From Phycisphaeraceae bacterium (lineage in GTDB: Bacteria > Planctomycetota > Phycisphaerae > Phycisphaerales > Phycisphaeraceae), in assembly GCA_019634195.1 (NCBI GenBank), contig JAHQVV010000114.1:1-40925 (forward strand): a stretch of 40,925 nt of DNA. Direction: 5' to 3'. The stretch's first letter is position 1; each line of letters opens with the position of its first letter. Under the pieces are notes generated by a model. That model searched no databases. It was not told the origin of the DNA and was given only the letters and a program-made list of their open reading frames with translations. Position numbers and translations under genes: made by a program. Of the stretch, positions 1 through 40,925 are shown piece after piece.

Positions 1-4
1 AGTC

Positions 5-793
5 CTAGCCTGCCTTGGCGATGTTTAAGGGCAGATTGGGGATGCGGGCGTTAGCCGTCGTTTCGAGTGGCTTCTGCAGTACCGCGATCAGCGACGAGCC
101 GAAGGGCATGCGCAGCCGGCTTGCGATGGATAGCTCGAGCCTAAAGTAAGCTTGGGCGATGCGGTTGATCGTGCTCGGCGGCAGCTCTGCGGGCTTTGGT
201 TTGCCGGGGAACAGCCGCTGGATTGCGGCGATCACGAGCTTAGGGACGACCAGCGCATTAAAGAGGTATCGACAGTCGCGCAACTCGTATTGCTGTTGAA
301 GCAGTTGCGTCAGCGTGGTGCGTGTGTAGCGGCGGAAATGCTTGTTGATATCGTCGTGCTGTGTCCAGAGCAATGGCATCGCGGGGACGGTGACTACCAG
401 CCAGCCCCCGGGGTTAAGCATTTCTAGCATGCAGCGGATGGATGCGGCATCGTCATCGATATGCTCGATGACGTCTAGCGCTGTGATCAGGTCAAAGCGC
501 ATGCCGCGATACATCTCATCGCCCAATGGCTTGTCGTAGATCCGGTCACGCAGGGGGTTGTTGGGCTGGATCGTATTGGGATCGATCTCGATGCCCCACG
601 CCTGCGCGTCGTCGGCAAGTTTCGCGAGGGCCGGCAGCGAGAGGGCGTCGCCGCAGCCTACGTCCAGGATCTTCGCTTCTTTGGGGAGGCTTGTCAGGCG
701 GCCGATGGCTTGGACCACCGCGAATTCGCGGCTGCGCCACCACCAGTGCTGACGATATAGTCGTGCGTATTGTCTGGCGTAATCGTGTTGCAT
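5..793 (-). CDS. class I SAM-dependent methyltransferase
   Basis: Predicted 262-residue cytoplasmic methyltransferase. The SAM-binding motif I reads ILDVGCGDALSL (about residues 43-54). The acidic region DLITALDVIEHIDDD and the post-motif NPGGWLVVTVPA follow, as in ubiE/COQ5-like class I enzymes of the Methyltransf_11 type. The substrate cannot be read from sequence. The gene lies directly downstream of a GT2 glycosyltransferase and starts about 100 bp inside its 3' end, so the two are probably co-transcribed and translationally coupled. Such pairs commonly modify lipid-linked sugars or polyprenyl glycans; that role is inference. The C-terminal part (RLELSIASRLRMPFGSSL) has no motif I recognise. 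The gene is complete: its TAG stop lies at the window edge. Confidence 0.85.
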   Translation of the reverse strand: MQHDYARQYARLYRQHWWWRSREFAVVQAIGRLTSLPKEAKILDVGCGDALSLPALAKLADDAQAWGIEIDPNTIQPNNPLRDRIYDKPLGDEMYRGMRFDLITALDVIEHIDDDAASIRCMLEMLNPGGWLVVTVPAMPLLWTQHDDINKHFRRYTRTTLTQLLQQQYELRDCRYLFNALVVPKLVIAAIQRLFPGKPKPAELPPSTINRIAQAYFRLELSIASRLRMPFGSSLIAVLQKPLETTANARIPNLPLNIAKAG

Positions 794-1755
794 GGCAAAG
801 GTACGGTGCTGTTGTCGTGTATGGTGACGTCGGCGACCAGTGCGGTAGGGCGTTGCCGTATCTCGGTGAACGAGCGATGAACGTATTCGCCAAGCAGGCC
901 GATGGAGAGCATCTGTAAGCCAGCAAGGAACCAGATCGAGATTACCAGCGTTGCCCAGCCGGGTGGAAAGTATGCAGGGCTTATCGCGAAGAGGGTGAGG
1001 TAGCTCAAGGCGACGAGAATCGCCATCGCCGAGATCCCAAAGCCCAGTAGTTGCACGAGTTTGACCGGGACGCTGGAGAAGCTGAACACGCCCTGCGCCG
1101 CCAGGCCAAGCAGCTTGCGGAGGCTGTACTTGCTTAGCCCTGCATGGCGCTCGTGTCGTTCATAGGGCACGCCGGTCTGTGTGCCGCCGACCCAGGCACG
1201 CAGCCCGCGGACGAAGCGTTGCGACTCGGGGAGTCTGTTCATACGCGAGACGATATGGCTACGCATGACGCAGAAGTCGCCGGCATCTAAAGGGATATTG
1301 ACATCGCTGATCGCGCGCATGACGCGGTAAAAGCCGGCGTAGGCGATTTTCTTGAGCGGGTGTTCTTTGCGGTGTTGGCGGATGCCGTATGCCACATCGG
1401 CGCCGTCCTCGATCGCCTGGATCATGTTGGGGACGACTTCGGGGGGGTCTTGCAGGTCGCCGTCGAGCACGCAGACCATCGCGCCGCGTGCGTGTTGGAG
1501 CCCGATGGAGACGGCGGCCTGGTGGCCGAAGTTACGCGTGAGCCGGATGGCCACGACACGTGGGTCGCGCCCGGCGATTTCATGGAGCATGGCTTGGGTC
1601 AGGTCCTCGCTGCCGTCGTTGACGAAGATGAGTTCTTGCGGCTGATGGCCCGTTAACCCATCGAGCATCGCTGCGATGCGCGCGTAGCAGGTCTGCACCG
1701 TGGCTTGTTCGTTGTACACCGGGACAACGCACGAGATGGCAGGGGCATTTGACAT
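694..1755 (-). CDS. GT2 family glycosyltransferase (DPM/GtrB-like, membrane)
   Basis: 353-residue glycosyltransferase of the dolichol-phosphate-mannose synthase/GtrB/ArnC type, which moves a sugar from a nucleotide sugar to polyprenyl phosphate. The GT-A fold begins at once (ISCVVPVYNEQ), followed by LIFVNDGSED, RNFGHQAAVSIGL and the catalytic CVLDGDLQDPPE (DxD-like). Two C-terminal membrane helices follow (about residues 235-300: LVQLLGFGISAMAILVAL and a second after PPGWATLVIS). The ATG at 1755 is chosen because the conserved beta-strand starts seven residues later; the reading frame is open further upstream but that part is unlike the family. The last 33 codons overlap the methyltransferase gene in another frame and look non-conserved, so the 3' end may be an extension created by loss of an earlier stop. 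Confidence 0.88.
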   Translation of the reverse strand: MSNAPAISCVVPVYNEQATVQTCYARIAAMLDGLTGHQPQELIFVNDGSEDLTQAMLHEIAGRDPRVVAIRLTRNFGHQAAVSIGLQHARGAMVCVLDGDLQDPPEVVPNMIQAIEDGADVAYGIRQHRKEHPLKKIAYAGFYRVMRAISDVNIPLDAGDFCVMRSHIVSRMNRLPESQRFVRGLRAWVGGTQTGVPYERHERHAGLSKYSLRKLLGLAAQGVFSFSSVPVKLVQLLGFGISAMAILVALSYLTLFAISPAYFPPGWATLVISIWFLAGLQMLSIGLLGEYVHRSFTEIRQRPTALVADVTIHDNSTVPLPCNTITPDNTHDYIVSTGGGAAANSRWSKPSAA

Positions 1756-2117
1756 AGCGCGTATTGCTCGAGGTACCCATCGGCAAATTCCCATAACGCA
1801 GGCCAATAATGCGGCAGGCGGTTCGTTGTCGGGCAGAAGGTGAGGCGGGGCATGGCAGAACTGATTGATCTGTACGGTCCGTCCGGGCACATTCGTAGCG
1901 ACAACGGCTCCCCGGCCGTTGTCTTGAAACACTATGCCCAGCTTCGGGACGTGGACTACCGCAAGACCGCATCAAAAGCAGTGCAGCAAATGGCAGCAGG
2001 GGGCAAGGTCGTGTAGGGCGTGAAATACGCCATCGCAGAAATTGCCGCTAACTCACTAAAAAACAACCCCTTGCAGATGATTGCCGCTGAGTGCAACCAT
2101 TTGCAAGGAGTTGAAAG
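1756..2117. other. gene-poor stretch with mobile-element debris next to tRNA-Val
   Basis: No intact gene. The stretch holds the chimeric recombinase remnant at 1852-2016. Around 2072-2107 there is a short inverted repeat with CCTTGCA and TGCAAGG arms. The string ATTGCCGCT occurs twice (near 2040 and 2079). The position beside a tRNA 3' end and the recombinase debris suggest an old integration site, but no clear attL/attR copy of the tRNA end was found. Confidence 0.5.
1852..2016 (+). pseudogene. chimeric remnant: IS3-type transposase motif joined to tyrosine-recombinase C-terminus
   Basis: A 54-codon open frame, open back to about 1810. Its first third (ELIDLYGPSGHIRSDNG) resembles the DDE integrase strand of IS3-family transposases, where 'G.P..IRSDNGPEF' surrounds the second catalytic Asp. 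The next part (SPAVVLKHYAQLRDVDYRKT) resembles the C-terminal end of phage-type tyrosine recombinases, including the 'H-Y' step that carries the catalytic Tyr. The two halves fuse in frame at NG/SP. Neither parent is complete, so this is decayed mobile DNA rather than an active gene. The recombinase half points toward the tRNA-Val gene, a usual integration site. Motif recognition is from memory and the segment is short. Confidence 0.5.
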
Positions 2118-2191
2118 TGGGCCATACAGGACTTGAACCTGTGACCTCATCCATGTCAAGGATGCGCGCTAGCCAACTGCGCCAATGGCCC
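2118..2191 (-). tRNA. tRNA-Val (anticodon GAC)
   Basis: On the minus strand the acceptor arm GGGCCAT pairs fully with ATGGCCC at the 3' end, followed by discriminator A. The anticodon arm is CATCC-TTGACAT-GGATG, giving anticodon GAC (valine, GTC codons). The T arm ACAGG-TTCAAGT-CCTGT is canonical, with the GTTCAAGTC core. The 3' CCA is not encoded: the base after the discriminator is C, then T. The 74-nt length is normal for a class I tRNA. Confidence 0.95.
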
Positions 2192-2294
2192 GTTTGCCCG
2201 ACGGGTTCGCCGTCAGGATCGGCAAGTATAGCCAGCCGACTCAGCCGACGCCAGCGCCCCGCGCCTCGGGTTCGCTGAGTCGTTCCGGGGCCGG

Positions 2295-2300
2295 TACAAT
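2295..2300 (+). promoter_or_regulatory. candidate -10 box (TACAAT) for DAHP synthase
   Basis: TACAAT matches 5 of 6 bases of the sigma-70 -10 consensus and lies in a GC-rich non-coding gap between tRNA-Val and the aroG-type gene. No good -35 is visible. It predicts an RNA start near 2307. Confidence 0.4.
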
Positions 2301-2379
2301 CTCCCGCTTGGCCTGAGCCCGGGACCGCCCCGTGCCCGTCGCCCAAGCCCTGAACCCCGATTGCCCCCGAAGGTGTGTT

Positions 2380-3495
2380 GTGCCCGAGCCCGCCCAGACC
2401 CACAACCTCAACGTCCAGTCGCTGACCCGGCTCATCGGCCCGGCGGAGCTCGCCGAGCAGGTGCCCATCACCGACAAGGCCCAGCAGACCGTGATCGCCG
2501 CTCGCGAGGAGGTCAAGGCCGTGATCAACGGCGACGACCCGCGCCTGCTCGTGGTCATCGGCCCGTGCTCGATCCACGACGTCGACGCCGCGATGGAGTA
2601 CGCCGAGCGCCTCCAGAAGCTCCGCGACGAGCTCAAGGACCGGCTGTGCATCGTCATGCGGGTCTACTTCGAGAAGCCGCGCACCACGCTCGGCTGGAAG
2701 GGGCTGATCAACGACCCGCACCTGGACGGCAGCTTCGACATGGACCAGGGCATCCGCATGGCCCGCGAGGTCTTGATGCGCGTCAACGAGCTGGGCCTGG
2801 CCGCGGGGACCGAGTTCCTCGAGCCGATCACCCCGCAGTACATCGCCGACCTGGTGAGCTGGGCCGCGATCGGTGCGCGAACAACGGAATCGCAAACGCA
2901 CCGGCAGATGGCGTCGGGCCTATCCATGCCCGTCGGCTACAAGAACGGGACGGACGGCTCGCTACAGATCGCCATCGACGCGATGCTGTCGGCGCAAAGC
3001 GGCCACCACTTTCTAGGCATCGATGACAACGGCACGACGTGCGTGGTGCACACGAAAGGCAACTCCTGGGGCCACGCGATCCTGCGTGGCGGCGGCGGGA
3101 CGCCGAACTACTCGGCGGAGAACGTCGCCGACGCCGCACGCCGCCTGGGCGACGCCGGCCTGAACCCGGGCATCATGGTCGACTGCTCACACGCCAACAG
3201 CGAGAAGCAGCACGCCCGCCAGGAAGTTGTCTTCAACTCGCTGATCGATCAGCGCGTCGCCCGCGCCAAGGGCGCCGCCGCGGCCGGGGCCGGCAGCACC
3301 CGCCCCTTCATCACCGGCACGATGATTGAGTCCAATCTCGAAGAAGGTAACCAGAAACTGCCCAGCGTCGACCCGGGCGACGACGTCCGTAGCCAACTCA
3401 AACGCGGTGTGTCGATCACGGATGCCTGCATCAGCTGGGAGAAGACCGAACAGATGCTAAGAGACGGGTACGAGCGGTTGGGTGAGCTTGGCTAA
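2380..3495 (+). CDS. aroG: 3-deoxy-7-phosphoheptulonate synthase (class I DAHP synthase)
   Basis: 371-residue enzyme that condenses phosphoenolpyruvate and erythrose 4-phosphate, the first step of the shikimate pathway; cytoplasmic. Class I (AroF/AroG/AroH) signatures appear in order: [54 protein letters not shown] (phosphosugar site) and [10 protein letters not shown]. The Cys of IGPCSIHD and the His and Glu of later motifs are the expected metal ligands. The GTG at 2380 has a GAAGG Shine-Dalgarno 6-7 nt upstream and puts the N-terminus in register with E. coli AroG. A second in-frame GTG at 2332 would add 16 residues. Single-gene unit. Which aromatic amino acid feeds back on it cannot be told, hence aroG-type rather than a firm paralogue assignment. 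Confidence 0.93.
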
Positions 3496-3514
3496 GCCGA
3501 GTTCGACATAGTGT

Positions 3515-3529
3515 TAAAATCCCAACGTG
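3515..3529 (+). promoter_or_regulatory. -10 box TAAAAT placed 6 nt before a GTG codon (leaderless-type)
   Basis: TAAAAT (3515-3520) is followed after 6 nt by GTG at 3527, the same geometry as several other genes in this window. The frame opened by this GTG runs 15 codons to a TGA at 3572 and then continues in the same frame into the gene annotated from 3599. Confidence 0.45.
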
Positions 3530-3598
3530 CATGATGAGCGCGATGAATACCGGGAAGCATATCGCTCAGTGTGAAAAACACTTGAGCTTCTAGATGGT

Positions 3599-3979
3599 GT
3601 GCTGACCGAGCCTCAACGCAAAGCAATCATGCGGGAGGCAACGCGTACGGCAAGGAAAAAAGAGAACTTCTGGCTCATCATCACATTTGTGCCACTCATC
3701 CTTTCCACTTGGTTGTTCCAGGGATACTTATCAAGCCTTTCACCTTGGTTTTCCGGTGTGTTTCCAGCAATTTTCATTACCTACTTCGTGGTTGCGGTGA
3801 TACGTGTCAAAGTATCGAGGATTTTGATGATTGGTAGGGAAGCGATGGCGATCCTTGCTAGGAAACGTATTCGTCCGCCTTACTGTTTGTGCTGCGAATC
3901 GAAGATTGAGTTTGATGCTTCCGAGCGATGTGTTGAATGTGGATGTGCCTTTGTTGTCGAGACGGAGAATCTTAATTGA
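3599..3979 (+). CDS. small membrane protein with C-terminal zinc ribbon, possibly 5'-truncated by a nonsense codon
   Basis: 126-residue product of unknown function. A basic N-terminus is followed by two membrane helices (about residues 25-42 LIITFVPLILSTWLFQG and 50-68 FSGVFPAIFITYFVVAV). The cytosolic tail carries a CxxC...CxxC zinc ribbon (CLCC near residue 97 and CVEC near residue 113). Base composition is markedly more AT-rich than the neighbours. The GTG start at 3599 is only the first start after an in-frame TGA (3572). Upstream, the same frame is open from a GTG at 3527 sitting 6 nt behind a -10 box, and the residues on both sides of the stop (EYREAYRSV / KTLELLDGV) read as one plausible helix. 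This may be a recently inactivated gene or a gene re-initiating at 3599. Confidence 0.55.
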   Translation: MLTEPQRKAIMREATRTARKKENFWLIITFVPLILSTWLFQGYLSSLSPWFSGVFPAIFITYFVVAVIRVKVSRILMIGREAMAILARKRIRPPYCLCCESKIEFDASERCVECGCAFVVETENLN

Positions 3980-4003
3980 GTGAACAGGCCACGCGGTAAG
4001 GCA

Positions 4004-4117
4004 TTTTCACGGAGCCTACAGAGGCACAGAGATCACGGAGCAAGGCATCCATCAGGGTGTCTTATTGAAGATTTCCTTCCTCTGTGCTCTCCACGTCTCC
4101 GTGCCCTCTGTGAAAAA
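4004..4117. repeat. inverted copies of a 'cacagaggcacagag' dispersed repeat
   Basis: The left copy (4004-4040) contains TTCACGGAG, CAGAGGCACAGAG and ATCACGGAG. The right copy (about 4074-4117) is the reverse-oriented counterpart with CTCTGTGCTCT, CACGTCTCCGTG and CCTCTGTGAA. Non-coding repeats of this period-9 to -12 composition are familiar from planctomycete genomes (from memory). The pair sits just upstream of the propeller gene promoter. Confidence 0.6.
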
Positions 4118-4145
4118 TAGCCACGGCGCATCAGGCCGAAGCCCG

Positions 4146-4151
4146 TACAAT
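4146..4151 (+). promoter_or_regulatory. candidate -10 box (TACAAT)
   Basis: TACAAT lies 28 nt before the ATG of the Tat-exported propeller gene, giving a predicted leader of about 22 nt. No convincing -35 element. Confidence 0.4.
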
Positions 4152-4179
4152 CAGGACTTGAACACAACGAGACCCGACC

Positions 4180-5217
4180 ATGAAACGCCGAACCTTCCTT
4201 GCAACCACGACTGCGGCTGCGACAGCCTCGCTCTTTCCTGCGATTATTGTGCGTGGTGAGGATAAGCAGAACCTCACCCTCGGCCAGGGCGGCTTCAAGT
4301 ACCGCGTGGTCCCGGACTGGTACGGCCAGAGCGTCAGCCAGGGCGTCATCATCAAGAACTGCCACGGGATCGTGCAGACCAAGGATGAACACCTCGTCTT
4401 TACGACGGACCACGTCAAAAACAACGTCGTGATCTGCGACAAGGGCGGCAAGCTCGCGGGCAAGTGGACGCTGGACTTCCCCGGCTGCCACGGCCTGACG
4501 ATCCAGACCGAGGGCGAGGGCAAAGACCAACGCGAGGTCCTTTACATCACCGACATCCGCATCGGCAAGGTCGTGAAGACGACGCTCGATGGCGAGGTGC
4601 TTGAGCGATGGGGCTGGCCGGAGGACTCGGGTAAATACGACGATGCGAAGCAGTACCGCCCGTCGTGGACGCTGCACAAGCCCGACGGCGAGTTCTTTAT
4701 CCTCGACGGCTACGGCAAGGACTACATCCAACACATCGATGCGCGAGGCGACCAGAAGGGCCTCTTCGGCGGCAAGGAGGGCGGCATTACCCACTGGGGT
4801 CCGCATGGTGGGGTCTACGACAACGAAGGCCTGCTCATCGCGATGAGCGACCAGCAGTACCTGATGAAACTCGATGATGAGGGCAGCGAGAAGTTCCGCG
4901 TCCAACTCCCCGGCGGCAACCCCCGGCAGGTCCAACGCGCGGGCGATCACTATTTTGTTGCGCACCTGGCGGACAACTGGCCCAAAGACCGCGCATCGCC
5001 CGGCTACGTCTCTATCCTCGACAAGGGCTTTAAGGTCGTCGCGAACCTCGATAGCAAGGCCCCGCAGTACGGCGATGACGGCAAACTGCAGAAGATGTCC
5101 GCGCTGGGCAGCGTTTTCACCCACCCGCACGACCTGTGCGTCGCCAGGGACGGCTCGGTCTACGTCGCCCAGTTCCTCTCCGGCGGCAGCTGCCCGATCA
5201 AGCTCGAGCGGGTGTGA
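4180..5217 (+). CDS. Tat-exported NHL-type beta-propeller protein
   Basis: 345 residues. The N-terminus MKRRTFLATTTAAATASLF is a twin-arginine signal (RRTFL followed by an Ala/Thr-rich helix), so the protein is probably exported folded. The mature part has recurring units such as GIVQTKDEHLVFTTD, DPHD-like THPHDLCVARDGSVYVAQF and PHGGVYDNEGLLIAMSD, typical of six-bladed NHL/SMP-30-like propellers. Planctomycetes encode many such proteins, often near sulfatases. No catalytic residues can be named; binding of a ligand or partner is inferred from fold only. Single-gene unit, ending in front of a hairpin shared with the convergent sulfatase gene. Confidence 0.8.
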   Translation: MKRRTFLATTTAAATASLFPAIIVRGEDKQNLTLGQGGFKYRVVPDWYGQSVSQGVIIKNCHGIVQTKDEHLVFTTDHVKNNVVICDKGGKLAGKWTLDFPGCHGLTIQTEGEGKDQREVLYITDIRIGKVVKTTLDGEVLERWGWPEDSGKYDDAKQYRPSWTLHKPDGEFFILDGYGKDYIQHIDARGDQKGLFGGKEGGITHWGPHGGVYDNEGLLIAMSDQQYLMKLDDEGSEKFRVQLPGGNPRQVQRAGDHYFVAHLADNWPKDRASPGYVSILDKGFKVVANLDSKAPQYGDDGKLQKMSALGSVFTHPHDLCVARDGSVYVAQFLSGGSCPIKLERV

Positions 5218-5230
5218 AGTGAAACGCTGC

Positions 5231-5270
5231 CTTGCCTTGGCTCCCTCTCCCTTGAGGGAGAGGGGCAAGA
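5231..5270. terminator. hairpin between convergent genes (single-arm copy of the CCCTCTCCC element)
   Basis: CCCTCTCCC (5243-5251), loop TTGA, GGGAGAGGG (5256-5264). An outer CTTGCC/GGCAAG pair (5231-5236, 5264-5269) could extend the stem. The left flank TTGGCTCC is the terminal sequence of the composite elements found elsewhere in this window, so this is a half-element. Lying between the 3' ends of two convergent genes, it may end transcription in both directions, although there is no T tract. Confidence 0.55.
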
Positions 5271-5283
5271 CAACTCGTTCTGT

Positions 5284-6690
5284 CTACCGCGCCTTCTCGT
5301 ACTCCGGGTTGACCGCCTGCTTGCTCCATCGCTTGAGTACGCCGCGCAGGGAGTCCACGCTCTCGGGGTACTGGCCTTTGTCGTCGGTGTCTTTGATCCA
5401 TTTTTCCAAGATCGCGCGGTGTTCGGCCAGGGCCTTGGCGTACTCCGGGTCGTCGGCGAGGTTGTTGATCTCGTGCGGGTCGTTTTCCAGGTCGTAGAGT
5501 TCTTCGGGGACACGTGCATTCCATTTGAAAGCCTGCACTTCGTCGAGCTTGCCTTCTTTGAAGAGCTGTCGGCAGACCTCCATGTGCGGTCGGCCGTCGC
5601 GGTACTGGGGCTGCATGAACGTGCGGTCGGTCAGGAAATTCCGCAGGTACTTGTACTTCTTGGTCGTCACCGCGCGGACGCGGTCGATCGTGTAGTCGCA
5701 GCGATCGCGGGCGCTGATGACAAACCCGCGCGGTTCGTGGTCCTTCGCGAAGAAGTCTTGGCCTTCAATCCAACTGTGTTTGTCGAGGTCAACACCCGCG
5801 ATACCGAGGGTGGTCGCGCTGATATCGATGCCGTTGATCAGGTCGTCGCGCGAGGCGCCCTGGTCGATGCCTGGGCCAGCGATCACGAGCGGCACACGGA
5901 TGCCGCCTTCGTAGAGCCACTGCTTGTGCCGGTGCAGACGCATGCCGTGGTCGGTCCAGTAGATCACGATGGTGTTGTCGAGCAGGCCGTCTTCTTTGAG
6001 TGCCGCGATGATGCCGCCGACCTCGGCGTCGGTCTGGCGGATGGTGTCGTAGTGGTGGGCGTATTCGCCGCGGATGATTTCGTGGTCGGGGTAGTAGGGG
6101 GCAACCTTCACCTTCGCCGGGTCGGTCTTGGCAAAGCCCTTGCCGCTGTTTTTCCCGCCGCGGAGTTGGATCTGTGCGAAGAAGGGCTTGCCCTCGGGGC
6201 GATTGCGCCAGTGATTGTCGGACAAGCCCATGCCCTTGCCCATTTGGTCGTAGAGTTCTTTGGTTGAGAAGATGAAGTTGAAGTCGTTCTTGCCGGTATT
6301 ACTGGTGACGTGGTAGCCCGCCTCGCGCATGAGCTGGTAGACGGTCTTGACGCCGTCGGGCAGGTGGATGACCTCCTCGGGGACGCGTTTGCGGGACGAG
6401 CGGTGGTTGTGGATACCGAGGGAGGTCTGCATCGCGCCGGTTGCGATGGCCGAGCGCGTCGCGGAGCAGACGCCGGCGGGCATGTAGGCCCGGTCGAAGC
6501 GGACGCCACGCGCCGCGAGTGCGTCGATGTTCGGCGTGGGCACGGTGTCGTCGCCGTAGCAGCCGTACCAGCCGTTCATGTCCTCGACGAAGATCCAGAC
6601 AATATTCGGTCGGTCCTCGGCGAGTGTGGGCGCCGCCAACAGCGTGGTCACGTGGATCAAGCAGAACGCGATCAGTAAGCGCAGGGTCAT
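5284..6690 (-). CDS. secreted sulfatase (arylsulfatase/alkaline-phosphatase superfamily)
   Basis: 468 residues with a signal peptide (LLIAFCLIHVTTLLAAPTLA). The sulfatase fold opens with RPNIVWIFVEDMN (metal-binding Asp). The maturation motif is VCSATRSAIATG with Cys75, a CxAxR site whose Cys is converted to formylglycine. YWTDHGMRLHRHKQWLYEGG supplies the second metal-binding part. The C-terminus has the usual ELYDLENDPHEINNLADDP. It cleaves sulfate esters, probably on marine polysaccharide or a small aryl sulfate; the substrate cannot be read. GGAGG lies 8 nt before the ATG. The gene starts 23 bp after the TetR gene on the same strand and is probably co-transcribed with it. No formylglycine-generating enzyme is in the window. 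Confidence 0.92.
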   Translation of the reverse strand: MTLRLLIAFCLIHVTTLLAAPTLAEDRPNIVWIFVEDMNGWYGCYGDDTVPTPNIDALAARGVRFDRAYMPAGVCSATRSAIATGAMQTSLGIHNHRSSRKRVPEEVIHLPDGVKTVYQLMREAGYHVTSNTGKNDFNFIFSTKELYDQMGKGMGLSDNHWRNRPEGKPFFAQIQLRGGKNSGKGFAKTDPAKVKVAPYYPDHEIIRGEYAHHYDTIRQTDAEVGGIIAALKEDGLLDNTIVIYWTDHGMRLHRHKQWLYEGGIRVPLVIAGPGIDQGASRDDLINGIDISATTLGIAGVDLDKHSWIEGQDFFAKDHEPRGFVISARDRCDYTIDRVRAVTTKKYKYLRNFLTDRTFMQPQYRDGRPHMEVCRQLFKEGKLDEVQAFKWNARVPEELYDLENDPHEINNLADDPEYAKALAEHRAILEKWIKDTDDKGQYPESVDSLRGVLKRWSKQAVNPEYEKAR

Positions 6691-6713
6691 GCCGCGGCCT
6701 CCATGGGTTTGTG

Positions 6714-7316
6714 TTACTTCGCTCGCCCTTCGAGCAGCAGCCGGCCGACCTCCGCGATCATGGCTTTGCGTTTGTTGGCGTCGAGCAGGCCGGTCTCACG
6801 CCCGATGTCCGCGGCGGTCGCCAGGCCGAGGATCGCCCAGGTCACCGCCCAGGTCTCGGGCATGTCTTTGTTGTCGTGGGTCGCGCGGTGCTCGCCGACC
6901 TGCTGCTCGATGAACGCGGTGAACCGGCTGTACATCGACTTGAGCGCGGCGAGCACGTCCGGGTCGTCGGTTTCGCTCAGCGCGGCGAAGGTGATCTTGT
7001 AGAACCCCTTCTCGCCGCGGTGCTCTGCGTCGTACGCGAGGATGCGCTCCGCGGCCGTCGGGCCGTCCGGGTCCGCCTCGGCCTGGTCGATCAAGCCCTG
7101 CCAGACCTGCATCGTCGCGTCGTACAGGTAGTCGATCGACGCGGCAAACATCGCCTTCTTGTCGTTCCACAAGCGGTACAGGATGTTCTCTTGCACGCCA
7201 CACCGCGCGGCGAGTTCGGCGGTGGTTGCCTTTCGATAGCCCAGCTCGCTGAACGCCTGCGCGACGATCGGCATCAGTTCAGCGCGTTTCTCGTGTGATC
7301 GGTTGGGGCGGGCCAT
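6714..7316 (-). CDS. TetR-family transcriptional regulator
   Basis: 200 residues. The N-terminal DNA-binding part (MARPNRSHEKRAELMPIV, then FSELGYRKATTAELAARCGV and ILYRLWNDKKAMF) is the TetR helix-turn-helix with its characteristic 'LY.W..K..MF' end. The remaining ~140 residues form the ligand/dimer domain, with no recognisable pocket. The ATG at 7316 is chosen because a TACGAT -10 box ends 6 nt upstream and because 'MARP' is a common TetR start; a TTG 57 nt further up is possible. It is followed after 23 bp by the sulfatase gene, a natural candidate target together with itself. No palindromic operator is evident at the promoter. Confidence 0.88.
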   Translation of the reverse strand: MARPNRSHEKRAELMPIVAQAFSELGYRKATTAELAARCGVQENILYRLWNDKKAMFAASIDYLYDATMQVWQGLIDQAEADPDGPTAAERILAYDAEHRGEKGFYKITFAALSETDDPDVLAALKSMYSRFTAFIEQQVGEHRATHDNKDMPETWAVTWAILGLATAADIGRETGLLDANKRKAMIAEVGRLLLEGRAK

Positions 7317-7322
7317 GGGTTT

Positions 7323-7328
7323 ATCGTA
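7323..7328 (-). promoter_or_regulatory. -10 box TACGAT, 6 nt before the TetR ATG (leaderless-type)
   Basis: Read on the minus strand: TACGAT, AAACCC, ATG. There is no Shine-Dalgarno between them, and the predicted RNA start coincides with the start codon. Confidence 0.45.
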
Positions 7329-7382
7329 ATCCGATTCGGGTTTGATCGCAGGGGTCGTGCTGTTCGACGCCAAGGATGGAAC

Positions 7383-7823
7383 TCACAGCCCGATGTCTTC
7401 ATTCCAGACATCCGGCTTCTCGCGTTGGAACTTGGCCATCAACTCGATGCAGCCCGCGTGGTCCAGGACGTCCAACTCGACGCCGCGTTCTTGGAGCAGC
7501 GCCTCTTCACCAGAAAAATTCTTGTTCTCGCCGATGACGATGCGCGGGATACGCAGGAGCAGGGCGGTGCCCGAGCACATCACGCACGGGCTGAGCGTCG
7601 TGTAGAGCGTCAGTTCATGCCAGTCTCGGCGGCGGCCGGCGTTACGGATGCAGTCGGTCTCGCCGTGGGACGTCGGGTCGTTGTTCTGCACGCGCTTGTT
7701 GTGCCCGCGCGCGACGATATTGCCCGCATCGTCGGCCAGCACCGCGCCGATTGGCAGCCCACCCTCGTCGTAGCTCTTGACCGCCTGCTCCAGCGCCGCG
7801 TCCATCAGTTCATGGTCGTTCAT
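7383..7823 (-). CDS. cytosine deaminase, yeast FCY1-like
   Basis: 146-residue zinc deaminase of the cytidine-deaminase-like superfamily, predicted to convert cytosine to uracil (pyrimidine salvage, cytosol). Zinc ligands and the proton shuttle are present: HGE (His53, Glu55) and SPCVMC (Cys80, Cys83). Beyond the motifs, the whole order of segments matches Saccharomyces Fcy1 as I remember it: GGLPIGAVL, GHNKRVQ, LTLYTTLSPC, IPRIVIGENKNF, a closing DVWNEDIGL. It is not the amidohydrolase-type CodA of enterobacteria. A tRNA adenosine deaminase (TadA) is less likely because the C-terminal DIGL tail and the GENxNF segment are Fcy1 traits. AGAGG lies about 7 nt before the ATG. Confidence 0.82.
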   Translation of the reverse strand: MNDHELMDAALEQAVKSYDEGGLPIGAVLADDAGNIVARGHNKRVQNNDPTSHGETDCIRNAGRRRDWHELTLYTTLSPCVMCSGTALLLRIPRIVIGENKNFSGEEALLQERGVELDVLDHAGCIELMAKFQREKPDVWNEDIGL

Positions 7824-7943
7824 CGCAAACCTCTTTAACCGATCTCAAGCCCAAGCCCGCGGCTTGGGCGGCGGCCGACGCCGCGCGGGCCTATCACGCT
7901 TAAACAACAAGCCAGGCAGACAGCCCCTATCCTACCCCCTCCT

Positions 7944-8852
7944 ATGCTCGGCCTATTCCTGCTTTTCCTGACCGCCTACGCACTGCTCGCCCTCATCGGC
8001 ACCGTGGTGATTGTTCTCATGATCGTCAGGCCCAGACGCAAGAGCTACGCCTACGCCGTGGCGCACGGCCTGCCAACCGATCTCGATGACCTGGGCCTCA
8101 TCGGCGAAGAGGCCACCTTCAACCTGCCCGGCCAGCATTCGACGCCCGGCTGGCTGATCAAGGGCGAAAAACCCGACGGCCCGACCGTGCTCGTCCTGCA
8201 CGGCCACCGCGACTTCACCCACGGCGCGATGCGCTTCGTCGAGACCCTCGCGCCCTTTGCCGGCCACATCGTCCTCTTCGACTGGCCCGGCCACGGCGGG
8301 TGCACCGCGCCGTGGATGACCTGCGGCAAGCGCGAGCCCGACGACGCGATCGCGGTGCTCGACGGCCTGCCCGACGCGATTCGTGACCGGCCTGTGGTCC
8401 TCTTTGGCTACTCGCTGGGCGGGCAGATCGCGGTCAAGACGGCAGGGCTGCACCCCGACCGCTTCGCCGGCCTGATCATCGACGGCGCCTACCGCCGATG
8501 GGACACGCCGATCCGGTTGAAGCTCAAGCGATACCGCGTGCCGAGCTTCCCGTTCATCCAACTCACCTGGCTGGTCTTCTGGCTCGGCAACCTGATCCGA
8601 CAATTCGACCGCGTGCAATACGCCAAGCGATACCCCGGCCCGGTGCTGGTCCTGCATGGCACCGACGACCGCATCTGCCCGATCGACGAGGGCAAAGACC
8701 TCGCCGACGCCGCGCCCAACAGCGCGTTCATTCCGATCGAGGGTGGCCGACACAACCAACTGCACGAGCAAGAGCCGGAGCGCTACGCTGATGCGTTAGA
8801 GAATCATTTCAACGTGCTGCCATCCTCTCCCCCTGGGAGAGGGCCGGGGTGA
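7944..8852 (+). CDS. membrane-anchored alpha/beta hydrolase
   Basis: 302 residues with an N-terminal membrane helix (LFLLFLTAYALLALIGTVVIVLMIV) and a serine-hydrolase domain. The oxyanion region is VLVLHGHRDF and the nucleophile elbow is FGYSLGGQ. The acid is probably in LHGTDDRICP and the His in GGRHNQLHE. Substrate unknown (esterase, lipase or peptidase). The last ten codons (SSPPGRGPG and the TGA stop) are encoded by the left hairpin of a composite repeat element (8824-8966), so the native C-terminus has been replaced or truncated. The core fold ends before this point, so the enzyme may still work. Confidence 0.83.
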   Translation: MLGLFLLFLTAYALLALIGTVVIVLMIVRPRRKSYAYAVAHGLPTDLDDLGLIGEEATFNLPGQHSTPGWLIKGEKPDGPTVLVLHGHRDFTHGAMRFVETLAPFAGHIVLFDWPGHGGCTAPWMTCGKREPDDAIAVLDGLPDAIRDRPVVLFGYSLGGQIAVKTAGLHPDRFAGLIIDGAYRRWDTPIRLKLKRYRVPSFPFIQLTWLVFWLGNLIRQFDRVQYAKRYPGPVLVLHGTDDRICPIDEGKDLADAAPNSAFIPIEGGRHNQLHEQEPERYADALENHFNVLPSSPPGRGPG

Positions 8853-8966
8853 GGGGGCGGCGCAGCCGCATTTATTTTTCATCACAGCACCCGCAGCACC
8901 CGCAGCACCCACAGCACTTCCGGCCTTCGGCCCCCCTCACCCAACCCTCTCCTAGGGGGAGAGGGG
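8824..8966. repeat. composite double-hairpin element, copy B
   Basis: The left hairpin is CCTCTCCC (8824-8831) with GGGAGAGG (8835-8842), followed by a GGGGTGAGGG tail. The right unit starts with CCCTCACCC and ends with hairpin CCCTCTCC (8945-8952) / GGAGAGGG (8958-8965). The two halves are inverted copies around a spacer that contains a 9-bp tandem repeat (CAGCACCCG, about three units from 8885). The left half encodes the end of the hydrolase gene; the right half ends one base before the deoC -10 box. Confidence 0.75.
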
Positions 8967-8972
8967 TAAGAT
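8967..8972 (+). promoter_or_regulatory. -10 box TAAGAT, 6 nt before the deoC ATG (leaderless-type)
   Basis: TAAGAT, TTATGC, ATG. There is no Shine-Dalgarno. The box begins directly after the hairpin element, so any -35 region would lie inside the element's right arm. Confidence 0.45.
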
Positions 8973-8978
8973 TATGCC

Positions 8979-9683
8979 ATGTCCAACATCGCCTCCATCA
9001 TCGACCACACCATCCTCAAAGCCGAGGCCACACAAGGCGACGTCATGCGTCTCTGCGACGAAGCCATCGAGCAAGGCTTCGCCTCCGTCTGCGTCAACGG
9101 CAACTTCGTCAAAGCAGTCCGCGACAAGCTCGCCGGCTCGGGTGTGAAGACCTGCGCGGTGGCTGGTTTCCCGCTAGGCGCGATGAAGCCGATGGTCAAG
9201 GCGATCGAGGCGACGAGCATGGTCAAGGACGGCGCGGACGAGGTCGACTTCGTCGCGCACCTGCCGACGCTGCTGGCGAGTGACGCCGAGGGCGCCCGGA
9301 CTGAGTTCGCGGAGCTGGCCAAGGCCGCGCGATCGGTTCTGCCGGGCGTGGTGATCAAGGTGATCATCGAGTCTGCCGCGCTGATGAAGGACGCCGATGG
9401 CGCGCTGTGCGAGAAGCGCATCGCCGCGGCTTGCGAAGCAGCCCAGGCCGCGGGCATCGACTTCGTCAAGACCAGCACCGGCTTCCACGGCGCAGGCGGC
9501 GCAAGTGTCGAAGCAGTCAGGCTGATGAAGAAGCACGCCGGCCCAATGAAAGTCAAAGCCTCTGGCGGTATCCGTACGCTCGACGACGCGAAGCAAATGA
9601 TCGACGCGGGGGCAGATCGCTTAGGTTGCTCAGCGGGGGTACAGATTGTGTCGGGGCAGGGTGAAGCGGGCTCAGGCTATTAA
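8979..9683 (+). CDS. deoC: deoxyribose-phosphate aldolase
   Basis: 234-residue class I aldolase that splits 2-deoxyribose 5-phosphate into glyceraldehyde 3-phosphate and acetaldehyde in deoxynucleoside catabolism. The Schiff-base lysine is Lys164 in FVKTSTGF. The second lysine is Lys193 in VKASGGIR, and the catalytic Asp is Asp90 in ADEVDFV. These match E. coli Lys167, Lys201 and Asp102. The N-terminal IDHTILKAEAT is the usual DeoC opening. The length is slightly short of the E. coli enzyme but complete. No other nucleoside-catabolism gene is next to it, though a cytosine deaminase lies about 1.2 kb upstream. Confidence 0.95.
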   Translation: MSNIASIIDHTILKAEATQGDVMRLCDEAIEQGFASVCVNGNFVKAVRDKLAGSGVKTCAVAGFPLGAMKPMVKAIEATSMVKDGADEVDFVAHLPTLLASDAEGARTEFAELAKAARSVLPGVVIKVIIESAALMKDADGALCEKRIAAACEAAQAAGIDFVKTSTGFHGAGGASVEAVRLMKKHAGPMKVKASGGIRTLDDAKQMIDAGADRLGCSAGVQIVSGQGEAGSGY

Positions 9684-9764
9684 AATTTGTGCATCACATC
9701 GCGACCAGATAGGCAATGTGTACGAACTGTCATTACTTATATAAGAGTTGTTGTACATAGCCAC

Positions 9765-10604
9765 CTACGCGCGTGGCGCGGCACTCGGTAGCAGTTTCGC
9801 TTTCCATACTTTGGTTAAAAAGATTCGTAACGGTGCTATTGGTACGGCGTGTACAAAACCTGGCATTTGAAGTGAGCTTTGTAGATAATTATATCCAGAG
9901 ATAATGCCGATTATTGAAGGCTCATTATTAGAATCAATTGCCCATACTGGCCCACCACTGACTCCAAATGTGTTGTGCCCATCAATTAGGTATGCCTGGA
10001 AATCACTTCTTAAGATTAGCGAGGAGACACAGCCTTCGAAATAGCATGGCTGAGGTCGCTTAGCGAATTCATTCGCAAGGCCTGGAAACCCTGCCCATGC
10101 AACACGCGTCCCCTCAGCCGTATAGCATTCTTCTGGCGGTATCGACAGAAGGCGACTAGAAGGAAGCCCATCACTCCCTATTTTGAAGTAATCGCTACCA
10201 TCTATACAAGTTTTTGGGGCCCTGATAAAACCAATATCCATTTTTTCGCTATTTGGGCCAGTGTAATAAATAGCAGTTGGAGATCGCTCGCCAACTGATC
10301 CAGTTGTAAACTCGAGTTTTCGACATGAAGGATTTGCGGAATCGGTCCAATCAAATTGTTTAATAACGAAATGGCTTTCTGCGTTTGGTGCCGGTTCAAT
10401 TACATGTGCTGCTGTTGCAATACATGGTTGCCATCCATAATCAGAATTGCCGGAGTAGCCTATTATTGTTCCGGTTCCCGTAAAAGTAGACTGCGACTGC
10501 AAGCATGTTCTTTCGATATAAACCATTGATGTCTGTACACGAGTATGGAATACCTGCGAAAGCTCAGAATCGTTATCTCCAAATACTATGCCATCTTGAT
10601 CCAT
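9765..10604 (-). CDS. trypsin-like serine protease, no signal peptide
   Basis: 279 residues of the chymotrypsin/trypsin-2 type. The catalytic triad is visible: His67 (IATAAHVIE), Asp123 (KMDIGFIRA) and Ser216 (GVSGGPVWA). No signal peptide and no PDZ or membrane segment, so unlike DegP/HtrA it is probably a cytosolic stand-alone protease. The gene lies in a clearly AT-rich island (about 9684-10713), unlike the GC-rich genes on both sides, suggesting horizontal acquisition. Proteases of this kind also occur as effectors in bacterial conflict systems, but no partner gene lies beside it, so that role is speculation. Confidence 0.8.
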   Translation of the reverse strand: MDQDGIVFGDNDSELSQVFHTRVQTSMVYIERTCLQSQSTFTGTGTIIGYSGNSDYGWQPCIATAAHVIEPAPNAESHFVIKQFDWTDSANPSCRKLEFTTGSVGERSPTAIYYTGPNSEKMDIGFIRAPKTCIDGSDYFKIGSDGLPSSRLLSIPPEECYTAEGTRVAWAGFPGLANEFAKRPQPCYFEGCVSSLILRSDFQAYLIDGHNTFGVSGGPVWAIDSNNEPSIIGIISGYNYLQSSLQMPGFVHAVPIAPLRIFLTKVWKAKLLPSAAPRA

Positions 10605-10713
10605 GATTAGTTCCAGTTATGTGCGCCTACATCCAATCGAACTATGTTACTACAGTTCACATTTCTATAAGCTTCAACTTCGGATACATAGCGCATCTTT
10701 CAGTAGGATTAAC

Positions 10714-11643
10714 TCATTTCATCGTCGCATCGCTGATCGGCTTACCATTCGTCGTCAGCACTTGGAAGTGGTGGACGCGGTGGGGGCCGTCGTATTGCCA
10801 GACGATTTCTTTGTCTCGGTTGACCTCGAAGAGCTTGACGTCTTTCTTCTTGCCATAGCAGGCGATGACGGTGTTGCCGTTGGGTAGGCGTTGGACGCCG
10901 CAGGCGTCTTTGATGATGCCGTTGACGTCTTTGTTGGTCAGTTCCCACACGATCTTGCCGTTTTTGTCGAATTCAACGACGCGGTTGCCGTAGGTGCAGC
11001 CGACGACCGTCGTGCCTTCTTCGGTACGGATCGCGGTGAAGGGCCAGTTCTTGGCCTTGCGCCCGCCGAAGTGTTCGGTGTCGGTGGGCAACTCGTTGAC
11101 GATCTTGCCGGTTGGGTCGTACTCCTTGACGGCAAAGCCGAGCAGGTGGGGTACGAGGTAGTTGCCGTTGGCGAGTTTTCGGGCCATGCGGGTCTGCATG
11201 TGTACGTTGTCGGTCTCGGGCTGGAGCCTGACCTCGGCCTTGATGGTGCCGTCTTTGGCAACCTCGATCAGGCGTGGATTCTTGCCGAGTTCCGCGATGA
11301 GCGTGTTGCCGTCGGCCAGGCGCTGGGCGGTAGCGATCTCGCCGTTGGACTTATCGAGCTTGTAGGTCCAGACGGGTTTGCGGCCCTTGTCGAACTCGAC
11401 GACTTCCTTGGCCCAGGCGATGAGGACGTGCCCGTTGTCGAGCACGTAGCCGTCGCGGGCCTTCTTCTGTGGCACGGTCCAGATGGGTTTGCCGTCCTCG
11501 CCGAGGATGCCGGTAAACGACGGCCCGGCGATGAAGACCGAGTGCGTGATCTTTTCGTGGCCGCCTGCCAAGGCGGGGCAGGCCGCAGCAAGGCAAAGAA
11601 CAGCAAACGCCAACAGGCGTGTAGGAAGAGTTAAGCGATACAT
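10714..11643 (-). CDS. secreted PQQ-like beta-propeller protein
   Basis: 309 residues with a signal peptide (LLAFAVLCLAAACPALAGG). A lipobox-like 'AAAC' is imperfect, so ordinary signal peptidase cleavage after ALA is more likely. Repeats of the form 'VVEFDKxGKxVW' (VVEFDKGRKPVWTYKLD, VKEYDPTGKIVNELP, VVEFDKNGKIVWELT, LFEVNRDKEIVWQYD) with 'LADGNTLIA / LPNGNTVIA' turns define a propeller of PQQ/arylsulfotransferase-like style. Function unknown; no active-site residues recognised. GGAG lies about 9 nt before the ATG. Single-gene unit. Confidence 0.78.
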   Translation of the reverse strand: MYRLTLPTRLLAFAVLCLAAACPALAGGHEKITHSVFIAGPSFTGILGEDGKPIWTVPQKKARDGYVLDNGHVLIAWAKEVVEFDKGRKPVWTYKLDKSNGEIATAQRLADGNTLIAELGKNPRLIEVAKDGTIKAEVRLQPETDNVHMQTRMARKLANGNYLVPHLLGFAVKEYDPTGKIVNELPTDTEHFGGRKAKNWPFTAIRTEEGTTVVGCTYGNRVVEFDKNGKIVWELTNKDVNGIIKDACGVQRLPNGNTVIACYGKKKDVKLFEVNRDKEIVWQYDGPHRVHHFQVLTTNGKPISDATMK

Positions 11644-11675
11644 AGGCGAGGGCTCCGTGTTGGTCCTTCAAGGCC

Positions 11676-11681
11676 ACTATA
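11676..11681 (-). promoter_or_regulatory. candidate -10 box (TATAGT)
   Basis: TATAGT on the minus strand, about 32 nt before the start of the propeller gene at 11643. It matches 5 of 6 consensus bases. Confidence 0.4.
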
Positions 11682-11697
11682 CCGCAACCCGGCGGGC

Positions 11698-13515
11698 TTA
11701 CTCGTCTTCGACTTCCACCCCGGCCTGCTTCAGGCTGGTCCCCGTTGCGCGGCGGAGCTCGCTGACCGCGATCATGTAGTCGCTCAGTGCCTGCACCTCG
11801 GCGAGCTCGGCCTGGGCCAGCGCGTCCTGCCGGGCCAGCACACGGTCGACGCGTGTCGTAAAGGTTTCGGCCTCGTTGCGGCCGCCCTTTTCGAGCTGCA
11901 CGCCGGCGACTTCGAGGGACAACGCCGACGCCCGGCGTTGCGAGCGCGTCGTGTCGATCAGGCGGTAGTTTGTGCCGACGCTGCGCAGGGCGTCTTTGAC
12001 TTCGAGCGTGACGAGTTGTGCCTGGCTGCGGTAGTTCTCTAGGGCGCGTTGGCGCTCGAGGGTGCGCTGCTCGAACAGGGACTCGGCCGACCGGTTGCCC
12101 CAGGGCCGCTCGAACTGCACGCCCAGCACGTAATCGATGTAGTCGAAGTCGGTGGCATTGCCCAACGCGTCGCCCGGGTCGTTGACGTCCAGGCCGTTGG
12201 CGGTCGCCGAGGCGACGAGGTTGAGGATGGGCAGCTGCGCGTTGTCCGCAACGACCCGGCGGACGTCGGCGTCGTCGATCGCCAGGAGCGCGGTCTCGAT
12301 CTCGGGCCGAGACCGCAACGCGGCCGTCACCTGGTCCAGCAGGTTGAACGCGATCACCTCGTCGGCCGGCGCGTCACTCGGCTCGACCAGCGTCTCATCG
12401 ATAATCGGCAACTCGGGGTCGTTGATCAGACGCTTGAGCTGATCGGAGAGCACCCGCACGTTCTGCTGGGACCGCAGCACATCGGCGTAGCGCTGGTCGA
12501 CCCGCGCGTTGACCTCGTTGAGGTCGGCTAGCAGCAGGTCGAAGCCGAAGCGCGGCTCGAGCTTGTCCCGCATCGCGACCGTTCGGTCCAGGAGGCGCTG
12601 CTGCACGAGCAGGCTGGACCGGGCCGCCACCAGCTGCCAGTAGGTCTGCTCGATCGCGTTGGCCAGGTCCATCATCGATTGCTGAAGCGCGACCCGGTCG
12701 GCCTTGTTCGCGATGCCCGCCAACTCGATGTTGGCACGCGAGACGTCGCTGCCGAAGCCGCGGAGCAGGGGCTGCTCGAGCTGGACAATCAGGTCGGAGC
12801 CGTAGAAGCTGTTGACGCCAAAGAAGGAGGGCGTCTGCTGGTTGCGGGTGAGGTCGACCTGCGCGGTGACGCGCCCGCCGGTGGTCAGGTCTTTGCGGAT
12901 GCCGGTGGACAGCGTGCGGGTGTCCGACTGTTGGTCGCCGGACAGGCCCGGGATCGCGCCGGGCGGCTGGGGCGTGTCGAGCTCGGTGAGGCTCGCGTCC
13001 GCAAAGAGCACGCTGTCGAAAACGGCTTCGGCCTGCTCGATCTGCAACGCGCTGATCTGCGGGTTGAGCTTGGCGACGCGCAGGTCGAGGTTGTTCTCGA
13101 TCGCCTTACGGATCGCGGACTGCAGGTCGAGGTTGACGGTCGGGGTCTCGTCGCTGGTCAGCAGGCTGGCGCCGGGGTCGAGGGTTTGATCGGCATAGGC
13201 GTCGGCCCCACTCATCTCGTCGGCGGCGGCGATGTGCTGTTCAACGGTCTGCCGATCCTCGGGCAGCACGACGCCGTCGTCTTTTGCCTTCTTCAGCACA
13301 CGCGCCAGCGAGTTTTCAAACTCGTTGGCCTGACGCTGGACGCGGACCTCTTGGGCGTGGCCTTCGAGTTTGGCCTTGTGCTCGGCGAGCAGGGCGTTGC
13401 GCAGCTCGTTGGTGGTCAGGTGCGGGGCCTGGGTACAGCCGGTCAGGACAACCGCGGTCGCGGTGGTGATCAGGGCCCGGGTCGAGAAACGTTTGAGCGG
13501 GAGGGGGTACGGCAT
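11698..13515 (-). CDS. TolC-family outer-membrane efflux lipoprotein
   Basis: 605 residues. The start at 13515 gives a lipoprotein signal with lipobox VLTGC (Cys27). The remainder is two long alternating helical repeats typical of TolC/OprM-like channel proteins: LDLQSAIRKAIENNLDLRVAKLNPQ opens repeat one, and a second helical hairpin covers SALSLEVAGVQLEKGGRNEAETFT. It would form the outer-membrane exit duct of an efflux or secretion system. No inner-membrane pump or periplasmic adaptor is adjacent, so its partner is encoded elsewhere. An open frame extends 23 codons upstream but includes the promoter, so the internal ATG is preferred. Confidence 0.88.
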   Translation of the reverse strand: MPYPLPLKRFSTRALITTATAVVLTGCTQAPHLTTNELRNALLAEHKAKLEGHAQEVRVQRQANEFENSLARVLKKAKDDGVVLPEDRQTVEQHIAAADEMSGADAYADQTLDPGASLLTSDETPTVNLDLQSAIRKAIENNLDLRVAKLNPQISALQIEQAEAVFDSVLFADASLTELDTPQPPGAIPGLSGDQQSDTRTLSTGIRKDLTTGGRVTAQVDLTRNQQTPSFFGVNSFYGSDLIVQLEQPLLRGFGSDVSRANIELAGIANKADRVALQQSMMDLANAIEQTYWQLVAARSSLLVQQRLLDRTVAMRDKLEPRFGFDLLLADLNEVNARVDQRYADVLRSQQNVRVLSDQLKRLINDPELPIIDETLVEPSDAPADEVIAFNLLDQVTAALRSRPEIETALLAIDDADVRRVVADNAQLPILNLVASATANGLDVNDPGDALGNATDFDYIDYVLGVQFERPWGNRSAESLFEQRTLERQRALENYRSQAQLVTLEVKDALRSVGTNYRLIDTTRSQRRASALSLEVAGVQLEKGGRNEAETFTTRVDRVLARQDALAQAELAEVQALSDYMIAVSELRRATGTSLKQAGVEVEDE

Positions 13516-13521
13516 GCCCGG

Positions 13522-13550
13522 ACGATAGCCGGTGAATGTGAGTAGGTCAA
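13522..13550 (-). promoter_or_regulatory. promoter TTGACC-17-TATCGT, 6 nt before the TolC-family ATG
   Basis: On the minus strand: -35 TTGACC (13550-13545), a 17-bp spacer, -10 TATCGT (13527-13522), six bases CCGGGC, then ATG. It is the most complete promoter of the leaderless-type set in the window and places the predicted RNA start at the start codon. Confidence 0.6.
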
Positions 13551-13621
13551 TCCCTTTTCGTACGGCGTACGACCTATACTTCAAGCGGCCGGTAAAGATG
13601 CAGCATCAGGGTGCGTGCTGC

Positions 13622-13627
13622 TATGAT
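13622..13627 (+). promoter_or_regulatory. candidate -10 box (TATGAT) for the leuC-type gene
   Basis: TATGAT lies 38 nt before the ATG. A GGAG Shine-Dalgarno follows, about 8 nt before the ATG, so this gene has a conventional leader. Confidence 0.45.
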
Positions 13628-13665
13628 GCCCGATTCGCTTTCGCACCCGTTTTGGAGCCTGCAAA

Positions 13666-15105
13666 ATGCCCCGCAAGATGACCATGACCGAAAAGATCCT
13701 TGCCGCCCATGCTGGGAAAGACGAGGTCGCGCCCGGGGAGAATGTGTGGTGTGGCGTAGACGTACTAATGACGCACGATGTCTGCGGCCCGGGCACCATC
13801 GGCATCTTCAAGAAAGAGTTCGGCCAAGACGCGAAGGTCTGGGACCCCACCCGCATCCCCATCATCCCCGACCACTACATCTTCACCGCCGACGGCAAGT
13901 GCCACCGAAACGTCCAAATCCTCCGCGACTTCGTCAAAGAGCAGGGGATCAAGTACTACTACGACCCAGACTTCCTCGACACCGACGAAGCCTCCGGCAT
14001 GCCCAACCCCTACCGCGACCCCACCAAAACCTCCTACAAAGGCGTCTGCCACAAAGCACTCCCCGAAGAAGGCCACTGCCGCCCCGGCGAGATCCTCCTC
14101 GGCACCGACAGCCACACCTGCACCGCCGGCGCCTTCGGCCAGTTCGCCTCGGGTGTCGGCAACACCGACGCCGCATTCACCATGGGCACCGGCAAGACCT
14201 GGCTCAAGGTCCCGCCCACCATGCGCTTCAACTTCCACGGCGACATCCCCCCATACCTCACCGCAAAAGACCTCATCCTCGCCGTCATCGGGGACATCGG
14301 CTTCGCGGGCGCAACCTACAAAGCCATGTACTTCGCGGGCTCCGGCATCGGCGCACTCTCGCTCGAAGACCGTATGACCCTGACCAACATGGCCATCGAA
14401 GCCGGCGGCAAGAACGGCATCTGCGACGTCGACCAGAAAACCCTCGACTACGTCAAAGCCCGCTCCAACCGACCCGACTGGACCGTCTACGAAGAAGACG
14501 ACGGCTGCACCTACGACTACGAACAGACCTGGGACCTAGGCAACTTCGAGCCCCTCGTCGCCGCCCCCCACTCCCCCGACAACACCAAGACCGCCCGCGA
14601 GCTCCAACAAGCCGGCACCAAGCTCGACCGCGCCTACATCGGCTCCTGCACCGGCGGAAAAATCACCGACATGATCTTCGCCGCCAACATCCTCCACGGC
14701 AACGAAGTCAAGATCCCGACCTTCGTCGTCCCCGGCTCCACCGAGGTCCACCAGGACATGCTGACCCTCAACCTTTACGGCGAACCAGTCGATGAATCCT
14801 CTGGTGACAAAAAGGCCGCGACCAGCGTCTACAAAACCCTCGAAGACGCCGGCTGCCTCATCGGCGCCGCCTCCTGCGCCGCCTGCCTCGGCGGCCCCGA
14901 GGACACCTTCGGCCGGCTCAACGAACCCATCAACTGCATCTCCACCACCAACCGAAACTTCCCCGGCCGAATGGGCCACAAAGAAGCCGGCGTCTACCTC
15001 GCCTCCCCACTCACCGCCGCCGCCAGTGCACTCAGGGGCGCCGTCGCAGACCCCCGCGAATACGTCGACGGTGCGATCCTTACCGGCTCGGCAGGTGTCG
15101 TGTAA
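13666..15105 (+). CDS. leuC: 3-isopropylmalate dehydratase large subunit family (aconitase superfamily)
   Basis: 479-residue [4Fe-4S] hydro-lyase subunit. Cluster cysteines are Cys328 (GSCTGGK) and Cys404/Cys407 (AASCAACLGG). PDHYIFTADGK and LLGTDSHTCTAGAFG are the substrate/cluster-facing motifs. The opening 'MTEKILAAHAGKDEVAPGE' follows the archaeal-like type of LeuC/homoaconitase, which works with a separate small subunit (LeuD). In leucine synthesis it would isomerise 2- to 3-isopropylmalate. Homoaconitase or methylmalate-type substrates cannot be excluded, and no leuD lies within the window. Length exceeds the usual ~420 of this type, partly through an insert near residues 100-130. GGAG Shine-Dalgarno present. 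Confidence 0.85.
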   Translation: MPRKMTMTEKILAAHAGKDEVAPGENVWCGVDVLMTHDVCGPGTIGIFKKEFGQDAKVWDPTRIPIIPDHYIFTADGKCHRNVQILRDFVKEQGIKYYYDPDFLDTDEASGMPNPYRDPTKTSYKGVCHKALPEEGHCRPGEILLGTDSHTCTAGAFGQFASGVGNTDAAFTMGTGKTWLKVPPTMRFNFHGDIPPYLTAKDLILAVIGDIGFAGATYKAMYFAGSGIGALSLEDRMTLTNMAIEAGGKNGICDVDQKTLDYVKARSNRPDWTVYEEDDGCTYDYEQTWDLGNFEPLVAAPHSPDNTKTARELQQAGTKLDRAYIGSCTGGKITDMIFAANILHGNEVKIPTFVVPGSTEVHQDMLTLNLYGEPVDESSGDKKAATSVYKTLEDAGCLIGAASCAACLGGPEDTFGRLNEPINCISTTNRNFPGRMGHKEAGVYLASPLTAAASALRGAVADPREYVDGAILTGSAGVV

Positions 15106-15586
15106 CACGGCCCCAGTTTGCATCACTTCACCATGCGTTAGCCTCGCCCGCCCAACGCCTGACCGCCAACGCCCTCTTATCCCTCGGCAGCGCCGTCGTC
15201 GCCCTGCTGACCAGCTGGCTGCTCTACCGCCTGTTCTCCAACCCTCTGCCGACCAGGCAATGGTCTCGCTACCAATCCCGACGCAAAGACATGACCTACA
15301 CGGGCCCATAACCGCCGCCTGCCTCGCCGGCTGCATCATCACCTGGATCAAAACCGCCAGGCCCAAGCCCTGACAACGGCCCGCTTCTGACCCTTCTGTC
15401 CCCGTCCCTCCTTTTCCTCCCCTAGTCAGAAGGGGGCATTTTTAGTCGATCTCAAGGCTTTTGATCGATCTCAAAAGAATGGGTTGACTAACGACAAACG
15501 CGCGGTAAATTTAGATGAGCCCGTATTGATTAGTCTGGTCTGATGGTCCGCGTTCGCGAAGGGCCAATACAGAAGGAGATCATTTC
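15106..15586. other. non-coding stretch with possible broken membrane ORF and promoter
   Basis: No intact gene. From about 15160, one frame reads a hydrophobic helix (ALLSLGSAVVALLTSWLL) and ends at a TAA near 15310. The adjacent frame then continues with another helix (PITAACLAGCIITWIKTA) to a TGA near 15373. No start codon serves the first part, so this may be a frameshifted remnant of a two-helix protein. At 15386-15439, CCCTTCTG and CAGAAGGG can pair across a ~30-nt loop and are followed by TTTTT, a weak terminator candidate. The repeated string GATCTCAA occurs near 15449 and 15466. Confidence 0.35.
15484..15511 (+). promoter_or_regulatory. candidate promoter TTGACT-16-TAAATT
   Basis: TTGACT (15484-15489) matches 5 of 6 -35 bases. 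TAAATT (15506-15511) is a 4-of-6 -10 with a 16-bp spacer. About 75 nt of leader precede the PEP-CTERM gene. Confidence 0.4.
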
Positions 15587-16246
15587 ATGAAGTTTTGTCT
15601 TTTTTCAGCAGCAGCGATCGCCGCAGCTGCTTTGGCCGCGCCCAGCCATGCGGCGACCGCCTATGCGATTGATTTCGACTCCACCCGAACAGGCAGCAGC
15701 AGCACCGCCGGATCGATCGATACCGAAACCGGCTTCACATCCCTTGATGTCACCAACGGCGGGAGCGCCAGCGTCAACGTAAGCGGAATCGATTTCGAGC
15801 TCTTCACGACGAACGTGAATGCGTCTCGTCGCCGCGCCGGCCCTAACCCGCTCACACGCGACTTCATCTTCGAAGAAGGGGGCAACAATGACGCTGTTGG
15901 GATCCTGATTGGCGGTGCGGGCGACCTCGCGGCGGGGACTTGGCAGGTCGAGGTCTGGGCCTGGGACGCTGATATTTCAGCACAGCTCGACGCGATGATC
16001 ATCGGCTCGCGGAAAGACAACGCGGAGACGATCCACACCACGGCGTTTGCGGGCAGCCCCACCGACCCATTCACCTTTAACCTCGTCAGCGACGGCACCC
16101 GCGCTTACGACGTGTTCGTCCGTGAAAACAACGACGCCAACAAGACCCGGATGAATGCGATCCGGCTCACCCTCGTCCCCGAGCCCGGCTCGCTGGCCCT
16201 CTTGGGCTTGGGCGGGCTGGCTCTCATCCGCCGACGCCGCGGCTAA
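15587..16246 (+). CDS. PEP-CTERM sorting-domain secreted protein
   Basis: 219 residues: signal peptide (AAAIAAAALAAPSHA), an all-beta middle with no family I recognise, and a C-terminal PEP-CTERM signal (VPEPGSLALLGLGGLALI then RRRRG). Proteins of this class are exported, recognised by an exosortase through the VPEP motif, and processed at the cell surface. No exosortase gene is in the window. The middle part (AGTWQVEVWAWDADIS) resembles carbohydrate/galactose-binding-like jelly rolls only loosely. A strong AAGGAG Shine-Dalgarno lies about 8 nt before the ATG, and a perfect terminator follows, so it is a well-expressed-looking monocistronic unit. Confidence 0.88.
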   Translation: MKFCLFSAAAIAAAALAAPSHAATAYAIDFDSTRTGSSSTAGSIDTETGFTSLDVTNGGSASVNVSGIDFELFTTNVNASRRRAGPNPLTRDFIFEEGGNNDAVGILIGGAGDLAAGTWQVEVWAWDADISAQLDAMIIGSRKDNAETIHTTAFAGSPTDPFTFNLVSDGTRAYDVFVRENNDANKTRMNAIRLTLVPEPGSLALLGLGGLALIRRRRG

Positions 16247-16271
16247 GCGACGCCATCGGATCAACCTTCTT

Positions 16272-16300
16272 AAAAAACCCCCGCGAGACGCGGGGTTTTT
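16272..16300 (+). terminator. rho-independent terminator after the PEP-CTERM gene
   Basis: Stem CCCCGCG (16279-16285), loop AGA, CGCGGGG (16289-16295), then TTTTT. An A-tract on the 5' side extends the pairing. It lies 25 nt after the stop codon. Confidence 0.9.
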
Positions 16301-16306
16301 CATACC

Positions 16307-16340
16307 CCCTCTCCCCACGGGAGAGGGATGGGGTGAGGGG
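16307..16340. repeat. single-arm CCCTCTCCC hairpin, copy C
   Basis: CCCTCTCCC (16307-16315), loop CAC, GGGAGAGGG (16319-16327), followed by the GGGGTGAGGGG tail. It is the left half of the composite element; no right half follows immediately. Confidence 0.7.
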
Positions 16341-16375
16341 TGGCACTGACAAGCTTTGGCTTTTCAGTGCCACCC
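16338..16375. repeat. 12-bp inverted repeat GGGTGGCACTGA / TCAGTGCCACCC
   Basis: Perfect 12-bp arms (16338-16349 and 16364-16375) around a 14-nt loop that itself has AAGC/GCTT complementarity. This GTGGCACTGACAAGC-type repeat is one I recall from planctomycete intergenic DNA. It abuts copy C of the hairpin element. Confidence 0.65.
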
Positions 16376-16411
16376 GCCACTAGAGCATCTTGCCTCTTTT
16401 CTGGCATGGCT

Positions 16412-16553
16412 CGGGCTCCTTCTCCCTTTCAGGGAGAAGGCGGGGGATGAGGGTCGGCCGTGAAGCAGACCGCGGCTTGTCCTGCCTTTCATTGTGAAGA
16501 CGATGCCCCACCCTCACCCCAACCCTCTCCCTGAAAGGGAGAGGGAGCCAAGG
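16412..16553. repeat. composite double-hairpin element, copy D (complete, intergenic)
   Basis: Left hairpin CCTTCTCCCT (16418-16427) / AGGGAGAAGG (16431-16440), then a GATGAGGGT tail, a spacer of about 55 nt, CCCTCACCCC, and right hairpin CCCTCTCCCT (16523-16532) / AGGGAGAGGG (16536-16545) with outer AGCCAAGG. The ends GGCTCC and GGAGCC form a terminal inverted repeat. The stems differ by a T:A versus C:G pair, which preserves pairing. Confidence 0.8.
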
Positions 16554-16595
16554 AACCGTGTCAACAAGGACGCAAGAGGCTCTAGCGACAGCCCC

Positions 16596-16859
16596 TCACA
16601 TCTCCACCCGCATCACCAGCTTGTTGACCTCCTCCGCCGAGACCACGCCCTTGCCCTCCAGCAGCTTGATCAGCGACGCCACACAGATCTCCAGCTCCTC
16701 GTTCTCTTGCTGCAGCGCCGCGATCTGTTGATCCTGCGTCTGGTCGGCGTATCGCCCCGCCCGCAGCTCCCGCCGAACATCCTGGATATCCCGCTCCGTG
16801 TCCTCGATATCCAGCCGGTTGCCGATATCCCCCAACAGCAGTGTCCTCGCCCAGCCCAT
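16596..16859 (-). CDS. small coiled-coil protein of unknown function
   Basis: 87 residues. The N-terminus MGWARTLLLGDIGNRLDIED is followed by a heptad-like helix (about residues 17-70, rich in Glu/Gln/Arg, with QQIAALQQENEELE) that should form a coiled coil. No membrane segment and no enzymatic motif. AAAGG lies 7 nt before the ATG, and codon use is like the GC-rich neighbours, which supports a real gene. The 'LGDIGNRLDIEDTE' opening seems familiar from planctomycete hypothetical proteins, but I cannot name a family. It lies immediately downstream of hairpin element D. Confidence 0.65.
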   Translation of the reverse strand: MGWARTLLLGDIGNRLDIEDTERDIQDVRRELRAGRYADQTQDQQIAALQQENEELEICVASLIKLLEGKGVVSAEEVNKLVMRVEM

Positions 16860-16920
16860 GTCGTTGCCTTTCGTGAAGTGTGTTTGGTTGGTTGACCTAA
16901 GAACCTATACCAGAAGTGCC

Positions 16921-17023
16921 TTTGGTGGGACAGGCTTCCAGCCTGTCGTCAAGGCGGAGCCTTGAATCGCGTTTGTTTCTCAGGCCCCCGGCCCGACGGC
17001 AGGCAAGAGGCCTACCCCACCAA
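16921..17023. repeat. dispersed repeat with terminal inverted TTTGGTGGG / CCCACCAAA
   Basis: The left end reads TTTGGTGGGACAGGC and the right end GGCCTACCCCACCAAA, imperfect terminal inverted repeats of about 15 bp. Internal CAGGCTTCCAGCCTGTC forms its own hairpin. The 312-bp gap between the coiled-coil gene and the cupin gene consists mainly of this element plus a GC-rich tail. 'Acaggcttccagcctgt' repeats are common in planctomycetes and other environmental genomes (from memory). Confidence 0.65.
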
Positions 17024-17172
17024 AAACAAAAACGGGCCCCTCTCACATGCTCTAAGACGATACCGCAGCACCCACCCCCAGCCGCGGGAATACGTATGAT
17101 CGAAACCGCGAAACCGGTGCACAGAACAGGGGGTCCCCCTTTCCCTTCGCAAAACACGATAGAAGCGATGAG

Positions 17173-17499
17173 ATGCCGCCAACGATCACCAAGCTCTTTT
17201 CAGACCACGGCCCGCACGACGCCGAAACGATCACGCCGCTGCTGGAAGGCCAGCGGTTCAGGCTTGAACACATCGCGTCGTACGGCCAGCCCAGCCCTGC
17301 GGATTTCTGGTACGACCAGGACACCCTGGAGTGGGTCGCGCTCATCCAGGGCCAGGCGGTGCTTGTCTTTGAAGACGGCCCCGTATCCCTCGCCGCCGGC
17401 GACGCGGTCCTGATCCCCCCACACTGCAAACACCGCGTCAGCGAGGTGAGTATGGACGCGGTCTGGATCGCCCTGCACGCGGATTCATCGGGCGAATAA
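17173..17499 (+). CDS. cupin-domain protein
   Basis: 108 residues forming a single small beta-barrel cupin. The two cupin motifs are degenerate: the segment before DFWYDQDTLEWVALIQGQAVL (split here by family positions) corresponds to motif 1, and LAAGDAVLIPPHCKHRVS is motif 2 with its conserved PxxxxH. Metal ligands of motif 1 (HxH...E) are not complete, so enzymatic activity is doubtful; a binding or sensory role is possible. A TATGAT hexamer at 17096-17101 may be its -10. Short monocistronic unit. Confidence 0.72.
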   Translation: MPPTITKLFSDHGPHDAETITPLLEGQRFRLEHIASYGQPSPADFWYDQDTLEWVALIQGQAVLVFEDGPVSLAAGDAVLIPPHCKHRVSEVSMDAVWIALHADSSGE

Positions 17500-17511
17500 G
17501 CAGAGAAGAGT

Positions 17512-17612
17512 GACTGTCCCTTTTTCTTCCTTGATGTTCAAAGTGGTAGTCCACAACCTGATGGTTATTTAGAATCAAAGGGTCGGAACAAAGCCGGACT
17601 GTCCTTTTTTCT
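17512..17612. repeat. two direct copies of GACTGTCCYTTTTTCT
   Basis: Copies at 17512-17527 and 17597-17612 differ by one base and are 85 bp apart. An inverted partial copy (AGAAAAAGGG) lies at 18401-18410, after the next gene. The pattern resembles short repeats associated with REP-type transposases in other bacteria. No such transposase is present here. Confidence 0.55.
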
Positions 17613-17619
17613 GGGTCCT

Positions 17620-18396
17620 ATGGATGAAATGGTAATGGCAAAGCATTCAATCAACAATACTGAACTACAAGATAGGATTGAGCTTCAGGTTTTTATCGAG
17701 TTTGCCTCCCAATGTCCGCTTCCTCTGCTACCTGGAAAAGTTGAGAAACGCTCTCCTCCAGAGCCCGACTTGCTCGTACCACTCTCGACGGGATCGAGCA
17801 TCGCGTTCGAACTGGTATCAGCCAACGATGCCGCAGGCGAACGAAGATTTCGTGATTCATTTGCCATCAATGATGCTCTACTCAAAGCATATCGAAAAGC
17901 CGTTGATTCGGGATCTATTGCCCCACCTCATGATTGGGGCGGGCTATCAGTCCTAATCGTGATGGACGAGCAGGCATCAAGGATGTCAAAAATCAATGCG
18001 GCTCAAAGAGCAATCGAAATACTGTCTGACATGGGAGCGACTCTACAACGCTTACACTTCAGTGATAAGTATCCCATCAAGAAAATTGTCATCTCTAAAA
18101 ATCCATGTGCGGACTGGGAACAACAGAAGCCATCGATAACTGTGAACAGCGCTGGATATGTCGGCGTACCTCTCGTCCCAAGAATTGAAAGCAAGCTCGA
18201 TAAAGCACCCAAGTATCAGAGCAGCCACCCAATACATTTGCTGGCACACGCCAGATCAACATTCATACCCAAGTGGGAAGAAGGGCTAGACGCATTGCTG
18301 GAAACTCACCCCAACACTTCATGCTATGAAGCCGTCTGGGTCTACGATGAAGCTGACAAGTCCGTAGTTTATGCCAGTCTTGACCGCGGATGGTAG
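17620..18396 (+). CDS. orphan protein, possible PD-(D/E)XK-like nuclease fold
   Basis: 258 residues of unrecognised family. The segment PPEPDLLVPLSTGSSIAFELVSAND (split: EPDLLV at about residue 48 and AFELVSA at about 64) resembles the core of restriction-endonuclease-like folds, where an acidic residue on one strand is followed by E-x-[K/V] on the next. The usual Lys is not obvious, so the call is tentative. The C-terminus (AVWVYDEADKSVVYASLDR) reads as a beta-hairpin. The gene is clearly lower in GC than its neighbours and is framed by short repeats, suggesting it arrived by transfer. No methylase or partner is next to it. Confidence 0.6.
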   Translation: MDEMVMAKHSINNTELQDRIELQVFIEFASQCPLPLLPGKVEKRSPPEPDLLVPLSTGSSIAFELVSANDAAGERRFRDSFAINDALLKAYRKAVDSGSIAPPHDWGGLSVLIVMDEQASRMSKINAAQRAIEILSDMGATLQRLHFSDKYPIKKIVISKNPCADWEQQKPSITVNSAGYVGVPLVPRIESKLDKAPKYQSSHPIHLLAHARSTFIPKWEEGLDALLETHPNTSCYEAVWVYDEADKSVVYASLDRGW

Positions 18397-18468
18397 GGGC
18401 AGAAAAAGGGGAGAAGTACATTTAATTCTATTGCTGTGCGCAAAAACACCGTCATCACTTCTTAGGTG

Positions 18469-19911
18469 ATGGACGAACTCGACAACAACTTATTGGCGGC
18501 CTGGCATCGGGTCTTTGAACTGTGTCAGCGTGACCCGGTAGAGGCTCGGCGGCGGTATGAGCGGACGCTGCCGGGGACGTGTCTGGACCGGCCGCACCGG
18601 GCGTGGTGCGTGGCGCTGCGGGCGTCGGATACGCGGCTCAATGGCATTCAGGGGGCGGTTTTGGCTCCTTCTCCCTCGCAGGGAGAAGGCTGGGATGAGG
18701 GTGGGGGATTCGAAGGCCCGCGGCTGACCTCCAGCTTTGATGGTGAATACGACGTTTCACCCTCACCCCGGCCCTCTCCCTCGGAGGGAGAGGGAGGCGA
18801 CCGAATCGGCGCACAAACGGCGCATGAAATCGTGATCGACGGGGGGATGATTGCCGAGTTGGGTGGGCCGGTGGACATCCCGCACCCGGGGGTGCCGCTG
18901 GCCGAGGCGGCGAGGCTGCTGGGGCGGGACTACCGCATGATGCGGCGGTGGCTGCCGGTCGGGGCGGGGCGGTCCAACCGTGAGCGCGATCAACTCGCGA
19001 GCCGGGGCATGAGCGACGGCCGGTTGATCTGGGCGACGTTTGAGAAGGAGGGGTACCCGTTGAAGGTGCGTTATGAGCCGCCGGGGCGTCACGGGCGCAA
19101 CGGCCGGGAGGTGCCGGTGGTGTGGAGCGATGGGCCGCTGGACCCGGGGGCGAAGTATGGCAAGCCGCCAAGCCGGTGGTGGGGGACGCTCTGGCAGTCG
19201 ATGGCCAAGGGCATTCCGACCGAGTTCGAGCAGGTGCTGGTGCGTGAGCCGAGGTGGCTGCCTGTCAAGGGGCAGATGCGGTTTCGCGGTTGGTTGTGGC
19301 GTTGCCCGGGGCTTTGTTCCGCGGGGGCGGATTTGGCTCCTTCTCCCTCTCAGGGAGAAGGCTGGGATGAGGGTAGGGGAGACGAACGCCCCCGGCTCTC
19401 TGCAAACGTTCACGATGGGTATGACGCTGGGCCCTCACCCCAACCCTCTCCCTGGGAGGGAGAGGGAGCTAAGGCAAGTGCCTGCGGGAAGCTGGTACGG
19501 ACGCTGTACGCGCCGCTGCCCGTGTGGACAATCGGCAGGTACCTGGGATTGAATCAAGGGCTCGGCGTTGAAGGCCTGGCGGGGCAGTGGCTGCCGGGGG
19601 TGATGGACCGCTGGGCGGGTCGGCGCAGCCTGGCGTGTTTGCACTGCTGGCGGGTGCGGGATCAGGGGTTTTCAAGCCGCAAAGGCTGGAACGAGCTGGT
19701 CGCGCACCTCAGCGGCGGGCTGCTCTTTGGCCACGAGGTCGAGCAGCCAAGCGATTTTGAGTACGAGCGCAGGCGGGCGTATGTGAAGCGGGCGCAGAAG
19801 CGCCCGCAGATCGATCGCGCTGTGATCGGGGGTGCCGCACCGATCGCATCGATGCAGGCAGCGTTATCCGCGCCGCCGCCGGGCGATCAGCAGGCCGCCC
19901 AGGCCGAGTAG
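18469..19911 (+). CDS. unknown protein with two in-frame repeat-element insertions
   Basis: 480 residues; family not recognised. Residues about 65-111 and 289-335 are translations of composite hairpin elements E and F (LAPSPSQGEGWDEG ... PSPSEGEG and LAPSPSQGEGWDEG ... PSPWEGEG). Without them about 387 native residues remain. These include a helix-turn-helix-like stretch (VPLAEAARLLGRDYRMMRRW) and a split zinc-ribbon-like set: RCPGLC just before insert F, ACGKLVRTLY just after it, and LACLHCW further on. Insert F therefore sits between the cysteine knuckles. An ATG at 18469 (or GTG at 18466) starts the frame. The last ~16 codons overlap the convergent PEP-CTERM gene and are not native-looking. 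Whether the product folds is unknown. Confidence 0.65.
   Translation: MDELDNNLLAAWHRVFELCQRDPVEARRRYERTLPGTCLDRPHRAWCVALRASDTRLNGIQGAVLAPSPSQGEGWDEGGGFEGPRLTSSFDGEYDVSPSPRPSPSEGEGGDRIGAQTAHEIVIDGGMIAELGGPVDIPHPGVPLAEAARLLGRDYRMMRRWLPVGAGRSNRERDQLASRGMSDGRLIWATFEKEGYPLKVRYEPPGRHGRNGREVPVVWSDGPLDPGAKYGKPPSRWWGTLWQSMAKGIPTEFEQVLVREPRWLPVKGQMRFRGWLWRCPGLCSAGADLAPSPSQGEGWDEGRGDERPRLSANVHDGYDAGPSPQPSPWEGEGAKASACGKLVRTLYAPLPVWTIGRYLGLNQGLGVEGLAGQWLPGVMDRWAGRRSLACLHCWRVRDQGFSSRKGWNELVAHLSGGLLFGHEVEQPSDFEYERRRAYVKRAQKRPQIDRAVIGGAAPIASMQAALSAPPPGDQQAAQAE
18661..18800. repeat. composite double-hairpin element, copy E (inside a gene)
   Basis: Starts with TTGGCTCC. Left hairpin with CTTCTCCCT/AGGGAGAAG arms and loop CGC, then the GATGAGGGT tail. 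The spacer of about 55 nt is similar to that of copy F. CCCTCACCCC follows, then right hairpin CCCTCTCCCT (18772-18781) / AGGGAGAGGG (18785-18794). The reading frame of the host gene stays open across it. Confidence 0.85.
19333..19472. repeat. composite double-hairpin element, copy F (inside a gene)
   Basis: TTGGCTCC at the left end and AGCTAA at the right end. The left hairpin is nearly identical to copy E (about two differences in the first 47 nt). Right hairpin CCCTCTCCCT (19444-19453) / AGGGAGAGGG (19457-19466). The spacer aligns with that of copy E (shared pattern: GAAnGCCC, CGGCT, GATGG, ATACGAC/ATGACG). Same orientation and same reading frame as copy E. Confidence 0.85.
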
Positions 19912-20658
19912 CGCGAGTGTGCCCGGCTCGGGGACCACCTCGGTGCTGAGGCGGACGTTGTCGAAGTCGACCTCGAGGTCCGCGGCGGTGGTCGTGGCGT
20001 CGGTGGTGTCGACGACGTTGAGGTTGACCAGGCGGATGCCCAGGTCCTGGCCGAGTTGGGCGTGGGTCGCGCCGGTTTCGAAGATGATGGTGCTTGTTGC
20101 GTGGCCGCCCTCGATGATGGAGCCGGCGAGGGAGTTGTCGTCGACGTCGATCTCGACGCCGCCGGCCATCAGCGCGACGCGGTAGCCGGGGAAGCCGGCG
20201 AGGTTGAAGTCCTCGTTGCTGATCGCGGTGCCCGAGTCGATGTTGATGATCTCGACCTGGAGGGTGTAGCGTGTGAAGGCCTGGAGCTGGTCGGTGCTGA
20301 TGGTTTGTTGCAGGCCGTACTCGCCGCCGCCGCCGGTGTTGGCGTTGTTGAACGCGATGCCGACCCGGACGCCGTCGGGCGCGACGCCGGTGATGAACTC
20401 TTCGGCCTGGTCGTTGAGCGTGCCGATGTAGTAGCCCGGCCCGTCGCCGCCGTCGGTCTGGCCGACAAAGGACTCGTAGAGGTCCCAGCCGTTGAGCGGG
20501 CCGAAGGTGAACTCGTTGAAGGGCGTTTCGCCGGTGATGTCCTCGAAGCTGTGATTGACGACATTGATGTCGGCCGCGGCAGCGGCCCCGGCGGAAGCAA
20601 GGGCGAACAGCCCCGTGCTGGCGGAGATAACAGCCGTCTTATTGATGAAGCGATTCAT
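19864..20658 (-). CDS. PEP-CTERM sorting-domain secreted protein
   Basis: 264 residues. The start at 20658 gives MNRFINKTAVISASTGLFAL, a signal peptide ending near ASAGAAAAA. The mature part starts INVVNHSFEDITGET and contains LNGWDLYES, the 'N-x-S-F-E ... GW' opening of a galactose-binding-like/DUF642-like beta-sandwich family common in planctomycetes. The C-terminus is VPEPGTLALLGLGGLLIA then RRRRG, an exosortase signal. It is expected to be surface-exposed and possibly to bind polysaccharide. Its 3' end overlaps the convergent gene at 18469-19911 by 48 bp. A 14-bp perfect palindrome lies upstream. Confidence 0.88.
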   Translation of the reverse strand: MNRFINKTAVISASTGLFALASAGAAAAADINVVNHSFEDITGETPFNEFTFGPLNGWDLYESFVGQTDGGDGPGYYIGTLNDQAEEFITGVAPDGVRVGIAFNNANTGGGGEYGLQQTISTDQLQAFTRYTLQVEIINIDSGTAISNEDFNLAGFPGYRVALMAGGVEIDVDDNSLAGSIIEGGHATSTIIFETGATHAQLGQDLGIRLVNLNVVDTTDATTTAADLEVDFDNVRLSTEVVPEPGTLALLGLGGLLIARRRRG

Positions 20659-20679
20659 GGTGTGCTCTTTTTGGATGGG

Positions 20680-20693
20680 TTCCCGATCGGGAA
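20680..20693. promoter_or_regulatory. 14-bp perfect palindrome TTCCCGATCGGGAA
   Basis: It lies 22 bp upstream of the PEP-CTERM start at 20658, in the divergent gap shared with the Hsp70 gene. The perfect dyad with GG/CC flanks has the form of an operator for a dimeric regulator; the regulator is unknown. Confidence 0.4.
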
Positions 20694-20846
20694 ACCTTAT
20701 CACAAGCGATTCCGAAAGAGTCGTATTCTTTTGAAAAAGAAGAATTTTTACTACATTGTGTTAGCTTCTAAGTGGGCCTGTTGCGGTGCTTTTAAGCAGA
20801 TGGGCAATAGCAACAGGCCGGGGTATGCAGCCGGTCCGCGAGGGCT

Positions 20847-20852
20847 TACAAT
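20847..20852 (+). promoter_or_regulatory. candidate -10 box (TACAAT) for the Hsp70 operon
   Basis: It lies 36 nt before the ATG of the Hsp70 gene, in an AT-rich divergent intergenic region. No CIRCE inverted repeat (TTAGCACTC-N9-GAGTGCTAA) is seen, so HrcA control is unlikely. Confidence 0.4.
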
Positions 20853-20888
20853 TAGCCCGCCGCCTGCACCTCTGTTTTCCGGAACGCT

Positions 20889-22694
20889 ATGACGCTTGTT
20901 GGAATTGATCTCGGTACGACCTTCTCGCTCATCGCCCGCCTCACCGAGGACGGCGATGCGCAGATTATCCCCAACGCGGAGGGCGACCTGACGATGCCCT
21001 CGGTGGTGTGTTTCGAGTCGGCCGAGGACGTGGTCGTCGGCAAGCACGCGGTCCGTGCGCTGTCGGACACGCCCGAGCACGTGATCCAGCACCCCAAGCG
21101 CTACCTGGGCGACGCGGACCACGCCGACGACATGCACGGCCAGTCGGTCAGCCCGATCGCGGCCAGCTCGCTGATCCTGCGCAAGCTCAAGCAGGACGCC
21201 GAGCAGCAGGTCGGCCCGATCGGCGGCGCGGTGATCACGGTGCCGGCGTATTTCGACGAGGCCCGCCGGCAGGCGACGGTGACCGCCGGCGAGCTCGCGG
21301 GGCTGAAGGTCATCGACATCATCAACGAGCCGACCGCCGCCGCGCTCGCCAGCGCCTACCTCAGCGCTCAGCGCAACGCCGAGAACGCCGACGAAGCGCT
21401 GGACCGCCTCATGTCGGATACCGACGCCCGGCACACGATCGTCTACGACTTGGGCGGGGGCACGTTCGACGTCACCCTCATGAAACAGACCGGCCCGGAG
21501 CTCCAGGTGCTCGCGACGGCGGGCGATGTCGAGCTGGGCGGGATCGACTGGACCGAGCGGATCGCCGAGCAGGTCGCCGAGTTCTTTGTCGCGACGCACG
21601 AGGTTGATCCCCGTCAGGACGCGCTGGGCCGGGCGCGGCTCCGCTCCGCCGCCAACCAGGTCAAGCACGAGCTGAGCAGCCGCCGGGCCGTCACCTGGGA
21701 GTTCGCCTACAAGGGCAAGCACATCGAAGGCAAGATGACGCGCGAGGCGTTCGACGCGGACACCAGCGACCTCTTGTACCGAACCGAGAACCGGCTCAAC
21801 CGCGTGCTCCGCGACGCGGAGCTTGCTTGGCAAGACGTCGACAGCATCGTCGCGGTCGGCGGCAGCTCGCGTCTGCCGCAGGTCCTGGAGATGCTCGAGC
21901 GGGTCAGTGGCAACCAACCAGACACCTCGCTCTCGCCGGACCACATCGTTTCGCTCGGCGCCGCGATCCACGCCGCGATGCTCGGCGCACAGCTCACGCA
22001 GGCCGAGCTCGACGCGGTCGCCAAGAACGCCGACGAGAGCGTTGATGCCCCCGTCACCGAAGAACAGGCCAACGACGACGATCAGGGCGAAGACAGCGAC
22101 GACCCGCTGGACGCGCTCCAGAAAGAGCTCGAAGGCGACGACGACAACGACGCCGGCACGGGCCACGGCGAAACAAAGACCGCCGCGCCACGCACGCGCC
22201 GACGCAAGAAGAAACAAGAAGCCGGGATGATGCTCTGGGGCAAGTCCGTCTTGCAGATGCTCCACCTCTTGAAGACCAACAACGTCAGCTCGCACAGCCT
22301 CGGCGTCATCGCCCGCGACAAGAACGGCACCAAGCGCGTCACCACGATGATCCCCCGCAACACCAAGCTGCCCAAGGCCGTCACCAAGGTCTTCGGCACC
22401 ATCGTCGACGACCAGAAACGCATCACCGCCACCGTCGTCGAGGGCGAAGCCGACGACCCGGCGCACTGCATCTCGGTCTGCACCTGCACGGTGACGAACC
22501 TGCCCACGAACCTGCCGCGCAACTCGCCGGTCCAGGTCCGCTTCCGCTACGACAGCTCCGGCCGGCTGCACGTCGGCGTCGTCCACCTCACATCGGGGGC
22601 CTTCGGCGAGGTCGTGATCAAACGCGACGGCGGCGTCGACCCCGAGCGCGTCCGGATCGCACAGAAACTGCTGCAACGCCTCAAGGTCGGCTAA
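20889..22694 (+). CDS. Hsp70-family chaperone (non-canonical DnaK paralogue)
   Basis: 601 residues. The ATPase domain is intact: phosphate 1 GIDLGTTFSL, connect 1 and the INEPTAAALA segment, phosphate 2 YDLGGGTFDVTL and the adenosine loop AVGGSSRLPQV (about residues 1-380). A highly acidic then basic linker (about 394-444, Asp/Glu runs followed by RTRRRKKK) replaces the short DnaK linker. The C-terminal part (about 445-600) keeps only a shortened substrate-binding beta-domain (SHSLGVIARDK, MIPRNTKLPKAVTKVF, one of the most Hsp70-like stretches); the alpha-helical lid and the EEVD/GG-rich tail are missing. It is therefore a specialised Hsp70 rather than the main DnaK. The next gene begins 3 bp later and encodes a J-like membrane protein, its likely partner. 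No grpE or dnaJ is present. Confidence 0.92.
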   Translation: MTLVGIDLGTTFSLIARLTEDGDAQIIPNAEGDLTMPSVVCFESAEDVVVGKHAVRALSDTPEHVIQHPKRYLGDADHADDMHGQSVSPIAASSLILRKLKQDAEQQVGPIGGAVITVPAYFDEARRQATVTAGELAGLKVIDIINEPTAAALASAYLSAQRNAENADEALDRLMSDTDARHTIVYDLGGGTFDVTLMKQTGPELQVLATAGDVELGGIDWTERIAEQVAEFFVATHEVDPRQDALGRARLRSAANQVKHELSSRRAVTWEFAYKGKHIEGKMTREAFDADTSDLLYRTENRLNRVLRDAELAWQDVDSIVAVGGSSRLPQVLEMLERVSGNQPDTSLSPDHIVSLGAAIHAAMLGAQLTQAELDAVAKNADESVDAPVTEEQANDDDQGEDSDDPLDALQKELEGDDDNDAGTGHGETKTAAPRTRRRKKKQEAGMMLWGKSVLQMLHLLKTNNVSSHSLGVIARDKNGTKRVTTMIPRNTKLPKAVTKVFGTIVDDQKRITATVVEGEADDPAHCISVCTCTVTNLPTNLPRNSPVQVRFRYDSSGRLHVGVVHLTSGAFGEVVIKRDGGVDPERVRIAQKLLQRLKVG

Positions 22695-22697
22695 CGC

Positions 22698-24578
22698 ATG
22701 TCGGATGACCCCTACAGCAAGTGGCTGGGCCTGCCGCCCGGGCCCCGGCCGCCCAAGGCCCACGAGCTGCTGGGCCTGCCCGCCAACCCGGCCGACGCGG
22801 CGCTCATCGACCAGGCCGCCGCGCGCCGCATGGATCAGCTCGACCAGTTCGCCCTGTCCAACGACCGCGCGACGCGCACGCAGGTCCAGCAACTGATGAA
22901 CGAGGTCGCCAAGGCCCGCACCAAGCTGGTCGGCAGGGTGCCCAAGCCCAAGCCCAATGCCAAGACCAAGCCGAAGCGTGACGACGCACCCGCGGCGAAA
23001 ACGCCGCCGGCCCCACCAACGCAACAAGCAACCCCGCCGACAAAACCGACGCCGAGCGCACGCGCTGCCGTCAGCACGCCCGCCCCCAAGCCAACGCCCC
23101 AGCCGGTGCCCGCTGGCGATCGTTCTGCTCTTCAGTCGGCGATCGCGTTCTGGGTGTTGGTCGTGTCGGGCTGGGCGGCCACGCTGGTCGTGGCCTACAC
23201 GGTGACGTTCAACTACTTCAAGCCCGACCCGCTGCCCAGCGAACCGCCGCCGGCCACCGCGGGTTACCAGCGTGACGCCGGGCCCTCGGACCCCGGCCCC
23301 AACGGGCCCGCCGTGCCGATCAACCCGGAAGACACCGAGGCCGACCCGGGGATCGAGCCAGCTGCCGAAGCGACCGGCCCGACCGAAGAAGAACTTGCCG
23401 CGCAGCAAGCCGAGCAAGAGCGGCTGGCGCTGAAAAAACAGGAGGCCGAGCAGGAACGATTGGCTGCCGAGCGTCGGAAGACCGAGCAACAGCAAGAGGA
23501 ACTGCGCCGACAACAACAGGCCGAGCAGCGACGCATGGAGGCGGAACGCAAACAGGCGATCGAGAAACAGCAGCAAGAAGAATTGCGTCGGCAAGAATTG
23601 GCGAAGCAGAAGTGGCGCGATGACTACTTCGCCGAGCGTGACCGCTTGCGGGGCGATGCCAAGGTCGCGCTGATCAAACGCGCTTTTATCGAATGGAATG
23701 GCGGGCACCAAGTCGAGATCGAGTCTGAATTCGAGAACGGCCGGCTTGTCGGCATCGACCTCGAGAGCAAGATCAATCAATCCAAAAATCAACTCACGGA
23801 CCTTACGCCGCTTGCCGGCTTACAACTCCGTTCCCTTAAACTGAAAGGAAGAAAGCTAAAAACCTTGGCCCCGCTCAAGGGCATGCCATTGGAGCTACTG
23901 GAACTGGATCGCTGCGAGAGCCTGGAAGACATCAGCGCCCTGAAGGGCATGCCGTTGAAATCGGTCTCCATTTCCGACGCCTTGATCAAGGACCTCGAGC
24001 CGTTGCGGGGGATGCCTTTGAAAACCTTCTATATAAATAACTGCAAGCAAATTACAACGACGGCGCCGCTCAAAGGGGCTGAACTGGCGTCGGTGCACAT
24101 CAGTAACTGCTTGAGACTCGTTGATCTCAACGGCTTGGAACATATGAAGGCTGAAAAACTTAAAGCCGTTTTCTACTACAACTTAGGCCTAACCGACCTG
24201 ACCGCGCTGAAGGGCTTGACGTTCGATCACCTGAGCATCAAGGAATCCGGCCACTTCAAATCATTAGAGTTTTTGCAGGGTATTACCGTCAATGTCCTCG
24301 AACTAGAAGCGGAGCAAGTCGAAGACTTGTCGCCACTCAAACGAGCCAATATTACGCATATGCTGAAGCTTGATGGGGATCAGATCTCCGACCTGACCCC
24401 GCTGAGCCGACTGCGTTGTCGCTACGTTACGCTGAACTGTCCCAACCTCAAATCATTAAGGGGGTTGGAAAGCATGCCGAGTCTGCAGTCCGTCTCGACA
24501 TACACACGCATCCCCGATAAAGAAGTGAATCGGCTTAAAAAAGCGAAACCTAAGCTAAAGGTCAATCTCCACTATTGA
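22698..24578 (+). CDS. membrane protein with J-like N-terminus, coiled coil and leucine-rich repeats
   Basis: 626 residues in four parts. (1) Residues 1-80: DPYSKWLGLPPG, HELLGLPANPADAALIDQAA and a closing helix, the planctomycete J-domain-like module; the HPD tripeptide of true J-domains is absent. (2) A Pro/Ala/Lys-rich linker and one membrane helix (about 145-174). (3) A Gln/Glu/Arg-rich coiled coil (about 230-308). (4) About ten leucine-rich repeats of 22 residues (about 350-620), with 'LxPLKGMPLKSLxIxxC' periodicity, e.g. LAPLKGMPLELLELDRC. The N-terminus is probably cytosolic and the repeats on the other side of the membrane. It follows the Hsp70 gene by 3 bp, so the two are almost certainly co-transcribed. 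Codons for the repeats are more AT-rich than those for the N-terminal half, hinting at a fusion. Confidence 0.85.
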   Translation: MSDDPYSKWLGLPPGPRPPKAHELLGLPANPADAALIDQAAARRMDQLDQFALSNDRATRTQVQQLMNEVAKARTKLVGRVPKPKPNAKTKPKRDDAPAAKTPPAPPTQQATPPTKPTPSARAAVSTPAPKPTPQPVPAGDRSALQSAIAFWVLVVSGWAATLVVAYTVTFNYFKPDPLPSEPPPATAGYQRDAGPSDPGPNGPAVPINPEDTEADPGIEPAAEATGPTEEELAAQQAEQERLALKKQEAEQERLAAERRKTEQQQEELRRQQQAEQRRMEAERKQAIEKQQQEELRRQELAKQKWRDDYFAERDRLRGDAKVALIKRAFIEWNGGHQVEIESEFENGRLVGIDLESKINQSKNQLTDLTPLAGLQLRSLKLKGRKLKTLAPLKGMPLELLELDRCESLEDISALKGMPLKSVSISDALIKDLEPLRGMPLKTFYINNCKQITTTAPLKGAELASVHISNCLRLVDLNGLEHMKAEKLKAVFYYNLGLTDLTALKGLTFDHLSIKESGHFKSLEFLQGITVNVLELEAEQVEDLSPLKRANITHMLKLDGDQISDLTPLSRLRCRYVTLNCPNLKSLRGLESMPSLQSVSTYTRIPDKEVNRLKKAKPKLKVNLHY

Positions 24579-24622
24579 TCTGTGCTCTTCCTGATTGGGA
24601 AGAGGATCGCCCCGCTTTCCGC

Positions 24623-24628
24623 TAAACT
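24623..24628 (+). promoter_or_regulatory. -10 box TAAACT, 7 nt before ATG 24636 (leaderless-type)
   Basis: TAAACT, seven bases, ATG. Identical in hexamer and close in geometry to the box before the PDZ gene (25900-25905). It supports ATG 24636 over the in-frame ATG at 24669. Confidence 0.4.
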
Positions 24629-24635
24629 CTGCTCG

Positions 24636-25847
24636 ATGCGATCGCTACCGAGTGTTGTCGCTGATCCTATGCCCGACCCGCCCGCAAAACCCGTTTCCAA
24701 AAAAGGCAACGGCGGGATCGACCCGCGGTCCAGCGTCTCGGCCAGCGCCAGCGGGCTCGGCTCGGTCACGCTCTCGGGCGGCAAGGGCCGCAAGACCGAC
24801 CGCCAGCAGTTCGCCGCCGACGAGCTGGCCATCGTGCTGAGCCACTACAAGATCGGGGTCATCGAGAAGATCAAGGAGTTCCCGCGCGGGTCGCGCAAGG
24901 CGCCGAAGCTGCTGGTCAAGGCCCAACGCGGCCCCTTCCTATTGAAGCGCCGCGCGATGGGCAAGGACGAGCCGGAGAAGGTCGCGTTCTGCCACGGCAT
25001 CCAGCTGCACCTGGCGTCGCGCCAGTTCCCGCTGCCGCACCTCATCGGGACCCGCAAAGACAACAACTCGATGCTCCGGCTGGGCGAGTACACCTACGAG
25101 CTGTTCGAGTACATCCAGGGCACGCCCTACGACCAGTCGCTCGAGGCGACGCAGGACTCGGGCAAGATCCTGGCGCTGATGCACAAGCTGCTCAAGGATT
25201 ACAAGTACGACCCCGCGACCGTCGTGGGCAGCTCGTACCACGCCGCCAAGTCCGTCTACAACGCCTGCCGAACCATCCCGACCACGCTGGCCCGCAAGAA
25301 CCCCAACCAGACCGGCGAGCGGGCGCAGAAAAACGCCAAGCTCATCAAGGAGCTGCAGGCCTACTACGACGACGCGGTCCAACGCGTCGAGTCCGCCGGC
25401 ATGCTCGACTGGCCCAGGCAGATCGTGCACAGCGACTGGCACCCGGGCAACATGCTCTTCCGCGGCCAGCGCGTCGTCGCCGTGATCGACTACGACACCG
25501 CCCGCGTGCATCAGCGCATCATCGATATCGCCAACGGCGCGCTGCAGTTCTCCATCCTCGGCGGGGGCGAGGACCCCCTGACCTGGCCCGAGGGGATCGA
25601 CCTGGCCCGGTTCAAACGCTTCCTCATGGGCTACGACTCGGTGCCGGAAGTCGTGCTGACGCAGGCAGAGCTGAAGGTCGTGCCCTGGCTGATGATCCAG
25701 GCGCTGATCGCCGAGGCGGTGATCCCGGTCGCGAAGACGGGCATGTTCGCGCGGATGGACGGCGCGGTCTTCCTGGAGATGGTCCGCCGCAAGTGTGTCT
25801 GGCTGCTGGAACACTCGCCCAAGCTCGTGGCGATGCTGGATGACTGA
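24636..25847 (+). CDS. aminoglycoside-phosphotransferase-fold kinase
   Basis: 403 residues (392 if started at 24669). Kinase-like APH/choline-kinase fold: LLVKAQRGPFLLKRRAMG holds the ATP-binding lysine, IVHSDWHPGNMLF is the Brenner motif (catalytic Asp, Asn) and VAVIDYDTARVHQRIIDIA supplies the metal-binding Asp (DFG equivalent). The acceptor is unknown: homoserine, choline, a sugar or an aminoglycoside are all possible for the family, and resistance should not be assumed. The first ~60 residues are Ser/Gly/Lys-rich and probably disordered. It follows the Hsp70-LRR pair but has its own -10 box and a CTCTTCC/GGAAGAG hairpin between, so it is likely a separate transcript. Confidence 0.82.
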   Translation: MRSLPSVVADPMPDPPAKPVSKKGNGGIDPRSSVSASASGLGSVTLSGGKGRKTDRQQFAADELAIVLSHYKIGVIEKIKEFPRGSRKAPKLLVKAQRGPFLLKRRAMGKDEPEKVAFCHGIQLHLASRQFPLPHLIGTRKDNNSMLRLGEYTYELFEYIQGTPYDQSLEATQDSGKILALMHKLLKDYKYDPATVVGSSYHAAKSVYNACRTIPTTLARKNPNQTGERAQKNAKLIKELQAYYDDAVQRVESAGMLDWPRQIVHSDWHPGNMLFRGQRVVAVIDYDTARVHQRIIDIANGALQFSILGGGEDPLTWPEGIDLARFKRFLMGYDSVPEVVLTQAELKVVPWLMIQALIAEAVIPVAKTGMFARMDGAVFLEMVRRKCVWLLEHSPKLVAMLDD

Positions 25848-25899
25848 TGTTATTGACTGATTGCAAGTAAAAAACAGTTCCATCGACCGCATCACGGGC

Positions 25900-25905
25900 T
25901 AAACT
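25900..25905 (+). promoter_or_regulatory. -10 box TAAACT, 6 nt before the PDZ-gene ATG (leaderless-type)
   Basis: TAAACT, AAAGGC, ATG. The AAAGG lies too close to the ATG to act as a normal Shine-Dalgarno, so leaderless start is the simpler reading. Confidence 0.45.
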
Positions 25906-25911
25906 AAAGGC

Positions 25912-26946
25912 ATGACCAAACCACGCACCAGCGCGATCGTTTCGGGGTTGCTGTCGCTCGCGTTTGTGATGCCTGCTGCCGGCCAGGCCGACGAGGCCGA
26001 CCGGCAGCGGCAAGAGCAGCGGGCGTTGTTGGAGCTGGTCCAAGAGCTGCAGCTGCAGCTGGATGACGACGAGTTCGGCCCAGACGAAGCGCTAAACGAG
26101 CAGCGGCGACGCGTCGAGGCGATCCGCCGCCGGATGCTCCAGATGCAGCAACAGCAGCCGCGGTTATTTGAAGAGCATTTCCCGGCGGAGCCGCTGCAGC
26201 TCGACGCCGAGCCGGTCGTGAGCCCGTGGGCCAAGCGCACGCGCGAGGAGGTCGTTGCGGGTCTGGACCACGCCGAGTTCGCGGTGCGTGAGTCGGCCTA
26301 TGGGCACCTGCTGACCGACAACACGCTGAGCAAAGACGCGCTCAAGGGGCTGATCCAAAAAGCCAAGTCGCCCGAGCAGCGGCATCGCCTGCTGCGTCTG
26401 GCCGAGCACCACCTGCTGCGCGAGATGCGCCAGCGCGACTTCGGCCATCCTCGCCCGGGCGACGGCCCGCCGATCCCGCAGGTTGCTGAGCCTAGGCCCG
26501 CGTCGGTCGGCTACTCCTACGATCCCGTGCTCGCCCAGGACAACCCGCAGGCGAACCTGCCCGGCGTCCGCGTTGTCGCGACGATGCCCGGCTTCCCCGG
26601 CCACGCGCACCTCCGCCGCGGCGACATCATCGTGCAGATCAACGGCCGGGGCCTGTCGATCCATCATGGCGAGGGCGCGATCACCGACTGGGTCAAGACC
26701 CAGATCGCGTCCAAGCAGGCCGGCCAAACGATCGACTTCACCGTCCTGCGCAGCGGCAAGCCGCTGGCGATCCGGATGGTCTGCGCCGAGGGCGCGGCCC
26801 TGAACCACATGTACACGACCGACGCCTTCGAGGCCGCCGCCCGCAAGGAGCCCTACCAGCGCGCCTGGGAAGCGGCACGTGCCGAGCTGACCGGGCTGAT
26901 GCCCAAGCCCAAGCCGCTGACGCCCAAGGTGATTGAGGCCGGGTAA
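25912..26946 (+). CDS. secreted PDZ-domain protein
   Basis: 344 residues. The signal peptide (IVSGLLSLAFVMPAAGQA) is followed by a Gln/Arg/Glu-rich helix (about 30-85, coiled-coil-like). A helical segment resembling HEAT/armadillo units follows (about 105-170: ESAYGHLLTDNTLSKDALKGL). A PDZ domain occupies about 205-290 (LPGVRVVATMPGFPGHAHL, LRRGDIIVQINGRGLSI, IDFTVLRSGKPLAI). There is no protease triad, so it is a peptide-binding or scaffold protein of the envelope rather than a DegP-type enzyme. Family otherwise unknown. Single-gene unit before gcvP. Confidence 0.82.
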   Translation: MTKPRTSAIVSGLLSLAFVMPAAGQADEADRQRQEQRALLELVQELQLQLDDDEFGPDEALNEQRRRVEAIRRRMLQMQQQQPRLFEEHFPAEPLQLDAEPVVSPWAKRTREEVVAGLDHAEFAVRESAYGHLLTDNTLSKDALKGLIQKAKSPEQRHRLLRLAEHHLLREMRQRDFGHPRPGDGPPIPQVAEPRPASVGYSYDPVLAQDNPQANLPGVRVVATMPGFPGHAHLRRGDIIVQINGRGLSIHHGEGAITDWVKTQIASKQAGQTIDFTVLRSGKPLAIRMVCAEGAALNHMYTTDAFEAAARKEPYQRAWEAARAELTGLMPKPKPLTPKVIEAG

Positions 26947-27033
26947 CAGGCTGATCCGACCCGGTTCTGTTCGATCGATCCAACAAACACCGACGCTGGG
27001 TGCAGCGCGATTGCCGCCGCGTCCCGCGCCTCC

Positions 27034-27039
27034 TATGAT
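27034..27039 (+). promoter_or_regulatory. candidate -10 box (TATGAT) for gcvP
   Basis: It lies 30-39 nt before the two possible start codons (GTG 27070, ATG 27079). No glycine-riboswitch-like structure is recognisable in the ~120-bp gap, which is too short for the tandem glycine aptamer. Confidence 0.4.
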
Positions 27040-27078
27040 CGTCTCTTTCCTGCCAAAACCCCCACCCCAGTGAACACG

Positions 27079-30018
<2,940 letters not shown>

Positions 30019-30024
30019 TCAGGC

Positions 30025-30063
30025 TTGACCACAAGTCAACCCCAGATTGACCACAAGTCAACC
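30025..30063. promoter_or_regulatory. two identical 17-bp dyads TTGACCACAAGTCAACC, 22 bp apart
   Basis: Copies at 30025-30041 and 30047-30063 are identical and each contains the inverted pair TTGAC / GTCAA around five bases. The 22-bp centre spacing puts both on the same helix face. A TACCAT hexamer follows at 30085-30090, before the TPR lipoprotein gene. This is the layout of a tandem operator or activator site. Its position just after gcvP also allows a role in RNA, but the arms are short. Confidence 0.5.
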
Positions 30064-30138
30064 TGAACCCGGCCAACCCGGCGGTACCATCTCCTCTCAC
30101 GTTGTTGCTCACCCGCACCCACGCATAGGGAACCCGCC

Positions 30139-31794
30139 ATGGCCAGGAAGACCCTCAATCTATTCACACTGCTGCTCGCCACGATCGTCCTGCTGCCCGC
30201 CTGCCAAGGCAGGGGCCCGGGCATGTACGACGGGTTCGGCAACTACGAGCGGCCGATCACCACCGAGAATCGCCTCGCCCAGACCTACTTCGACCAGGGC
30301 ATGCAGCTGCTCTACGGCTTCAACCACGACGAGGCGATCCGCTCGTTCGAGTACGCCGCGCAGCAAGACCCCGACGCACCCATGCCGTACTGGGGCATCG
30401 CCTACGCGCACGGGATCAACATCAACGACCCGGCGATGACCGAGCAGCGCTCGATCGCCGCCCGCGCCGCCGCCGACAAAGCGGTCGCCCGCATCGGCAA
30501 CGCGACACCGGTTGAGCAGGCGCTGATCCGCGCGGTCGACGCGCGATACACCCTGCCGGTCCCCGAGGACCGCAAGCCCCTGGACCGCGCCTACGCCGAC
30601 GCAATGGGCCGGGCGTACGCGCAGTTTCCGGGCGACCCGGACGTCGCCGCGATCTACGCCGAGTCGCTGATGAACCTCCAGCCCTGGGATTACTGGGATG
30701 ATGCGGGTAAGCCCAAGGGCCGCATCGAAGAGATCGTCCAGGTGCTTGAGACCACGTTTGAGCGCTACCCCGACCACCCCGGCGCGAACCACTTCTACAT
30801 CCACGCCGTCGAGGCCAGCAACGACCCGGACCGCGCGGTACCCGCGGCCGAGCGTCTGACCGGACTGGTCCCCGGCTCGGGCCACCTGGTCCACATGCCC
30901 TCGCACATCTTTATCCGTGTCGGGCGCTACGCCGACGCGGCCAAGAGCAATATCGACGCGGTGAAGGCGGACCGGGTGTACTTCGAGCGTGCCCCCGCGC
31001 CGAAGATGTACGCCGTGTACTACGCGCACAACCTGCACTTCCTCGCCTACGCGTCGATGATGTCCGGGCAGTATGGCCAGGCGATGCGCGCCGCCCGCGA
31101 TCTCGAAGCCGAGATGCCCGAGGATGCGCTCAAGGCGTTCGCCCCGCTGATCGAGGGGATCATGCCCACGACGCTCCACGTCATGATCCGCTTCGGCAAA
31201 TGGGAAGAGATCCTCGAGGAGCCCGCGTACCCGGCGTACCGGCTGGTCAGCACTGCCGTGCGTTACTACGCGCGATCGATCGCCTGCTCGGCACTGGGCC
31301 GAACCGATCAGGCGCGGGAAGAACTCAATGCGTTCAAGGAAGCCGCCGCCGCGATCCCCGATGAGTGGCACATCTTCAACAACAAGGTCTCGACGGTGAT
31401 GCCGATCGCGAGCGCCATGATCGAGGGCGAACTGCTTTACCGCGAGGGCAAGACGGACGAAGCGTTCGCGATCCTTCGCGAGGGGATCAAGGCCGAGGAC
31501 GCGCTGGTCTACGATGAACCCCCCGGCTGGATGCTGCCGGTGCGTCACGCGTTGGGCGCCCTGCTGATGGGTGACGGCCGGGCCGCCGAGGCGGAGCAGG
31601 TCTACCGCGAGGACCTTAAACGCAACCGCAACAACGGCTGGGCTCTGATCGGGCTGCGTGCCTCGCTCAACGCCCAGGGCAAGACGGCAGAGGCCGACGC
31701 CCTGAGCCCGCGTATTGAGTTGGCTTGGGTGGATGCGGATGTCCGGCCGTCTTCGTCGTGCTACTGCGAGCCGGGCAAGGTGAGCCGGCGTTAA
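30139..31794 (+). CDS. TPR-repeat lipoprotein
   Basis: 551 residues. Lipoprotein signal TLLLATIVLLPAC with lipidated Cys22. The mature part is tetratricopeptide-like throughout: LAQTYFDQGMQLLYGFNHDEA with AIRSFEYAAQQDPDAPMPYWG at the N-terminus, AAKSNIDAVKADR in the middle and AEAEQVYREDLKRNRNNGWAL near the end. LVHMPSHIFIRVGRYADAA is a segment I recall from a family of TPR proteins in planctomycetes and Bacteroidetes. It probably acts as an envelope scaffold; no catalytic motif. The Cys-containing end (SSSCYCEPGK) is unusual. The upstream tandem dyads suggest regulated expression. Confidence 0.85.
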   Translation: MARKTLNLFTLLLATIVLLPACQGRGPGMYDGFGNYERPITTENRLAQTYFDQGMQLLYGFNHDEAIRSFEYAAQQDPDAPMPYWGIAYAHGININDPAMTEQRSIAARAAADKAVARIGNATPVEQALIRAVDARYTLPVPEDRKPLDRAYADAMGRAYAQFPGDPDVAAIYAESLMNLQPWDYWDDAGKPKGRIEEIVQVLETTFERYPDHPGANHFYIHAVEASNDPDRAVPAAERLTGLVPGSGHLVHMPSHIFIRVGRYADAAKSNIDAVKADRVYFERAPAPKMYAVYYAHNLHFLAYASMMSGQYGQAMRAARDLEAEMPEDALKAFAPLIEGIMPTTLHVMIRFGKWEEILEEPAYPAYRLVSTAVRYYARSIACSALGRTDQAREELNAFKEAAAAIPDEWHIFNNKVSTVMPIASAMIEGELLYREGKTDEAFAILREGIKAEDALVYDEPPGWMLPVRHALGALLMGDGRAAEAEQVYREDLKRNRNNGWALIGLRASLNAQGKTAEADALSPRIELAWVDADVRPSSSCYCEPGKVSRR

Positions 31795-31939
31795 GCCGCG
31801 CCGTGCCGCGGCAATGAATTGCTAGGCGTGAGACACGCCGGGCCGGTTTCGTCACCGCTGACAATGCCTATCGGGGTACTGTGTACACGCGTCGCCACCG
31901 GGCGGCGCGGCACCGCAATCTCTTACAAGGAACCCAAGC

Positions 31940-32158
31940 ATGTTCGACCGTGATATCGAAAAGGCCTACAGCAACAGTGAATTCGTCGACAAGCTTCGCC
32001 GCCTGGCCGACAGCATCGAGTCCGGCGAGAACTTCGAGATCCAGATCGCCGGCGAGCGGATCTACGTCCCCGACCGCGCAACCTTCAACATCGAGCACGA
32101 ACGCGGGGACGGCGACCACGAGATCGAGTTCCAGATCAAATGGCAAGATCAGGATTGA
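31940..32158 (+). CDS. amphi-Trp domain protein
   Basis: 72 residues. The pattern fits the amphi-Trp domain: an N-terminal helix (SEFVDKLRRLADSIESGE), a short beta strand (FEIQIAGERIYVP) and a strand ending in an isolated tryptophan (HEIEFQIKWQD). Proteins of this family are small, cytosolic and of unknown function, found in bacteria and archaea. A clear AAGGAA Shine-Dalgarno lies about 10 nt before the ATG. Monocistronic; a hairpin follows about 80 bp downstream. Confidence 0.8.
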   Translation: MFDRDIEKAYSNSEFVDKLRRLADSIESGENFEIQIAGERIYVPDRATFNIEHERGDGDHEIEFQIKWQDQD

Positions 32159-32235
32159 GATTTGCTTGCATTGCAGACGCCTACGCGGTGAGCGGCAGGG
32201 GTGTCCCCCTGCACCCCCAGCAAAACCAAAAGACA

Positions 32236-32264
32236 GAAGCCCACGCCGTAACGGCGTGGGCTTC
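32236..32264. terminator. 13-bp perfect hairpin between convergent genes
   Basis: GAAGCCCACGCCG (32236-32248), loop TAA, CGGCGTGGGCTTC (32252-32264). It lies between the 3' ends of the amphi-Trp gene and the M42 peptidase gene. Read leftward, a T-rich tail follows (TGTCTTTTGG), so it is best placed as the terminator of the minus-strand gene; it may act both ways. A second small hairpin, GCAGGGG/CCCCTGC, lies at about 32200-32217. Confidence 0.8.
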
Positions 32265-32289
32265 GTTGTAAATACAAAGCAGTCTCTAC

Positions 32290-33369
32290 TTACTTCACCG
32301 CTTCCAGGTACTTGGCAAGCAGGTCGCGACACGCCGCGAGGTCGCCCTTGTGGCACATCTCGGTGACGGTGTGGACGTACCGGCCCGGCACGCCGAGGGT
32401 GATCGCTTTGCAGCCGCCGGCCGAGCGTTGGAGGCCGCCGGTGTCGGTGCCGCCACGCTTCATGATCGCGCGCTGGGCCTTGATCTTGTGCTTCTTGGCC
32501 AGGGCGGAGAAGTCTTCAACCATGTCGTGATCGGAGATGACCGACGAGTCCATCACGACGATCGATGCGCCGTCGCCGAGCTTGGTGACGTGGTCGATCT
32601 CGGGGACGCCGGGCGTGTCGCAGGCCAGCGTGATGTCGATACCGATGCCGATATCGGGCTGGACCGTGTGTGTCGAAGCGACCGCGCCACGCAGGCCGAC
32701 CTCTTCCTGCACGGTGAACACGCAGTGGATCTCGCAGTCGTGTGCCTTCATCTTCTTGACCGCTTCGATGGCGACCCAGCACGCGATGCGGTTGTCCATC
32801 GCCTGGCTGACCATGTAGTCACCCATCTGTATGCACGGCGCGTTGATGACGACCATGTCGCCGAGCCTGACCTTCTTCTCGACCTGGGCCTTGGCCATCC
32901 CGGTGTCGATGAGCATCTCGCGGACTTCGGGGATCTTCTTGCGTTCTTCGGGCGTGGCGATGTGCACGGGCTTGCCCGCCGGGTTCATGATACCGGTGAT
33001 GTCTTTCTTGGGGTTCTTGAGGTCCGGGCAGATCGTCACGCTACGGGCGAAGAGGTTCCGCGTGTCGAACCCGCCAACGGGGTTGACGTAGATGAAGCCC
33101 TTATCGTCGATGTACGTGACGAGGAAGCCGATCTGGTCCATATGCGCCGCGAGCATGACCTTCTTAGGTGCCTTGGACTTGCTGGTGGATTTCTTCTTCG
33201 TGCCCTTGGCCGTGGTGGGCTTCTTTACCGCGATGATCGAGCCCATCGGGTCGACGGTGACGGAGTCGAACAACCCCTCGATCTCTTTTTTGATGAGCTC
33301 GGTGATGCGGTACTCACGCCCGGGGACGCCTGCGGTCAGGCACAATTTTTCAAGGAGTTTGATGTTCAT
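32290..33369 (-). CDS. M42-family metallopeptidase
   Basis: 359-residue cytosolic aminopeptidase of the M42 (glutamyl aminopeptidase/TET) family, usually a large oligomer trimming peptides. Metal and catalytic residues: His76 and Asp78 (AAHMDQIGF), Asp of SQAMDNRIACW, Glu-Glu of QEEVGLRGA, Asp of CDTPGVPE and His of YVHTVTEM. A Lys/Thr/Ser-rich stretch at residues 49-70 (KKPTTAKGTKKKSTSKSK) interrupts the start of the fold and is not typical of the family. The ATG at 33369 lies 7 nt behind a TACAAT box; an upstream extension is unlikely. Divergent from polX across a long inverted repeat. Confidence 0.88.
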   Translation of the reverse strand: MNIKLLEKLCLTAGVPGREYRITELIKKEIEGLFDSVTVDPMGSIIAVKKPTTAKGTKKKSTSKSKAPKKVMLAAHMDQIGFLVTYIDDKGFIYVNPVGGFDTRNLFARSVTICPDLKNPKKDITGIMNPAGKPVHIATPEERKKIPEVREMLIDTGMAKAQVEKKVRLGDMVVINAPCIQMGDYMVSQAMDNRIACWVAIEAVKKMKAHDCEIHCVFTVQEEVGLRGAVASTHTVQPDIGIGIDITLACDTPGVPEIDHVTKLGDGASIVVMDSSVISDHDMVEDFSALAKKHKIKAQRAIMKRGGTDTGGLQRSAGGCKAITLGVPGRYVHTVTEMCHKGDLAACRDLLAKYLEAVK

Positions 33370-33376
33370 GGCAAGG

Positions 33377-33382
33377 ATTGTA
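33377..33382 (-). promoter_or_regulatory. -10 box TACAAT, 7 nt before the M42 ATG (leaderless-type)
   Basis: Minus strand: TACAAT, seven bases, ATG. No Shine-Dalgarno. A -35 would fall at the edge of the inverted repeat at 33403. Confidence 0.45.
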
Positions 33383-33402
33383 GCGGGTACGGATTCGTTC
33401 TG

Positions 33403-33497
33403 AACCGCCAAGGCGCCCAGTGCGCCAAGGAAGGCAATATGAGCGGAGATTTCTCAATCGGGTGCCTTCCTTGGCGCACTTGGCGCCTTGCGCGGTT
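33403..33497. repeat. long inverted repeat (34-35 bp arms) between divergent genes
   Basis: Left arm 33403-33436 and right arm 33463-33497 pair over nearly their full length, with about one mismatch and one indel; loop 26 nt. The arms are built from GCCAAGG-type units (AACCGC...AAGGCGCC...GCGCCAAGGAAGGCA). MITE-like or dispersed-repeat-like structure. It fills the gap between the divergent M42 and polX promoters. Confidence 0.8.
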
Positions 33498-33515
33498 AAA
33501 CGGATTGAGCAAAGC

Positions 33516-33521
33516 TATGAT
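33516..33521 (+). promoter_or_regulatory. -10 box TATGAT, 6 nt before the polX ATG (leaderless-type)
   Basis: TATGAT, GCACCC, ATG. The hexamer matches 5 of 6 consensus bases, with no Shine-Dalgarno between it and the ATG. Confidence 0.5.
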
Positions 33522-33527
33522 GCACCC

Positions 33528-35276
33528 ATGCCCAGAAACAACGCCCAGCTCGCGATGATCTTCCAGCAGATGGCCGACGTGAATCAGGTCGTCGGCGGCA
33601 ACCGGTTTAAGACCATCGCGCTCGAAAAAGGCGCCCGTGTCCTCAAAGATTTTGTCAAAGACGTCGGCGACGTCGATCCGCAAGACCTGCTGCAAGTCGA
33701 GGGCATCGGCAAGGGCATCGCGCAGAAGATCGGGGAGTTCCTCCGCACCGGGCAGGTGGTCGAGCATCAGGAGATGATCGACAACGTCCCGGCGGGCGTC
33801 CTGCAGATGCTCGATATCCCCGGGCTCGGGCCCAAGGGCGTCGCCCAGCTCTGGAACGACGGCGGGGTCGAGTCGATCGATGAGCTGAAGACGAAGATCG
33901 CCGACGGATCGCTTGAGCCCCTCAAGGGCTTTGGCAAGAAGAAGCTCGAGAAGCTCAGCGCATCCATCGCGTTCGCGGAGAAGGCGGGGGAACGCACGCA
34001 CCTGGGCTACGCGCTGCCGTTAGCGCTCGCGATGATCGCGGGGTTGGAAGACGTGAAGGGTGTCGAGCGGATCGAGTACGCCGGGTCACTTCGGCGCGGC
34101 AAGGAGACGATCGGGGATATCGACCTGCTCGTTGCGGCGAAGCAGAAAGACGCGCCCGGGATTATGGATGTATTTATTGGACTGCCAATGGTCGAAGAGG
34201 TGCTCGGGCATGGCGAGACGAAATCTTCCATCCGCTGCGATGATGAGCACCGCAATATCCAGGTCGACCTGCGTGTCGTCGATCCGAAGCATTACGGTGC
34301 CGCGCTGATGTACTTCACCGGCAGCAAGGAGCACAACGTCAAGGTCCGCGAGCGCGCTCAGTCCATGGGCTATACGCTCAATGAATACGCATTGGCGGAC
34401 AAGGATGACAAGACCAAGCAGATCGAGACCAAGGCCGAGGAGGCGATCTACAAGAAGCTCGGCCTGGCGTGGGTCCCCCCGGAACTCCGCGAAGACCGTG
34501 GCGAGATTATCCTTGCAGAACAAGGAAAAATACCGAATCTGATCGAGTTAAAGGACATCAAGGCCGACCTGCACACCCACACCACCGCGAGCGATGGCAA
34601 GTGGTCGATCGAAGAGAACGCGCTCGCCATGGCCGCACGCGGGCACCACACCGTCGCGATCACAGACCACAGCAAGGGGCAGGTCCAAGCCAATGGCTTG
34701 TCTGACGAACGGCTCGTCAATCACATCGAAGCGGTGCGCGAGGTTGCGAAAAAACTCAAGGGCAAGATCACGGTGCTCGCCGGCAGCGAGGTGGACATCC
34801 TCAGCGACGGGAAGCTCGACTACCCCGATGAACTGCTGGCCGAGCTCGATGTCGTCGTCGCCTCGCCGCACGCCGCGCTGAGCCAGGACCCGAAGAAAGC
34901 GACCAAGCGTCTGCTCAAAGCCATCGAGAACCCCTACGTCACGATGATCGGCCACCCGACCGGCCGACTGGTCCTCCGCCGCGAGGGATTGAGCCCCGAC
35001 ATCGAAGCGCTCGTCAAGGCCGCCGCCGGCCGGGGGATCGCGTTGGAGATCAACGCGAACCACTGGCGGCTCGACCTCCGCGACACCCACGCCCGGCTCG
35101 CCTTAGAGCACGGCGTCAAGCTCGCCATCAACACCGACGCCCACGGCCAAGGCGACCTGACCCAACTCCCCTACGGCGTCCTCACCGCTCGACGCGCCGG
35201 CGCAACCAAAAACGACGTCATCAACTGCATGACCGCGGCGGGGCTGAACAAGTGGCTCAAATCAACGCGTCCATAA
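33528..35276 (+). CDS. polX: DNA polymerase/3'-5' exonuclease PolX
   Basis: 582-residue bacterial family X polymerase for gap filling in base-excision repair. The helix-hairpin-helix part contains LLQVEGIGKGIAQKIGEFL and IPGLGPKGVAQLW. The nucleotidyltransferase core has AGSLRRGKETIGDIDLLV, with both metal Asp, and IQVDLRVV with the third. The C-terminal PHP domain carries DLHTHTTASDG, AITDHSKG, SEVDIL, ASPHAAL, IGHPTGR and NTDAHGQ, the metal-binding series of the 3'-5' exonuclease. All are intact. It is followed after 9 bp by an S9 peptidase gene with its own AAGGAA site, so the two are probably one transcript although functionally unrelated. Confidence 0.95.
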   Translation: MPRNNAQLAMIFQQMADVNQVVGGNRFKTIALEKGARVLKDFVKDVGDVDPQDLLQVEGIGKGIAQKIGEFLRTGQVVEHQEMIDNVPAGVLQMLDIPGLGPKGVAQLWNDGGVESIDELKTKIADGSLEPLKGFGKKKLEKLSASIAFAEKAGERTHLGYALPLALAMIAGLEDVKGVERIEYAGSLRRGKETIGDIDLLVAAKQKDAPGIMDVFIGLPMVEEVLGHGETKSSIRCDDEHRNIQVDLRVVDPKHYGAALMYFTGSKEHNVKVRERAQSMGYTLNEYALADKDDKTKQIETKAEEAIYKKLGLAWVPPELREDRGEIILAEQGKIPNLIELKDIKADLHTHTTASDGKWSIEENALAMAARGHHTVAITDHSKGQVQANGLSDERLVNHIEAVREVAKKLKGKITVLAGSEVDILSDGKLDYPDELLAELDVVVASPHAALSQDPKKATKRLLKAIENPYVTMIGHPTGRLVLRREGLSPDIEALVKAAAGRGIALEINANHWRLDLRDTHARLALEHGVKLAINTDAHGQGDLTQLPYGVLTARRAGATKNDVINCMTAAGLNKWLKSTRP

Positions 35277-35285
35277 GGAATTCAA

Positions 35286-37547
35286 ATGAACGCCCGTTTT
35301 TTTCTCTGGCTTGTGGTGCTCCTGCTGATCTCGACCGCGTGGACCGGCCCGGCCACGGCTCAAGGCTCCAAGGCCGATTACGAGCGTGCGGGCACGTTGA
35401 ATGAACGCTTCCGCGGCAAGGTGACGCATACCAAGATGCAATCGGTCTGGGTGCACGAATACGACGCGTTTCCAGAGATGAGCGTCGCAGCTATTTGGCA
35501 CCGCACCAGCCCAGGCGGCGACGGCCGGTGGCTCACGACCGATGTGCGGACAGGCGCGACCGAGCCCGCGTTCGATCATGACAAGCTTGCAGATCGATTG
35601 GCGAAGGAAACAGACAAACGTGTCGATGCTAGTCGCTTGCCATTAAAAAACTTCAGTGCAAACACCCGCGTGATGCGTTTTGAAGCGTTTGGCGAGCGCT
35701 GGGAATACCAGCCAAAGACCGGGGCCCTTTCCAAGGTCAAAGCGGTGTTCGGCCACGGCGGGAATCGACGCGGCCTCAGGGCGCGTGCCAAATCGTACGA
35801 CGGTAAGTGGCTTATCGAGGTCAAGCAGCACAATATCGTGCTCAGAGCCCTCGGTGATGACGGTAAGCCGGCCGATGGCGAACCGATTGTGTTGACGACC
35901 GACGGTACGCCGACGGATAGCTACACCCCCCGCGGATATTGGTCGCCCGACTCAAGCAAGTTTGTTGTCATGAAACGTAAGGCCGGCGATACCCGACATG
36001 TTACGATCGTTGATACCGCCCCGGATGACCAGCTTCAGCCCAAAACCGATAGCTATTTCTACCTCAAGCCTGGCGACCAAGTACCCGTCGATCGCCCGAT
36101 CCTTGTCGACCTTGAAACGAGAAAAAAGACTGGGTTGTCAACTGATCTCGCGGAGAATTCGTATCGCATTGGAGACGTGCGTTGGAAGTCGGATGGCAGC
36201 GCGTTCACCTACGAATACAACCAGCGCGGCCACCAGGTGTATCGGGTGATCGAAGTCGATGCCGAGACAGGCCAGTCCCGCGCGGTGATCAGCGAAGAGC
36301 CCGAGACCTTCTTTACCTACTCCAGCAAGAAGTTCCTGCACTACCTCGACGACACAGGCGAGCTGATCTGGATGTCCGAGCGCGACGGCTGGAACCACCT
36401 GTACCTCTACGACTGGGAGACCGGCAAGGTCAAGCGGCAAATCACCCAAGGCGAATGGGTGGTGCGCGAGGTGGATCGGGTGGATCGGCGTCGGCGGCAG
36501 GTCTGGTTCTGGGCCGGCGGCATCCACGAAGGCCAAGACCCTTATCACGAGCACTACTGCCGCGTTGATATCGATACCGGCCAGGTCGTGCCCGTCACGA
36601 AGAGCGACGGGACGCACACGGATGTATCCGTCTCGCCGAACGGCAAGTACCTCGTCACGACGTGGTCGCGGATCGATCATGCCCCGGTGCATGAGCTGCG
36701 TAGCGCGGAGACGGGCGAGTTGGTCAAGGAGCTCGCGCGGGCCGACGCGTCGCCGCTGACCGAGGCGGGTTGGGTCGCGCCGGAGCGTTTTGCCGCGAAG
36801 GGCCGTGACGGCAAGACCGACATCTACGGGATCATCGTCAAGCCGACGAACTTCGATCCGAACAAGCGGTACCCGGTCATCGAGAACATCTACGCCGGCC
36901 CGCATGACGCGCACGTCCCTAAGCGGTTTTACGAGATGATGCGGACCATGCGCCTCGCCGAGCTCGGCTTCATCGTCGTGCGGATCGACGGCATGGGCAC
37001 GAACTGGCGCAGCAAGGCCTTCCACGACGTCGCCTGGAAGAACCTCGGCGACGCGGGCTTCCCCGACCGTATCGCGTGGATGAAAGCGGCGGCGGAGACT
37101 CGGCCGTGGATGGACCTGGAACGCGTCGGGATCTACGGCGGCTCGGCCGGCGGGCAGAACGCCATGCGGGCCGTGCTCGATCACCACGACTTCTACAAGG
37201 CCGCGGCGGCGGACTGCGGCTGCCACGACAACCGCATGGACAAGATCTGGTGGAACGAGCAGTGGATGGGCTACCCGGTCGATGAGAGCTACAAGAAAAG
37301 CTCCAACCTCGTCGACGCCCACAAGCTCGGCGGCAGGCTTTTGCTCACCGTCGGCGAGCTGGACCGCAACGTCGACCCCGCGTCAACCATGCAGGTCGTC
37401 GACGCGCTCATCAAGGCCAACAAAGATTTCGAATTCATGGTCTTCACCGGCAAGGGCCACGGCGCAGGCGAGAGCCGATACGGCGTGCGATTGCGCAACG
37501 ACTTCTTCGTCCGCCACCTCCATGGCAAGACGCCGCGGCAGGACTAG
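35286..37547 (+). CDS. secreted S9 family peptidase (dipeptidyl-peptidase IV-like)
   Basis: 753 residues. The signal peptide (FLWLVVLLLISTAWTGPATA) is followed by an N-terminal beta-propeller (about 30-500, e.g. RGYWSPDSSKFVVMKRKAGD, YLYDWETGKVKRQITQGEW, VSVSPNGKYLVTTWSR) and the C-terminal alpha/beta-hydrolase domain. The nucleophile Ser is in GIYGGSAGGQNAM. The acid is in GELDRNVDP (in place of the usual HGxxDDNV) and the His is in GKGHGAG. It would cleave dipeptides or short peptides outside the cytoplasm. The substrate-binding Glu pair of DPP IV cannot be placed with certainty. It shares the polX transcript. The middle of the propeller is less GC-rich than the rest. Confidence 0.9.
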   Translation: MNARFFLWLVVLLLISTAWTGPATAQGSKADYERAGTLNERFRGKVTHTKMQSVWVHEYDAFPEMSVAAIWHRTSPGGDGRWLTTDVRTGATEPAFDHDKLADRLAKETDKRVDASRLPLKNFSANTRVMRFEAFGERWEYQPKTGALSKVKAVFGHGGNRRGLRARAKSYDGKWLIEVKQHNIVLRALGDDGKPADGEPIVLTTDGTPTDSYTPRGYWSPDSSKFVVMKRKAGDTRHVTIVDTAPDDQLQPKTDSYFYLKPGDQVPVDRPILVDLETRKKTGLSTDLAENSYRIGDVRWKSDGSAFTYEYNQRGHQVYRVIEVDAETGQSRAVISEEPETFFTYSSKKFLHYLDDTGELIWMSERDGWNHLYLYDWETGKVKRQITQGEWVVREVDRVDRRRRQVWFWAGGIHEGQDPYHEHYCRVDIDTGQVVPVTKSDGTHTDVSVSPNGKYLVTTWSRIDHAPVHELRSAETGELVKELARADASPLTEAGWVAPERFAAKGRDGKTDIYGIIVKPTNFDPNKRYPVIENIYAGPHDAHVPKRFYEMMRTMRLAELGFIVVRIDGMGTNWRSKAFHDVAWKNLGDAGFPDRIAWMKAAAETRPWMDLERVGIYGGSAGGQNAMRAVLDHHDFYKAAAADCGCHDNRMDKIWWNEQWMGYPVDESYKKSSNLVDAHKLGGRLLLTVGELDRNVDPASTMQVVDALIKANKDFEFMVFTGKGHGAGESRYGVRLRNDFFVRHLHGKTPRQD

Positions 37548-37584
37548 ACGCCGCAAAGACAGTGAAACCGCTCGAGTTGGGCGG

Positions 37585-39084
37585 TCATCTCGGCGGCGAG
37601 GCTTCGTCCACCGTGCCCTGGGACCGCTGGGCAGCCGGGCCAGAGGCCGTTGCGATGGGCCTGTTCAGCGGGAACCGGAGGTAGAACGTTGTCCCCTCGG
37701 GGCCGCTGCTAAACGAGATCGCGCCGCCCATCTTGTCGACGTGCCGGCGGACCATGTAGAGGCCAAGCCCGGCACCCTGGACCGACGTTTCGTGGAACCG
37801 GTTGAACATGCCAAAGACGTTGTCGTGCTGGTCTTCGGGGATGCCCAGGCCGTTGTCCTGGATGTGGATGAAGAAGTCGCTGAGATCGCTGAAGCTCCTC
37901 ATGACGACGAATCGCTCGGCCTTGTCGGGGTCGCTGTATTTTACCGCGTTGGCGATCAGGTTTTCCAGTGCCTGGGTCAGCCGCGCGGCTTGGACTATAA
38001 AGTCGCCGCTATGAGAGAACGCCGACTCAAACCGCACGTTTTTCTCTTCGATGTGATGGCCATACTTGATGAGGAAGTTGTCCACGAAGCCCTGGAAATC
38101 GAACGCGGATGCCTCCTCGGACTGGAGGTCGGTTTTGGTCAGCGTCAGCATCATCTCGACAAGCGACCGGAGCTGCGAGGCGACCGCGTTGATCTTCTGT
38201 GTGTTTTCTTGTGCCTCGTCGTATTGCGCATCGATGATGTCTTCCCGCACGCATTCGGCGAGGCCGGCGATCGTGATCAAAGGCGTCTTGAGGTCGTGCG
38301 AGGTGCGGTAGGCAAACTCTTTGAGCTCTTCGGTTTTTTCCTGCAGGGCGATATCGCTTTGACGCCGATGGGTGATATCCACGATCGAACTGATGACGAA
38401 AAGCTCGTCATTTGTTTTCATCGGCTGGAGCCCGATCTCGACGGGGAACTTCGAGCCGTCCTTGCGTTGCCCGAAGAGTTCTCGGCCGATCCCCATGGCC
38501 CGTGGTTTAGGGTCGCTGATAAAGTTTTTGATGAAGCCGGGGTGGTGTGCCCTGAACTCTTCCGGGACGAGCGTCTCGATGGGCTGGTCGGCCAATTCGT
38601 TCTTGGTGTAGCCGAACATCTGTTCGATACGCTGGTTGGTCAGCACGATCGTCCCCTGGGAATTGATCATGAGCATGCCGTTGGGCGCGGCTTCGAAGGC
38701 TGAGCTGAAGCGTTCGCGTTCTGCGACGCGCTGGGTCAGATCGATAATCGAACTGAGCACGAGCGTGCGGCCGTCGGCTTGGATCGGGTTCAGGCCGACC
38801 TCGACGGGGAACTGCGAGCCGTCTTTTTTCGTGCCGAAGAGGTCGCGTCCCCTGCCCATCTGCCGTGGGATCGGCGCATCGAAGTAGGACTGGACCAGTT
38901 TGGGGTGATTGGGCCTTACGCTTTGAGGGATCAGCACCTCGATCGGCTGACCCGCCAGCTCGCCCGGGTCGTAACCAAACAGGTTCTCCGCGTCGCGATT
39001 AACCAGTTCGATCCGGCTATCGGGCCCGACCAGGATCATCGCGACCGGGCTGTTCTCGAAGATCTGCTTAAACAGTGTGCTCAA
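37585..39084 (-). CDS. PAS-PAS sensor histidine kinase
   Basis: 499 residues, soluble. Two similar PAS domains (about 5-115 and 125-240), each ending with DLFGTKKDGSQFPVEVGLNP / ELFGQRKDGSKFPVEIGLQP, look like an internal duplication. A HisKA domain follows with His263 in TSHDLKTPLITI, then HATPase_c: N box LENLIANAVKYSD, G1 DNGLGIP and G2 GAGLGLYMVRR. The TTG start at 39084 is chosen because AAGGA lies 6 nt upstream; a TTG at 39099 is an alternative. It overlaps the response-regulator gene by 17 bp, so translation is coupled. The signal is unknown; no heme- or flavin-binding signature is certain in the PAS domains. Confidence 0.9.
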   Translation of the reverse strand: MSTLFKQIFENSPVAMILVGPDSRIELVNRDAENLFGYDPGELAGQPIEVLIPQSVRPNHPKLVQSYFDAPIPRQMGRGRDLFGTKKDGSQFPVEVGLNPIQADGRTLVLSSIIDLTQRVAERERFSSAFEAAPNGMLMINSQGTIVLTNQRIEQMFGYTKNELADQPIETLVPEEFRAHHPGFIKNFISDPKPRAMGIGRELFGQRKDGSKFPVEIGLQPMKTNDELFVISSIVDITHRRQSDIALQEKTEELKEFAYRTSHDLKTPLITIAGLAECVREDIIDAQYDEAQENTQKINAVASQLRSLVEMMLTLTKTDLQSEEASAFDFQGFVDNFLIKYGHHIEEKNVRFESAFSHSGDFIVQAARLTQALENLIANAVKYSDPDKAERFVVMRSFSDLSDFFIHIQDNGLGIPEDQHDNVFGMFNRFHETSVQGAGLGLYMVRRHVDKMGGAISFSSGPEGTTFYLRFPLNRPIATASGPAAQRSQGTVDEASPPR

Positions 39085-39499
39085 TGAGGATCCTTTCAAG
39101 CTCTTTCCTCATCTCGCTCGCAGCTTGTTTGACCAGGTACTCCGTCACCAGGCTCTGCTGTTCAAATCGGGCCTGATCTTTGGGATCGGATGAAGACGTC
39201 AAGACGACAACTTTCTTGATCGCTTGAAGGCGTGGTTCCGTGCTCTGCCTTTCGATCAGCGTATCAATGAACGCAAAGCCATCCATCACGGGCATGTTGA
39301 GGTCGGTGAATAAGATCTCGGGCAGCTGTGCGTCACCATCTTCATCAAGCATCTTTTCGATCTGATCGATCGCATCCTGCCCGTTGATCGCTTCAACGAT
39401 ATCCGAGACCAGATTCGTTCTGTTTGCAACACGCCGTACCAGGTATAGAAAATGCTCATCATCATCGACAAACATGACTTTAACTACTTTGGCCACCAT
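39068..39499 (-). CDS. stand-alone response regulator receiver protein
   Basis: 143 residues, a single REC domain with no output domain. Acidic pocket VDDDEH (residues 12-14), phospho-acceptor Asp66 in LFTDLNMPVMDGF, Thr/Ser in VVVLTSSSD and Lys in YLVKQAAS (the usual K-P dipeptide is K-Q here). It resembles the Rcp1-like single-domain regulators that pass phosphate to or from bacteriophytochrome-type kinases. It is encoded immediately before, and overlapping, the PAS-PAS kinase, its likely partner. The ATG at 39499 is preferred; a TTG at 39514 also fits. A TATGAT-like hexamer on the minus strand near 39556 may be its -10. Confidence 0.9.
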   Translation of the reverse strand: MVAKVVKVMFVDDDEHFLYLVRRVANRTNLVSDIVEAINGQDAIDQIEKMLDEDGDAQLPEILFTDLNMPVMDGFAFIDTLIERQSTEPRLQAIKKVVVLTSSSDPKDQARFEQQSLVTEYLVKQAASEMRKELERILIEHTV

Positions 39500-39626
39500 A
39501 GATTCTGCTCTCAAAAAAAACGTAACGAGGAATTGCTGACCGTATATCGGGAGTCATCATATCGTAGCGGATCAAGACCAGCATCACGCCAGTAGAAAAC
39601 GAATTGACCGGATGATGCGTTGTGGG

Positions 39627-40271
39627 TTAATGCGGTCCCATGACGGGTTTGAGTAGGGTGTCTGCGATACCCGCCTTCTCGAAGGCCTGGGATCGTCGTC
39701 TGCAGGCGCCGCAGGCCTGGCAGGGGGTCTCGCCGGGGCGCGAGCACGACCAGGCCAGGGAGAAGTCGACGCCGAGCTGCCCGCCGAGCTCAATGACTTG
39801 TTGGTCGCTCATCTCGGCGAGCGGGGTCTCGATGCACGGCGAGGACTCGGTCTCGTTTTGCGCGAGGTGTTCGCAGAGGACGGCCTGCTCGGTGGCCTGG
39901 GCGCCCTGGGTCGCGTCGCCGTTGACGGAGATGGGCCAGACCACGGCCTCGGCTTGTTGGTAACGGGCCTCGGCGATGGCGGCGAGCAGCAGCTGCGGCC
40001 GGGTGAGCTGGCCAAGCGGGCCGCCGTCGGGCGCTCGGCCGTAGCCGTGCCCGAAGAGGTGGGGGATGGCCAGCTCGGTGACACGGGTGATCTTCAGGGC
40101 GTGGGCCTGTTTTCGCATGAAGTTGCGGCGGGTGAGCCTGGCGTCTCGGCCGTCGTCGATGTGGACGAGGGTGAGCCGCGGCGCGGGCTGATCGCTGAGC
40201 AGCAGCGCCGAGGCGACCAGCGAGCGGACCCCGCCGTTGTTCATCACAACTAAGTGGCTTTTACGTTCCAT
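39627..40271 (-). CDS. QueC-like protein with altered PP-loop
   Basis: 214 residues related to 7-cyano-7-deazaguanine synthase. The C-terminal zinc site is intact: Cys176, Cys184, Cys187, Cys190 (WSCSRPGETPCQACGACRRR), followed by the QueC-type ending SQAFEKAGI. The overall order (ALLLS...TLVHIDDG, HALKITRV, ELAIPHL) also fits. The N-terminal ATP-binding PP-loop, normally SGGxDS, reads NNGGVRS, so the SGG and the Asp are gone. It is probably a diverged paralogue with another role, or an enzyme with a changed mechanism. The start is uncertain: a 19-bp tandem duplication repeats the start codon, and ATG 40271 is the one in frame. No other queuosine genes nearby. Confidence 0.75.
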   Translation of the reverse strand: MERKSHLVVMNNGGVRSLVASALLLSDQPAPRLTLVHIDDGRDARLTRRNFMRKQAHALKITRVTELAIPHLFGHGYGRAPDGGPLGQLTRPQLLLAAIAEARYQQAEAVVWPISVNGDATQGAQATEQAVLCEHLAQNETESSPCIETPLAEMSDQQVIELGGQLGVDFSLAWSCSRPGETPCQACGACRRRSQAFEKAGIADTLLKPVMGPH

Positions 40272-40291
40272 GGTGGCTTTTACGTTCCATG
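40254..40291. repeat. 19-bp tandem duplication over the start of the QueC-like gene
   Basis: Two perfect consecutive copies of GTGGCTTTTACGTTCCATG (40254-40272 and 40273-40291). On the minus strand each copy contains an ATG followed by GAACGTAAAAGCCAC. Because 19 is not a multiple of three, the upstream ATG (40290) leads to a 9-codon frame ending in TAA that overlaps the true start. Confidence 0.9.
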
Positions 40292-40382
40292 CGTGTTTGT
40301 TATCGGCGTATCAGACCGCTGGCCCGACAGCGAATCTCGTTCACGATCCCGGGCCCCGCCTGCGGCAAGGTGCGGGCTTGGC

Positions 40383-40388
40383 TATTCT
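40383..40388 (+). promoter_or_regulatory. -10 box TATTCT, 7 nt before the amidotransferase ATG (leaderless-type)
   Basis: TATTCT, seven bases, ATG 40396. Divergent from the QueC-like gene. Confidence 0.4.
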
Positions 40389-40395
40389 TACACCT

Positions 40396-40925
40396 ATGGC
40401 GATCCTCATCTTCGAACACGACGACCTGGACTCCTCCCAACGCCTGGGCCAGACCCTGGCCGATCACGGGCACAAGCTCGATGTCCGGCTGCTGCACAAG
40501 GGCGACGACCTCCCGCCGGACCTGGACAACGTGGACGGCGTCGTCAGCATGGGCGGGCCGCAGGACACGGACGAGGTCGATCAGCACCCGTGGATGGCCG
40601 GCGAGATCGCGATGATCAAAGAAGCCCACGAGCGCGGCATCCCCGTGCTCGGCGTCTGCCTCGGCGCGCAGCTGATCGCGGTCGCGCTCGGCGGTGAGGT
40701 GGCAAAGATGGAAACACCCGAGCTGGGCATGGCCCCCACGACGCTCTCGTTCTTCGGCAGCACCGACCCGATCCTCACCGGCCTGCCGTGGAACAGCGCC
40801 GCGATGCACGCCCACGGCTGCGAGGTCACCCAGTGCCCGCCCGGCGGCACGCCCGTGCCCCTCGCCTCGACCGATACGTGCAAGGCCCAGGCCTTCCGCG
40901 TCGGGCTGACGACCTACGGCTTGCA
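40396..40925 (+). CDS. class I glutamine amidotransferase-like protein (partial, runs off the window)
   Basis: 176 codons are visible, without a stop. GATase1 fold: ILIFEHDDLDSSQRLGQTL at the N-terminus, VDGVVSMGGPQD as the oxyanion strand, and the nucleophile Cys88 in VLGVCLGAQLIAVALGG. The downstream order (GEVAKM, AMHAHGCEV, ASTDTCKAQAFRVG) matches stand-alone GMP-synthase-like amidotransferases (YfeJ/PuuD-neighbourhood style), where the His-Glu part of the triad lies just beyond the end of this window. It probably hydrolyses glutamine or a gamma-glutamyl compound. No synthetase partner is visible. Confidence 0.88.
   Translation, partial: MAILIFEHDDLDSSQRLGQTLADHGHKLDVRLLHKGDDLPPDLDNVDGVVSMGGPQDTDEVDQHPWMAGEIAMIKEAHERGIPVLGVCLGAQLIAVALGGEVAKMETPELGMAPTTLSFFGSTDPILTGLPWNSAAMHAHGCEVTQCPPGGTPVPLASTDTCKAQAFRVGLTTYGL

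Follow-up and report, generated by a model that had tools for sequence, protein, structure and literature searches.

The window, i.e., the whole stretch of DNA that was analyzed (40,925 nucleotides), belongs to a Phycisphaeraceae bacterium whose genome amounts to 3.62 Mb in 246 contigs at 89.6% completeness. Close to one end of the window lies a gene for a small QueC-like protein, flanked upstream by a truncated amidotransferase gene. The features relevant to this analysis are as follows.

39627..40271, minus strand: QueC paralog of 214 aa, an ATG-started open reading frame with a predicted QueC fold, the zinc site kept, and the catalytic motifs replaced
39702..39746, minus strand: zinc-site cysteines 176, 184, 187, and 190 (C-x7-C-x2-C-x2-C), present in 28/28 aligned members from the order
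40221..40241, minus strand: loop NNGGVRS in place of SGGxDS (codons 11–17), read from the sequence; GGxRS in relatives
40396..40925, plus strand: divergent class-I glutamine amidotransferase whose gene runs into the contig end (Pfam PF00117 and neighborhood comparison)

A PAS-domain histidine kinase and a response regulator (37585–39514, minus strand) lie directly downstream of the paralog on the same strand. The three neighbors scanned in the window included no defense or deazapurine gene, in keeping with the first-pass annotation, which had seen no deazapurine genes nearby; the matches of this genome to QueC, QueD, and Tgt models fall on other contigs.

The Pfam QueC model (PF06508) matches the window protein over residues 140–200 only, with 49.9 bits, above the gathering cut-off of 22, and it also matches 18/18 aligned family members. 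The NCBIfam equivalog TIGR00364 gives 28.2 bits, far below its cut-off of 150.3, and the protein thus belongs to the QueC family at the level of Pfam and falls outside the equivalog. A second, canonical QueC is encoded in the same genome on contig C151 (252 bits), with SGGLDS, VPARN, and YPDC in place. The paralog is conserved across genera. The nearest named relative, from a Phycisphaeraceae metagenome bin, is 71% identical to the window protein, and all 17 loci in the scan for relatives are labeled Phycisphaeraceae, Phycisphaerae, Phycisphaera, Planctomycetes, or Planctomycetota.

Catalytic motifs and predicted fold

In the loop NNGGVRS, the Gly-Gly and the final Ser are retained, the first Ser has become Asn, and residue 16 is Arg where the QueC loop has Asp, so that the SGGxDS phosphate loop of canonical QueC is absent. 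The first-pass annotation was right that the Asp and the first Ser are lost, but it had also counted the Gly-Gly as missing and had confined the loss to the loop. The change is wider, as YxQxHxxE, VPxRN, and YPDC, the QueC motifs defined in the available text of PMC13329287, are all gone from the window protein too. Its statement that the four zinc cysteines are intact stands: residues 176, 184, 187, and 190 fit the QueC zinc motif, C(x)8CxxCxxC, with a C-x7-C spacing instead of the C-x8-C of QueC.

A motif alignment of 98 rows extends these observations to the relatives; 95 rows were counted (26 canonical and 69 paralog), and three odd rows were dropped. In motif columns read from this alignment at low identity, the loop Asp is found in 26/26 canonical rows vs 1/69 paralog rows, the other 68 having Arg (30), Asn (12), Ala (11), Pro (11), Lys (2), Gln (1), or His (1). 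Neither YPDC, nor VPxRN, nor the Arg and Asn of VPxRN together occur in any of the 69 paralog rows, and Arg occupies the VPxRN Arg column in just two. The four cysteines are present in all paralog rows except five of the eight in family f2, where the paralogs L177–L181 have lost the zinc cysteines as well.

The replacements follow a pattern in the 35 core rows, made up of the family of the window (f1) and its sister family (f6). QueC residues D15, Y35, Q37, E42, and K165 are changed to R, D, R, R, and D, respectively, each in 30/35 core rows, and the complete R-D-R-R-D set is found in 20/35; the counterparts in the window protein are Arg16, Asp40, Arg42, Arg48, and Asp156. The first loop Ser is more variable, being kept in 19/35 core relatives and replaced by Asn in seven. 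Canonical QueC has 47 invariant columns, of which 17 are kept at ≥80% and 27 are replaced, eight of the latter being fixed for one new residue at ≥80%; there is weak evidence (Fisher p 0.044) that conservation at the replaced positions exceeds that elsewhere.

AlphaFold2 was run on 18 sequences. The model of the window protein has a mean pLDDT of 89.0 and a pTM of 0.86, and its predicted fold is that of QueC: the best structural matches are QueC 3bl5 (Z 20.4), QueC 2pg3 (Z 19.7), Cap9 9nto (Z 19.5), and QatC 9y01 (Z 14.7), with Cap9 and QueC at the top ranks in Foldseek. The known positions in QueC would place the new residues in one pocket.

Distribution, descent, and selection in the Phycisphaerae

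We scanned 251 genomes of the order (at least 90% complete, with the window's own genome added) and found the paralog in 32 of the 34 genomes of family f1, the exceptions being G455 and G014. An earlier scan without a completeness filter had found it in 20/25 f1 genomes, the five lacking it being 51–90% complete. Of the 28 order members aligned, four were given a start that omits the loop; it is readable in the remaining 24 and lacks the Asp in every one of them. Within the order, the loops read therefore include no canonical PP-loop of the kind that would have pointed to a degenerating copy. Most loops in f1 and f6 have the form (S/N/G/A)GGxRS, and others are more changed (e.g., DGSLPA, NLGDLAG). 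The NNGGxRS pattern named in the first-pass annotation is one form of this wider consensus.

A PF06508 scan of 60 genomes of the class, together with the sequences of individual loci, revealed paralog homologs in f103, f106, f111, f112, and f113, bringing the total with f1–f6 to 11 families; families such as f7, f8, and f9 had no clear second PF06508 copy in the 60-genome scan. Loop sequences vary by family: xGSxNS in f106; SGGLNS, SGGLHS, or SGGLTS in f103; SGGINS in f111; SGGINS, TGGINS, TGGLNS, SGGLKS, and GGGIKG in f112; YGDLPS, for example, in f3; and DGSLAS, for example, in f2. The single f113 member (L166) retains SGGIDS, including the loop Asp. In an unrooted tree of 83 rows, whose bootstrap had not settled, a supported branch (98/94) has all 54 paralogs on one side and, on the other, three odd sequences together with the 26 canonical ones of types A and B. 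We also noted a second canonical QueC type in other classes of the same phylum (L072–L075, L077–L081, L083–L085, L087, and L088), with YGQRT-like, VPFRN, and YPDC motifs; it scores 89–107 bits against the paralog core profile, and the usual type scores lower, at 51–88 bits. The window gene is best explained as a member of an old QueC paralog lineage present in 11 families of its class, the Phycisphaerae.

The paralog gene is under purifying selection. Among the pairs listed, Nei-Gojobori dN/dS is 0.06–0.38 in 25 paralog pairs, which are not independent of one another, and 0.10–0.20 in the 10 canonical QueC pairs with unsaturated dS; dS is saturated in five further canonical pairs. Values in the genus of the window are somewhat raised, at 0.20–0.34 in the three pairs that include the window and as high as 0.38 for one pair of relatives. 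A nonfunctional, decaying copy would fit the lost active site and the loss of the zinc cysteines in part of f2, but it is hardly credible given this selection and the near-universal retention in f1, and we reject it. Retention in many families under purifying selection suggests a working protein instead of a dying copy. Together with the new residues at former catalytic positions, these results lend support to the first-pass suggestion of a neofunctionalized paralog.

Neighboring genes and independence from QueC

Neighborhoods were compared by BLAST clustering, and Pfam was used to name individual members. A relative of the amidotransferase lies within 5 kb of the paralog in 14 of the 23 f1 loci assessed, and the full-length copies that were read carry GxCLG and HFE, which we take to be the usual Cys and His-x-Glu of class-I amidotransferases. 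These data bear on the reading that the paralog remains an enzyme that uses ATP or nucleotides but has an altered loop and a novel substrate, like the re-purposed QueC proteins QatC and Cap9, with ammonia possibly coming from the amidotransferase in f1. Because the loop Gly-Gly and Ser are conserved in f1, nucleotide binding could still occur, and an altered enzyme is conceivable. Against it stand the replaced Asp, VPxRN, and YxQxHxxE residues, the loops found elsewhere in the lineage (such as the f2 and f3 forms given above), and the absence of the amidotransferase cluster both from every other family examined and, within the genus of the window, from G001 and G003, two of the three relatives there. 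We consider an altered enzyme unlikely, though well worth keeping in mind, and the amidotransferase is linked to the paralog by association only, as a candidate partner at most.

Other neighbors differ by lineage. An inositol-phosphatase-family gene is found near the paralog in f6 (4/4) and f5 (3/3), and a ribosomal protein L21 gene lies 3′ of it on the same strand in f3 (7/7) and f2 (2/7); the L21-adjacent loci are L180, L182–L186, and L188–L190, with Pfam naming for L182 only. An upstream dehydrogenase gene occurs in f103 (4/4), f106 (2/5), and f113 (1/1), and a Cu-oxidase_4 gene in f103 (4/4) and f113 (1/1). The dehydrogenase shared by f103, f106, and f113 and the Cu-oxidase_4 gene shared by f103 and f113 support common descent of these paralogs. 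We found no neighbor common to all paralog lineages, and the idea of an operon partner was rejected on that ground.

The co-occurrence of paralog and canonical QueC bears on the proposal that the paralog acts as a regulatory partner for QueC or the queuosine pathway. In f1 the proposal has some appeal: 31 of the 32 genomes with the paralog have two matches and one (G019) has three, which fits a canonical copy alongside, with the second match read in a minority of these genomes. Family f103 tells against it. Here, 15/16 genomes were matched at E ≤ 1e-7, and 12 of these 15 carry the paralog with no canonical QueC at that threshold, bar one short, weak match in G644; a canonical copy sits beside the paralog in the other three. 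All 15 f103 paralogs lack the loop Asp (12 Asn, 2 Thr, 1 His), YPDC, and VPxRN, all of which are present in the 3/3 canonical f103 copies. Similarly, the 40 genomes of f112, classed by score with a minority of the sequences read, include 11 with the weaker match only, five with a canonical-level match only, and 24 with both.

Pathway genes add less. The four f103 genomes tested (G620, G635, G641, and G644) match Tgt and TIGR00697, presumably the queuosine-precursor transporter family, and have no QueD match over the cut-off, which would possibly fit queuosine salvage. The QueD part is weak evidence because seven of the 12 genomes (out of 26) missing QueD over the cut-off have canonical-level QueC. 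TIGR00697 matches occur in 16/26 genomes regardless of their QueC, and the QueE model TIGR04508 is a poor probe, giving no match at 1e-10 in four QueC-bearing genomes (G000, G013, G026, and G028). The 12 f103 genomes with the paralog and no canonical QueC indicate that the paralog probably does not serve QueC and that the lineage does not depend on it. The proposal of a regulatory partner is thus improbable, and that of a helper of canonical QueC is weakened by the same genomes.

Interpretation and comparison with known QueC-fold proteins

The reading that we favor, with confidence barely above even, is a QueC-derived protein without ATP-dependent preQ0 chemistry that acts by binding a ligand or a partner; canonical QueC chemistry in the paralog is very unlikely. 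The paralog would no longer bind Mg-ATP or 7-carboxy-7-deazaguanine in the manner of QueC, and no preQ0 would be made. The zinc site, with zinc itself predicted from the cysteines, would hold the fold, and the rewired pocket (the five residues from Arg16 to Asp156 named above) may bind another ligand or a protein partner. Such a ligand would plausibly be anionic and bound without magnesium, and the protein would act as a non-catalytic sensor or adaptor. More specifically, and with much more doubt, the QueC fold may have been turned into a magnesium-free sensor of an anionic metabolite or nucleotide by charge rewiring of the pocket, without the ATP loop; in the sequence, Asp and Glu have each given way to Arg, and Lys and Tyr each to Asp.

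The lineage would be a defined pseudoenzyme candidate. In the available text of a 2026 survey of PF06508 (PMC13329287), all clusters treated in detail are reported to retain the ATP loop and this paralog group is not mentioned; our literature search listed no paper on the group. A long-lived lineage that has the fold and the zinc cysteines but neither the loop Asp nor the substrate motifs would be a counter-example to the kept loop, as far as that text goes. There is also a caution for annotation: the f103 paralogs score 89–150 bits against the Pfam QueC cut-off of 22 despite their missing catalytic motifs. With high scores, no motifs, and no canonical QueC in 12/15 genomes, pathway predictions there could be wrong, and we advise against naming such paralogs preQ0 synthases.

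Compared with QueC (PF06508), the paralog shares the fold (Z 20.4 to 3bl5), the four zinc cysteines, and the Gly-Gly and Ser of the loop; it differs in that the SGGxDS Asp and the motifs YxQxHxxE, VPxRN, and YPDC are replaced, as are the conserved Lys and the Tyr that follows the first Cys.

With Cap9 of type IV CBASS, it has in common a small QueC fold (Z 19.5) and the zinc site. According to the portion of PMC13329287 available to us, Cap9 retains SGGxDS, has variant forms of the substrate motifs, and adjoins a CD-NTase gene. The loop and the substrate motifs are changed in the paralog, which lacks the SGGxDS of Cap9, and its three scanned neighbors comprise the histidine kinase, the response regulator, and the amidotransferase, with no CD-NTase before the contig ends upstream. 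A role in an anti-phage defense system like those of Cap9 or QatC finds some encouragement in the PDB sequence search, which matched Cap9 alone at E ≤ 0.01, in a weak match of a PADLOC model named QueC to residues 134–195 (29.4 bits), and in a weak QatC match of the f103 relative L170 (17.3 bits). It is nevertheless very improbable: almost every genome of its family has the paralog, phages and plasmids have no match covering 80% of the window protein, the window protein has no QatC match at E ≤ 1, and the SGGxDS that Cap9 and QatC keep, by the same partial source, is changed. A defense gene has little support from the QatC, phage, and plasmid searches. Viral origin was rejected separately, as none of 18 pattern stretches in viral_contigs encodes a relative.

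QatC of qatABCD, as described in the available part of PMC13329287, has N- and C-terminal extensions, for a length of about 400 aa, and is encoded in a defense operon, unlike the 214-aa window protein, which is short of QatC size and has no match to the QatC profile at E ≤ 1. QatC also retains and requires SGGxDS, and the loop Ser, Asp, and Ser of its structure contact the β/γ phosphates while Arg233 and Phe237 contact the adenine, as far as the accessible text of PMC13279940 describes; we infer that QatC Arg233 corresponds to the Arg of VPxRN. Like QatC, the paralog has replaced the QueC substrate residues while keeping the zinc site and the fold (Z 14.7).
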